From Halichondria panicea (taxonomy: Eukaryota; Porifera; Demospongiae; Suberitida; Halichondriidae): a stretch of DNA of 64,000 bases. Positions within the stretch are counted from its first letter, which is position 1. Every line of letters begins with the position of its first letter. The notes below the pieces were generated by a model. It did not search any database and was not told the origin of the DNA. It saw nothing but the letters and a program-made list of their open reading frames with translations. Shown here piece after piece: positions 1 through 64,000 of this stretch. The position numbers were made by a program, and so were the translations under genes. The DNA lies in NCBI RefSeq assembly GCF_963675165.1, contig NC_087390.1:3610001-3674000 (forward strand), written 5' to 3'.

Positions 1-336
1 GCTGGCCGGGACATGGCCTCGGATTAACGAACAAACACAATGACTACTCTCGTAGTGACCACGCGCCTCGGGTTGATAACTTATATGTACTATCCCGGTG
101 TATCACCAGGAGCAGATTACCATATGCAAACTTTGCGAGGGTTGATCAATTCACAACAATAAAATCCGCAAAACATATTAAATACACACGATCCTTGCCA
201 GAATACAATAGTTAGATCGCAAAGGGTCAACTTTTCTGCTGATTTGGCTCATTTGCAAAGGTTTTTCACATTCTAGTAATACAGTAGCTAAATCTTGCAT
301 TACTGCTCAGATACTGTACTTTATTGAATCAGTCTA
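1..336. other. Non-coding flank, no gene seen
   Basis: AT-rich sequence with no open frame, RNA gene or splice-linked exon that I can support. It may hold the edge of a gene outside the window, but nothing shows that. Confidence 0.5.
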
Positions 337-340
337 TAAT

Positions 341-519
341 CACCATTACATTGTTTGAAAGTACTACAGAGATGTACAGTAACAAAACTGTAAAGCTACT
401 CTCTTCTCTTTTAGTGTGAACCGGCGGACCTCACACTAAAAGGGAAATGTAACATTCTTAAAAGTTACTGGTGCTGTTAGTCTCTGTGGTACTTTCAAAC
501 AGCTAGTGTGATAATGGTG
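341..519. repeat. Foldback element with an internal perfect hairpin
   Basis: The left arm at 341-372 is matched in reverse complement by the right arm at 481-519, with a short gap. Inside lies a perfect 12-bp stem (408-419 and 431-442, CTTTTAGTGTGA and its complement) around an 11-nt loop. This looks like a small non-autonomous element. It abuts the separate element that starts at 527. Confidence 0.6.
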
Positions 520-526
520 TAGATAT

Positions 527-819
527 CAGTGGCGTAGCCAGGATTTTGGGAAGGGCAGGGCTCAAATCGGTTGAGCAGGTGCTGAATAACATGACATTTT
601 ACCTAAAAAAAGGTCATCACCTTTCCTCAACAGTCAGCATGCGCATTACATGGCCCTGCCCACATTTTAAAGCCATTGAATTCTAGTAACTATGCATGCA
701 GTGCAGTGCAGTGCAGAATAGATTGACAGATTACGGAGATTCAAGCTGAGTTGGAGTTGATGGAGCACAAAAGGGGGGGGGGCTCTAGCCCCGTCAGCCC
801 CCCTCTGTCTACGCCACTG
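527..819 (+). mobile_element. MITE with CAGTGGCGTAG terminal inverted repeats
   Basis: The 293-bp element begins CAGTGGCGTAG and ends CTACGCCACTG. It is flanked on both sides by GATAT (522-526 and 820-824), consistent with a 5-bp target duplication. A G-run at 772-782 and a C-rich segment lie near the right end. Diverged relatives occur at 23,133-23,324 (plus orientation, end fragments) and about 23,800-23,992 (minus orientation). The superfamily is not assigned. Confidence 0.7.
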
Positions 820-824
820 GATAT

Positions 825-1622
825 GTATTATTACAGTGACTAAATATGCAAAACACCTGTAGATACGGTATTTCTTTTTTAGTGTTTTTCTGTTTTACCT
901 AACAGGCATATCCCAAAAAAGGAGTTTAGTCCGAGCTTGCACTTACAATGTATGTGCTACAGCTAACCTAGTGTAGAGTCCCAATCCTGAGGATCATAAT
1001 TGACAGTTCTCGGTTTTTGGCTTCTGTATTTCATAGCTGCACTCAACAGTCATAATTATATAGTACATGCAGCCATCAAATCTAAATACGAGTGATTAAT
1101 AGCACTATTATTGAACTATTATGTACTATTAGTGCACTGGAACTCGAGCAGTGAAGCTGTGCTATTCATAGCGATCACGTCCGGACAAGTACCGTATAGC
1201 GAGTTATCTTCAAGGCACTAAATTTTCGCGAATTGCCCAAACAAAATGTTTTCGAGGATAGCCGATTCAAATGACCACACCCCTACAGTAATACCGATGT
1301 ATACCGATTTTTGAGGTACATTGTGTTTCTGGGTCAATCCTCGAAAACCTTGAAAATAACCAGCTACATATGTATACGGTAATTAATTGCAAGTGGCTTG
1401 TTTTCGAATAACGGCCGCAGATAAAACTGCAAAAACTGCATTAAATTGTATAACTAAGGGCGTTTCTAGAAAATGAAGCGAAGGGTGTTAACAAATACTT
1501 GAACACCGTGCATTAATTAGGGCATGCCTTTTATGAAAGTCTAACGCCATGAATCATTTGCTGGTTACGTATGCTAAATTGTTCGTGACTTTACAAGAGC
1601 CAGCGTTGCAAGTGGTTTGGGC
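825..1622. other. Non-coding, no gene seen
   Basis: No convincing coding exon. A fragment at about 1,190-1,375 starts ACCGTATAGCG and carries TTTTCGCG-type words, so it is probably a decayed member of the TACCGTATAGC inverted-repeat elements described elsewhere in the window. Confidence 0.4.
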
Positions 1623-2978
1623 CTAGTTGGGCGGAGTCCAACCAACTGCGTGGGGTTGGGCACCACTCCAATCTGGGTTTTGTTCCACTGCAGAAATGTT
1701 GCAGCCCAATCAGATTGCAGAGTTCAAGTGCTGAAGGCGTGGCTCATTAATGAACGAGTCAGTAACTAGTAATTCTCTTTAGTCAAATCAAAATGCAACA
1801 ATAGTAGACAAGCCAGCTTGATCCAGGAACACACTAGGTCAGTTAGAGCATAGATAGAGTAAAGAGAGATTGGAAACGGAAGTACCCTCGAAATACCATC
1901 CGTGTATCTTAACACGAGGGCTAAACATGAATAATTCATGAGAATTGTTTTGTTCTCTGTAAAAAGTCCACGAGCAGTTCTGCTGCTAAACATCAACTTT
2001 CTCTAATACTTGAGGCCATTTGGGACACAGGACACTATTTAGTTACAAAGCCTTAGCTATATCAAAGGTACTATAGGAACACAAGCATGAAAAAGCGCTC
2101 TGTGTACCTCTAGCTACTTCACGACAATCGAGATTATATTTTCTTTGTTTCCAATTGATACCTACTATCAGGGGGCATGTGATTCAGTAATGGGGGTAGC
2201 TCTGAGATGTATGCTTTGCACAATAAGTTTCCCGGGCTTTTGTGGGAGTTATGAGGAGATACACGGATGGTCCAGAGCCACTACGTAGACTTCATTGTAA
2301 AACATCACGTGAATCACTTCCGTTTCCAATCCCTCTTTACTCTATCTATGGTTAGAGCTAGTGGCATGCAAAAGTGACTCTTGTAGCAGCATTCTAACTG
2401 AGCTTTGAGGTTACCGCCCACTAGCACTTGGGATTACTCATTTTATGCTTAGCCACACCCTAAAGCTAAATACCAGTGGAACAAAACCAGACGAGGTCGG
2501 ACATCACTTGAACTTTCACTAATTATGACCTTTTAATCACATTCCAGGCCAAATTGCTTTTCGTTTTTGCTGACTTAGCAGTAGCGTCTACTGTACTTCT
2601 GCTAGTCTCTATTTTAGCCGCCCTCTAAAAGTTGGGCGGCCTAATCACAAGTATATGTTATAGAGGGCGACTGATTTATGAGACAATATTTCTGCACGGT
2701 TTTTGTCGCTGAATCTGTTGACAGCTAGTTGTGTTTGGTGTCTATGATGGTTACTGGACCTAACCCTATCAGCACATAATAGCCATACTAGCTAGATCCG
2801 CCTAGATCTAGTCATGTTCTACTGCTGAGTCAGCAAAAACGAAAAGCAATTTGGCCTGGAATGTCATTAAAAGGTTATAATTAGTGAAAGTTCAAGTGAT
2901 GTCCGACCTCCTCTGGAACAAAACCCAGATTGGAGTGGTGCCCAACCCTACGCAGTTGGTTGAAATCCGCCCAACTAG
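1623..2978. repeat. Large nested foldback element
   Basis: Outer arms of about 64 bp at 1,623-1,686 and 2,915-2,978 are near-perfect reverse complements with about three mismatches. A second pair of arms sits at about 2,493-2,585 and 2,821-2,909. The 7-bp-duplication MITE at 1,849-2,350 lies between the outer arms, so it looks like a later insertion. No transposase frame is present. Confidence 0.6.
1849..2350. mobile_element. MITE, CATAGATAG family, 7-bp target duplication (copy A)
   Basis: The inverted termini read CATAGATAGAG... and ...CTCTATCTATG, with GATTGGAAACGGAAG inside each end. It is flanked by GTTAGAG at 1,842-1,848 and 2,351-2,357. Its body is closely similar to copy B at 31,777-32,254, including TACCCTCGAA near the left end and a shared segment near 2,170-2,280. 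No coding capacity. Confidence 0.8.
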
Positions 2979-3503
2979 TTTGGGCCTGGGTACAACTAGA
3001 TCTAGTTTGCACATTAAATTCAAAAAACTAGAGAAGGTCTACCATGTACCATACATCTGACATCTAGTAAAAAAATCATTAATTTAATAAATATATATTA
3101 ATATAATGGGATTGAATTTGCATTCTAAGAAGCTAGAAGTAAAAGAAACAACTGACCTTTACATAGTAGTGTATTGGAGTGGTTTATGAGAAGAAGAAGG
3201 ATTGCAACGATCTCCAATATGTTCACACTTGTCATGTTCTAGTCATAGATATGTTCTAGTTCTGCGTTCTGTTAATTTCAGTTTCACCGGCTTTTAATTT
3301 TGTTGATGTCCAGTGCAGGGAGAACACACCTTCTTCAAAATAACGCTACGCCCCTTCATAGATGCAGAAGGCAAGGATGGCATGGCCTCCACTATCTATA
3401 GCTATGGCATGGCAGTGATGTGAACAGTGAATCTAGGATCAAGGAGTACACTTATATTACCAGACTGTACTATACCCGTAACCGTACAGTACAAGTGGTT
3501 GGG
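2979..3503. promoter_or_regulatory. Region upstream of centlein, presumed 5' UTR/promoter
   Basis: This is the 525 bp before the first supported centlein exon. An in-frame stop (TAG at 3,399-3,401) precedes the chosen ATG at 3,504, and a short upstream ATG-stop (3,418-3,423) is present. No TATA box stands out. An upstream non-coding or N-terminal exon cannot be excluded, because vertebrate centlein has a longer N-terminus. Confidence 0.35.
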
Positions 3504-6500
3504 ATGGATTGTGAAGATGTGCAAGCACTAAAATTAGACCACCACCGCTTGTGTGAAGAGTTGGCCCACTGCAAGGTTCACCAAAAGTGTTGTGTGCATG
3601 TCTGTTGTTTGATTGGGGGTGTGTCAGCATTATATATCCCTCTAATCCCTCTAATCATGATGAAGATGACCTATTCGAAGCTTAACATGACATGCTTTGT
3701 CGGTTGATATCTTAAAATGAATCCATTTACGTCTAGTCTCTCACCCAACTTCTGGAAGTTTATATAAGATACTGCTCAGTACTACCGTTTTGATTCGATA
3801 CGTGCATGCACTTTATTTGAATTGTCTTGATTCAGGCCGACAAAGAATTCGTGTGGTCGCTATGGAAACAGTTGCAAAAGGAGTCTCCTGATCTGACTGC
3901 AGCTGTTGATATGGTCACCACAAGGTACGTGCACGTAATTCCTGATGAGATGACTCACAAGCATAATTATTATACTAGCTCTCACCGTATTTAACAACAG
4001 GTACCCTAGACAATTTTCTGATCTCTAAATGCAGTGACTACTGCGTTGCCACTTTTTTTATGTCCCATCGTAAATAGTGGTTAAAATATAGCCACCTAGC
4101 CTCGATTCTAGGCCATTTGAAACAATATTAAGCAGCCTGGAATCGAGGCTAGTAGAGTATTAACGTCGACCAACCTTCAATTAGATTCAACTCTCTAAAT
4201 ACACGACACAAGGACTTCAACCTCCCTCGAACCAAATTTGAAGGGCGACTTCTTAAATTTATAATGGCCAATTGGCCTGCACGTTTTATGAATTACAACA
4301 CTTTTTTACCTTTATTTCAACCTCGTTGGACGTGAAAGACATCTCTTTCTGTCAGTTGTTGTATAAATAGTACTGCATGCCATGAAGACAAGCTTAAATT
4401 TGCTGGCAGCTACGTACGTACTGTTTTCTTTGCAGAGAAAAGTTAAAGCGAGAACAAGAAGGCAAAGAAATTGTTCTGTTAATGTCAGGAAAGGATGAGG
4501 AAATTTCATCTCTGAGAAAGGTGCTTCTTGACACATATACATGCATGTACTGTACTGATGTCTGTGGTGTTCTAACAGAGTATAGAGGACAGTGTTCAGA
4601 AGGAAACTCATGTCTCATCGCAGTAAGTACATGTGTACATTGCATACTTTTAGTACGCCATCGAACTACATAATTATCGTATTTGCTACATCCATTATTC
4701 CACAGACTACAAGCGGCTGAGTCAAAGTATGTCTCAGCTCTAGAAGAAGTTAAAAGTCTGCAGGCAGCTGTACAACAACAACTGGCGTCCAATAGAGAGG
4801 TGTTGATACTCCGTGTCATGTGATTTGTTGTGCTTGATAATTCACAACTACAGTAGAACGGGATACGTACATGTTTTTGTACAATTTACTAATGTACATG
4901 TCACCTTTACCATGATTATTGTTGTGTACAGATGATGGCAGTAAATGTCGCTCTGAGGAAGAAATGTTCCACTCTGGAGAAGTCTGAACAAGACGGTACA
5001 TCGTTATAATAGTTATTGTATTGTACATGTACAACACTACTGTGAGGAAACCGCTCATAGTGATATTTTTCGGCTCGTTATAATTATCGATTACTGAGTG
5101 ACTGAACTTTTGAGAGTTGACCCTTATACAGCAGCAGATTGTTTGCACAACACAGAGGAAAAACTGTCTGGAGAAGACTCAATGCTGGCCAAGAGAGTGA
5201 GAGCAGTGGAGGCAGAGCTGGCTGAGTCAGAGCAGAGGGTGGCCACTTTATCTTCTGCTGTGAGTTTGAGTTACTGGCTTGCAGTGCTTTAATAATTATT
5301 GTGCAGTTGTCTGTGAATGAAAACAGATACAAGCATGTGCAAAATGAACTTTCTAAAACAAATAATATTAATCGAGAGCAAAAGGAGAAGCTCAAACTAA
5401 GGTACTAGTACGTTTTTACATACGTACATTACATGTATGATATATACACACAACTTAACGTATTCTATGTTATTAGCAGGCTTGTACGGTAGAGCCTCCA
5501 AGTGTGGAGCAACAATCCTGTCCTTCATAATTATTATTATTGAGGTGGCCTCGGGTCGCTTGTGCTTATACATGTACATGTGCACACACTGCAGAGAGTG
5601 CAGTATAATTTTAGACTCCCTATTCGATGCTCTACATGCAGACATAATAATCATTTTGTGAGTATAATTTTGGTCGGACAGAATCTTGTGTACATCTGCA
5701 GCCAGAAGGAGCTTCAAAAACTGAGGAGCACTCACCGTGAGGAGGAGAAGAGCCAAAGGAAATCAGAGGTGTGTGATGACAAAGTGGTGGTGATGCTTGA
5801 GAGAACAGAGGTTGAGCTCTTTGAGGCAAAGTCTCAGTTGAAAGTAAAGGTGAGTGCTAGCTAGCTAGTACTTACATTTGAGTTTAGATCATTAATTATG
5901 GACAATGCATTGTACGTAAGCAGACACTGTACATGTATATGGAAGAATTCTGGTGTTTCAGAGTTGGATTAACTGCCTACGTACGGTGCTTTGAGCCACA
6001 CCAAGGGAAAATATTTACATCTACCAAATAGCATTTGCCTTGCTCCTACTTTTTACACAGTGTCAAATATGTTATCCGATTCACAAGTTGATTCATTAAG
6101 ACAACTCCTCCCCCTCCCCCACACACTCCCTATGTAAAGGCGGAAGAGCTGCAGTGCCTTCGTTGCTCGCATGATAAACGTTTGGAGCGAATGAAGTGGC
6201 TAAAGACAAACTACAACCTGGCTGTGGAGCAGATTAAAACCTATGAAACCAAAAGGCAAGTATTATACATACATGTACATCGTGACAATGTTATAATACA
6301 TATTGTAAGGCTATCTATAGGCTCATGCGCTAAATTTACACCTTGAAGGAGTTAGATGTACATGTAGGTGTACATATATTTACTGTCCGTATAAGCTGTG
6401 AGTTTAAATCAAGTGTACATGTACACCTGAACCATTACACATACATTGTACATTGTACATGTACGTATGCAAAAATGTATCGTGGGAAGGTAATTTTTGA

Positions 6501-9500
6501 GGGACTAAAATTAGTGAATTTTGTCGATTAATGTGTTGATGGTACGAAGCATTATATACTAATGTAGTTTTGGGCTGCCATTTATTAACTGGCCTGACTC
6601 AACAAACAATCTGTACCTTTAATTATTGATATCTCCCCAGCAGTCCTAGAGATGTGCGTAGAACTGAACGTAGACGGAGACACTCTGAGAGTGCTCTCAA
6701 GCATGAAGACAGTCGACTAGTATGGAATGAGTTAACACAGTACAAGTCGCTCTGTCAGCAAATGGAACATGACCTGTGAGTGTTTGAGAGTTTAATGCCA
6801 TACTGTGTCATTAAATGGTACAATGTATAATCAAGGGCGCATGAAGAGAAGAGGGCATGCAACTACAATCTATCCTATTACAAATGGGCGGGGGTTTATG
6901 TCTAAAAATAGTATTGCAGTGCACTTTATACTCTTTATTCCCTAGTGGGCGGTGGCTAAATCATGGCTAAATATACATGTAGCATATCCTGCTGACTCAT
7001 CAATAATATGACGCATACACAGTATACATTGTGAGTTGCATGCCCTCTTCTCTTCATACGCCCTTGGTATAATTATGTAGTTTTGGCGGAGCCGCTGTGA
7101 TTAAAGATTAAAGTTGTAGCCACCTTTGTAGAGACATGTACATTATATTGAAACATCGTAATAATTATAATTATTATGTTCCTTCTGATACTAACATTCA
7201 CTAAAAGTTCCCATTGTAACTTGAAAAGTTGTTATTTATAAGGAGGGTAACTTTCACTTCACTGCATATAAGAGTTCTGCTTGAGGAGGAGAGAGACGTT
7301 TTACTGACAAAATGCTCCCGGAACCAGACCACCATCTTTGAGTTGAGAGCCTGTCTGCAACACGAGAAAGATGGTGATGTGATAAGTATACATGTACAGT
7401 ACGTACAATAATTATATCACATAGTGTGCTTTTGAATTTGAAGAATGTGCTACGTACATGTATAGTTTTATGTGCAAATAAATAATTTTATGATTGACTG
7501 TACATGTACATGTAGATCTTGAGAGGAAGGTTGCAGCAATTGCAATGCTTGAAGGCTCTGTTGAGAGTTTCACTCTTCAAGAACAACAGGTACGTATGTA
7601 GTACATTGTACGTACATGTACACGTACTAGTGTATATACAGCTTATCACCTGCTTGCTAATAATTACTGTTTTGTGTACATAGACCATCAGGTCATGTGG
7701 GTGCATACATATTTTTATGCACCCACCATCATTTTTATAATCATTGCGTATGAAATGCTGCTACTTATACTTGTATAGGTTGATGAGCTACAGCACTGTG
7801 TGGATTGCCTGGAAACAGAAAAGAAGCAGCTTTTAACAAAAAACATGTATGCGACGTACATGTGCATGTGCATATAATAGCCTACATAGCTGTCTTCATT
7901 GTACACCTAATAAATGCCAACTGCTCTTACACTTGTATACAGCAATGAAAGGGCTACTTGTTCATGTACGTACACTGTACATGTATTCTATATCAGTTTT
8001 GCTTTTTCTCCTGTCACTAGTGTTCTGGAGAAGCAGTGTGCTGTGTTCTATCAGGAGAGGATTGCTTTAGAATCCACCATTATACAAATGCAACACGAGC
8101 TCTCACGGAAGAACATCAAAGGATTGTGCAAAGCTACTATGACTGAAGCAGCTCTACACTCCCCCTCAACTGACTGCAATCAGTCACCTACCAAATACCA
8201 ACCTTCTTCAAAAACTAAGCTTTCATTCCCCACACCACAGTCAAAAGTTATACAACCCTCCCATTCTCAATCTAAGCCCCTGTTAAACACTTCTTCACCG
8301 ACTCGATCTAGACCCATGCACCAAAAGAAACTAAGTTCCCATCATCAAAGATCCCATTCAGACGGTGACACATTGCCACAGCAGCACAAGCAGCCTCAGT
8401 GGATTGCGAAGGACTCCGAGAGATCAACAAATAGCACAACACCATACGTGTTGACAGTTACTACACCTCACCAAACTGCCAGTGGCAGGACACAAAAAGA
8501 GAGGAGGGGTGTGTGTCGTGATGTGCAGACTTCCTCCACTCAGACAAGAGATCTGGGTCCTCACAAATGTGCTGCGCAGAGCAAGGTTAAGAGGCTAGAG
8601 CAAAGACTGCAGAGTGTCCTGAATAAGGTATTATCTACGTATTCGTATGTAAATGTATGTACAGAGCATTATTATGAAGAAATCAACAATCTATTTCCAT
8701 AAATTAATTGTAATGTCTGACTCAATACGAACTGGTGTTTTGTTTAAATGTTGAGTTTTGTAATTGTTGAGTACCATCCATTTGACATTCTACTGAACCA
8801 GTGCTGAAATGCAAATAACTTGAAATACGATCACTTTCGTACAACTGTTCGATTGTTGTCGGCTGTATGTGCATGCATGGCTATACTATACAAAATTAAC
8901 GTTATAAAATTGCTGTAATTATTCTAGCTGGCTGATGAGAGCCTGGCTAGGACGTCCCTAATTCAGTCACTGAGAGAACAGACCAGTATGAGAGAGAGGT
9001 GCAAAGAAGAGATCCGGGAGATGGGACAGAAAATTCAAGGATACAGGGTCTCCCTTAAGGTTCATACTCTTAACACCATTGTCTAGTGTTGATTTCATTT
9101 CCCTGTGAAAACGTCATTTTCATAACATAGAATACATGTACAAGAATCATGGCGCACGCATGATTATACGTATTGAGATTCTACAATCATAATTATTGAT
9201 AAGTAAATCTTTTACAATGTATAGGTTGCTGAAAGTGAGAGAAATGAAGGGAAACTGAGTATTAAGAAGCTTGAAGATAAAGTGAGGCTCCTGGAATCAT
9301 CAAGCACAATGTCTATGGGGCAAGTAGAGGGGCACATAAAAAGCCTTGAAAAAGAAAAGAAGGTACAGAATTTAACACTCCGTCTAGAGTATTCTGCTAT
9401 TAATTTTGCTACACGCATGTAGGTGTGGTGTGGGGCTTGGCTTATTTTTGTTAGCCTAAGAATTCTATTTACAGTATAAATCCCTTAGCTATACGCTTAA

Positions 9501-12339
9501 TTCATTGGACTACTACTTGTGTGTGACCTTAAAGAGTGTGATGAAAATACATGTACAACATGTACAGCTGTACACATAGTACATGAATTTTGTAGAACCT
9601 GGCCTACTGAGATACATCAGGAGTGTGCACGTATTCTTTTACTTTATATGCGAATGTCAAATACGTACATATATTTTTCTTAGGAACTGCAGGATAAGCA
9701 TTCTGAGTTGAGAAGCTCCTCACAGTTTCTACAACAAGCCCTTCAATCAAAGGACTATGCCATTGCACAGGCCAAGAAAACGTAGGTTAAAACATAGACT
9801 TTTGGTCTTACATGTGTAGAACTAAGGTTATAATGTGCCCATGCAGCTTCCCTTCAATTGACATGAATCCCTATGGGGACAATTGACATACATGTACGAA
9901 GTCATATATCATATTTTTTGCAATATGGATGAAGTTGTCATGATACACGTGACGTACATGGATACATTACAGCAGTTACTCATCTCTCTCTCACAGTCAG
10001 GAGAAGACAGACAGAGACTTGAGGCAAAAGAGGCAGCTAATTGAAGACCACCAGAGGAAACTGAAACTGGCTCAAAGCAGCAATACTGCCAAAGAAGATA
10101 AAATAGTGAGGATAATTGCCATGTTGTTTGTGGTGCATTGACTGTATTGCTCGTTCTAGCATTACATCTTAATAGTCATACATGAATTGCTTTTTGTTAC
10201 ATAGGGAAGTCTTACTCAAGAGTTAGACAAAGTAACCAAACTGGTTTCACAAGACAAGCAAAAGGTGTGTTTATACTAATGGTGAAAGTAACTCAAAGCC
10301 CCTTTTACACGAAACCTAATGTGGGTCGAGTCTGGATCAGGCCCGTTTACACGAATACGAATATAATTATAGGTTTCTCGTGTAAATGGGGCTTAATTAA
10401 TCGTCCATAATAATCACCCACGGTTTGCTAGGCATTAACACATGTATATACATAAACGCCTCATGCGATACAGACATTGCATAAAAAGTTCTACATGTAC
10501 AATGTACTGCTACACTAATGGCGTACGTTGTGAAGGGACAGTTTGCTTCTAGAGTACATTTAATGAAGGCATACAATGTTGATTTACAGATGCAGCTGTT
10601 ACGAGCTCAACTCTCCCAACAAGCGTTGGACAAGGACAAGCTGGTATCATTGCTCGAGAGGTGTCAAGAGGAACTGGATGGAAGTGTAAGACACGTATTG
10701 TACTGTTATTGTGGCTTGGGTTTCTCTATATATTCAGAGCTGTAATGATATCGAGACCAGGCTTCTAAAAGGGTATATCCATCTTGGAATACATGCAATA
10801 ATGATGAATAGCATAATTATGATTCGTTCGTTAACTGGCTTCATGCACTTCACAGATTCAGCAGATGGTTACTAGCAGAGACCAAGGAGAGAGGAAGCTC
10901 AAAGCTGCCAATGAATGCCTTCGCTCTGCTCAACGTGATCTTGACGTTGCTAGGGAGAAGGTGGTGACAGTGAAGTGTGAACTCCAAGCGACCAAGGAAG
11001 TTGTTAATGAATTCAAGCTGGCTATCCAGGTAAGTGTGTTTTTAAATCTATGTTAAAAAATTTGTACAAATAATAATTATACACATTTGTACATGTACAT
11101 GGTTCTTATAAACAAAAGTCAATGTAGCTTCGTTCCAAGTTCCTTTTGTAGTGTTGTACATGTATGTATGTAGGAGAATATGATTTGTACGCACATTCAT
11201 TTAAAGCTGTTCCAAGAAGCACTCACTCTTCCTTCCCAGATGCTGGCTGATGAACTTGAAGCCAAGTATTCAAAACAGAAAGAGGCCGCATCTGAACTGC
11301 ATGTACCAATGTTAGGTAGTGGTCCCTCAGCTCGTGTCAGACAAATAGCCCAGGCTGCCCTCAGGCTGTCTGATGAGGACATTGATGACCTGTTCTGTGA
11401 CACGCTGCATACTCACAGCCAGGTACATATAATTATAAAAGTACAATGTGCTAATTGTGCAATGATCTGTCAAAACACTCTTCCAATAAGTTTATAGTCT
11501 ATACTACAAACTATCGTAATAATTATGAATACCTTTGCATTGTCATACATGTGTAAGCAAGCGTTACAACAGTGCAGCCTCTGCGTAAAATATTTAAAAG
11601 CATTAACTTGCATCACTGTACGTCACAAAAATATATTTTTTTTATCACATGACAGGTAATTTTTGAGGGTCAATATTTCGCATAATTTTAATATTTAGCC
11701 AGTTTTTTATGTATTGAACATGCATGTTCACGGTTTAAAATGTTGTGGCTTGGTTGAAATCCAGGAAAATATTAGCCCTTGAAAAGTACCCGCTATACAG
11801 TGTACAGCCACGATTTGACTGCATGTGTGCGTGGGTGCATGTCTTGATCGATATAATTATACATACATAATTATAGAAACCCAACTTGGATGGAAACGGG
11901 AAAACTTCCCTTTTTTTGAGTATCTTACAAGCAACTGCTGATTTTAAGGTATGTGTAATTATAGACATGTGCATGGACCACTTACAATGTAAATCTTTAC
12001 AATCCCATGATAGTATGAACGTTAGGAAACGGACTACAGTAGGTTCGATCGATGCACTCACTGCCCCACCAACACCACCAACCTTTTTGTGGTTAGATAT
12101 TATTTTGCTTATCAAAACTGTTGCTACTAAAAATTAGTATGACTTCAGAAGCTATTTATAGAGACCCGGCCACAATTCAGGGTTATAAATACCAAAGGGC
12201 TGTACGTATATACAGTAGCACAATAAATTGTTGTTTTAATTATAATTATAGCTTTCTAATGCATACGTTTCACCTTATCTCCATGTAGCCTCCATTTACG
12301 AGAGAACTAACTTCACAGATAATGACAAAGCTTTGTTAA
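3504..12339 (+). CDS. CNTLN: Centlein-like centrosomal coiled-coil protein
   Basis: Exons: 3504-3575, 3836-3924, 4436-4520, 4579-4622, 4706-4799, 4932-4995, 5132-5259, 5307-5401, 5702-5849, 6140-6255, 6641-6775, 7273-7373, 7516-7589, 7779-7846, 8021-8627, 8928-9059, 9225-9362, 9684-9781, 9997-10105, 10205-10264, 10590-10685, 10856-11029, 11240-11422, 11877-11948, 12289-12339. They join in phase to 1,010 aa. Centlein is a centrosome-linker protein of animals that bridges C-Nap1 and CEP68. Recognition rests on three blocks resembling human CNTLN: ADKEFVWSLWKQLQ near the N-terminus, LVWNELTQYK in the middle, and a C-terminal ARVRQIAQAALRLSDEDID followed by PPFTRELTSQIMTKL. Most of the rest is heptad-like coiled coil. 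The 607-bp exon encodes a Ser/Pro/Gln-rich linker. The protein is shorter than the human one (about 1,400 aa). One intron (6256-6640) uses a GC donor. The last two small exons are the least certain, and exon 7 has an alternative acceptor 3 nt downstream. Confidence 0.85.
6832..7066. mobile_element. Palindromic MITE in a centlein intron
   Basis: The ends CAAGGGCGCATGAAGAGAAG and its near-complement (CTTCTCTTCATACGCCCTTG) form inverted repeats of about 33 bp. The element is flanked by GTATAAT on both sides, suggesting a 7-bp target duplication. The centre is unrelated filler of about 170 bp. It lies wholly within intron 6776-7272. Confidence 0.7.
10296..10395. repeat. Short inverted-repeat element in a centlein intron
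   Basis: A 100-bp near-palindrome. AAGCCCCTTTTACACGAAAC on the left is matched by GTTTCTCGTGTAAATGGGGC(TT) on the right. It lies in intron 10265-10589. The size and structure fit a minimal MITE. Confidence 0.55.
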
Positions 12340-13081
12340 TTTGAAACTGAATATGTTCATAATCATGTATCATCAACAAATTATATTACGATGTTTCAGG
12401 CAAAGTACGTGTGTGTTTTGTATGTATAAAAAACAACGTTTTCATTGGTTAACCGTTAAACACAAATTATGCATAATTATGATGCTATCAACAAAGTGTT
12501 TTATGGTTTCAACTTGCATGAAAAATGAATAACGCAGCCTATATGGTTCGTATGTGTAAAAAACAAACATTATGAGATGAGCGTGAGTGTTTCCATAATA
12601 ACTACTGTTACGACTATCAATAATTATAGTCAATATCGACAAAGTGCAGCCCTGAAAAACAGCAATTGAAAAAATATGCAGTATGCGTATACATAAAGAT
12701 AAATCTAGACAAAGTTAATATACAAATATCGCGACTCTGTTAGTGTTACAGTCCATAGGGGATGATAATTATTGTTAGTGCTTTGAGGACAGAAAGAAGT
12801 GACAGTGTAGTATTATCAGATCTAGAGTCATAATTATCTGCCCAGTGATAGCTGATTTTGTGAATGCCCAATTTTGTAAGAAGCCTAAAGCCATTCTGAC
12901 ACCTAGATCTAAAGACCATAAATTATTATATATTATGGCAGTGAATTCATGTAAAACTGAAACTGATTGTGTTCTGATAATAAAAATAAATGTCAAATGG
13001 GAAATGGATGGATAATTAACGTAAGCAAAAGAGGTATATAAACTGAAAGTGGGTTAGACATACAGTGTACACGTAAATAAA
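12340..13081. other. Intergenic region between convergent genes
   Basis: 742 bp of AT-rich sequence between the centlein stop and the stop of the minus-strand beta-helix gene. It should hold both 3' UTRs. Many ATAATTATAG-type words are present. No further exon is supported. Confidence 0.5.
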
Positions 13082-16000
13082 CTACTTGTTAGCTTTTGCT
13101 AGCAACGGCTCACGATCTTCAGTAAATTCATTAATTGTGGGTGTGAAGGTTGTGGCAGATGAGTTTTTCTGTGACCCGATTAGACGTTCATATGGCCATT
13201 GTCTTGTCACTCTTTCCTTTAGTGTGCCCAGACATATCTGAACACAAGATATCGAATAAATCTTTTTCAATATGTGATATATGACAACGAGAAAAAAAGT
13301 TGCAAATGCGATTCCTATGAGAATTGGGATAATAACAGCCTTTTTCTTCTGATGGACATGTAGGTATTCAGATACAATAAAGACGAAGGAAAGGTTGAGT
13401 AATAATGATGCTTCAAGGATTTGAACCATCCCTCTCTTGTAGATACCATTACGAAGCAAGAATGATGTACAAAGGACAACAAATAGTAGAGCTATGGTAA
13501 TGGTCAAGTTTGCGTCATCGTGTAGTTTTCCTCTGCGTTTTGCTGCAAAAAAGATACCTATTCGAATCAGCAGTAAAAATCCAGTCCAAAATCGGGCATT
13601 GTCGACATATGGTCCTGTATAAGCATCAAACAGAGGTTTCAACTTACGGACAAACCAAAATATTCGCAGATGAGAGTATCGTTCGAGAATCTGTATGAAC
13701 AAAAGCGATAGCGTGAATGGCACACAGACAATTAATAGACATACACAGAACACAAACAGAGGTATGTGTATTCCGTGGAGGAACTGGATATTGCCATTTT
13801 TCGACCAGACTTGGTACTGCTTATTGTTAGACGCATCAATAAGCGTGCTATCAATTCCATCCATGATGGCAAGGATTAAATTAGAATATGAAAGCAAAAT
13901 AAGAGTAGCAAACACTTTCACTGTATTCTTTCCAATTATCCGCACTGCAATGGCATATCGTCTGCTTAATAGTGTAATAGCACCCAGTATTATCCAAATA
14001 TAGGCTGGAAAAGCAAACTGGATCCAGGCTTTGTGATACTCGGTCATTCCATTGAAAAAGCATTTCTCCACACCATTTGCAAAACTGAGCCAGCCAACGA
14101 ACACTTTCAAAGGTTTTGTAAACGAATACTTGCTAACTTGTGAGGTAAATATATCTTCATAATTCGCTTGAATAATATTTGCGTAAAAGATGAGCCCATT
14201 TATCGTTCCGTCTGCCACTGTGACATCAACTAGCATGAGTAGGAAAACAAGAAAAATGCCACTTAGACCATAGAGAAGAATTGTCCACAACCAATGATTT
14301 GAGCATCGCTTACAGTGACTTCCTCCTAAATTTACACTATAATTTTCTGAGCATTCTCCACACATAATTCCCTGTCGGTTTTCCTGGCATTGATCCCGCT
14401 GGTCAAAGTCAATTAGTGTTGTGGTAATATTCATGGTTTTTTGTTTACAAAATTCTTGTGGACAGTAATTGACTACTACATATGTTTCCTGGGGAACAAA
14501 TGTACTAGAATCATTGAAGTAACCTATCCAAGTGTTTCGAGGGACCTCGAGTGTCTGGTGTTTTATATAGCAGTGTATTTTAGCTTGCGTGAACAATTTT
14601 TCGCAACTACAAGTGAAGCCATTTTCTCCTTCTGAAAGGTTAAAACCTTTCGGGCACTTCGAAATCAGTACCTTTACCTTAAGCTCTCTATATTGACGTA
14701 AATATTCAGTTACACTGATGTCTCCTTGCTGTGCTGCAACAAGTCTCAAGGTAACATTAGTTTCAGTTTCGCTCGAGTAAATCTCATACTTCACTGTGGT
14801 GCAATTGGAGCTGTTTAGTTTTTGAACTTGGTAGTCTCTTAGAAGGGAAACTTTCTTTCGGTTAAAATTCTCCAGGTTTGCTGAAATAATACCTGGAATA
14901 GATCCATCCAACTGACCAGCAAGAATGACTGTCAAATTGAACGGTTGACCAGGGTAAACCGGCTCGGGGAAAATGTATTCAGTTCTGTTACAGTCAGGAA
15001 CATTATCGATGCAAATGCACACATGATCAGGTGGAGAGGTCACATAAGGCAAACCAGCCCCTTCAGGGTATATTTCGAAGATTTCTTGAAACACAGGCAA
15101 ACTGTGATTAGCTAGGAGGCCGTGAGTTGAGCTTTCTATCAAATAGCAATATTCCACAGATCCACCGTATAGATTGTCTCCAGCATGATGTGCTTGATTA
15201 TCATGCAAATAAATCTTTATATCAGTATATTGTCTCGGCTCAGGTGAAACAAATTGAAAGAAACATATAGGTTTTGATTCCAAACAGATAGATTCAACTG
15301 CAATCCCCCCACCAGCATAATGAGCATGGTTGCCAGAAATCAGTACATTCACGCCATCTTCCAAGTACAAGACAGCATTCTGGCAAAGAAGTATTCCCCC
15401 TCCGCTCTGAGCTCTGTTATTGGTTAGAGTAACATTTCCTCCTAAAACAATGTTGCTTTGCAAACCAAGAATGGCTGATGCAAAATTAGAATCGATCACA
15501 ACATCTTGTAGTCTAAAATATGGGTTTGTCTTCACAAATATCACTGAACTTCCAGCTGACATTCTCGAGTTTTTTTGGACGTGATTCCAACGAAAAGTAC
15601 AGTTAGTTACAAATGCCCTAAATTGTGGACTAATGTGCTGATCAACTTGAGTGACGATGAAGTTCAAATAGTTAATAGCTGTACCACCGTATCCTCCTTT
15701 TTTTAGAGAGTTGCTTGTAAAATTGCAATTCTCTATTCTAATGTTACCAGTGAATATTGACGTATTGGACCCTTTCTGACGTATCCCAACTGCACCACCC
15801 AGATACAAAGCAGTATTGTTTGTAAACTCTGTGTTTATGATTGAGAGAATGGTATGATTGTTTTCCAAAATCGGAGTTTCATTTCGCTGAACCTGTGGTT
15901 CAACAATGGACACAAAGAGACCACCACCTTCAATACCTGTACCGTTGGATATATGAGAGTTATTTATTACAACGTGATGCGATATGAATAACTCGGATGT

Positions 16001-16816
16001 GTGAAACACAATGGCAAGATTACCACCATCCCCTCCAATGTTCCCGTCAGCAGTTATATTGTCCAAAATGACAGCTACATTCGAACACTTAATCACTACC
16101 GTCAAACCTGCTGCAAATGGATAGTCAATTGCTTGATGATTTATCCTATCATGCTTGCCAGTTTTAGAATTCTCGTTTAGCTCGAGTGTAGTATCTAAAA
16201 CAATCAATGACGAGTTGTTGTTGCCACAATTACTGTAATATATGGCATTTGCTGGGTATTTGTCGAGCTTTTTGTACCGATTCGTGCGGCTCTCTACGAT
16301 GCATGAATTTACTATTGAAGTCAAACCAAGCACATTACTAACCAGTATTCCTTGATATTCTGATTTAGAAATAGTTACCTCAGATATGTTCAAATTTGTG
16401 CTGTTTGAAACCATGAGAGTTGAATAGCCAATTGTCCAGTTTGTGGATTTCTGACCACATTCACAGAATTTTAGCCCATGAATAGAGAGCTCTGAAACAT
16501 TGTTAAACTTGAAGTAGTTTTGGTATTTGTTGCACTGTATAGTAGCATTCTGTCCTCTAAGCACAAGTCCTGAAACATTCTGAATCACTAGCGAAGAGTT
16601 GAAATTGGTTAAGTGTTCACCTGGCTCAAATAGGAATGTAGAGTTACTTGTGAAGAAAAATGAGCTGTTTCTCATGTAGTATCTCAAGGTGTGACACGAT
16701 GGATTTGTTGAGTTTTTGTCCGTAACAACACAAATTTGCTTGTCCCTTTTTTCTGCCACCCCTTGACAAACTGCACATACTAGTAGAGACAGCAGACTCA
16801 GGTAACAAGTTTCCAT
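13082..16816 (-). CDS. Beta-helix ectodomain, multi-pass membrane protein (paralogue 1)
   Basis: Uninterrupted 1,244-codon frame with ATG at 16816 and TAG at 13082. The N-terminal residues form a signal peptide (hydrophobic run LSLLSLLVCAV). Residues of about 40-560 carry short repeats of the beta-helix type seen in Pmp-like proteins (NNRAQSGGGI, GNHAHYAGGGIA, NNTALYLGGAVG) with many N-glycosylation sequons. A Cys-bearing beta-sandwich-like part follows, then a Cys-rich knot (GIMCGECSENYSVNLGG, CKRCSN) just before the first membrane helix at about residue 843. About 8-9 hydrophobic segments follow, then a short cytoplasmic tail ending EDREPLLAKANK, an acidic dileucine-type sorting motif. Function is unknown; a cell-surface receptor or adhesion role is inference. 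It is about 1.1 kb from and co-oriented with a clear paralogue. What else: an unspliced retrocopy is unlikely, because the frame is intact and the partner is also intronless. Confidence 0.85.
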   Translation of the reverse strand: METCYLSLLSLLVCAVCQGVAEKRDKQICVVTDKNSTNPSCHTLRYYMRNSSFFFTSNSTFLFEPGEHLTNFNSSLVIQNVSGLVLRGQNATIQCNKYQNYFKFNNVSELSIHGLKFCECGQKSTNWTIGYSTLMVSNSTNLNISEVTISKSEYQGILVSNVLGLTSIVNSCIVESRTNRYKKLDKYPANAIYYSNCGNNNSSLIVLDTTLELNENSKTGKHDRINHQAIDYPFAAGLTVVIKCSNVAVILDNITADGNIGGDGGNLAIVFHTSELFISHHVVINNSHISNGTGIEGGGLFVSIVEPQVQRNETPILENNHTILSIINTEFTNNTALYLGGAVGIRQKGSNTSIFTGNIRIENCNFTSNSLKKGGYGGTAINYLNFIVTQVDQHISPQFRAFVTNCTFRWNHVQKNSRMSAGSSVIFVKTNPYFRLQDVVIDSNFASAILGLQSNIVLGGNVTLTNNRAQSGGGILLCQNAVLYLEDGVNVLISGNHAHYAGGGIAVESICLESKPICFFQFVSPEPRQYTDIKIYLHDNQAHHAGDNLYGGSVEYCYLIESSTHGLLANHSLPVFQEIFEIYPEGAGLPYVTSPPDHVCICIDNVPDCNRTEYIFPEPVYPGQPFNLTVILAGQLDGSIPGIISANLENFNRKKVSLLRDYQVQKLNSSNCTTVKYEIYSSETETNVTLRLVAAQQGDISVTEYLRQYRELKVKVLISKCPKGFNLSEGENGFTCSCEKLFTQAKIHCYIKHQTLEVPRNTWIGYFNDSSTFVPQETYVVVNYCPQEFCKQKTMNITTTLIDFDQRDQCQENRQGIMCGECSENYSVNLGGSHCKRCSNHWLWTILLYGLSGIFLVFLLMLVDVTVADGTINGLIFYANIIQANYEDIFTSQVSKYSFTKPLKVFVGWLSFANGVEKCFFNGMTEYHKAWIQFAFPAYIWIILGAITLLSRRYAIAVRIIGKNTVKVFATLILLSYSNLILAIMDGIDSTLIDASNNKQYQVWSKNGNIQFLHGIHIPLFVFCVCLLIVCVPFTLSLLFIQILERYSHLRIFWFVRKLKPLFDAYTGPYVDNARFWTGFLLLIRIGIFFAAKRRGKLHDDANLTITIALLFVVLCTSFLLRNGIYKRGMVQILEASLLLNLSFVFIVSEYLHVHQKKKAVIIPILIGIAFATFFLVVIYHILKKIYSISCVQICLGTLKERVTRQWPYERLIGSQKNSSATTFTPTINEFTEDREPLLAKANK

Positions 16817-17930
16817 TGTAATACTCTTTGATACTGCTTTTGTCTATAATTATGCGTGAACGTAAACGCTTATTAATATTTGTCGCACTGTTGTTGGTTA
16901 CTTTTAGAACTAGCATTTACTTTCATTGTGTACATTGTACATTGCTTGAAATTGTGGATGCTTTTGATTGTAGTTTTGAGACGGATTGTACCTTACTATA
17001 GCCTATAGGGTACATGTAATCAGAATATATAATTCTTGCATGCATGTCGCACTGGAAGTGCTTTTAATGCACTTGAGCGACACTTGCCGGAATTAGCTAA
17101 TCTGTATAATTATATTATTATGATTATATGTTTTGTATAGAGTGGTGAAAGTTGCTTGAGATCACGATTGCCAGTAAGTCTTGATGAATCACTGAGCTTG
17201 TGCAGGTGCCGTGGCAAATATATTCCGGCTCTACACTCCATATATACCTACCCTCGTGACACCAGTTGGTCTCATAGTGTGTGAGAGAGAGATTGCTAAT
17301 GAGAACCGTCTGGTATCGTGAGACTAAATTGTAATGTATTCTGCATCAAGGCATTTTGCAAACAGGTGTTGTTATTTTTATCTGTTCAATGATTGGAACT
17401 ATTAAAGGTTGGCTAATGAACATGTCGTGAGCAACCCTAATTAAGTAAGTGTACTGAAAACAACCAAGGTATATTTTTAGCCAGGCCATCTAATGGAACT
17501 GGGTCATTAAAATTAATTATGTTAGGGGATGATGACGTAGATTATATATAATTATACCATTAGAGTATGAACAGCAGTGTTGATTGATAGCCTATAAGAG
17601 TGTGTGCACCCGGATAACAATCAATAAATATTTTACATATTGAATCGAAACACATCACTTCAATACAAAGCATGACCATATAGCCATGCATGAACAGGTT
17701 GGCCCAACGTTTTGTATATACGTTCATACAAACAGTGATTATTAATTACACATTCTTGACATTATGGTCACAAATCATTCAGCATTCTATAAACTACAAG
17801 GATACGGCAATTAGAACCAGCTAGCTCAAACAGGCATTCACACAATAATTAAGCAATTAATATTCTACAAGCAATGTCCTACAGGCTACATATTTTTTCA
17901 GCACTATTCTACATGTTCATTTCATCAAAG
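16817..17930. promoter_or_regulatory. Spacer between the two beta-helix genes
   Basis: 1.1 kb containing the 3' UTR of the upstream paralogue (17,931-22,031) and presumably the promoter of the 13,082-16,816 gene. It is AT-rich. I see no repeat pair, RNA gene or conserved box that I can name. Confidence 0.4.
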
Positions 17931-20900
17931 CTACTGATTGTCCAACAGCGGCTCCCTTAGCTGGCTGAAATCGGCAAATTTCTCCCTAGGTGGAGGAATC
18001 ACTTGAACAGTTGGATTTGGCTTTGCCGCACCGTAATTTGCCGAAACATCGAGCAAACGCCTAGTTTCTTCTTCATTTTCGTCGTCGCCATTTGCAAGAT
18101 TCTTGCGATATTGACTGTACTCAACAAAACGAAGGTACATAAGTATGCCGACTATCAGTAGAAACAACACAAACGTGAAAGCCAGTGAGATATCCGCTAA
18201 GATTGCTTGATCTTCAACACTGTTGGTAGTAGCCCGAATATGGTAAGTGGCAGCAGTAAATATCCCCAGATTCAGTAAAAAAAGTGATTCTAGTGTGTCC
18301 AAAAGCCAGTTGTTAATAAAATTAACGTATCGTTTTTCCTCACTCGCATTTTTCAAGAGCTTCAGTTCGTAAACACCTCCGACAATCCAAGTATAAGATC
18401 CTGTACAGATACAGACTGTTGAAATAGCTAACAGATTTGTACTCGGGTTTCCAAGAAAATTCACTGCAAAGGTTACCAGAATAATAATACGTATTATCAA
18501 AAACAACCCCGGCCAATATCGATGATTTGGCTTGTAAGGTGTGTGGTATCGTTTGAATAATTCATAACAGGTTTTGTAGAGCGATCTTCGAGAAATACAG
18601 CAGGACTCTGTCACAAACTGTGCAAATGTAAGCATTGTGGTGTACGGAAAAACGAAAACAATCAGAACTGCAAGAGAAAAAGCCAATAGAATGGCATGGT
18701 TTCCTTGAGCATAAACCAAGTTGCCATCAAAAAGCCAAACCATAGCAGATTGCAAGTCATTAGACAATTCAATGCTGGCAAATGAAAGACCTGCTAGAAT
18801 AGTGCGTACAATTTTTGTGTAGGACAGCAAGATTACAGTAGCCAGCACAAAGACAGGGTCACCAAGTTTTGCCAACTTTTCAGATGCTGGAATTGAAAGT
18901 TTACAAACAACGATGATCAAAAGAACTAGAAAAAGGAGATACCCAGGAAATACAAACTGTAGCCAGGTCTTCGCATACTGATTCATACCATTGAAGAAAC
19001 ATATTTCGATTCCAAAATCAAGATTTAGCCATGCCAAAAAAATGGACAATCCTTTAAAAGTACCAGATGGTACCATGACAGCTTTGTTTACAGCCACGAT
19101 ATTCGCATAGAATATCAGTCCATGTATTGCACCAGTTTGAACAGTTAGATTGAGAAGAAACAGACAAGTAACAAGCAGAATTCCCATTAGTGCGAAAGGG
19201 ATCAACAGGAAGAGGTAGTAATCTGAGCACTCGGAACAAATTGAGCTACCTAAAAGAAGACTTTTGTCCGTTCCACATGACCCACACAAAATTCCAGACC
19301 GATTATAATTACATTGTGTGTCTGGTGATGTCATAATGACAGGAGCAGAAGGAAACAAACAGTAATCAAATGGACAATTAGGAAAAAACTTCAACCCTGT
19401 GAAATTTCCACTATCATTGTATCTAAGTCCAACCCAAAAATTTGTTGATCTTTCTATTCCACCAGTATCAATGTTGCAACTGGATGTGTACGGCCGCAAA
19501 TGCGAATCACATGCACAAGTATTAACATCAAAAACGAATCCAATGGGACACTCCGAAAACTGAACCATGATACTCTTTGATGTATTCCCCACATCTCGAC
19601 AAGGTCCCTCTGCATACATGGTTAGCTGCTCTGCGTTGTTAGGAGATGAAACTCTAAACTTCAATTTTGTACAACTGTAATTCACTTTCTGGAGAATTCC
19701 TTCGTTTCCAAGTACCTTGTTTGTATTGTTGAAACCTGACACTAGATAGCTTCTGACTAGTGCAACTACACCAACGTCAAGCTCATTACGAACGGAAACA
19801 CTCACAGAAAATTCTTCTCCCCTCCTACTTGTCAAGTTTAGTGTTTGGACGTCACAAACAGGGTTTCCATCTTTATTACAGAAGCACAGCCGATATGGAT
19901 CAGAAGATGCAGCGGAATATATTTCTGAATCACCAAAGTCGGATATGTTTTCAAATGTTTTCAAAACACTTTGGTTATGTTGTGTTATAGGAGTACACCT
20001 ATTGAGCATTCCTCCATACAATGCTGGACCTCCGTCTTGAGCTTCATTATCACCAAACTTCAGTGCCACAGTGTCAGTGAGTTCAATATCAAAGAAACAC
20101 GTTGGTGGTTCTGCATAAACATTTCGTAACCTAATATCGTTCGTGCAGTTGATAAAACTAATAACTTCCTCAACATGGATTGATGAACCAGTCAATGCAA
20201 TGTTTTTATTGAATACAGTTAAAGAATTGGGTGTTATTATAAGTTTTGATCTGTAGAATAAATGAAGAGCACCACCATGTTTTGCTGTGTTCCTAGTAAA
20301 GTTTCCATTTCCAGCAAAAATGATAGTGCTGTCGATCGAATAGATTGCTCCACCATCATCATCAGGTGCCTGATTGTTCTCAAACAGATAGTTGTCCATC
20401 AGCGTCAAAGTGCTTTGGGACATTCCAAGGCCAGCTCCATAATCGTTACTAACGATGTTGTCGGTTATTCTAGTGTACCCGGCAAAAGTAACATTAGAAT
20501 TTTTCAAGTAATGCGGTGGCCGATGGCCAACACTACCCGCCATGGTAGTTGTCCCGTTAAAAGTGCAGCTACTGGATGCAATTAAAATACAAAATGCTCG
20601 ATTTAATGCTTCGTTGTCCAGAAATTCGAATGCTCCCAACACATTAATTGTGCTATGTTGAGAGACGAGTACAGCAGACTGATCTGACGATGCAGAGTTC
20701 CCAGAAATGTGTACTAGTCCATTAACACGCATACTGCTCGCTAGCAAAGTTAATCCAGCAGCTGCTACTAAAGCGGAGTTGTTCTTTATGGATAGAGTGC
20801 CATTCAGCATGAGGACTGTACTTCCCATGAAAAACCCAGCACTATAATCGGCATGATTGTTCACAAAGCTGACATCACCATTAATAGTAATAGTTTGATA

Positions 20901-22031
20901 GACTGACTGAATTCCAACAGTAGCATTGGGTGCGTCCTTTGCTTGATTATTATAGAACATTACTAAACCAGTCCAATTCACACTACTACCCTGCATAGTA
21001 AATGTAGAATGTGAATAATTTTGAATGAGCAAGTTATCATAAGCGAACAATTGTTCGGTGACTGTAAATGGAGAGTTAAAGAAGTAGGCAGAGCCTTGAT
21101 TTCGAGCAAATATTAATGAAGTGAAGGAGACTACAGAATTTGTGATGAAAATTGTAACTTCCAGTTGGATAACATCAGGCAGTCCAGGAACATGCAGTGG
21201 AGGACCAGCTTCGTTGCCGATAAGCTCAAAAGATCCATTAGAAATTAGAACACTGGAATTAATTGCTAGTGGCTGGGGATTCAGATTGTATAAAAATTTG
21301 ATGTTGCCAAAGTTGTACATTGTAGACTCCGTGATCGTCAATGCACTTTCTCCTAAGAAATTACCTTCATTACCAAAGTTTCCTGTGAAATTTGTATTTC
21401 CATAAAAGGTTAAATTGCTTTTTATAGCATAGAATCCGCCAAGTGATCCTGAATTACCTTCGAAAACACAGTCACTAGAGAAAAATAGCTCAGAGAATGA
21501 AGCTTTCAGAATGCTGTACGTTTCATAACCTTGATTTGTTGAAAAGATGGTGTCCACAAAGTGAACAGAACTGGTTGTTACGAGCATGGCACCTCCTAAA
21601 CTACCAGAAATATTTAGTCCATGCAGTGAAGCTGAAGTAACATTCATGAGGGTAATCCCAGAAATATATTGACTTGAGCAGGCTTGAAAAGAGATGTATT
21701 TGAGCTTCAAATTGATCAAATTGAGAAAATGGAGGCTACCCCTAGAATAGCATTGAATGATAACATTAGAAGGTGCTTCAAGACTATTGTTGATCTTGTT
21801 TTCCACTACTAATGAGGAAGTCAAAGCGTGCTCTCCAGGTAGAAACACAAGAGAAACAGATTCGAATGATGATGTATCGGTTTTAGCAAATTCATTCAGA
21901 GTCAGGCATGGTTCAGGGCATGTTGAGGTGCTGTTTTCTGGCTTGATATGAAACACGGCTTGAATTGCAGCTGTACAGCATACACATAAAAGGAGCACCA
22001 GAGGCTTTATCCACTGGTTAAGTCTCTTCAT
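17931..22031 (-). CDS. Beta-helix ectodomain, multi-pass membrane protein (paralogue 2)
   Basis: Uninterrupted 1,366-codon frame with ATG at 22031. Signal peptide from a strong hydrophobic run (PLVLLLCVCC). The ectodomain to about residue 700 is built of short repeats such as NNQAPDDDGGAIYSIDS and RNTAKHGGALHLFYRS, typical of right-handed beta-helices. Then come a part matching paralogue 1 around CFCNKDGNPVCD, a Cys-rich knot (GILCGSCGTDKSLLLGS, CSECSD), and a multi-helix membrane domain from about residue 938. Blocks shared with paralogue 1 in the membrane domain include NGLIFYANI versus HGLIFYANI, CFFNGM, ILLSY and LLLNL/LFLLNL. The cytoplasmic tail is longer, with an acidic stretch and dileucine (EEETRRLLDV), and ends LREPLLDNQ, echoing the REPLL of paralogue 1. 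Function unknown; likely a plasma-membrane or endosomal surface protein. Confidence 0.85.
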   Translation of the reverse strand: MKRLNQWIKPLVLLLCVCCTAAIQAVFHIKPENSTSTCPEPCLTLNEFAKTDTSSFESVSLVFLPGEHALTSSLVVENKINNSLEAPSNVIIQCYSRGSLHFLNLINLKLKYISFQACSSQYISGITLMNVTSASLHGLNISGSLGGAMLVTTSSVHFVDTIFSTNQGYETYSILKASFSELFFSSDCVFEGNSGSLGGFYAIKSNLTFYGNTNFTGNFGNEGNFLGESALTITESTMYNFGNIKFLYNLNPQPLAINSSVLISNGSFELIGNEAGPPLHVPGLPDVIQLEVTIFITNSVVSFTSLIFARNQGSAYFFNSPFTVTEQLFAYDNLLIQNYSHSTFTMQGSSVNWTGLVMFYNNQAKDAPNATVGIQSVYQTITINGDVSFVNNHADYSAGFFMGSTVLMLNGTLSIKNNSALVAAAGLTLLASSMRVNGLVHISGNSASSDQSAVLVSQHSTINVLGAFEFLDNEALNRAFCILIASSSCTFNGTTTMAGSVGHRPPHYLKNSNVTFAGYTRITDNIVSNDYGAGLGMSQSTLTLMDNYLFENNQAPDDDGGAIYSIDSTIIFAGNGNFTRNTAKHGGALHLFYRSKLIITPNSLTVFNKNIALTGSSIHVEEVISFINCTNDIRLRNVYAEPPTCFFDIELTDTVALKFGDNEAQDGGPALYGGMLNRCTPITQHNQSVLKTFENISDFGDSEIYSAASSDPYRLCFCNKDGNPVCDVQTLNLTSRRGEEFSVSVSVRNELDVGVVALVRSYLVSGFNNTNKVLGNEGILQKVNYSCTKLKFRVSSPNNAEQLTMYAEGPCRDVGNTSKSIMVQFSECPIGFVFDVNTCACDSHLRPYTSSCNIDTGGIERSTNFWVGLRYNDSGNFTGLKFFPNCPFDYCLFPSAPVIMTSPDTQCNYNRSGILCGSCGTDKSLLLGSSICSECSDYYLFLLIPFALMGILLVTCLFLLNLTVQTGAIHGLIFYANIVAVNKAVMVPSGTFKGLSIFLAWLNLDFGIEICFFNGMNQYAKTWLQFVFPGYLLFLVLLIIVVCKLSIPASEKLAKLGDPVFVLATVILLSYTKIVRTILAGLSFASIELSNDLQSAMVWLFDGNLVYAQGNHAILLAFSLAVLIVFVFPYTTMLTFAQFVTESCCISRRSLYKTCYELFKRYHTPYKPNHRYWPGLFLIIRIIILVTFAVNFLGNPSTNLLAISTVCICTGSYTWIVGGVYELKLLKNASEEKRYVNFINNWLLDTLESLFLLNLGIFTAATYHIRATTNSVEDQAILADISLAFTFVLFLLIVGILMYLRFVEYSQYRKNLANGDDENEEETRRLLDVSANYGAAKPNPTVQVIPPPREKFADFSQLREPLLDNQ

Positions 22032-23132
22032 AGTGACAGGGGTTCAAGCTACAAGTAGAATAGGGTGTGTCATCATACGTACAATAATAGAACAATACAT
22101 GGATACGTATACTATAAAATTATTGTTTTTATTGGCAATAATAATTGTTGTTACAATTTACACTGCTGGGATTGGTCAAGAAGCACAAAAGCGTGGAAAC
22201 AAGCGAATGTGAATCCGTCACAATAATTTATAAGTCGGTAGGGGTTATGGAATTTCAGACAACATGACACTTCAAACAACCTAGCAAAAACAGACAGAGC
22301 TATGCAGAAACTAAACCAAAGAATACTATGCCTCGTAATCGAACTGGCTGAATAACGTTAAGACGATGTAAAGAAAAACAGTGAAAGATTAATATTAATT
22401 AAGCAGTCTTCCGAGTAAGTAGCTGCACGAGGAATACGGTACATCTGACTGTGTGTCTGTCTGTGTATTCCAGTTGTAACTGCTCAACGGTTGCAAACTA
22501 ACAGCTTCTAGCAACATTTTTATGGATATGGATTCATAGATTTGCAAACGCTTTTTTTGAGCTAGATCTATACTATGGCTAGAAAGGAAAGGAAGAAACG
22601 ACAGCAGATCACGTACTGTAATTTGCGTTTTGATCTTAATTAGTGGAGGCGATAATATTAACCCATGCAGCTACTCAAACATAGAGACGACCATTCTGTT
22701 AATTATATGCAGTGCCTCATGCTGTTATTCGAGGACATTTCGAGGGAAGCTGCCTCTTACAGCTGTTTTTGTCTTGATTTTATACTTTTAATAGCCATAC
22801 TGTTAGCTTTCATAACACTTTCTCTTATTGACATGGATTGGTAATAATTACTTTAGATTGGCTGGCAGAAAAAAGGCCCCCCTTGATCTCACCCAAGACA
22901 CAAGACACAGTTTTGGTTTTGGGGTTTTTTAACTGGTCTTCTATAACCAACTATACAGCACCACCTCTAGCTGACAACGCTGCTCGCCTTCACAGACACT
23001 ACTCTACGGGTTCTAGTCTTGCGACTACAATTATTTATTCTTTGTGTAGAACACAGCCTTGACAGAGCCGGAGGAAGCAAATATGAAGTGGTCAGTCCCA
23101 TAAAGGAATAAGAATAGATCACACTACATGTT
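22032..23132. other. Intergenic, presumed promoter of the beta-helix gene; no other gene
   Basis: AT-rich. Contains GTTTCTAGC- and CAAAAACAGACAGAGCTA-type words that recur near 23,230 and 23,360 and probably belong to a degraded repeat family. No supported exon. Confidence 0.4.
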
Positions 23133-23405
23133 ATTGTAAGTTGGAGTTGATGGAGCACAGGGGGGGGGGGGCTCTAGCCCCGTCAGCCCCCCTCTGCAGA
23201 CAGCATGAAATTTTGTTTTAGCACGACGACTTAGAAAAACAGACAGGGCTACATATGTATACAGAAAGTATACTTTCGGGGGGGGCTTTAGCCCCGTTAT
23301 CCTCCCTCTGCCTACGCCACTGCAGACAGCATAAAATTTCCAACAATTTAGCACGACGATTTAGCAAAAACAGACAGAGCTACATATGTATACAAAAAGT
23401 ATACT
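23133..23405 (+). repeat. Tandemly duplicated fragments of the CAGTGGCGTAG MITE
   Basis: 23,133-23,195 resembles the right part of the MITE at 527-819 (GTTGGAGTTGATGGAGCACA, a long G-run, then CTCTAGCCCCGTCAGCCCCC). A second right end, finishing CTACGCCACTG, stops at about 23,324. The intervening segment GCAGACAGCAT...AAAGTATACT occurs twice (about 23,196-23,274 and 23,324-23,405). Confidence 0.55.
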
Positions 23406-23642
23406 ATAATGCCTTGTAATCAAGAGATACATGGAGAAAGTGATGCATGCATTGCATGTAGCTATTTAGAGCTTGCATTAGCAAAATTTGAGCTTGCCAT
23501 TAATGTCTTCTTGCATGTCCATGAATGCCTCGAGGCATGATTTTGCTTTGGTCAAAAGTGCTTGATGGCTATATAATTAGGGGGAGATTCCAATTAAGGT
23601 TAAAGTTCACAATGGTTGCTGCTTCTGGCATGCGGTATACAA

Positions 23643-23720
23643 CCAGAGGAGGATTGTCAGGGTCAAAAGGTATTAATCATAGAGCTTTATGATTGACCTT
23701 GACGATCCTCCTCTGGTGTA
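23643..23720. repeat. Short foldback
   Basis: CCAGAGGAGGAT at 23,643 pairs with ATCCTCCTCTGG ending at 23,718; GTCAGGGTC and GACCTTGAC extend the stem inward. The central loop is about 30 nt. It may be internal to a degraded element. Confidence 0.5.
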
Positions 23721-23799
23721 CAGCTTTTGCAGATGTTTTTCTGACTCTAGTGCTATCATAATTTATGTTTAGAAACTTATGATGCTGTGAAGAGGGATT

Positions 23800-23992
23800 G
23801 GAAATGAGGCTACTTCGTGGTACCGCAATCTGTGTTACCCCGCAGTTTACTTGAAATGTGAGGAGGGCCATCTGATCGATGTGCATGCTTACTGCTGAGG
23901 AAAAGTGATGACCCTTTGTTTTAGATGAAATCCAGCGCCTAATGCTCAACCAATTTGAGCCCTGCCCGTCCCAAAATCCTGGCTACGCCACT
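23800..23992 (-). mobile_element. Minus-oriented relic of the CAGTGGCGTAG MITE
   Basis: Read on the minus strand from 23,992, the sequence starts AGTGGCGTAGCCAGGATTTT and follows the element at 527-819 through GGGCAGGGCTCAAAT, GGTCATCAC and ATGGCCCT words before diverging. The other terminus was not found, so it is truncated. Confidence 0.6.
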
Positions 23993-25184
23993 AATTAATC
24001 TGGATGTTTATCTTAGCTGTGCATGCATGTAGATCGATCTACTTCTATAACTAGTCTGCTGCAAGCTGCACTGTGCTATAATGCCTCTCACCATGTTTTG
24101 CTTTCGCTGAAAAATAGAAGAGTATGATAATGTTACGTTATGTTCTATATAATGTTATTATGCCTTGAGGCGTAGCCGCACGAGGGATACGGTAAAGCTG
24201 ACTGTGTGTGTGTCTGTTCTATCTGTAACTGCTTAACGATTACAATGCGACGAAAACTAACAGCTTCTATAGGCTTCTAGCCATATTCTCTTGGATTTTG
24301 ATTCGTGGATTAGCAAACTAAAGCTTCTTTCTCGAGTTATGGCTAGTTTGACTCGCATTGAAGGCTGTTGCAGTCTCTTCAGAATCTTTCGTAGCATCAT
24401 CTGTTTGCACAAACTTTCTATTCAACTTATGAGTTAGCCTTGCAACTAAAGCGCTAGCTTTTTGAAAGTCAGAAGGATCGAGCTGCTAAAGAAGCTATAT
24501 TAAAGTAGTCATTATATTGAACTTGCAGACACACCCCTTATTACTAGATCTAATACTTAATACCAGTGTAAGACAGTCCATTTTGAACCCCAAGATCCTG
24601 GCAGAATCTTTGTTGAGGTCCTGGTAAGCCATAAACCAACCTTTTCTGATAACTCTTTTTAGACTGCTTGTTATAGATATACTACTTTCTGTGATTGAAT
24701 TCTGCTTATCTCACAGACTACTGACTATGCCTTTGACAAACGTTTGCTCCCCTCGAAAATAAGACGTACATTTTATGGTATCTGTGGCATTTAATTTGTC
24801 CACTGACATTTATTACCAGCCTGGCTTGCCATTCAACAGAATGCTTCAAACATTGACGAGCTATAGTGGACTATTTCATGCACTTACATGCAGTAGTACA
24901 ACCTGGATCAATGGAAACATTCACTTTCAATCACATCAGCCCAGAACCAACAACGGTATTTTAATAATGAAAAAAGTCATCGTTAGTACAAAAGCAACCC
25001 CTCAACACAAAGGCTGCTTCTGTATAATGGCCTGAAATGTCCTCCGAAGGTGTTTGATAATAGGGTACGTTACACTCAAATTTCATCGAGGTGAAAATAA
25101 TAGCTTAGAGCTAGGATGTATGTTACTGCGTTCTATCGTGATAACCGCCACTGAACTGATCAACCTGTTAAACTACTATGGTAT
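23993..25184. other. Non-coding, no gene seen
   Basis: About 1.2 kb with only short unsupported frames and no splice-consistent homology. Degraded repeat words only. Confidence 0.4.
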
Positions 25185-26249
25185 TAGCCTCGACCCCAGG
25201 CCAAGTTTTCGCTTTTATTAGGCCTGGTACTAGTTGTCTGCGCATGTGTCAGTCGTTTGTCAGATTCTGACGAATGGATATTCTCGTTCACTTTCGTGAC
25301 ACTTATATTCGTGTACTATCGTGTAACTAGAAGTCAGTTCCCGTTTTATCATTATTGGAATCGATTGGAATGGCTCTTAGCTGAAGCTTCTCTCTTCCCT
25401 GAAGACTAGAAAACATTATTCTGAAGACTGAACAACAAGGGAAGAGGTATAAAGCTTTGTTAAGCTTGTTAAGGTCAGATATTTTTGTGTGGGCCCTATG
25501 CTATCAAGTCTTGTTCATGTTTGGCAAGATCTAGGTAGACTATATAGTTTCACCATTAATATGGTGGATCAAGTGAAGAGTGTAAGCTAGAGAACTTGGT
25601 GCTGCCATCATTAACTGTCGACAATGACACTATAACCTGTTTAATACGAGAAACTTAATATGTATAGATCTACACGTATTTAGAATGTCTACTTCTTGTA
25701 CAAGAGCAATGGCTAATATCCAGCTATCCCAATAGTGCTCCTCTTGGCTATACTAACGGACGAGACTGGACAGTTTGAGGTAAGGGTTTAACCGTCTTTG
25801 GTTTCTTGTCCTATACTCACAGGACTGGAGTATAACCTGCTCATTCAAGCGTTACTGGGTAGCTCAGAGGCATCAAGAGAATCTACGTTTTCTCAAGCAA
25901 AATTTACCTGAGTTACGAGTTGGGGCCTAGAATCAGAGAAGTCTAGCAGCCTGCTAAATCTTTTTGAAACGTAATTTGAAGGCATTCAATCATCCTGAAG
26001 TTGCCCTGGGTCATTGTAATCATGCTGCAGCACAACTGGCAACTCCACAGGCCCTTGTGAAGCAGCTCTCTATGTGCATCTTTTGTGTACTCACTCTGTG
26101 CATTTTCTGTGTACAAATTTCGGTTATTGAATATTTTTACCGACCACAAACACAATGAAAATTTAACGCAGCAGACAACCAGTACCAGGCCTATTTACAT
26201 GTTCGCCTAACCGTTATAAAAGCGAAAACTCGACCTGGGATCGAGGCTA
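25185..26249. mobile_element. Non-autonomous Mutator-like element, 9-bp target duplication
   Basis: Starts TAGCCTCGACCCCAGG and ends in the diverged complement CCTGGGATCGAGGCTA. The terminal repeats continue through GTTTTCGCTTTTAT, and sub-terminal GCCTGGTACTAGTTGTCTG is matched by CAGACAACCAGTACCAGGC near the right end. It is flanked by CTATGGTAT at 25,176-25,184 and 26,250-26,258. A 9-bp duplication with long terminal inverted repeats is typical of MULEs. No transposase is encoded in the 1,065 bp. Confidence 0.75.
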
Positions 26250-27543
26250 CTATGGTATGTAATGAATCTCGTGCCAACTAGTAATCCTGGGCCCTCTAAC
26301 CCACTCAAGTCAATAGCCCACATTTTAAAGGTGCCGTTCCAAATTCTTACCCATGTAGCCGTACAGCTGTAGTACCGAACAGTATAATGGCAGCTTCAAA
26401 AATTCAGGCATCTGGATATTGAGTACATCAAAGATTTCAGAGCTACAAGCATGTTTGTAGCTACATCTCGGCCATAGAGACGCAGAAGAATCCATGCAAA
26501 CACTGCATGTGTTTGACTGCTTCAACACATGAGGCATGACTCTGAAAAGTTTACCAACCATCAAGCATCTTAACTCCCGGGGGATCTGACACAATAAGCT
26601 TCCTTCAGACCCTCGTCAGCCACAACTAAATTAACAGTAGTAACCCGATAGAGTTTCGTAAAGAAAAAAATAATGGGTAAATAACCAAACTGGAATAATA
26701 GGAGGCTGACTTTTTGAATAGTAATAGGCAAAAAAAGAGCATAATTTGTCAAGGCCTAGCTGCGGTCACGTACGTGGTTTAAGTCAGATCATAGATAAAC
26801 GAAAGAAAGGGATAGGCAACGCCCCACGTGATACTAGGTAAATGCAGTGTGTGACATCACACCCTCTGGTTGGAGGCGAGTTGCGCTCAAGAAAGTACAC
26901 AGTGATCCCTATATCTGCTTATTTTTCTCGTGGGGGGCCTAAAAGAGAAATTCAAAGCAATCAGGCATCATGCACACATACACCCAGCACTACTGATAGC
27001 TACAGCTGCTATGTTAGTGCCGAGCTTTCTTTTATTCAGCTTGATTTGTGTGAAAAAACACCAATTTGTCAGTTTATGTATACCTCTATCTCCAATATGA
27101 AATAATTTTATAACATGTACGTTTCACAAAATTAAAGTGTGTTTATAACTGCATGGAACAAAGCATATTTTCCAGCTCTCAATGCAGTGAAGTAGTAGCA
27201 GCACCATGAAACGTTTGTCCGAAGTCCAGAAAGTTTGCGTACCTCTCCTGCTCTTACTGTACATGGTCATCTAGTTTGAAGTGCTCTAAGACACAGTTTA
27301 GGTATTAGAAAGTGGAACACAAGTATCTTTATCTGTATTGTGTGATCGAAGAGATGGCATTTGAAGGACTTGGGAACAGACCTGTTATGGTTTGTAGAGT
27401 GTACTGCATGACACCCCCTTTGGAGCTCACTTTCTCATCACTTTGCATAATATAGTAGCTCTAAAAGATTAATAGCCTATGTCAAGAGTTCATTAGGAAG
27501 AGTACGCAACTCCACTTAAAACCATAGTAGGCGTTTCTTCAAC

Positions 27544-28459
27544 CATAGATAGTAGAGGAAGGGGATTGGAAACGGGATCACGTGAGCTTATGCTTGCAAT
27601 GTAAGGCATCTGGGACCGTGCGCGTTGCAACCTATGACATCTTGAGGTGTGATTTTACTGGTTTTGAGGTCAAGAGAAGCTTTTGAAAAGAAGCAAATGA
27701 GAGGATACTAGGTAAGTAAATGTATGAATAGCCCTAAAATTTGTCTTGAGGCATGGCTAGATACAAAATGAAACATTATTACTAGCTAGAAGTCATGTTC
27801 ACTCTTGGTAGCACACAAAATTTGAAGATTTTACAACACTTAGCTTCTTCTTTTTATTTGTGGGGTAAGAACTGACATATGAATTGCATCTATTGTAAAT
27901 GAATGGTTACAGTAGTAGTACATGATGTTATTTTATTGCTTCAGCTGTATATTGGAAGTGGGGATATAATACTTCTTGAGTTATTGACCGATTTGTTGAT
28001 TTCCACTAGCCATCTTTGCGGGGTAGCATCTCCATAACTAAGCTGAGTTTATATTCGAGACTCGGCAATATTAAAGATCAATGTCCATATTATTGCTTCC
28101 AATGCATTAGATTTTGAAAATCACTATTCATGCTCTGATTTTGTCACCACAGTGTCGATGTGTGGCAAGAACTTGGACTGAGAAATCACTGAAAGAACAT
28201 TGATAATTCATGTATAATTATGTTTAGACCATGCTTATACCTTATATTGATTGTTCATTGTTGTCTATGCATGATCATAAGCTTGCTTTAAGCTTTTAGT
28301 TTAGCATAAACTGCCATTAGTGCACAAAAAGTTTATTGCAAGCTCAGCACTTCAAGTTGCATCCATGGTCGCGGCTATAATTGAGGTTGTAGCAAGGACG
28401 GTCCGTGTGAAATAGTGCTAATTGCCTGTGTTTCCAATCCCCTACCTCTACTATCTATG
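27544..28459. mobile_element. CATAGATAG-family element nested in copy E (copy D)
   Basis: Ends CATAGATAGTAGAGG and CCTCTACTATCTATG, with GGGGATTGGAAAC just inside the left end and its complement at the right. It is flanked by CTTCAAC on both sides (27,537-27,543; 28,460-28,466). Its position inside the arms of the 26,790-28,919 element shows it inserted later. No coding capacity. Confidence 0.8.
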
Positions 28460-28580
28460 CTTCAACCCTCGGCACACAACCCGCCTATAACCACATGCTG
28501 TTGTATAAACTGTGAAATCAAATTTGCAATGAATAACATAGTGATGATTGTGATAATTATCACTAATGTACAACTGCCAG

Positions 28581-28636
28581 TAGGAAAGGCAATGAATAAC
28601 ATATAGTTAGTAATTTTATTCATTGCCTTTCCTACT
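28581..28636. repeat. Short hairpin repeat
   Basis: GTAGGAAAGGCAATGAATAA is matched by TTATTCATTGCCTTTCCTAC about 15 nt later, a perfect 20-bp stem. It lies in the right arm of the 26,790-28,919 element. Confidence 0.6.
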
Positions 28637-29043
28637 TGTTGCGGTTACAACAGCCATGCAGTATCTGTGACGTAGGAATGGAGGAATACTTTTTATGCAC
28701 AGTCTATTGGAGTTGCGTACTCTTCCTAATGAACTCTTGCCTATGTCTAAGTGTACCTGGTGTCTCCTCAAGAGCACAGTTTGCTATAATACTACATATC
28801 TTTACTGACATTTTGAGTGCACACACCCCTTTTTGCTCATTACACGCCCCTTTTTAGCAACTCGCCTCATTCAACGGAAGTGCTGGGCGTTGCCTATCCC
28901 TTTCTTTCGTTTATCTATGGTCAGATATATAAGTGGCGTATCCCGACAGGTTCCATGGTTCCATGGAATGTAGATTATATAAGATTATGTAGTGTTAATG
29001 AGATTCATAATCATTGCAATTGATGTCACGTGTCAAGGTAGAC

Positions 29044-29482
29044 TACCGTAATTGATGTAATTACAGCGCCAGAAAAAATTATCCACTTCTAAGTGGCGCA
29101 TCTTTAGAGCACACGAAATTACGTTCAACCCAAGCTGGCGCCTAAATTATGGTGGCGCTTATATTCAACAGCTAGTATAGAATTTGTAGAGAAAATGGGC
29201 GTGGTCTAGCTCAGTTTCACTTGCTAGCTGCACCGTTGAGAGCTGAATGACTTGTGAACAATATTCATTGACTGTAGCTATGGGTTAGACAACTGTTTAG
29301 AAGTGAAGGAAGTCAAAGATGCAGGATGATTGTCTTGATGTCTCAAATAAGCCTTTTTATAAGCGCCAGAAAAAATAATTCCAACAACGGTTGGCGCTTT
29401 TTTAGGACCTAAAAAATTATGCTGATGCTGACGTGGCGCTTAAATTATGGTGGCGCTATAATTGATTACATCAATTACGGTT
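29044..29482. mobile_element. MITE with ACCGTAATTGATGTAATTA ends
   Basis: The left terminus TACCGTAATTGATGTAATTA is followed by CAGCGCCAGAAAAAATTAT. The right side carries AATTATGGTGGCGCTATAAT and ends TGATTACATCAATTACGG. Internal GCGCCAGAAAAAAT and TTAAATTATGGTGGCGCT words occur twice, so the body is itself partly duplicated. 439 bp, non-coding. Confidence 0.7.
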
Positions 29483-30010
29483 CTAGCTAGCTAGCTGCTG
29501 GAACTATTGTACAGAATCTTTAGCAACAAATACGGTAGACTTGCACAAAGTAAGACTATAGTTGTTTAGGCCCTCAAAAGATAGAGTAGATTGTCATGAT
29601 TATAATTATTTCCAGCGGGGGAAGTCAATATGTGTAAAACTGCCTTAGCTATGTGTATCTCAAGAATACAGTAACTCCTACTCTTCCCCGCTGGATATAC
29701 TAGTACCTAGCAATGATATGTTCATCTAGCCTTGATCTTCATGACCGCATTTGTAGTTCAAAGTGCCATGACGTCATCACCATTTTTGGGGCTAATTAGC
29801 ATAATTTAATTAGGAAAAAGAAAACATTGAGCTTCATTTTGGATCATTTTGATGCAGCATGTATAAGCTTACACTGTATATTGCAAATAATACAGCAGTA
29901 TAATATATATGAACATAGTGTTAAATTTTGGTATTTACAGCCAGACCTGGGCCTTAACTATCCCAGAGAGCTTGAATGATCGTGATCATACTAGGCTCAT
30001 TTCATGCAAT

Positions 30011-30054
30011 CCGCTACCGTGGTTATATACCCCTCGGAGTAACCACGGTAGCGG
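30011..30054. repeat. Perfect 15-bp stem hairpin
   Basis: CCGCTACCGTGGTTA (30,011-30,025) and its exact complement TAACCACGGTAGCGG (30,040-30,054) around a 14-nt loop. GC-rich against an AT-rich background. It may be a relic of element termini; no gene is attached. Confidence 0.65.
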
Positions 30055-30250
30055 AGAATATATGGGTGCGTATCCTCCTCGTAGGTGCATGTGGTACCGG
30101 TATATCACAAAAATCCCACAAGCAGCTATAGTACAAGGCCTGCTTCTTTTCAACATTACAATGGAGAAAGTTGGGCCAGGAACGAGACTTATACATGTAG
30201 TATGATCTATATCCAATTCTTGATTCTTCAAAGTGTATTTACAATTAGAC

Positions 30251-30784
30251 TACCGTAAAACCTCTGGCGACCCTCTAAATATGCGACACTTGGACATTTC
30301 GCCCATAATTATAGCACCATATAAATTAATTTTTTTGTGTACATTAAAACTCTTACTTTTGCAAAACGTATTTAAAAGTGTCGCCTTAAATCGAGGTTTT
30401 ACGGTACCGTAATACCTCAATTTAGATTTAAGGCGACCCTCCAAATATGCGACACCCTGGCAATTTTCTGACCTCTAAAAATAGCGACAGCTGCATTGAC
30501 AATTATTTTTTAATGTCGTGTTCTAAATAGATCAGAGGTGAATGTAGCCACTCCCTAACCTCGATTGTAGCCCACTGGAAAATCAGTGTTTTTAATTAAG
30601 CGGCCTGAAATCGAGGCGGCAAGAGGATTCTGTATAAAAAATATAGAGTTATACCTCTAACCCTCTGAACATGCGACACCATGCAGGACTTCAATCAATA
30701 TAATTTTTTAACCTCTAAAAGAAGCGACCTCTGGTTTCGTAATTATTAAAAAGTGCCGCTTTAAATCGAGGTCTTTATACGGTA
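30251..30784. mobile_element. Two abutting TACCGTAA-type MITEs
   Basis: The first (30,251-30,406) starts TACCGTAAAACCTC and ends GAGGTTTTACGGTA. The second (30,405-30,784) starts TACCGTAATACCTC and ends GAGGTCTTTATACGGTA. They share a TA at the junction, so one may have inserted at the other's terminal TA. The first resembles 57,477-57,627 and the second resembles, in reverse complement, 50,472-50,814. Words such as GGCGACCCTC and ATGCGACAC recur. Confidence 0.7.
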
Positions 30785-31297
30785 CTCACGGAACATAGCT
30801 ATATATACAAGCCGGCCTACAACAAGCACTTTGGTGCTCTTAGTCTTATCATGTTATGCATGTACCAATGCAACTGCAAAAGCAGCATTGCATAGTAGTT
30901 AGAACCTTATACGCAGTAGATGAATGAAAACACCTAATGAAACTCGACCTCACCTTCTGTCAACTTTCAGCAATAGATATTTATTGCTCAGCTCCAACAC
31001 TGCACATGCTGGCCGTCCAGTCCACCGTCTACATGTACGTGTGGATCTACCACTGATTGTTGGGACTGGACTCACTGCATTTATACTAGAGCGTACCCTT
31101 GCGCATGCGCAAGCTATGAACTCTTGCTTATACCAGTCTGCAAGGACACTCTTTAATTAGTATTAAAGAGGTACTCGTTAGCTGCCACATAATTGGTACT
31201 GTTTCACAATACCCTTTTCTATTTTTAATAGCTTAACAGTTTATTGCCCTCGGTAAAGCACGCTCATTGTTAATAACACTGTAATAAAGAATAATTA
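30785..31297. other. 3' flank of calpain-7, no gene seen
   Basis: About 500 bp before the calpain-7 stop. It should contain that gene's 3' UTR on the minus strand. No other coding sequence is supported. Confidence 0.4.
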
Positions 31298-33781
31298 TTA
31301 AGCAGCATTTAAGCTGAAAACATTATCACAAAATACATCGACGATGAAGGGTACGGGTTTAGAAGGTGGGAGTTTGTTTCCACTGTAGCTAATACACAAG
31401 AGACTGTATAATGCTTTTGGTAGTCCTTGAGCCTCGAGAACACTGAGCCCAAACCTGTGGAAAAGAGGGTGTAATTATGTAATCAAAATTAATGACAATA
31501 ACAGAAAATAGAATAGCTTGCATTATCTGAAGATTCACTTTACCATGCAAGGAGCACTTGAAAATCTCCTGATTTTACTCACCACACTATTTGTACAGAT
31601 TGTCACAATAACAACAATCATAATTAATAGAGTATACTCTCAATACCACAATAAGGCATTGTTCTGCACACAGTAAATGGGTGTTGTCTGTGTACTACTA
31701 TGGTTACTAGATCTAACCAGGAATGTGTTCACTCTTTGTGTCCTACCAGCTGTTTTAGTGCACTTCTATAACTGCCCATAGATAGAGTAGAAGGGGATTG
31801 GAAACGGAAGTACCCTCGAAGTACCATCCGTGTATCTCCGCGGTTTTAATCGAGGCTTACTTTTTAACACGAGGGCTAAACATGAATAATTCATGAGAAT
31901 TGTTCTGCTCTCTGTAAGAAGTCCACGAGCAGTTCTGCTGCTAAATATCAACTTTCTCTAATACTTGAGCCCATTTGAGACACAGGACACTATTTAGTTA
32001 TGTGTACCTCTAGCTACTTCACGACAATCGAGATTATATTTTCTTTGTTTCCAATTGATACCTACTATCAGGGGGCATGTGATTCAGTAATGGGGGTAGC
32101 TCTGAGATGTATGCTTTGGACACAATAAGTTTCCCGGGCTTTTGCGGGAGTTATGAGGAGATACACGGATGGTCCCAGAGCCACTACGTAGACTTCATTG
32201 TAAAACATCACGTGAATCACTTCCGTTTCCAATCCCTCTTCTACTCTATCTATGAACTGCCATACTGCACAGTAACCCAGAGGAGGTCCGATATGTGTGC
32301 AAGAACTCACTACAAGTGCTGCTGGTGCATTGGCCTGGAAGTTATCATGTGATAGCAATGACATCAATGCACTGTACTTGTAGTGATTCGTACACGCATG
32401 TTGGACCTCCTCTGGATGTAACCAGGAGTACCTGATGTAACCTACTATTTTATATTTTCTTGGCTTAATGCAATGTCTAACCTGAATGATCCTGTGTCTA
32501 TTGGACTGAACTTCGCATCTTGCGCTTCACAAGACAGCTCCAAACGGCCGTACAGCTCCCTGTTAAAATACATTATTACTGTCAAATTAAATTATTGTAT
32601 TCGCAATAGGGGCGGATCTACAGAAAAACTAGTAGGTAGATGCAGAAGCGAAATGGGAGCACAAGCGTATGCCAAAAACAATGCGACCATGTCCACTTCT
32701 GCATCATTTCCGGTGTGTAATTGCACGTGTGCAATAGTAGGTGTGGTTTGCAAGTAAATACTTCGCTGAGTCGGCACTACACTGCAGCTACAGTGCTAGT
32801 CAAGCTTGTAGCACGCTTTAAAAAGACTAACTGTATTAGGTAGGTCTACAGCTACTCAGAATCCAAGAGGGACTTCAATCAGCCAATGAGTGAGACACAC
32901 CATAGATAATTAAATTCTCCAAGCTCAGGGGTCAATCAGCCAATGAATGAGAGAAAATTAAATTCTCCAAGCTCAGGGAGGTGCTTGAGCACCTTTTGCT
33001 ACCCTGTAGATCCGACCCTGAGCAATTCTAACAAAAACTAATACTGTACGTAAAACAAATAAGTTTGGAGGCTCCTGGAGCAAGCTTGTACAATGAAATC
33101 TCGATTACAAAGCTAGCTGGCCAACCATTCTGTATGTGACTACAAAGTACGCATGCAAAAGGTATATCGTTGACTTACTTTGGAGCACGTAGTTTGATCA
33201 TTACTCTTGAAGTGTAAGAGGTGGTGGTAATTCTAAACTGTGGTGAAGCACTCTGACCACTAAACCACTGTCCGCTTATCTGGGAGTGAATGAGAGTGTA
33301 ATCGACACAGCAAACAGAGTAATGTTACAGTAACTTTCGTAAATTAAGTTACTCTTACGTATTGTAGCCAGAAGATATGCGTATGTATATTCTGCATTAA
33401 TGGACAGTAATCTAGTATACATGTACATGTAGGTATACCATGTACATTTGTACCTGTTGATGAAATTCATAGGGTATCGAGACTGGTGAGACAGTGAAGT
33501 CACATGTTGAGTACACCTGCAAAAACAAAAGATCTCACAATCACACGATGTTTTAATTATTCCATTATTCCCATTATTCCCATTTTAATACACGTACTGT
33601 ATTGAAAAGGGAATAGGAGAACAACTTTTTTACATGTACATGCGTAAGAGTACATAATTATATGGTAATTAATGAATATAGGTGTAATTATGGTCAAGGG
33701 CCGAAGGTTTACAAAACACCATTAAAGTATAAGTACACATGAAGTCGTCATTTACTACAGTGACGTACTCCATAAAGTAAC

Positions 33782-33841
<60 letters not shown>

Positions 33842-36800
33842 GGGGGGGTTGAGGTAAAGATGAGTCAATTGTAAGAAGGAACAATAGGACAATTACTACT
33901 GAAACCTAAAGATATTATAACATGTGACAGCTCAGTATGAGAAGGTGATTAGCAAATGTTAAATCGTTTGTGTATACGAACCAATTTTTACTCAACAGTA
34001 TTGTATGTAAACAGTGCTACAATACACAAACACAGAAACATCCCAAAAGGAGAGAAGCCATGTTAATCCTTGAATTAACAGTCATAGCAGCACAAACACA
34101 CATTAAAGCTGCCAAGAGAATTAGACCGCTACTAAACATGGGGTATAAAAGGCACAGCAGAACTCACAGAATGCTGCTACATGTATATACGTTGTGAATG
34201 CAAGACTAACAAAATGAATCATACAAGGCTGACGATACTCCTTGCATTTCTCTCAGTGAGTACACACACAGTATTCTCATATAGTATATAGTACACGTGT
34301 AAATAATAGTCTAATAAGTATGCTTGTATAGGTATGTGCTCATGGGTCATACTTGGTTCAGCTGAGAGTCAACTCATACGAGAATCCTTTGAACAGATGT
34401 GCAGAGTGTAGTCTAGCCAATCCACTACAAGGACCATTTGGCTGTTGTGACGGATTTGACGTAACAGGTGTATGCAGTGAATCGAAAAGATGTGACAACT
34501 ACTTTAGATATTGTCTGCGAGACTATGCCACTCCACCCGAGACACTGGGCTGCACCCTAGGAGGGGAAATAACTAGCGAGACTCCAGAAGAAGAGGACTA
34601 TAATAGGGACACTGATTTTTCAAGTTCGAGTGTGCTGGGCTTGGAAAACCCACTCAATCTACAAGGAGTGGAGCGTCTATGGCAGGTGTGTGTGCATGTG
34701 CAGCTGGTGGGTACATGTATGTTAGATCTATGTAATGACTACACTAACTAACAAAAAAATCTGAGTTGGGTCCGAGTGGGTGGTGGGTGGTTTTTGTGAA
34801 GTGTATAAGTAAAGCAAGCTAACAGCAAACAGTGAGCAAATTCTATAATTATGGACATGCTCTTGCAGGGAGTTCAACTATACATCCAAGCAATTGACTA
34901 TGACCAAGATAATGGCGATGACCTCATAGACACATTTGCTGTTGACATTTCACCATCACTAGTGGCTGGGTCACCAGATAGCAGTATGTTACGCTACTCT
35001 GGGAGATTTAACCTAGCAAGAATACTTTTAAGCTACAGGATACTCTGCCAGCAGTTCTTCTATGGGGACTCCTGCCAGAACTATGACGAATGTGCAGCCC
35101 AGAGTGTACTGTGTCAAAACAATGGAGTATGCATCAACGAAGAGGACAATTTTCGGTGCCAATGCAGAGGAGGCTACTCGGGACAGTATTGTGAGAACGT
35201 AGAATACTGCTTTGGCGTCAACTGTACCAACAGAGGGAAGTGTCACGAAGAAACAAGTTCATATGTTTGTGTCTGTGATTCTGGGTACACCGGTCAACTT
35301 TGTGAAACTGAAATTGATGAATGTGTAGGAGTCAACTGCACCGGTAGGGGAGAGTGTGTGGATGGGCTTGACACATTCAGTTGTTTCTGCAACCCAGGGT
35401 ATACAGGACAGTTGTGTGCTTCACAAATCACAACACCAGGTAAACTCTCAGCAGCTAGTAGTGATACAGTACAACTTATTTATTCTCCTAGGTAGATTAC
35501 ACATTAATTTTGACTAAAGACTTCGTTCCCACTCAGAATTGCTTGTAGGAGACCTGTTTGTACCAGAGCTAGCAGGAGGAATCATTGGCGGTGTGATGTT
35601 TATTATTCTAATTTTTATCTCTGCTGCTGCAGTGGCATATTTGCTTAAGCGACAGAAAGACAAAAAGGAAATAACACCTTCAAGTAAGAGCAAAGAGCTT
35701 ATTTCTAGCCTGAATGTAGAAAGTAAAAAGTAAGTGTGTACGTTAGGTACATGCCCTTTGTGTACGTTAACGTATACGCCTATATTTGTAATAATTATAG
35801 CAAAGTTGTGGTTATTTTGATATGTGAATCAGTAATTGATACAGATCTAGATGACTACCATGCGTACGGACAAGACAACACAGTGCATACAACACCCATG
35901 ACTCCACAGCGCTATGTCCGAGCTAGTTCCACCAATAGCCTCAGTAATTCTACACACACAGGAGTCAGCCTACAGTCATGTAAGTACGCCTCTATAGTTC
36001 ACGTGGCATTTGAAGGGAAAAAATCATGGTATAATAAAGATAGCTATTTGATTTTGGAGACATAATTGTATGTATAATAGTAATATTATAATTTTTTATC
36101 TCTATACTAAGTCTGCTGGCACATGCTCATGTATATAGATACAAGGGACATGCCCATGCATGGAGCACCTTGGACTGACCAGCGCAGAAGTTACACCAAC
36201 AGTTCCATCTGTACTGCCATCAGTCTACGATCATGTAAGCCTTGGTTTATGGGTAGTCAGTAGAGCAGAGCAGAGTAGGAGACGTTCTGTTTAAGGTTCT
36301 ACTTATACTGGCATGGTCACTTCACTAGCAACATGACTGATTGAGCATACATGCATGCATGTACATATACATGTATCATTAAAGACTCGCCATACCGGCA
36401 GCTACAGTAGTTAATATGTTTATCTGATTTAGATAACAATGGACGGGACAACCCAGTCTATGGGGCACCCCACCTCCCTGCTAGGAACAGCTATGCAAGC
36501 CGATCAAACACTTCGATTGCCACTGGAATCAGCATACAATCAGGTATGCGCCCTGAGACACATGGAAGTCATGTGATTTAGTGCCTGTTTTGGATAATTC
36601 GAGTTTACTAAAACCATTTCACATAGCATCACTAATACATAGGTATAACTATATGTGGGCCTATGCTGTATATCGAATGTTTTGCGAGCATCAAACATAG
36701 CAAATTTTGCGAGTGTTGATTACTTCGCAAAACCTATGCTGGTACTGGTTATAATGACATACGATCCCTGCTAGAAAGCAATAGTTTGATTGAAGCTGAT

Positions 36801-39800
36801 TTGGCTCATTACGCAAAATATTATAGTAATACGGTACTACATGAAATTCAACTGAATATATAGACTGTATGTCAGCCATAATTATTTTATTGATCAGATA
36901 CTAATGGACGGGACAACACAGTCCATGGGGCACCAGATGGTGGTCAACTCCCAGCTAGAAACAGCTACACAAGCAGGTCAAATATTTCCATCACCACTGG
37001 AATCACTCTTTTATCACGTAAGTACATGCACACTTCACCTGATCTTAATGCATGAATCTCTTGAATCATAAATAAATAACTAAGTCATTATTATGGTACA
37101 CGTTTATATCGTATAATTGTGACTCGCGGGCATAATTTTTAAGGTTAGAGGTCAATTCGCGAAAATTGCAAACATTAAACGCCTTGGGGTACGATATCAC
37201 AATTATGATACCATGTGCGTAATGGCATGAAGGGGCTGTTATATATAGTAAACACTAAACTCTTGTCCTAACTGAGACGTGAAGTTAGGTATGTCTGTTT
37301 CATGGGGTAGTAAAGAGTTTTGTTCGAATCAATGTACTTCTTTGCACATACAGAGACTGATTTGAGTGGCAGTGATGATCAGATATATGCTGAGCCCATC
37401 CTTCATACAACAAATCATGGTGGGGACGATTGTGAGATGGAGCGGGAGTTTCAAAATCCCCTCTACCGATCATCAGAGGACATCACAGATAACGATGATA
37501 AGACCTTCTCTTTTGTGGGTGCTACTGGTACCTACTTATCAACACTTCAGGACAATGAGTGCCTCATATAAATAATAATTATTGTCATTGTCATAGGAGT
37601 ATAATTATTGCGCTTAACCACAAAATTACAACATTTCCAAGCTTTGCACAGTAGGGTTTGTACATAATAAATATAATTATATCGGAGACAAGAGATACAT
37701 GGCAATGTTTCTAATGTAACCACATAGATACATGTGTACAGGTGACTACCGATAAATTGGTACATGCATGTACATCTACTGTAGAAACTTGATTGTTAGC
37801 GCGTACTCGATTATATTTAATTTTTCGGAAGAGCAGCACTTTTGCAGCATGCGTGCGATATTAAATTCGTGGGTATAAAATGTTCGCGGTACATGTTTAA
37901 TCAGCGAACATTTATACTCTCGATATATACCCGCTATACGGTATAATTATAGCTGCATGGTGTATCAATCTGGAAGGACTCTGTTACCTGTGTCATCAAC
38001 CTGAGAAAATTCGACTTCAATGAGGTGGATTTGTTCCAGTTTCCTGGTCAATTTTGTGAATGTTTAAGACTGCTTGCTTGCCTATCGCTCCTGCAGTCGC
38101 TCGCTTTCCAAGCTGCTAACTTAGCTAGCTTAGCAGTGGAGCCATTGATCGTCACAGTGACATTCGGTTGGGTGCTGGATCGGCTCAAAAATGACCATGC
38201 ATAGATGAGTGCATAGAGCTCTGCTATTGACCACATCGGTGCATACGATAATAATTGGTTTCTACGATATATATTTTCCACATTCCCTCTTCAGGGTACG
38301 TACTATGCAATAGTACACAAAGGCGGCACATTAGCTTCATACACTGTCTATGTGCATAATAATCAATCATGAACAATTTATTGATTAGTTTGCTTTGACA
38401 TCAATGGCCTACTACAAACATAATTATGCATGTTTGCTGTCAAAACATATGACACTACACAGGTTTTATGGATATGACAATCAAGTTAAGCGAGTCATGT
38501 TTTATAGCATGCTAGATAATGAGCCAGGAATCGTAGCTAAATTACATTAAGCTATATGAATGTTTGCCCACAAAACCAAATTAGAATTACTGCCTTTACA
38601 CACTCTGTGCCAATTATTTATACATGCAGGCAATGTGTAGATGCGAGTGCCCTCTTATGAGATAATTATAATTATGGTTTTAACATGATCACAAACTGAA
38701 AGATTTGTTTAATATATCCTATAGACAATTACTTGGAAAATGCATAGACTACAAGTATACATGCATATGAGATCGGTATTTAAGCATGGGGTACCATATA
38801 ATACTCACTCTGAGAGTGTAGTAGATAGTGCTGAGGCTCTCCAGCTGCGACACAATGACAGTGTAGGAAGAGGCGCCTCGTGGAACATTCTCCAGTTTGG
38901 CCAGATAGTGTGGCGTGTTGATCTTTATTCCCGTCACATGGAATTTTTCTATGAGTTAACAGCAAAATGTGCCTACACAATGTCTGGATACAAACCGACT
39001 ACATATAATTATGTTCATGTACTAAAATAATCACTCTACTTGCATGGGACATTTACTAGTTTAACATGCAGGTGTACATGTTAATATACTTGTATATATA
39101 CATGTACACAAATTGTGAGGACTGATATTAAACCAGCAAGAGAATATTGCAATAACACAGAGACGGGGAAATTAGGATGACACATTCACATACATGACTG
39201 CGTACATGTACGTACCAGGATAGAATATCCTCTTCCCGTCACTCTTTGCAATGTGCAGTGTGATGAACTTCTCATTGTGGGCAAAGTCATTCTGCACAGA
39301 AATAAAAGCAGTCAGCTAATACCAGACCTATACAGTGTACCACTGGAAACACTAATATACCGAGATTCAGTGTAAACGCAGCAAATGAGCTAGGATGCAT
39401 ACAGGACGTAATAATTAACTTACATGACATTCATGTAGCCTAGGCACGTATGCAATTGTACTAAACTACAGTACAGTGTACAAGAGTACAAACCTTGGCA
39501 GTGATGTGTCTGGAGAGCAGTACCCAGACTGTGGCCACACCCTCACCACCATTGTTCACCCTCAGGGTGTACTGTGGATTGTTGCCTGTACATAAGCAGC
39601 GATACAAATCTTATATACATGTATTTTAGCATAATTGTCATGTATAACTATACACGTGTATCCAATGGCCATAAGCGTCAACATGCAGGCTTCTTTCAAG
39701 GTGATTCAACTTCACAAGCAGGAACCAATTAGCTGCCTGGTTATTAGGTACTACACACATGTACAAACACGCCTACTTACTGATGTCATACCAGTCCTTC

Positions 39801-42800
39801 TCTGCTGCATTCGGCTTCCAAACACTGTCAAACAAAGTAGAAGAATAAATATGATTTTGGTCAAAAGTGGTATATATAATACTAAAGGACGAAATATAAA
39901 TTATGGATTGTTATTGGCTGTTCTTTATCAATAGTTTACTATTTCTGAGTACACGTACATGTACGTTCAGTTTGGGGACAATATGTTGAAACGAAATCTC
40001 AAGAGTCGTTATGTAAATTGTAGCATCTTTTCTAATGAAACACCAACAAATAACCGTACTGATGGGAGATTGTAAAAGCAATGCTAGCTCCCGTGAACCA
40101 GACAAGAACTGGTTACACTCACTCATGTATGGTGGACTTATGAGCAAACAGCTCTGGCTTCCAATTGAGGTAGGCCACATCAAAGAACTTGCAGAGTGAG
40201 GCCCAGTCGATCCAAAACACACCTACATGGGGTTAACATAATTAACATAATTGCTATGGGATATACGTACACATGTAATTATATACGAACTATGTACGAG
40301 TCTAGTATTATAAGTCATCATAATTATCTTACCATTATCGACCTCCAAGGCTTGTGTCTGGTCAAACTTGAGTGCTCTCCTCAGCTCAGGAGTCCAGTGC
40401 GTCTGGTCATGCTCAGAGTAGTTACCCTGCATAGTGTACATCCACAGCATCATTGGCAGACACTTGCAAGAACAATGTACAAACAGTATGAGAAAATCCT
40501 TTTTGTCATAAATACAAATGACAAGTACATGTACATGTACAAAATAATTTGCGCCGTTGCACACGTATATATGTAAATCACAGCTAAGAAAAATACCACC
40601 TACAGTGATACATGTACACTGTATACTGCATGCTCAACATTTTATCTTTACATACATGTACATGTGCATATAGAGGCTAGTGAGTATACCTTCCATCTTT
40701 TGTGACTCCAGGGGTTCTTCAACTGAAGCAGCTTTAGCCCCTGAATAGAATGGTAATTTCAAAACACTAAATGCATGGACAGGTAGGTAGCAAAGAAAAT
40801 AAATATTAGGCACTTAAGGATAGCAATAAACTTACTTTGTATTGCACGACATTGAGGATTGCGTAAGCATGAGTGGCGACAAGCCCCGCCCTCTCAGCTT
40901 GAGCTTCAGATAGTTCCCCTGTGGCCACTGTCAGCAATGCATTGCCTATAGAGAAGAGTATATGCATGATATTTTAATTCCCTAGCTGCAAGAATTGATT
41001 AGGCTTTCAATTATACAAGCGTGTGCTTTTGTATGTACGTACTGAGTTAGGACAAAGCTGAAATCATGTATACCGAGTTGAATGCAGCTAGATTGTAATA
41101 AGGTTGTCCGATTATTGTAATTTATAGGCTGGTGCTACATTACGAAACTAGCCAATCTTGTATGTAATCTAGCTAGTTCAGAGTTGATCATAATCATTTG
41201 CGTACCTTTCCTGAGTGACTGCTCCATTTTGTCAAACAATTCATTGTTAGTCTCCTTGAGCCCAGCCCTCTCTGGGATCCACCCAGTCAGAGCATGCAGA
41301 TCAATGTTCTGTGAATGATGGAGAGTGTTAATGTTATTGCAAAGTTACAGTGCTGTAGATACTAATACCAGATAAGATGTTGCTCAAGTCAAGCAGAGGA
41401 ACATGCACAGTGATATGGATGCAAGAATACTTACTGAGCTGGATCCAGGAAAGTCATAGCCTCCCATCACCTGGGATAGAGAGGAAGGAATTTAAAAGCG
41501 GCACAACAACACAGAAAACGAAAACGTTTTGAAATTGAATAACCTTAAATGCGATTGAGCCAAATCAGCCGAAAAAATTGCTAACTTTTCCGACCAGGCA
41601 AGGATCGTGATGTCATAAATTGGTATACATGTAGGTTAATTTTTTCGAGGTCATTATCGATGTTAATACTTCAGTGCTACAGTGGATGAGCATCTGTACC
41701 TTCATATAGGCCTTTTCAATGAGGCTGACCCAGAACTCGTCACTGTTGTTGGAGTAGGAGCATAGCAGCTCACCACTGTTACTGATGGGTAGACGATCGT
41801 CTATCTCTACCTGCACAAACGGGGAACGGTTGACTGATGCGTACAAACACATGCAATCATATTGACGGTACACTGTTTTTCATACTACTACTCTATCATT
41901 AGACACACTGATACGCAAGCACTGCATGTATATATGAATATTATACATAAAACAATTTTAAGTAGCACGTATAACTTATAAGGCTGACTTTTATGTACGT
42001 AACAAGGGGACTTTAATTGAAAAGTGGTGCTGTGTCTACTAACCTTTCTTCTGCAGCCGTTAAGGTTGAATGATACCAGGTACTTTCCGTTGGGGTTCAT
42101 GATGGGTTCACCATTTCTGTTTTGAGGATGGATGAGCCTGGGATATACATGTATGCAGAAATGTCGTTAAAAAGCATGGAAAGCATTATTTACATGTACA
42201 GTGTACATAAAATTGATGTACGCGTAGCACAATGTAAAACGAATTATTATTTTGTATGGATTTGGATGCTATAAACATTATACATTATGGATGTACACTG
42301 TACATGTACCTGGTAGGCCTATTCCAAATATTCAAATTTTTTCACCTATTATTCAAATTATTTATTCACACTTGATCAGCCTATTATTCAACTTCATCAC
42401 CTAAATTGATGTCACCTATTATTCAAATTATTTAACATACATCGCAGCGAAATAAAACACCTATAAAATATATAGCACAAAAAAATGGGTTTAAGTCAAT
42501 TTCAGCAGTGAAATAACAAACTTTAGCACAAAAAAAATGTGGTCTCAACATTGATTGGACTAACATCATAAAAATTGAGGTTTACTGCCATGTAAAATCA
42601 TGTAAAATGTGGGCGTATTCTGAGCTACTGCGCATGTGCAACTCAATGAATATAATTAACCTGTTTTCACAGTGCCTATTATTCAAAATTAATGACTGCC
42701 TATTTAATATTCAAAAAATTATTCCGGAATATTTGGCAATATTTGGCACAGGCCTAGTACCTTGTGACGAGCCGTGTCTTGAACTTCCTTTCATAGTCAG

Positions 42801-45800
42801 CACTGACAGTGAGGGAGGCAACAAAGGAGCAGTCTGCTATTAGAGTCTGGGCAGGAAAGTAAGGGAAGTGCATGGGAGCAATAATACATGCACGAACAGT
42901 GATGTAAAGATGACATACTTATGAACATGTAGCTAAACGAAAGCAATATACATCACATGTTGTAATTAAGGCAATCAGCATGCAGACATACAAACATTAA
43001 ATGGGGGTGTATTGAATCGGAACTACATGTATAATGCCAGTACAACAGGTGAATATACCTTGAAACACGTTAAGTACACTGTATAAGCGAAAAATATTGA
43101 TACATGTATGTAGTAGAAGATAGAGATTCCTGAACGACACATTTACACAATGCAATTATTTTCCGGGGAAAGCACCAAAATGCTTGGAAACAAGCAAGTG
43201 TGAGAGACCCTTACGTTATTCACATGTACATGTACACTGGTATACTTTGTTAAACTGGTAGATTGACCGGGCACACATGTACTGTGCACACGTACATGTA
43301 GCTACACTGTAAGACCTGTTTGATAGCGAAGCTTGAGATGAGGTGCACCATCATGGGGTTGTCACATATCTCGTAGGGCCTCACCCAGGCCTTGAGTCTG
43401 GATCTCTGCTTATCTGACAGTCGTATTAGGCCACAGGGGTCCTCAAAATCTTGAGGCAATGGAGTTATACGCCTTAGGTCAGTTAGGTCCATGTCACTCA
43501 AGGGAAAGTAGGTCACACCATTGATACTGGAGGTCGCTCTAAAATGGGGTATGTGGGTGTTGGCGAGTGAATTGAAATAGCTAGACAATCACAATTTAGC
43601 TCTATACAAATACTATATGCACATACATGTTTTCAAAGAGAGAGTTAGTAGGTTATTAAAATTACTGGTACTTATACAATGTAACATTTAATTACTAAGT
43701 AACGAAAGTTTTGACAAAATATCTAGTCGCTGATGTGTGACAAACACACTTAATACGCTAGTCGATCTAGCACTGTAATTGATTTTCTGTACCTGAGCAC
43801 TTTGATCTCCTTCTCAGTGAACTTGGACCCCTTACCAGGTTTTCCCCCGTGCCTGAGGGTGGCGTGAGAAGGTGGGTGTCGACTGGGCGGGGTTGGTGAG
43901 GTGCGACTACTGAATGCGTCGAACTTTGGGGGTGTGGTAAGGTCAGTGTCAGCATCCAGAAAACTAGTCAGAGGACCTACAATGATACAGAGTGATCTAA
44001 TGACTGTGAACTCGTGGTAATCATATACACATGAAACTCGATGGTAAATCGATTATATATACAGCATGCCGTAACATTGCACACCAACAAAACATAATTA
44101 TACACACTACATGGTTAATCTATAGATCACCTCGTGGTAAGCTTCTGCTCGATCCAGGGGTGCTATGCCCTAGAGTTTTTGTGGGAGGAGCCAGATTCTC
44201 CAACTGACTAACCAGGTCATCAATGTCAACGGTTTTCGAAGGTGGTGGAAGTGTTTTCAAGTGCTCTATTTGCTCAAGGGCATTCATTGTAAGTGTCTTG
44301 ATATTCTGTCTGTCTTCATCATTCGTTAGTGTCTTTTGCTGCAGATTTGTCAAGAGTGTTTTCCAGTAGCCACAAACATAAACAGCAGCGATAGCATTTA
44401 CAAACACATTGTATGGTCGTGATTCTTTATGTCAGTGTTTCCGAATACATACTGGGATTGGGATTGTAGGAAACACAGACATGCTGGTCAAGGTGTAATT
44501 GAGTTAAAACTGAAAGCATTTAGTGCTAAATCCTAGGTGTAGGTGATGATAAACTAACAGCAAAAGTATCTACTCTTGCTAACATTGAGTTTATGTGAAG
44601 CTTTGCTACAAAAACAAAAAGTCAGATTGGATTGGGAAGACCAACAAATTTCACTTTGCGAGGTGTTAAGAATGAAAGCGATGAAACTACAGCAACTCAG
44701 AAATCTAAAATAGGGTCACAACAACATTCCTCCTTTAGGGGGCAAAAAGTTACTTATATGACTTTTTGTACCAAACGTTGTATAGCATTACATGCGAGGT
44801 AGTAACCATAATATAGGAAAGAAGTGAAGAAGCAGTTACTAAAAGAGAGCACTTGTGTTTGTATGCTGTGTGTGTGTAACAGCCCCTCTCCTCTTCTCTC
44901 ACAGGCAGCAGCTAGCAGCCAATAGACTAGAATTTGTATTTAGTTTCTTGATATGACCCTCCACAGCTAGAGCAACGCTTTGGGAACAGCATACTGCAGA
45001 TCACAATAAAATCAGCAAAGAAACTAAGTATTCACTGACTCTATAGTGTACGTGTCTATTAAATTTGACGTGTGCAATTGTGAGCAGACTCAGATAGGAT
45101 ACCGTACGGGTAGAAAATTTCGAGGTGTTTTTAATTTCGCGTTTTTCGTGGGTGGCTGCAGAACACGAAAATTAAAACCCGCGAAAGGCTTTGTTTACGC
45201 ATGCGAGATAGTGACACACCCTAACTCCACGAAATTTACTACCCGCGAAATTTTCCAAATTAGACAGAATATTGAATTGCACGAAAATTTACACCCTCGA
45301 AATTTTCTACCCGTACGGTAGACAGACAAGCGCTACTATAACTCTAGGCCACATGCAACTCGAGTTAATAAATACACTATATATATAGGACATACTTAGT
45401 ACATGTATCACAGACAGCTACATGTACAATACCGTATAGTGGGTAATTTTCGCGGACAGGTTGAGGTCAACATGCAATACATGAATTTTTCACTAACAAA
45501 AATCATCGCTGGTCAAGTTTAATGAATTTTTTTTACTGCACGAAAATTATCCACTATACGATAGCAGGAGTTCAACTCCTGACGATAGTTACAACATTTA
45601 CGTGTATACACACCACTTTCAAGGCGAGCTCTACTGCACAAGTGTACATGTCAATTGCTTTCTTGACAAAGCCCTTTTTCTCGTCCCTCATGGCCACTTC
45701 CAGCAGGTATTCCACCTGATGCATATCTCTCTGATGGAAGATACAACAGCATACATAGATTTAATACAGTAAATCCCCCGCCAGAACAAATTCCTTTTAG

Positions 45801-46523
45801 GTCACAGTTGATACTCTACTACACACAAGCACGTAATTAGTAACTTCACATAATGATACACATGTAACTTCACATAATTATTGTTCAACAGTACATGATT
45901 ATGTATACGTGCATGAAATTCACCCCTTTTCTAACTTATGAACACTGTTGTATTCTGCAATCACAAGCAAGTTACTCTACTTCCTTGAAATAAGGCGCCG
46001 CTTAAATTAAAAATTATTATAATTATGAACGTCCAAGTGGCGCAAAATTAGAAGGGGGCCTCGGTATCGGTAACCGTGTCCCATCTTTATCTTTGACTGC
46101 TATCTAACAATCACCTTATTCCTTTCGATGTGTGGGTTTGCTACATGCGCTGATGGTGCAACTGTATGTATAATCATAAAGAGTGGAAAATGAATAAAAG
46201 ACACATGATAGAAGAATCTAGTCTTGACAGCTAGCTATAAAATGTAGCTACAATACTAATATAATTTATTCACCTTGTGTACGTGTTGGAGTATTAAGGT
46301 ACACAGACAATTGCTGAGCTCTCTTAGCGTACTCAAGCACTCTAGGCTTTACAGGATTGAACATTGGAGCAATGGCACAAGCCTGGTTCAAAGCCTCTAC
46401 TGCCTCACTGTAGAAGGAGAAGGCTGCACTGTATTGTCCAGCTTGATCAAACTGAGTGGCTCTCCTTGCACACTCCAGTCCATCTTTATAGCGCTGCTCA
46501 GCGTAAGGAGAGGGAGGCTCCAT
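31298..46523 (-). CDS. CAPN7: Calpain-7 (MIT-domain calpain, PalB-type)
   Basis: Exons in coding order: 46523-46274, 46161-46115, 45715-45617, 44338-44131, 43976-43793, 43538-43316, 42846-42761, 42137-42044, 41810-41700, 41470-41435, 41308-41206, 40945-40836, 40740-40690, 40426-40333, 40222-40123, 39824-39781, 39585-39494, 39291-39216, 38948-38809, 33516-33454, 33279-33179, 32559-32482, 31454-31298. They join in phase to 848 aa (human 813). Two N-terminal MIT domains (about residues 5-80 and 100-165), which in the family bind ESCRT-III, precede a cysteine-protease core. All three catalytic residues are present: Cys343 in ADCSFVASL, His506 in ATHAYAIL, Asn526 in [10 protein letters not shown]. 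Two C-terminal C2-like beta-sandwich parts follow ([28 protein letters not shown]; then VYSTCDFTV to VPFIVDVF). A linker present in vertebrates after GQSA appears absent. The 5.3-kb intron 33,517-38,808 contains a complete plus-strand gene. The last exons were placed by weak but consistent similarity. Confidence 0.92.
31777..32254. mobile_element. MITE, CATAGATAG family, 7-bp target duplication (copy B)
   Basis: Lies in the last calpain-7 intron (31,455-32,481). The termini are CATAGATAGAGTAG...CTACTCTATCTATG. It is flanked by AACTGCC at 31,770-31,776 and 32,255-32,261. It is strongly similar to copy A (1,849-2,350) through most of its length but carries an extra stretch near 31,838-31,866. 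Confidence 0.8.
32876..32978. repeat. Tandem duplication of about 50 bp
   Basis: Two diverged copies, both starting TCAATCAGCCAATGA and ending ATTAAATTCTCCAAGCTCAG, in a calpain-7 intron. The second copy is about 9 bp shorter. Confidence 0.6.
33784..33839. repeat. (GT)n microsatellite
   Basis: An uninterrupted GT run of about 55 bp followed by a G-run, in the large calpain-7 intron about 375 bp upstream of the nested Notch-ligand-like gene. Confidence 0.95.
34214..37571 (+). CDS. Delta/Jagged-like Notch ligand with truncated DSL and repeated tail exons
   Basis: Exons: 34214-34255, 34332-34685, 34869-35439, 35537-35683, 35845-35979, 36139-36234, 36433-36543, 36898-37017, 37354-37571, giving 597 aa in frame. 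An alternative path (35537-35729 to 35801-35979) adds 30 aa. The first exon encodes a signal peptide. Exon 2 matches the MNNL domain of Notch ligands ([42 protein letters not shown]). Exon 3 carries [16 protein letters not shown], the start of a DSL domain (about residues 188-201), but it runs straight into three EGF modules (about 202-315) instead of completing DSL. A membrane helix ([20 protein letters not shown]) and a KRQKDKK stop-transfer follow. The cytoplasmic tail comprises four similar phase-1 exons and a last exon ending DNECLI. NPxY-type motifs occur as DNPVYGAP and QNPLY. It lies inside a calpain-7 intron on the opposite strand. Homology to Notch ligands is firm in MNNL; signalling competence is unproven. 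Confidence 0.85.
37572..38808. other. Remainder of the large calpain-7 intron
   Basis: About 1.2 kb. An AATAAA-type signal for the nested gene is plausible near 37,667. A likely TACCGTATAGC-type element fragment lies at about 37,790-37,945 (ends in CCCGCTATACGGTAT). No further exon is supported. Confidence 0.4.
42314..42756. mobile_element. hAT-like MITE inserted next to the calpain-7 catalytic-Cys exon
   Basis: The left end TAGGCCTATTCCAAATATT and right end AATATTTGGCACAGGCCTA are imperfect inverted repeats. The flanks are GTACCTGG (42,306-42,313) and GTACCTTG (42,757-42,764), an 8-bp duplication with one mismatch, typical of hAT elements. Internally CCTATTATTCAAATT is repeated. The right target copy spans the splice donor of exon 42846-42761. 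Confidence 0.6.
45100..45320. mobile_element. MITE with TACCGTACGGGTAGAAAATT ends
   Basis: A 221-bp palindromic element with 26-bp perfect terminal inverted repeats (right end AATTTTCTACCCGTACGGTA), internal CGAAATTT/AAATTTCG words, in calpain-7 intron 44,339-45,616. It belongs to a set of TACCGTA-ended elements. Confidence 0.8.
45430..45563. mobile_element. Small MITE with TACCGTATAGTGGGTAATTT ends
   Basis: 134 bp. The right end AAAATTATCCACTATACGATA complements the left end with few mismatches. Same calpain-7 intron as the element at 45,100-45,320. Confidence 0.7.
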
Positions 46524-47057
46524 CTCAGGATCTAGGACTCAACTTCTATTTTTCTTACTGACTGATGAGTCAGCAAACATTTACTGTTGACAGGAAATGC
46601 AGAAGGGGTTGTACAAAATGTAAGGTACTGCCCACTCGACCGCAACAACTAGAATATCAGCTAAGGTCAAGTTCTACATGTTCTACAAGGGAGTGTTTGT
46701 AGTTGATCTTCAGGCGATTGCGTTTGATAATTTATTTACTATCGATAGTGGATTCACAATACGTCCTTGTTCCCATAGTTACTGGGTGAGAGGAGTTAGC
46801 GCGTAGAAATTTAATTGGCCTCTGGCTGGGTAGTCAAAGGCTGTTTCCGGGACGACTTTTATTGCATTCTCGGTTATTTCAGTACCTCCAACCACAATCA
46901 ACCGAGGCATAAAAATGCCTTATGTACATGTAACATTTTTACTTTAACTTTAACCATTGTCCCATACATGTATATTTTTACCAACAAAAATTAATATAGT
47001 CTGATGATGAAGATATAGCAATCATATTTAATGCAGTCAGATACACTAGCTGCCTAC
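46524..47057. promoter_or_regulatory. Calpain-7 promoter and GNPTG 3' UTR interval
   Basis: 534 bp between the GNPTG stop and the calpain-7 start, both on the minus strand. No TATA box or named element stands out. Contains one TACATGTA palindrome near 46,970. Confidence 0.45.
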
Positions 47058-50000
47058 CTAGAGTAATTTTGTAGTTTCTGCCTGTGTTGAGATATTCATT
47101 GAAGTAGGTACAGTCGAGTTCATTTCTGTGAGTGAGCAAAATATCTATCATTTAGTAATTAGGCATCCATGACTATGTAACAATTAAAGTACAATATGAA
47201 TATTAACACTGCCGTGCGACTACCATGCGCAGTACATGTAACATCATACTCGGGTGAAAATTATTGAGATACGTAACACAGATCCATAATTATTTAATAT
47301 TGCACTACTTATTGCTTTTGTGCTGAGACAACACACATTCATCATGTTTTTACACTGGTGCAAAGCATGAACGCACGGCATCAAGGCCCAAGCTAGCTAC
47401 ATGTAGACTGACAGTATTATATACTGTTTAAGTGTTAGTGTATCTGCATGAGTACCATAATAATTATTATACATTACTACATGCATTACGCGTGTAAAAC
47501 AGATGTGTTGATTGAGTTGTAGGTTACCATGGGTAGGATACTCGGTCTGGGGGGTATGGTCATTTCCAGCTTGAGTTTCATTGCTCGATACGAATCCTAG
47601 TATGGTTGCAATAGCAGGATAGCCTTTAACTAGTAAGTTAACTTTGCTTTGAATCATATTCAACTCAATTTGTAGCTTCTCTTTCTCCTGAAGGAAAGAT
47701 AATGAGGGAGACCATCAACTTGCAAAAAATAAATTATAGTGTGCATATTTTCTTAGCCCCTGGGTTGTGGCTGGTATAGCATATGAACACACGACAAAAA
47801 TATGATTGTCCCTCCCTAAATGCTAGTTATGCTTGTAATCTTACCTTGTCACAGCTGGCGTCAGAAGATACAGCCTTTGGTTGTAGAGCATTGTCTGGAG
47901 AAGAGTATGTTCAAATGCATTTACATCCTAAGCTTTTTCTACATAATTACGCATTAAAATTTGCATGTACTGGTACTCTTACCGTTGGTCGTAGCCTTCT
48001 CCTCTGAAGGCTTAGTATGTGGTCTCAGTAAGCCTGCCTCCATTAAAATCTTTTTCCTTTGCTTAGTGAGACCCTATAATGGGCATTTCACACATGAATC
48101 ATATAGACCATGACTGCATGGTCTGAAATTGAACAACAACAACATAATTATTGTTGCACTGCTATACTGACACTTTATGACACTTCTGAGAGCATAACAC
48201 ACTTACTTGAAATGTAATCTCCTCCCGTATGTATTCGTCGTCAAAAGTGTTCCAAGCCTTAAGTTGATCATCGGTCAGGAAATGATAAACTACGTACATG
48301 CACATGGAAGTACTACAGATAGTGAGTGCAGTTTGTCATGCGTAGGGTTACTTCTGGTGACACAGTGACTGTATGTGTACAGTCTGTTAAAGGCTTTCCT
48401 GAATCACAGAAATTCACACAGTTCGCATTTGTGGATGTCATTGAGTTTCTATAATTTAAAAATCATTATAACGACTACAGAAAACTACTTTGCTGCATAC
48501 ATCATCTATTATGGAAAGAGGGAGAGGGAGAAAGACGGAGGGAGAGGGAGGGGAGAGAGGGAGGGAGAGGGAGAAAGACGGAGGGAGAGGGAGGGGAGAG
48601 AGGGAGGGAGAGGGAAGAAGAGGGGGAGGGAGGGAGAGGGGAGAGGGGAGGGGGAGGGAGAGAAAGAGGGAGAGTGAGAGAGAGAAAGAGAGATATACAA
48701 TGTACCTTGCATGGCTCCCCTAAGACAAGCCAGTGGTGTGTCCATCCAAATGGTGTACACACAGGTACTCGGCTCTGACATGCTGTGTAGCTTAGTACGA
48801 GTACTGCAGTTCAGCATTACCTACAAAGTAATTACATGGCAGGAGGACAGTAACTGAACAAAGTGCCTCCTTCGTCGTTTAGTGTACATTGCACATGATT
48901 AAACATTATGTAACATGTGGTTGTAAGCTGTAACACAGTGTATGTCTAAACTACATGTATATATCCATCGAAATGTGATTTGTTTGAACTCACCTTAGAT
49001 TCTCTGTCTGAAAGGCCACACCTTTCTCCCACGGTGAAATGCATTCCTATCAGTGTGTCGTTCTCAATAATCCACTCATGCCACACTCTGAGTAGATGGG
49101 GGAAATATCAAGAGTGTGAGATACGTGTACACAATAATAATTACATAATTATGTATAATATAAATTATAATTTTTATATGTAACTATACCGGTCTATTTT
49201 TAATTACAGTGCCCACCCTACTAGAAGGGACTAGTCCAATAATTTTGCTCTAATTGAGCGGCAAGTACACAATTATTTTTCTGGTGCTTAGGTTATTAGA
49301 AAAGAAATTACAGCGAGGCCTGAATCGAGGCTATATACATGTACATGCATGTACGTACAATTAATCTATTCTAAATTCGTGAAACGGCTTATATTCTAAC
49401 GCTAAGTCCACTCCAATATTATTATTTGTGCGCTAACTGTGAAAAATTTTGGGCGCTATGATTAGGAAAAAGACACTATAAAATTATATATAGACAGGAA
49501 ACTTTTTCTAAACAAGCATTTGACATTGTTTTGTTTTATTGTTATGTCTTACCCCAAAACACCATGAAAGCTGTTCCAGCTGGATCGCTCTTCCTTTTGA
49601 GTGACATTTTGAAATGGACACACAGTGTATTCGTACCTGAAGTTATAAGCATTCATATTGATCTACCACAGATTGAACTAAATGTTGGAGAACCCACTTG
49701 CCCCCTGGAAATTACTCGCTATATATACGGCCGCGGTAGCTAGGCCAAATACATTAATGCATGTTTGCAAATTAATGTGAATTTCGTAGCAAAAGTACAT
49801 GACATTGTATAAATGAATCGTGATCAAATTTTGATTCATGGGTCAAAATCTCTGTACCTTCATACGGATTACCTATACGTACCCTTTCTCTTTTCCCTTG
49901 AAACACTCTCCATTTAGCTTCTGAAAGTGATCAGGGCCTAAGTGTGTGTATGTGTGTGTGTGTGTGTGTACAAGTCTGGTGATGAGGGGGGGGTGAGTGG

Positions 50001-50915
50001 GGGAAAGTGAACAACTATGAACTAGAGAATCAATGAATTATGTAAACCATTCCATTTTCTTGGGATAGTGAGACCTTCACTCACCTGAAAGTGGAGCTGG
50101 ATCTATTCTTAAAGATAGCTTTTTAGCTGAGCTGCAAGCGAGAATGAGTTACTCAGACACATAATGTACATTTTATAATCCATACTTAGAAAATGACTGG
50201 AAATGAGTAGACGAGGGTGGCTCCACAATTTTGATCTTAACATTTTCGCTGCCAGCTGCAATTATACCTACATGTTATACGAAAAAAATTGTGTGCAGCA
50301 AACACTTCATGGCAATTATTAAAATAGTACATAATTATATCTATGAAGGGCCTGTCCAAACTACTAAATAGTAGCCCAGCCCCGATTCAAAAATGACTTT
50401 TTCCCCAACCTAGCGTAAATCAGGGCTGGTGTGAGACTACTAGAAATAGAGAAGAAGAGAACTATAAGTATTACTGTAATACCTCGATTTAAAGCGACAC
50501 TTTTTAATAATTAGGTTCGCTACTTTTGGAGGTTGACAAATTATATTGCAGTCCTGGTGTCGCATATTTAGAGGGTCGCATCTAATTGGAGGTAACTTTA
50601 CAGAGTCTATTTGCCTCGATTTCAGGCCGCTTAAAACACTGATTTTCCAGTGGGCTACAATCGAGGCTAGGGAGTGGCTACATTTACCTCTATTTAGAAC
50701 GCGACATTAATTAATTGTCAATGCAGCTGTCACTACTTTTAGAGGCCAGAAAATTGCTGAAGCTCCTGGGTGTCGCATATTTGGAGGATCGCCTTAAATC
50801 GAGGTCTTACGGTACTTTACATCGTCACGTACGTACTTGATATTGCAAAACAGCAAAGAACAGCTTTCGGTATCTGCAACATCACATTCAGACAATAGGG
50901 TTTGTCTCCTACCAT
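47058..50915 (-). CDS. GNPTG: GlcNAc-1-phosphotransferase gamma subunit
   Basis: Exons in coding order: 50915-50837, 50126-50085, 49937-49883, 49636-49553, 49087-48994, 48820-48706, 48289-48207, 48073-47983, 47894-47845, 47687-47528, 47125-47058; 306 aa in frame (human 305). The protein is the regulatory subunit of the Golgi enzyme that starts mannose-6-phosphate tagging of lysosomal hydrolases. It has an N-terminal signal sequence (Met1 or Met12; AVLCCFAIS), then an MRH-type lectin domain: LNGECF, YTVCPFQNVTQKE, SSWNSFHGVLGVWHEW, and HSMSEPSTCVYTIW with LAC. Next comes the DMAP1-binding-like/helical part (VYHFLTDDQLKAWNTF, GLTKQRKKILMEAG) and a C-terminal short coiled coil (EKEKLQIELNMIQSKVNLL) that resembles human [21 protein letters not shown] by position. 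All conserved cysteines seem retained. The last exon (about 23 aa) has no match I recognise. Confidence 0.93.
48515..48691. repeat. Purine-rich (GGGAGA)n minisatellite
   Basis: About 175 bp of almost pure G and A on the plus strand, with a duplicated unit around GGGAGAAAGACGGAGGGAGA. It sits in a GNPTG intron and ends 14 bp from the splice donor of exon 48820-48706. In the transcript it is a pure pyrimidine tract. Confidence 0.95.
49948..49969. repeat. Short (GT)n run at a GNPTG splice acceptor
   Basis: A GTGTGTGTGT run at the 3' end of the intron before exon 49937-49883. On the gene strand it reads as a (CA)n tract ending CTTAG at the acceptor. Confidence 0.8.
50472..50814. mobile_element. 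MITE, TACCGTAAGACCTCGATTTA family
   Basis: 343 bp, in GNPTG intron 1. The left end is TACTGTAATACCTCGATTTA and the right end AAATCGAGGTCTTACGGTA. Its body is the diverged reverse complement of 30,405-30,784 (shared words include CAGTGGGCTACAATCGAGGC and GTGTCGCATATTT). Confidence 0.75.
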
Positions 50916-51106
50916 ACCAGATAACCACCAACACAACACAGCACAGTACAGTCTAGTCAGCACCACCCACAATATAAATCAGACACTGCAGAGCCAGCAC
51001 ATACAAAGACCACGCCTTTGTTAGTTAGAAAGGCGTGGTTTCTAGTCTCTAAGTAGTGCTCACCTACATTCTCGTTTTACAATTAAAAAACCCTCCTGTT
51101 CATCTC
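50916..51106. promoter_or_regulatory. Divergent promoter of GNPTG and CWF19L2
   Basis: Only 191 bp separates the two start codons, so both promoters and 5' UTRs must lie here or overlap the first exons. It contains an inverted pair ACCACGCCTT (51,009-51,018) and AAGGCGTGGT (51,030-51,039). CCACGCC-type boxes are bound by Sp/KLF-class factors in animals; use here is inference. No TATA box in a canonical position. Confidence 0.6.
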
Positions 51107-54001
51107 ATGGCTAGCTTTGTATCAGCTCGAGATATTAGTGCTGCTAAAGCATTGAAGAAGCAAGAGAAAAAAATTGCTCGTAGTGATATCTTGAAGCAAG
51201 CCAAAACTGACCACGAGCAAAGGACGAGAAGAAAAGAACTTCGTGAACAGACGGGTGAGGATGAATGGATGGCTCCTGGTTTGATGAGCAGATTCAGTGA
51301 TGACACCACTTCACACACAAGGAAGAAACACAAGAAAGACAATAAAAAGAAGAAACATTCGAAACACATGGATCATCATGCCAGTTCATCAGAGTCAGAG
51401 GGTGATGTTTGGGTCGAGAAAGGTCGGGATTCAGATAGTCAATCGGATCCTACCCTAAAAACTAACAAGGCTGGCAAGGATGGAACCCTTCAGCGAGAGA
51501 CCTGGATGACAGCACCAATGGAATCATCTCACAAAAGCTTACTTGCAATCGAGGACCTGAGAAAATCATCTCAAGTGAAAGAGCAGAAATCAAATGAGGC
51601 AGTAAGTGCTCTCCAGCTTATTTTCGCCATACCGTATATCTTCTAATTTATCGGACAGCAAAAAATAAATATTTTGGAAATTGTCTGGAACAGATTTTTA
51701 TAGAGCATGCGAAGTGTCCGGAATAATTATAACAAACAAGCAGCTGCATACGAGCTAGCTAGAACAGTGTGCGATTGAATAGTTGCACTAGCTATCTAAA
51801 ACTAGCTACTCAACTGCAGCACTCTAAGTCTTACTTGCCGTCTAGTCAACTTTTCAGAGTATTGTCTGGCACTGGAGTGTCCGTTGTATTAGAACAATGA
51901 AAATTGCCCAAGAGTGTCCGGGGTAATTAGAAGTGTCCGATAAATTAGAAGATATACGGTAATACTATTAGAAGTAACACTTTGTTGATCCTACCAAGAG
52001 TTCCTACCCATTTTGTGTATAGCTACTATAATCATTGGTTCTCACTTGTACAGAAGTCGTACTCTCTTTACGAATACACACATTATATAGCTGTAAGGTG
52101 TACAGACAGTATGCTCGTGCTTAATTTTCATGCAGGTAAAGGTCTCTCTTGATAACCCTGGTCAGCACCCCCGTGAGATAAACCCATACTGGCAGGATGG
52201 GGGCACTGGACTACCGGAGAAGAAACAGGAGGACAAGCAATCTCGACGAACTGGAGATGGTGGACGTAGCTGGATGTTGAGAGCGTACAAGAGAGCGTTA
52301 GAGCAAGCGGAGAGCGAAGGAAAAGAACTGGAAGAAATAGCTATTGTTAGATGGGGTTCCCTAGACAAGCTGTACTCGCTGCTGCGTGCTGCTGGGATCG
52401 ATCCCAAAAATCCTGACAAAGCTCGAAGCTCAAGGAAGCATGAATATCTGTATGCTGAGCCACCACGAACCAGTAAACACTTGCTGCCGAAAAGAGATCG
52501 ACACTTTTCCCGTGATCCCAGTAAACGAATACATACACCAGAGAGTCACAGTCCCTCAAATTACCAAGGATTTCTTCTTCCAGGTGAAAATCAGCCAGAT
52601 CATTCATCAAATGTTGCAGAGAGAAAAGACTCTTATAAATCAACCAACTGGCACAAGCAAACTACACCACAGAGAGATGATACCCAACTTCCCATGTTGA
52701 ACCAAGGCGCCAGAGGTGAACCAAGCAGTCCGAAAACGACTGCAGAGAAAACTGTCCAAGACACTATTGACAGAAAACCGGAAGATATTGACGCTGAACT
52801 GAATACCCTTGGTGCTAAAGTCATAAAAGCTGAAATGCTAGGTGATTTGGCGAAAGTCGAAACCTTGAAAAAGAAGTTGGAAAGGCTGCACGAGCTGAAA
52901 AAATATCAACAAAATCGAAAATCGTCAACCAAGAAACAAGAGGATCAGCCTGAATCTCAAGTGAGAGCCATTCCACTGGTGTCTACTGACAGATTTGGCA
53001 GAGTGAGACCACTGGATATGCCAAGCAGTGAGAGAATACAAAGATACAGTGCACCTCCAGCCAAAAAAAGCAAAAGTAAAAAGTACGCTGATGACGGTGA
53101 TAGTTACAGCATACGAGAACTAATGGAACAAGAAAGAAAAATATCAACAAGGGACACTCAATTGGCCATTGCAGGCATGGCATCCAAATTTGTTTCATCT
53201 TCTAACAAAGATGACACAATCGACGAAAAGCATGCTTCCAAAGTGGCTGTTTCGTATGACCCCAGACAAAATGAAGGCAAGGATTTCATGCGAGCAATGA
53301 CTCAGAGCAAAAAGATAGCAGAGACTATGGATAATTGTAAGCTGTGCTTTGGAAACGACAACTTCAGCAAAAGCCTCTTGGTTGCAGTAGGCATCAGTGT
53401 CTATCTTGCTGTTCCCGCCACACAATCCCTGATCGATGGTCACTGCCTGTTGATCCCAATGGAGCACCACACATCAATGATACTGCTCGATGAAAATGTG
53501 TGGGATGAGATCAAGGTGTTTCAAAAGGGTCTCACTCGTATGTTTAATGGGCATGGCTGTGATGTTGTGTTCACTGAGAGCTATATGAGTGCTAATAAGA
53601 GGACCCATGCATATCTAGAGTGTATCCCTTTACCGAGAGAGCAAGGTGATCTGGCCCCTATGTATTTCAAGAAGGCCATCATGGAAAGCGACGAAGAATG
53701 GTCGATAAACAAGAAACTCATAGACACAAAACGAAAAGGTATTCGGGGCTCTTTGCCTATTGGTCTACCATACTTCTTTGTGGAGTTTGGTCTTGACGGT
53801 GGGTTTGCACACATCATTGAAGATCAAGACAGCTTTCCCTCTTACTTTGCCAAGGAGGTGATAGGGGGAATGATGGATCTGGAACCTCGGCTATGGTTGA
53901 AGCCACCACTCGACTCCTTTGAAACTCAGAAGAGAAAGGTTTTGAAACTATCTGAATGGTGGAAACCGTATGACTGGACACAAAAGCTCAAGAAGAACTG
54001 A
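51107..54001 (+). CDS. CWF19L2: CWF19-like protein 2 (spliceosome-associated)
   Basis: Two exons: 51107-51601 and 52136-54001, joining in phase 0 to 786 aa (human about 894). Start chosen at the first ATG of the open frame, giving MASFVSARDISAAKAL. The family acts with the debranching/late spliceosome complexes in the nucleus. The N-terminal half is charged, with QAKTDHEQRTRRKELR, the family's GEDEWMAPGL motif, and a Lys-rich KKHKKDNKKKKHSKH stretch. The C-terminal third holds the two CwfJ domains: CKLCFGNDNFSKSLLVAVG, the histidine-rich DGHCLLIPMEHH (HIT-like), ECIPLPREQGDLAPMYF, FKKAIMESDEEWSINKKL, and the ending GLPYFFVEFGLDGGFAHI to WWKPYDW, all very close to the human protein. Transcribed divergently from GNPTG. 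A 332-bp MITE lies in its only intron. Confidence 0.95.
51630..51961. mobile_element. MITE with TACCGTATATCTTCTAATTT ends
   Basis: Occupies most of the CWF19L2 intron. The 28-bp termini (left TACCGTATATCTTCTAATTT..., right AAATTAGAAGATATACGGTA) are perfect inverted repeats. GTGTCCG and CGGACA words recur inside. No coding capacity. Confidence 0.8.
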
Positions 54002-54080
54002 TTAAATTTTATGTATACTATAAACACTATATAACTGTAAAAAAATAAAATGTAACGATTCGTGTCAACAAAATAATTGT
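54002..54080. terminator. Convergent 3' ends of CWF19L2 and glucuronosyltransferase A
   Basis: The stop codons of the two genes are 79 bp apart, so their 3' UTRs very probably overlap. A plus-strand AATAAA at 54,044-54,049 fits CWF19L2 polyadenylation. Confidence 0.55.
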
Positions 54081-56645
54081 TCAAGTTCTCAGTTTGTATT
54101 TCCAGCGATACTTATGCTTGCGAAGAAATGGGTGAATCTGCGACTTCACTTGCCAAACATATACCTGCATGTAATTATAAAAAATATATATATGGCATAT
54201 AATTATATCACTACAAATTCACACAAAATATTATACTGACTGACACAAGTGGGCCGGTATAAAGATGCATAGCATGCGGGAAAACTTGTATTAACCTCTT
54301 TATCTGATCCTCGGCACTCCAGTCTAGGATCCAGACAGTCTGTTAAGAAGTTACTTAAAAAATCAGACTCTTCGAAGCCAGCTAAAGATTTGATACGTGA
54401 ACTGGGAGCATAACCATATAGAACTTTAGGGTGGTCAATCAGACAGTGCAAATTCACAGCAAAACCAAGGCTGCTGATCGGAAAAGGTCTGCAAAAGCAT
54501 ACAAAAGGTGGTTAGCATCTGACAAAATTAAGTATTATGTACCATCTATACGGGGAATTGTTGGATGAAAGAATTTCAATTATAGCTTTCTTACAATTTG
54601 ACCACACAGTATTACTAGAATATTTTGCGGATGAAAAAATCTTTGCAAATGAGCCAAAGGAGCAGAAAAATTTATTCTTTTTAAAAATCTAACTACCTAT
54701 AATTATGACAACATTATGAGGATCAACCTCACACAAATAGACTTTAGATGTAGTACGTACGTTTCTTGTCATTTGAAGATAGGCTGAAAAGACAGGTGGA
54801 GAAGACCACGAACTGACTATAAAAGTATTAATACCGAATTGCTTGATTTTTGTGCACTAGCTGTTTTCTGGCCCTCTTTCACTTATTTCCACATTTTGCA
54901 AGTTCTACAACACTGCTCATAGTAACTTTTGCGCTTGTTACTTAACGTACAGCTAGTGTACTTAATGGATAAAACAGCAGAAAGACAGCCCGTTAGTAAT
55001 TAAGTTAGCATTCCATAATTTATAGTGTATATAGTAGTACTTACATTGTAGTTGCATGAAGGGTGTGCCATTCAACACTAGACCCATTTTTACAGACAGG
55101 CCCTTGAAACTTTGATTGTCCAGCAAAACCAACAGGCCACACACCAACATGTTGTATCTTCCGCATCTGTAAACAGTATGAAGAGTAACGTTGAAACACT
55201 ACTTTAAGGACACAAGTTGTGGTTTAATTTATTACCTCCTTAAACAACCTCAGATCATACTTGCTCTCATCATCAAGAAAATACACGAGTCCGCTGCAGT
55301 TCTCAGGTTTCTGACACCACTTCCTTATCCACTCCAAGCCCGTATTCTTTTCTTTAGCACCACGTTGCAAACCAATTTTCTCAGAAGGAATGTTGGTGTC
55401 AGTGCCATTTGTCTTTGTAAGCATGCTATACTTGGTAGATAAAAGGTGGACAGAGTTGACTTTACAAGAGTTCAATAAATCACTGACAAGAGCAGTCTTC
55501 TTGAACGTATTTTCAACAACGATCCATTCCATGTTTTCAACATTCATTAGTGATTGACACAAACTCGTCAGATCTAGTAACTGGGTAAGTCTCTTTCTGG
55601 TATGAGTAATTGCAAAAATTGTTGGAGGTGGTTCATTCTTCACAACAACTTTTAATGCTTTTATAGGAGGTGTAGGCGTTTTCTGATTGTAAACACATTC
55701 TGAGAAAAAAATCAATATATCAACAAATGTTCCATACTCGGGCTCAAGCCGCACATTTTATCAAGGAAAAAAGAACTCCATGATCAAGCAGGATTTCGGG
55801 TACCGTATAAGGGATTTGTTTGTGGGGGGAAATGTCGGTTTTCCGAGGAATTAAAACCAGGATAAACTCCCAGGCACCAGTATTTCACATGCAAAGCTAT
55901 TGGTGGGTGTGGTTTTCTAGAATTAAACGCGAATACGAAAATTTCCCGCTATACAGCCGGTACATAGTTCATGAGTATTCTTAATAGTACAGACCAACAA
56001 AAATTTTCCAGAGGCACACCCAGTCATTTTACATTGTAGTTTGGCACTTAGCGTTAAAACGTGGAGTGTTCCACAATAAGGCTGTAATGGGACCACCATA
56101 GCCTTGATTCCAGGCCGCATTATTAAAGTGCCACCAATTTATTTGGCGCTCATTGGAGAAATTGGACAGACGGAGTTACCACAAAACATGTTCCCAGCTA
56201 GTCAAACACTATAAATTATTATAACCATCAACGTACATATTCACTGCATGGCTCAGCAACACAAACAACTGGAACTTGAAACGTGTACTGTACGTGTGGC
56301 TATGGACTTTTAACTCACAGTGTTTAGAGAGGTTTGATAATCAACTAATCTCAGGAACAACTCACTCACAGTGTTTAGAGAGGTTTGATAATCAACTAAT
56401 CTCAGGAACAACTCACTCTTGGATGCCTTTACTTGAATATTTGGTGCCAGATTGTTCACCTGTTGGAGTGAATTTTCTGTCACTTTAGGCCCACTTAGAC
56501 TAATTGGGCCTAAACTTTCTACTTGAAACGATTTTTCAGCAATGATTAGCCCTACAACTGCAACAGTCACTAAGAGTAGAATTATGCATCCTCCTAAGTA
56601 AAACCATCGGTGCCGTTGACAAAGAAAAGCGTATCTTAAGGCCAT
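54081..56645 (-). CDS. GlcAT-type 3-beta-glucuronosyltransferase A, divergent active site
   Basis: Exons in coding order: 56645-56417, 55699-55236, 55166-55045, 54488-54296, 54164-54081; 363 aa in frame. Type II Golgi layout: short cytoplasmic N-terminus (MALRYAFLCQRHRWFY), membrane anchor (LGGCIILLLVTVAVVGLII), stem, then a GT43 domain. Family members transfer glucuronate from UDP-GlcA to a terminal galactose, as in the proteoglycan linker. GT43 blocks are present: PPTIFAITHTRKRLTQLLDL, LEWIRKW, VYFLDDES, HVGVWPVGFAG, GFAVNL and LDPRLECRGSDKE. Two changes stand out. The donor/metal motif DDD is DDE (FLDDESKY), and the histidine of the family's VWH motif is Gln (VYVWQVKS). The DMAGFAV-type Asp is also lost (ISSLGFAV). 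The Glu preceding the L..NF segment (GFEESDFL) remains. Activity may be altered or lost; that is inference. Confidence 0.88.
55801..55962. mobile_element. TACCGTATA-type MITE in intron 1 of glucuronosyltransferase A
   Basis: Starts TACCGTATAAGGGATTTG and ends AATTTCCCGCTATACAGCCGGTA. The inverted ends are imperfect, so it is a decayed member of the TACCGTATAGC set. Confidence 0.5.
56316..56417. repeat. Exact 51-bp tandem duplication containing a splice donor
   Basis: Two units (56,316-56,366 and 56,367-56,417) appear identical. On the minus strand each carries the donor GTGAGT, so exon 1 of glucuronosyltransferase A can end at 56,417 or, still in frame, after one unit. The unit is 17 codons and open. 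Confidence 0.85.
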
Positions 56646-57228
56646 GCAAAGTCAATTTGTAGTTTCTCAGGCCCTCCCGCTTGGAAATTGACTGCTTTAC
56701 AAGAAAGTTAAATATCACGTGACCTCAAATTAAAGGCACTAAAAGAAAAGAAAAGGATAAATTTGTATGGTTTTTTGGTCATGAATATAATTATGACTAA
56801 AATTAATAAGTAAAAATTATGCACTTCCGCTTATTGAGGAAGTTAGGGGTGTGGTTTCAATTAAAATTCTATGAATATCATTATCATTAATATTTATCAA
56901 ATGCCTCAATCCGCTTGCTATTTAGGAATAATAGCCTGAGAAACTACAAATTGACTTTGCATGGCCTAAAATCCCCATCGAAGAATTTTGTTAGAATTAA
57001 TGGTGAGGGTCGTAAAATAAAAAATCACCAAATTATTTTTGGAATTTTTAATTTTACGACCATCACCTGATATGATAATAAATTATGATAGTTTGCTATT
57101 ATATTCGTTTTTAAGCGGCACCAAGCTAGCTAGCAGTTGGTGGGTGAGCAGTTGCACCATTAAAACAGGTTGTGCATGACCTCCTCTAGCTCTGTGTTGC
57201 GACACAGCTTGACCTGTGACATGATAAG
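56646..57228. promoter_or_regulatory. Divergent region between the glucuronosyltransferases with an inverted-duplication scar
   Basis: The 34 bp at 56,639-56,672, spanning the start codon of gene A, is repeated perfectly in inverse orientation at 56,934-56,967. In the second copy the ATG-GCC is followed by TAA, so it cannot start a protein. A further hairpin (GGTGAGGGTCGTAAAAT and its near-complement) lies at about 57,000-57,066. The region should hold both promoters. Confidence 0.6.
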
Positions 57229-59517
57229 ATGTCATCAACTGGACGTCTCACCAACATCCTTATCGTGTGCATCTTCATTATTTCAGTGTTTAGTCTTGTC
57301 TATGTCTACTTAATGTCGTATGAGGACTCATCTGTCAGACATGTTCAAGCTAACCAAGAAATTATAAGTACGTTCATATTTTAGCAGGTGGCCTATGATG
57401 ATAATTAATAATGTTACCGACCTCTGGCATACATGTATGTATACACCTTTTGTATTGCCACTCTATAACTTTGGGTTATCGTAAAACCTCTATTTAAGGC
57501 GACCCTCTAAATAAGCGACACTTGGACATTTCGCCCATATAGCACCATTTTTTTGTGTACATTAAAACTCTACTTTTGCAAAATGTAATTATTTAAAAGT
57601 GTCGCTTTAAATCGAGGTTTTACGGTATTGTATTTAGTTATTTAGTGTTTATGCCAGCATAGATTAGGGAGGAGAGGGATTGGAAACGGAAGTTACCTCA
57701 AATTATATCTGCGTTACGCCTGGGTTTAATTGAGGCTATGTGGGTAATTTTCAGGGGAGCAAAACATCGGGTTGAGCAATATTAATTTTAGTCACTTTGT
57801 GGATTAGTTGCTTCTTGCACTGCAGGTAACGGTAGGCAAGGTCCCTTTATTCGCGGGTAAACTATTCGTGGTCAGAGCTCAGCGCCAAAAACCACGCACT
57901 TCCAACTGAAACTTGAGACCATAAAAATTATATGGGACACAGTACACCGTGAGTTGCACATGCAGTACAATTATTAGAAGCACTCTAGGTAGCACTCTAG
58001 GTAGATACAAATCTCATCGTGACAAAAGAACGTTTTTTGTACCTCTTATTAGTCTAGCTATCTTCACAAAAGTCAAAAATGTATTTTCAAATGATGCTCA
58101 CCATTAAGGCCGGGGCATGATAACGGGGGCTCTGAATATCTTGCAGTAACAATCAAAAGCTCTCTGGTGCCATGGTGCAAATTCAATAAAATGTTACGTG
58201 ACGCTACATGTACTAGCTTCCATTTCCAATCCCTCTCCTCTTTAATCTATGATGCTAAATTAACACCACTCATCTATAATCTATAATCATAACCCACGTG
58301 AATATCATAGGAGTCACTCAGACACTGAGTGTAGATTGTGAAAATTATTTGAACGATAGCTCAAGCACATCCTCATCTGTTGATACTATGACTCAAGCTG
58401 TGATGCACAGCAACATTCCTTGGATATTCACTATAACACCAACCTATAAGAGGAGCACTCAAGTTGTAGACATAACTAGCTTGTGTCAAACACTCCAGCT
58501 TGTGCCAAACCTTGTGTGGATCGTCATTGAAGATGGATACCTTAAGAGTGACACTATTTCTGATTTGCTCCGTCGTTGTACTGCTCAGACTGTGCACTTG
58601 ATAGCTAGGAATATCGGTGAATGGACTAGTCCTGCTGGTAGAGGTGTTGCACAGAGGAATGCTGGCCTCATTTGGATTCGAGAAAATTGTCATAGTTTCG
58701 GTAAATGTAATGGATCATTTTACTTCATGGATGATGATAACAAGTATGCTCTGAGTTTGTTTGATGAGGTAGGTATGCAAATTAACTTCAGGAGAATCAT
58801 AAAAAATTTTGTTTAGTAATTGTATGTCACGTATACAACAAAATGTATACCTTTCATTAATATATAGATTCGTAGTGTAAAGTTCATTGGATTGTGGCCT
58901 GTTGCATATGCTGGATTTCTGCACTTCGAAGGGCCAATTTGTATCGACAACCAGATTGTGGAATGGCATGTTTTATTTGCTCCAGAAAGGTGATCATAGT
59001 ATTCTTCATTGCTGATCTATGCTCAGTTCTGTTAATGACATGTTAGGAAGTTCCCCATTGACATGGGTGGCTTTGCTGTCAATGTTCAGCTGTTACTGGA
59101 GTACCGTGAAGCTCTGTTTGGTTACAACCCTCACTCCCGTGTGAAGGCGGAGGGGGGGTGGCAAGAGACAAGATTTCTAGAAAATTTCTCCAGTGGAAGA
59201 GATGACCCCAGAGTGGAATGTAAAGGGTCTCGAAGACAGGTACATGTAAATATCCTAACTGTACCGCTACAGTCATAATTGTATATTTATATTCAAAGTT
59301 ACATGCATTACAATATAACTATTACGAATAATGGTTTGTCATTGTGAAATGAATTTATATGGTAATGTACGTAAAAGCATTCGATATGTTTACTTCTCCA
59401 ATAGATTCTAAATTAACAGCTTTTGGTTCATTTCAGGCTTTTGTGTGGCACATAAAGACAAAGATAGACTTGAAGAATGAAACAAACATTTGGAAACACG
59501 ACCTCATAACAAAGTAG
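57229..59517 (+). CDS. GlcAT-type 3-beta-glucuronosyltransferase B
   Basis: Exons: 57229-57367, 58311-58768, 58868-58989, 59047-59239, 59437-59517; 330 aa in frame (human B3GAT3: 335). ATG at 57,229 is chosen because it opens the frame with a type II anchor (ILIVCIFIISVFSLVYVYL); an ATG 8 nt upstream is in another frame and stops. The GT43 blocks are complete: PWIFTITPTYKRSTQ, RGVAQRNAGLIWIRE, FYFMDDDNKY with the DDD donor/Mn site, GLWPVAYAG, FPIDMGGFAVN, GGWQETRFLENF with the catalytic-type Glu, and FVWHIKTK with the His. This is probably the active enzyme of the pair, in the Golgi on a galactose-ended acceptor (proteoglycan linker or HNK-1-like; the sequence does not decide). Exons 3 and 4 have the same lengths (122 and 193 bp) as in gene A. 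Confidence 0.9.
57477..57627. mobile_element. TATCGTAAAACCTC MITE in intron 1 of gene B
   Basis: 151 bp, ends TATCGTAAAACCTCTATTTA and TAAATCGAGGTTTTACGGTA. Closely similar to 30,251-30,406, including GACACTTGGACATTTCGCCC and TTTTTTTGTGTACATTAAAA. Confidence 0.8.
57658..58251. mobile_element. CATAGATTA-type element, same family as copies A-E (copy C)
   Basis: Termini CATAGATTAGGGAGGAGAGG and CCTCTCCTCTTTAATCTATG, with GATTGGAAACGGAAG inside. The flanking heptamers ATGCCAG and ATGCTAA match only in part, so it is older. In intron 1 of glucuronosyltransferase B. Confidence 0.65.
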
Positions 59518-61744
59518 TCTATGCATACGTAGAACTATGGCCCAGTCTTCCTGAGGTAATCATGCACCTGATGCATAAAATTGCACAGTACCGAAACTTC
59601 AACTTGTATAGTATTATATACCATAATTAAAGATATATTTATATGCAAGAATTGTATTACAATAACATCTAGTACCCATCCCTAGTGGCCAGTATCCTCC
59701 TGGTTTTTCTACTGGACTTAAAAATAATGTGAAAACATTGTTAATTAATTATTTATGACTTCAGGGCTCTATTGTAATTTATATACAGATACGAGAACCA
59801 ATAATTATGCTTAAACCACCTATAATCTTAGTTATGGCCAGATTAACGAGAATCCACTGCAGAACTATTGGGTGTGGTTAGGAACCAGAAACAATTACAG
59901 ACAGATACATTTTGCTATATAGCATTCGTTCTGTTGCCACGCCTCTAACTGCAGAATGCTCTGATCATAAAGCCATAATTGGAGCTGGAAATCCAAAACG
60001 TACATTATGTAAGGGACTCTGCAATCTGATTGGTGCTGCATGATTTTCTGCAGCAGAATGAATGTTTGATAGGCTTGAAATTTATCCTTGCAGCACTCTT
60101 GTGGCCAGGCCATGCCCATCTTGTATAAGAAAACCTCGCTCTCATATAACGGCCTCTCAGCTCTCAGCTCCTGTCAGAAGGAAGGATGTCTTTTTCAATT
60201 TTGTGATTCCCACTGAGGTGCTATAATTATATTGCAAAGCTAGTGCTCCTATCAAATTTAATACCCTGATTGAAACTGCCATAATTATATAGCTCTTTAG
60301 ATCTAATTTAGAACATAATTACACGAGCTATTTACAGCAACTTTTACAGAGTAAATTAGTATTTTGTAGAAGGACGCATATAATTATGAGGAAGCATGCG
60401 GAAACAAAATGTGCAAAATCCCTGCTTTTGTTTCCAGTTAAGGTTATCTTCCAGGAAACTGCACTCACCAGAAGCTTAATTTTGCATGTGAAATAATTTT
60501 CAACTGCTCTGCCCTCGAAAAACGAGAAGCATCTCACAAAAAGGTTGTGCTATATACGGTATCTGTCAAGTGCTAGCAGTAAGATCCAAGCTGTACACAT
60601 GCACCACTCCTCTATACTTATATGAACCTATGCATTACCGATACAAGTCAAAAAATGTGTGATGTAAAAAGTTGCCGGGGGGAAACACCAAAAAGTGTGG
60701 AAACAAGAAATCTGCGAAGAGCATATCAGCAACTCCAATTCGTTATAACGTCATTCACATGAGGTGATAGTGCACATGCGCAACTGTGTGCCGCAGAATG
60801 TGGGAAATGTGTTCTACCTGTTAGTAAACCTTTGTAAAATTATACCGTAAAACTAGTTTGTTCACTAGTTTTCCCGTATTAATTTTATAGTTTGTCTCCC
60901 CTGAAGCTGTGCTCTATTGCGTTGTCAAAAAGACTAGTCTGAAGCCAGAAGATGCTCTCATCTACTTCTATGATGATTGCAATTGCAACTTTGGCCAGTT
61001 TGGTGCATTCCTCTGCTGCTTCTGAATGTTTCCTCCTTTACATTTAGAACGTCATGTTGAATCTTCAGTAAGTAAACCCGTATAGCAAATTATTTTCGTA
61101 AGGTGGAAATTTTCGTAGATTTGTAATGAAGAGCATCATACGAAAATAAATCTACCGCAATAGATTCATCCTGAGCTGTATGAAAATTAGCCAAAAATTT
61201 GCACCAACGAAAATAACCCGCTATATGGTTATAAATTACTGTGAAAAAAGATTATTGATGATCGACGTCAATGTGGGTTATAATGGGCTTCAACAAGCAT
61301 AATACCGTATAGCAGGTAAGTTTCATCGGTAAACAAAAATGTGCGTACGAACTAGATCTACATACATACAGCTCAGGATAGTGACATTGAACACTAACTG
61401 ATACGAAAAATACGACTGAAAATGTCCACCGTACGAAAATAACCTGCTATAATATATACGGTAGGCTGAATTTGGGGCAGTATATAAAAGTTTATGTGAC
61501 ATCAGTATGTCTCAGTTCACTTAATTCATGGTCATTGTTACGTACTTCTGTTTCCGGATCCTTTTCCGTTTCCAGCTTCCGTTTCCAGCTTCCGTTCATG
61601 TTGTTATGCGCATGCGTACTGCATTTGCAACAGATTGTTTATACATGTAGATCTTACTTACTGTTTATCGCAAACACTATACTCTGGAGGCATTGTTATT
61701 TACACTCGAGACACTGACAAAAGTCACAAATAGTGAAATACAAA
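59518..61744. other. Intergenic region with two TACCGTATAGC-type MITEs
   Basis: No gene is firmly supported. Likely MITEs at about 61,076-61,230 (CCCGTATAGC...CCGCTATATGG) and 61,303-61,463 (TACCGTATAGCAGGTAAGTT...ACCTGCTATAATATATACGGTA). An open stretch at about 60,893-61,029, preceded by TTTATAG and reading SPEAVLYCVVKKTS then YFYDDCNCNFGQF up to TGA, looks exon-like but has no partner exon. The kinase promoter should lie at the right edge. Confidence 0.4.
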
Positions 61745-63836
61745 ATGGCAGGATCAGCAAGTGTAAAGGCGATGTACCTAGAGAATCCTGACCTTCAGGT
61801 GCACGATCTGAATGAAATAGTCTCAACTGGTAGGATGCTTGGAAAAGGTGCATTTGGAAAAGTAATGGAACTAGAGATGGCGGGTACAAGATATGCTGGG
61901 AAACAGATTCATGATATTCTCCTCGGAATTGATGTTCTTGGTGTTAAGAGTATAATCAAAAAGTTTTCTGATGAATGCCGCTTGATGGCTGCAGTTAAAC
62001 ATCCAAATGTTGTCCAGTTTAATGGGATTTGCTTTCTCAATGACACCGACCATCCTGTTCTTGTGATGGAGTTAATGGATATGAGTCTGGATCACTTCCT
62101 TGAAGCACGACAAGGTCATATTCCCCTATCTTTGAAATATAGAATCTTACTAGATATCACTCGTGGACTCCTTTTTCTGCACACTCGTGATCCAGTTATC
62201 ATTCACCGAGACCTTACATCTCGAAACGTTCTCTTGAACAAAGCATCACTCCAGGCAAAGATAGCAGATTTGGGCAATGCGCTTATGACCGACTCCAAAC
62301 AGTTGATGAATACTCTGAGCAAAATGCCTGGAACTGCCTTGTACATGCCACCAGAAGCCTCGGGTACTAAGCCTATGTACGATTCATCTCTCGATATTTT
62401 CTCATTTGGGCACCTGTCTCTATATGTAGCCACTGAAGTTTTTCCAGATGACCTCCTTCCAGCCACTTACACTGATACGTTTACTGAGAAAGTTGAAGGC
62501 AACAGTGAAGTAAAACGCCGTGAAGAGTACCTTAACATACTTTATAATCGAAAAGATCTTGCCGGAGAAGACCATCCTTTTTGCAAAATGGTCACAGGCT
62601 GCCTTCACAACCTTCCTAACAAAAGGTATGCATGCCAGGGTTCTATCTAGGATTAATGGTTGGGGGGGAAGATGAAGTACAAGTATAGGGAGGTCCGGGG
62701 GGTCCTCCCTGGGAATCCTTTCTTCTAGCTTCTCAGAATGCAATTTGAATGCTTTGAAAGTGTTTTAAATTTAAGACTATATAGGGAAGGGTGAAGCTAT
62801 TTAGGGGAGAATCTTTCCCCTGGATAGAACCCTGCGTGTTATAGAAGTGCATGGTGTAATTATGTATATTATATATACCGTATAGCGCGAAATTTTCGAG
62901 GGGCTTAATTTTCGCGGATTTCGTGGGTTAGAATCCTACACGAAAATTAAGTCCACGAAAATTGAATTACCTGCTATAACATGCATAGATTTAAAGGCGT
63001 GGCTTCCGGTAAGCAGTCATTCCGCGAACATTGTGCAACGAAATAGCTTTTAGAGGCTAATCCACGAAATATAAGTGCCTCGAAAATTTCGCGCTATACG
63101 GTATACAGTGCAAAGCTATAATTATTATCAGGAGTGCATGAACTCTTGTTATTATCTATTACTTTCAATTAATGTACAATATTAAGCCATATCTGTGACC
63201 TGCACTATCATTTCTATACAGACCTACTGCCAAAGAAATTTTGTGTATCTTGGAAGATGAAGCTGGTTCTCTAGAAGATCCTTATTCATCACTGGATGGT
63301 GCTTGCAAGCTTGATCTCATCGAGCTAGCCCAGGGTGCGGGTGAGCTATCAAGGCATTTACCTGGCAATTCTCTTGCTCAATCAAGCTCACAGTACACCA
63401 TGGAATTCTCTGGGCGTGCACATGCTTTGCGGGTAAGTTAATTTTAGCAATGATACTATAGTGGAATCTCCATAAAACGGTGGGGAACGTGGTCGTTAAT
63501 GGAGGTTCCATTGCATGATAGTTACCAGTTACTCATACTGCACACTATGCATGCATGGGCTGGCCACATATACTGGTATGCTATTTGAGATTGTCTCTTG
63601 TCATCGCATGCCAGGCTCCTGGGTGCTGCTAATCAATGGAGCCTATAAACACTGCCTCATACAGATAGTCACACATACAAGTATTAGTTATTGCATGAAC
63701 TGGAGTGCTAACATGCCAGATATATGATGATTACGGCTCAGTAGTAATTAGTTGTTCGCGGACATAAGCACCCAAAACTGCCATAATAATTATGCCTCGG
63801 TGCGCATGCGCAAGCGGGGTATACGGTAGCGTGTTT

Positions 63837-63901
<65 letters not shown>

Positions 63902-63951
63902 TGTGTGTGTGTGTAGACTGCTACAGCTGCTCAAGGATCAATGAAGTGCAA
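61745..63951 (+). CDS. Protein kinase, TKL/Ser-Thr-like (3' end outside window)
   Basis: Exons: 61745-62625, 63222-63432, 63917-63951 and beyond the window; phases agree. The protein starts MAGSASVKAMYLE. After about 29 residues a full kinase domain begins: Gly loop GKGAFGKV (33-40), catalytic Lys53 (YAGKQ), alpha-C Glu77, HRDLTSRNVLL with Asp156, DLG at 175-177 in place of DFG, GTALYMPPEA as activation/APE segment, SLDIFSFG, and RPTAKEIL closing the domain across the first splice. No signal peptide or membrane helix precedes it, so it is cytoplasmic as modelled. The HRDL(T/K)xxN and GTxxYMPPE signatures favour a TKL/Ser-Thr-type kinase over a tyrosine kinase. All key residues are present, so it should be active. 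Downstream sequence is Ser/Gln-rich without a recognised domain. Sponges carry many kinases of this sort; the orthologue is not identified. Confidence 0.85.
62876..63103. mobile_element. MITE with TACCGTATAGCGCGAAATTT ends
   Basis: 228 bp in the first kinase intron. The termini are about 26-bp perfect inverted repeats (right end AAATTTCGCGCTATACGGTA). Internal ATTTTCG/CGAAAAT words repeat. Confidence 0.8.
63839..63915. repeat. (GT)n microsatellite at a kinase splice acceptor
   Basis: About 77 bp of nearly pure GT, ending GTGTGTGTAG directly before the exon that starts ACTGCTACAGC. The tract takes the place of a normal polypyrimidine tract. Confidence 0.95.
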
Positions 63952-64000
63952 GTAAGAGTTTCTATAGGCTTCTAGTCATGTTTTTTTGGATAATAATTCA

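Follow-up and report, generated by a model that had tools for sequence, protein, structure and literature searches.

Duplicated tail exons and two NPxY motifs in a predicted Notch-ligand-like receptor of the sponge Halichondria panicea

The wider question of how recognition at the cell surface came to be linked with uptake or signalling in early animals is raised by a gene in a 64,000-nucleotide stretch of the Halichondria panicea genome (NC_087390.1; hereafter the window), in which four small, similar exons succeed one another in the presumed cytoplasmic tail. A first-pass annotation had read them as tandem duplicates that supply an adjustable number of NPxY docking motifs, and the locus asks what these exons encode and what their duplication changes. 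The spliced model (34214-37571 on the + strand of the window) has nine exons and a 610-aa product, which we presume to be expressed:

34214..34255, + strand: exon 1, with the ATG, the donor CTCTCA/gtgagt and, judged by eye, the larger part of a presumed signal peptide
34332..34685, + strand: exon with the MNNL match (PF07657, 24.8 bits for the exon alone, 25.9 bits for the whole protein)
34869..35439, + strand: exon 3, which completes the N-terminal region and holds a first cysteine pair that by eye is DSL-like, followed directly by three EGF repeats
35537..35722, + strand: exon 4, with the stem, hydrophobic transmembrane segment and basic juxtamembrane stretch, ending in phase 1
35845..35979, + strand: module exon A, 135 nt, phase 1-1, DNTVH
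36139..36234, + strand: module exon B, 96 nt, phase 1-1, DMPMH
36433..36543, + strand: module exon C, 111 nt, phase 1-1, DNPVY, the sole intact NPxY among A-D
36898..37017, + strand: module exon D, 120 nt, phase 1-1, DNTVH
37354..37571, + strand: terminal exon E, in which DDQIYAEP is followed by EFQNPLY, the apparent counterpart of the paralogue tail exon

The MNNL domain is present but partial: its 25.9 bits exceed the PF07657 cut-off of 22.5, and the match covers only profile positions 22-72 of 157 in the protein (22-68 in the exon). PF00008 (EGF) matches three stretches of the protein, and a single hydrophobic segment other than the N-terminal one is seen by eye. Searched with a limit of E 1, the protein has no PF01414 (DSL) match, and of the 33 found genome-wide none lies at this locus. 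A NOD profile search of the genome returned 0 matches, as did its control; one study suggests that NOD is missed in sponges owing to the model (PMC6040629). By these profiles the predicted product is a surface receptor that crosses the membrane once and is related to Delta-type Notch ligands, with no detectable DSL domain, and sequence comparison places the gene in a large family within this genome.

Exons A-D have exact AG and GT borders, each is a multiple of three nucleotides long and starts in phase 1, and for all six pairs among them none of 5000 shuffles reaches the observed score (121 for C-D, against a top shuffle of 47). The exon model and this pairwise similarity bear out the original proposal of tandem exon duplication with symmetric phase 1, in a cytoplasmic tail after the hydrophobic segment. 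A search for further copies with the tail peptides in 35440-38000 gave nothing convincing, the best extra match being 8 residues on the opposite strand (E 0.011). The introns between modules share matches of only 9-13 bases (E 0.25 or worse). For C-D, dN is 0.145 and dS 0.746 (dN/dS about 0.19), with 13 synonymous differences over 27.5 sites and 11 nonsynonymous over 83.5 (Fisher p = 0.0009, rounded counts); purifying selection acts on copies C and D. The five other pairs have dN of 0.50-0.56 and dS of 1.8-2.7 or not computable, values too saturated to judge well. Because the introns are unrelated and dS is high, the modules represent neither an assembly artefact nor a recent duplication. Open, spliceable and mutually similar frames, together with the divergence and selection data, therefore mark A-D as coding and old, with selection demonstrated for C-D.

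The motifs read as first reported (A DNTVH, B DMPMH, C DNPVY, D DNTVH, with QNPLY in the last exon), and two of them are genuine NPxY: DNPVY in C and EFQNPLY, of the FxNPxY form, in E. This reading is strengthened by the paralogues, which carry DNPVYG and EFDNPxY at matching places. The adjustable number of docking motifs fares less well, since NPxY is found in C only: the other three copies carry His at a position that is Tyr in all 28 paralogue rows covering it, a count drawn from rows, not genes (L037 enters twice and two of the L049 rows share the same tail), found with a regular expression that required Tyr and a profile seeded with Tyr-bearing tails, which could pass over a tail in which Tyr and much besides had gone. 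In-frame skipping of the symmetric exons A-D is possible; with NPxY in C alone, skipping A, B or D would alter tail length and not NPxY count. The first motif of E reads DDQIY, and the tail total is thus two NPxY, 105 residues apart (C to E), among 12 tyrosines, none of them in YxxL/I/V. Exon duplication in this gene, with the key Tyr gone from three of four copies, would change the spacing of docking sites and not their number. PTB/PID domains are present in the genome, with 10 matches at E up to 0.01, all 10 above cut-off.

A tail exon with both motifs is common among the paralogues. In all paralogue tails that were read the two motifs lie within one exon, and in L042, read directly, this exon follows a phase-1 intron; the spacing between the two tyrosines is 26 residues in E and 22-34 in five paralogues. 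By sequence, E corresponds to this tail exon. Exon E resembles the tails of L041, L042, L036, L033c and L033b (0, 1, 4, 4 and 5 of 2000 shuffles) and, more weakly, those of L033a and L041dec (21 and 291), while C resembles L042, L033b, L036 and L041 (1, 2, 3 and 3 of 2000 shuffles) and, more weakly, L033c, L033a and L041dec (34-56); against L051 the counts are 32 for C and 58 for E. For A, B and D, similarity to seven paralogue tails is weak or absent (121-1801, 19-1767 and 97-1350 of 2000 shuffles), and these exons join the paralogue tails by way of C. A paralogue-tail profile ranks E (E-value 0.048) and C (0.24) as the top two window frames, a result weak in isolation. The link of C and E to the paralogue tails is built on short motifs, and A-D may have another origin, with the DNPVY of exon C perhaps convergent.

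An exact DNA pattern guessed by back-translation of the motif had 0 matches in the genome, an outcome that says little. A module profile run on 13 loci and the window, with the long transmembrane-to-tail gaps of L033 and L041 outside the search, found no copy beyond the four window exons better than E 0.043 (L042). Exon A gives tblastn matches from E 0.002 upward in many loci, which we take as chance, given that they lie antisense to the genes and within their EGF-coding part. The 226-aa tail has six matches in the genome: its own five exons and one in C6 (E 0.485), likewise taken as chance. This search does not show that the tail is absent from the paralogues, because short DNPVYG matches were found in them. 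A search for relatives in a collection of genome contigs gave a single match, to an EGF-type segment of a bacterial MAG that does not serve as a relative. In frames of at least 30 aa from 23 loci, NPxY occurs 51 times in sense and 4 times in antisense, counts that include extracellular instances such as CNPPY; for the DNPxY/FxNPxY type the figures are 25 and 1.

We favor, with moderate confidence, a history in which a two-site tail exon is ancestral and its first half gave rise to the modules. The ancestral tail was probably one phase-1 exon carrying xDNPVYG and EFxNPxY 22-34 residues apart, and the two tyrosine sites probably recruit PTB-domain endocytic or engulfment adaptors. We infer from the sequence that the first half of this exon was copied into the interval separating it from the transmembrane exon and expanded there to four modules; C would now fill the first NPxY role, the original site in E having decayed to DDQIY. 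Exons A, B and D, with His for Tyr, would have been retained as coding sequence, probably for a spacer or phosphorylation segment that is rich in Ser/Thr and contains Arg. Leaving out any of these three would adjust the spacing, and leaving out C would cost the tail one of its two sites.

The alternative that survives best, although we consider it unlikely, is that selection keeps the Arg/Ser/Thr-rich second half of the module and its [YH]xxP ending, the NPxY being incidental. The columns invariant across A-D are D, P, R, N, S, T and S, with NP and Tyr not among them, and Pro stands at +3 of the Y/H in A-D and of the first Tyr of E, both as this alternative would have it. The putative readers would be basophilic kinases, 14-3-3 or, for C and E, YxxP-binding SH2 domains. 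Against it, the paralogue tails keep the Tyr, and one class keeps both NPxY. Four interchangeable docking exons, their number set by skipping, would account for the symmetric phase and the modular similarity, but with NPxY in one exon of four, and with the motif Pro and Tyr both replaced between C and D despite low dN/dS, we regard that model as improbable. Just as improbable are duplicates drifting in a disordered tail of little function, as the missing Tyr in three copies, the varying copy length (32-45 aa) and the lack of a close sister gene might suggest, since dN/dS for C-D is about 0.19 and four open frames retain every splice site, with synonymous saturation blurring the sign of selection in A and B.

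Of 37 paralogue motif rows, 28 cover the first Tyr and 24 could be scored at both motifs (13 had gaps and were set aside): NP stands at both motifs in 10 rows, at neither in 14, and the mixed state is met in none of the 24, exon E of the window being itself mixed. Tail type requires 10 changes when mapped on the ectodomain tree (24 genes) and 1 on the tail tree (21 tails). The 24 genes have a tail assigned by position, with L049_6784 labelled NP though its frame is broken past the first motif; L033_7021 was omitted as too divergent, and L034, L035_8160, L047, L048, L051, L052, L053, the DSL genes and the window gene have no assigned tail of either kind. The tail tree omits L035_2623, L038_73 and L046_2065 as partial or split. 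Paralogue pairs in L035 and L036 combine very similar ectodomains with different tails, and of three pairs compared, two show 88–92% DNA identity that ends before the transmembrane segment. The related genes suggest that nearly alike ectodomains can be combined with tails that have the motifs or lack them, and that the two-motif tail is the older design. Splicing of the arrays to a shared constant tail, as in protocadherins, was rejected because the NP-less genes own a homologous tail exon. The window gene has no close ectodomain partner (best identity 41% over 99 columns); in a tree of 39 MNNL rows (44 matches listed, 41 of at least 75 residues kept, two duplicates removed) it is a long branch of unsure placement, with no close sister.

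Tentatively, and with somewhat less than even expectation, we propose that the family is a paired-receptor system built from Notch-ligand parts. Ectodomains in tandem DSL-less MNNL-EGF arrays would have been repeatedly homogenised or shuffled between genes whose tail has two or three NPxY (uptake) and genes whose tail has tyrosines and no NP at either site (non-uptake or signalling). The window gene would be a diverged singleton whose compact two-NPxY tail became long-spaced through exon amplification.

Among known systems, the FxNPxY of LDL-receptor type is an internalisation signal, and EFQNPLY in the window tail and EFDNPLY/EFDNPIY in the paralogues match it, although the ectodomain is unrelated and adaptor binding here is predicted. 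CED-1, Draper and MEGF10 are single-pass receptors with extracellular EGF-type repeats; the window protein shares this layout and an NPxY in the tail, but has MNNL in place of their N terminus and lacks the YxxL/I/V that would complete an NPxY-plus-YxxL tail, the paralogues having VSYATV. The MEGF10 NPxY binds the PTB adaptor GULP/CED-6, and its tail has additional tyrosine motifs (PMC5712531). The five Deltas of Amphimedon queenslandica, as presented in the available part of PMC3482393, are alike in MNNL-type cysteine pattern, EGF repeats (four of five), a single transmembrane segment and divergent tails, but all five have the DSL domain that goes undetected in the window gene; their predicted PTB and SH2 sites are ELM hits that the authors do not regard as significant, and that part describes neither tandem tail exons nor an NPxY pair. 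SNX17 is reported to bind NPxY receptors and to speed recycling of the Notch ligand Jag1a (PMC8720881), and there is thus precedent for an NPxY reader that works on a Notch ligand; that case is not known to involve exon amplification. The pattern of paralogue tails and ectodomains resembles vertebrate paired receptors such as CEACAM and Siglec-11/16 (PMC5112662, PMC5701461): among the paralogues, ectodomains that are nearly alike go with two kinds of tail and show signs of having been exchanged. The domains are unrelated, opposing signals would be hypothetical here, the function being one we infer, and the window gene has no close pair. If the proposal is true, a large DSL-less Notch-ligand-like family with a two-NPxY tail, and with two tail classes swapped against common ectodomains, would represent a paired-receptor design outside vertebrates and outside the immunoglobulin and lectin folds.

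The window gene, an MNNL-EGF-TM relative of Notch ligands, was modelled on the + strand at 34214-37571 as a 610-aa protein encoded by four upstream exons, four module exons (A to D) and a terminal exon (E); after an apparent first DSL cysteine pair, this protein goes directly into an EGF repeat. The features of the window are:

17931-22043, - strand: long open frame, 1370 aa from stop to stop
~33781-33850: (GT)n microsatellite with a G tract at its end, ~365 bases before the window gene's exon 1
35845-35979, + strand: exon A, motif DNTVH
36139-36234, + strand: exon B, motif DMPMH
36433-36543, + strand: exon C, motif DNPVY
36898-37017, + strand: exon D, motif DNTVH
37354-37571, + strand: exon E, motifs DDQIY and EFQNPLY

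By eye, the minus-strand frame has N-terminal repeats and several C-terminal hydrophobic segments; its only Pfam match was sub-threshold (Chlam_PMP, E 0.071).

Exons A to D lie where the first-pass annotation placed them, each with AG before and GT after, and they begin in phase 1 with lengths that are multiples of three. That they encode one module is borne out by 6/6 pairs outscoring all 5000 shuffles; the suggestion that they provide an adjustable number of docking motifs is not supported, because NPxY occurs in C alone of the four. Exon E overall is not clearly similar to them, the observed score being reached by 21 (C-E), 336 (D-E), 670 (B-E) and 1668 (A-E) of 5000 shuffles. C and D differ by 13 synonymous changes over 27.5 sites and 11 nonsynonymous changes over 83.5 sites (dS 0.746, dN 0.145; Fisher test on rounded counts, p = 0.0009). 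Despite this constraint, the NPxY of C was not spared in D, where both Pro and Tyr have changed; the codon at the motif Tyr position is TAT (Tyr) in C and CAT (His) in A, B and D. For the five remaining pairs, dN is 0.50-0.56 and dS is 1.8-2.7, or not computable in one case, and thus little can be concluded there except great age. The introns between the module exons share no common stretch longer than 13 bases.

Paralogue tails were read from 23 fetched stretches, in which a tail exon follows the TM exon (for example, GDTISYIPGDNPVYGIP-ENRTNRTNTITSETA-EFDNPIYGSQ); the phase-1 intron between the two was read directly in paralogue L042. Exon E, with DDQIYAEP, corresponds to this exon: its score was reached by 0 of 2000 shuffles against the tail of L041, 1 against L042, 21 against L033a and 291 against a tail lacking NP at both motifs (NP-less), and the tyrosines of its first and second motifs are 26 apart, compared with 22-34 in five paralogues. 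Exon C resembles the first half of the paralogue tails (1/2000 shuffles for L042, 2-56/2000 for six others), and A, B and D are tied to these tails mainly through C. With a profile of the paralogue tails, E and C ranked as the top two frames in the window, each with a weak E-value (0.048 and 0.24, respectively). The first tyrosine is kept in all 28 paralogue rows that cover its position (37 rows in total), in 17 of which NP was lost yet the tyrosine kept; because it is universal in these rows, even without NP, the three His of A, B and D are unusual.

The simplest history is that a segment from the first half of the tail exon became a new phase-1 exon, which was then multiplied; C would have retained the first NPxY while the original first motif in E lost its NP, thus giving a tail with two NPxY motifs, now widely spaced (105 residues apart). 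Exon skipping is possible, and loss of A, B or D would change this spacing and leave the number of NPxY motifs as it is. PTB-domain adaptors bind NPxY and FxNPxY motifs of known receptors, and the genome has PID domains (10 matches reported, 10/10 above the cut-off). The NPxY of MEGF10 binds GULP, a PTB adaptor (PMC5712531), and SNX17, a reader of NPxY, reportedly recycles Jag1a, a Notch ligand (PMC8720881). Given the known binding, the Jag1a precedent and the PID domains, the most likely role of the tail, in our view, is to bring PTB adaptors to two spaced sites and so serve endocytosis or engulfment, with A, B and D as a Ser/Thr-rich, perhaps phosphorylated, spacer; adaptor binding and expression are presumed here.

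Genome-wide, counted exon by exon such that totals are lower bounds, MNNL gave 58 matches at E up to 1 (39 above the cut-off) and DSL gave 33. Of the 58 MNNL matches, 14 are followed on their strand by a DSL match no more than 3.5 kb downstream; the other 44 are not, and the window gene belongs to this larger set. These domains mark the organism as an animal, presumably a sponge. MNNL-type genes are much expanded in tandem arrays on contigs C6 (3.97-4.03 Mb), C14 (5.64-5.73 Mb) and C12 (1.81-1.87 Mb); the ectodomain search added arrays on C15 (1.07-1.32 and 2.18-2.30 Mb), mainly among weaker matches.

The paralogue tails fall into two classes: NP tails, with DNPVYG and FDNPxY, and NP-less tails, mostly with NNVVYG and [FY]DYPLC, many also having VSYATV and YDDV further on. 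NP is present at both motifs in 10 rows, at neither in 14 and mixed in 0 (24/37 rows were judgeable for both); exon E, outside those rows, is mixed, with NP at the second motif alone. On a tree of the MNNL exons of 24 genes, the tail label, assigned from gene order, changes 10 times, the maximum possible with 10 NP genes; shuffled labels average 8.0 changes, and 500/500 shuffles need no more than observed. Bootstrap for this tree was unsettled, with many weak inner branches and long branches meeting; 6 changes are forced by well-supported branches alone. On a tree of the tails of 21 of these genes, the label changes once (support 95/99). This distribution, over loci L033, L035, L036, L037-L042, L046, L049 and L050 on contigs C5, C6, C9, C10, C12, C14, C15 and C17, is a paired-receptor-like pattern.

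In cluster L036, an NP-less and an NP gene are 88-91% identical in DNA from MNNL into the EGF region, but starting ahead of the TM segment they no longer match at an E-value of 0.001 or better; a second NP-less/NP pair, the first and third genes of the L035 array, is 92% and 91% identical in the corresponding upstream part and beyond it likewise has no match at this threshold. For two NP genes from separate clusters (L036 and L042), identity is 72% at the MNNL end and 87% over the stretch that begins with the EGF region and includes the tail. The L035 and L036 pairs fit ectodomain exchange or homogenisation between genes with different tails; exchange is not called for in the L041 NP-less/NP pair, which is 79-90% similar along the whole gene. 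In arrays L035, L036, L041, L046, L049 and L050, one or two NP-less genes tend to precede an NP gene in strand order, as though duplication had copied pairs or triplets. In L037, a two-motif unit (NNVVYG...EYDYPLC) is tandemly duplicated inside the tail exon (sense strand, ~1200-1500), and tail units have therefore also been duplicated by another route. An NP-type tail in L049 (sense strand, ~8480-8650) has its frame broken past the first NPxY (two frames), possibly a pseudogene or assembly error.

Among the listed titles and abstract openings from the sponge Notch-ligand, NPxY, tandem-exon and paired-receptor literature, with few subscription journals, there was no account of this gene family or of its tail exchange; the window gene can be described as a DSL-less Notch-ligand relative with an amplified NPxY tail. 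The L035 and L036 pairs resemble CEACAM and Siglec paired receptors, for which ectodomain exchange or homogenisation is described (PMC5112662, PMC5701461); opposing function here is putative. In Amphimedon, the tails of the Delta ligands vary and carry predicted sites for PTB and SH2 binding (PMC3482393).
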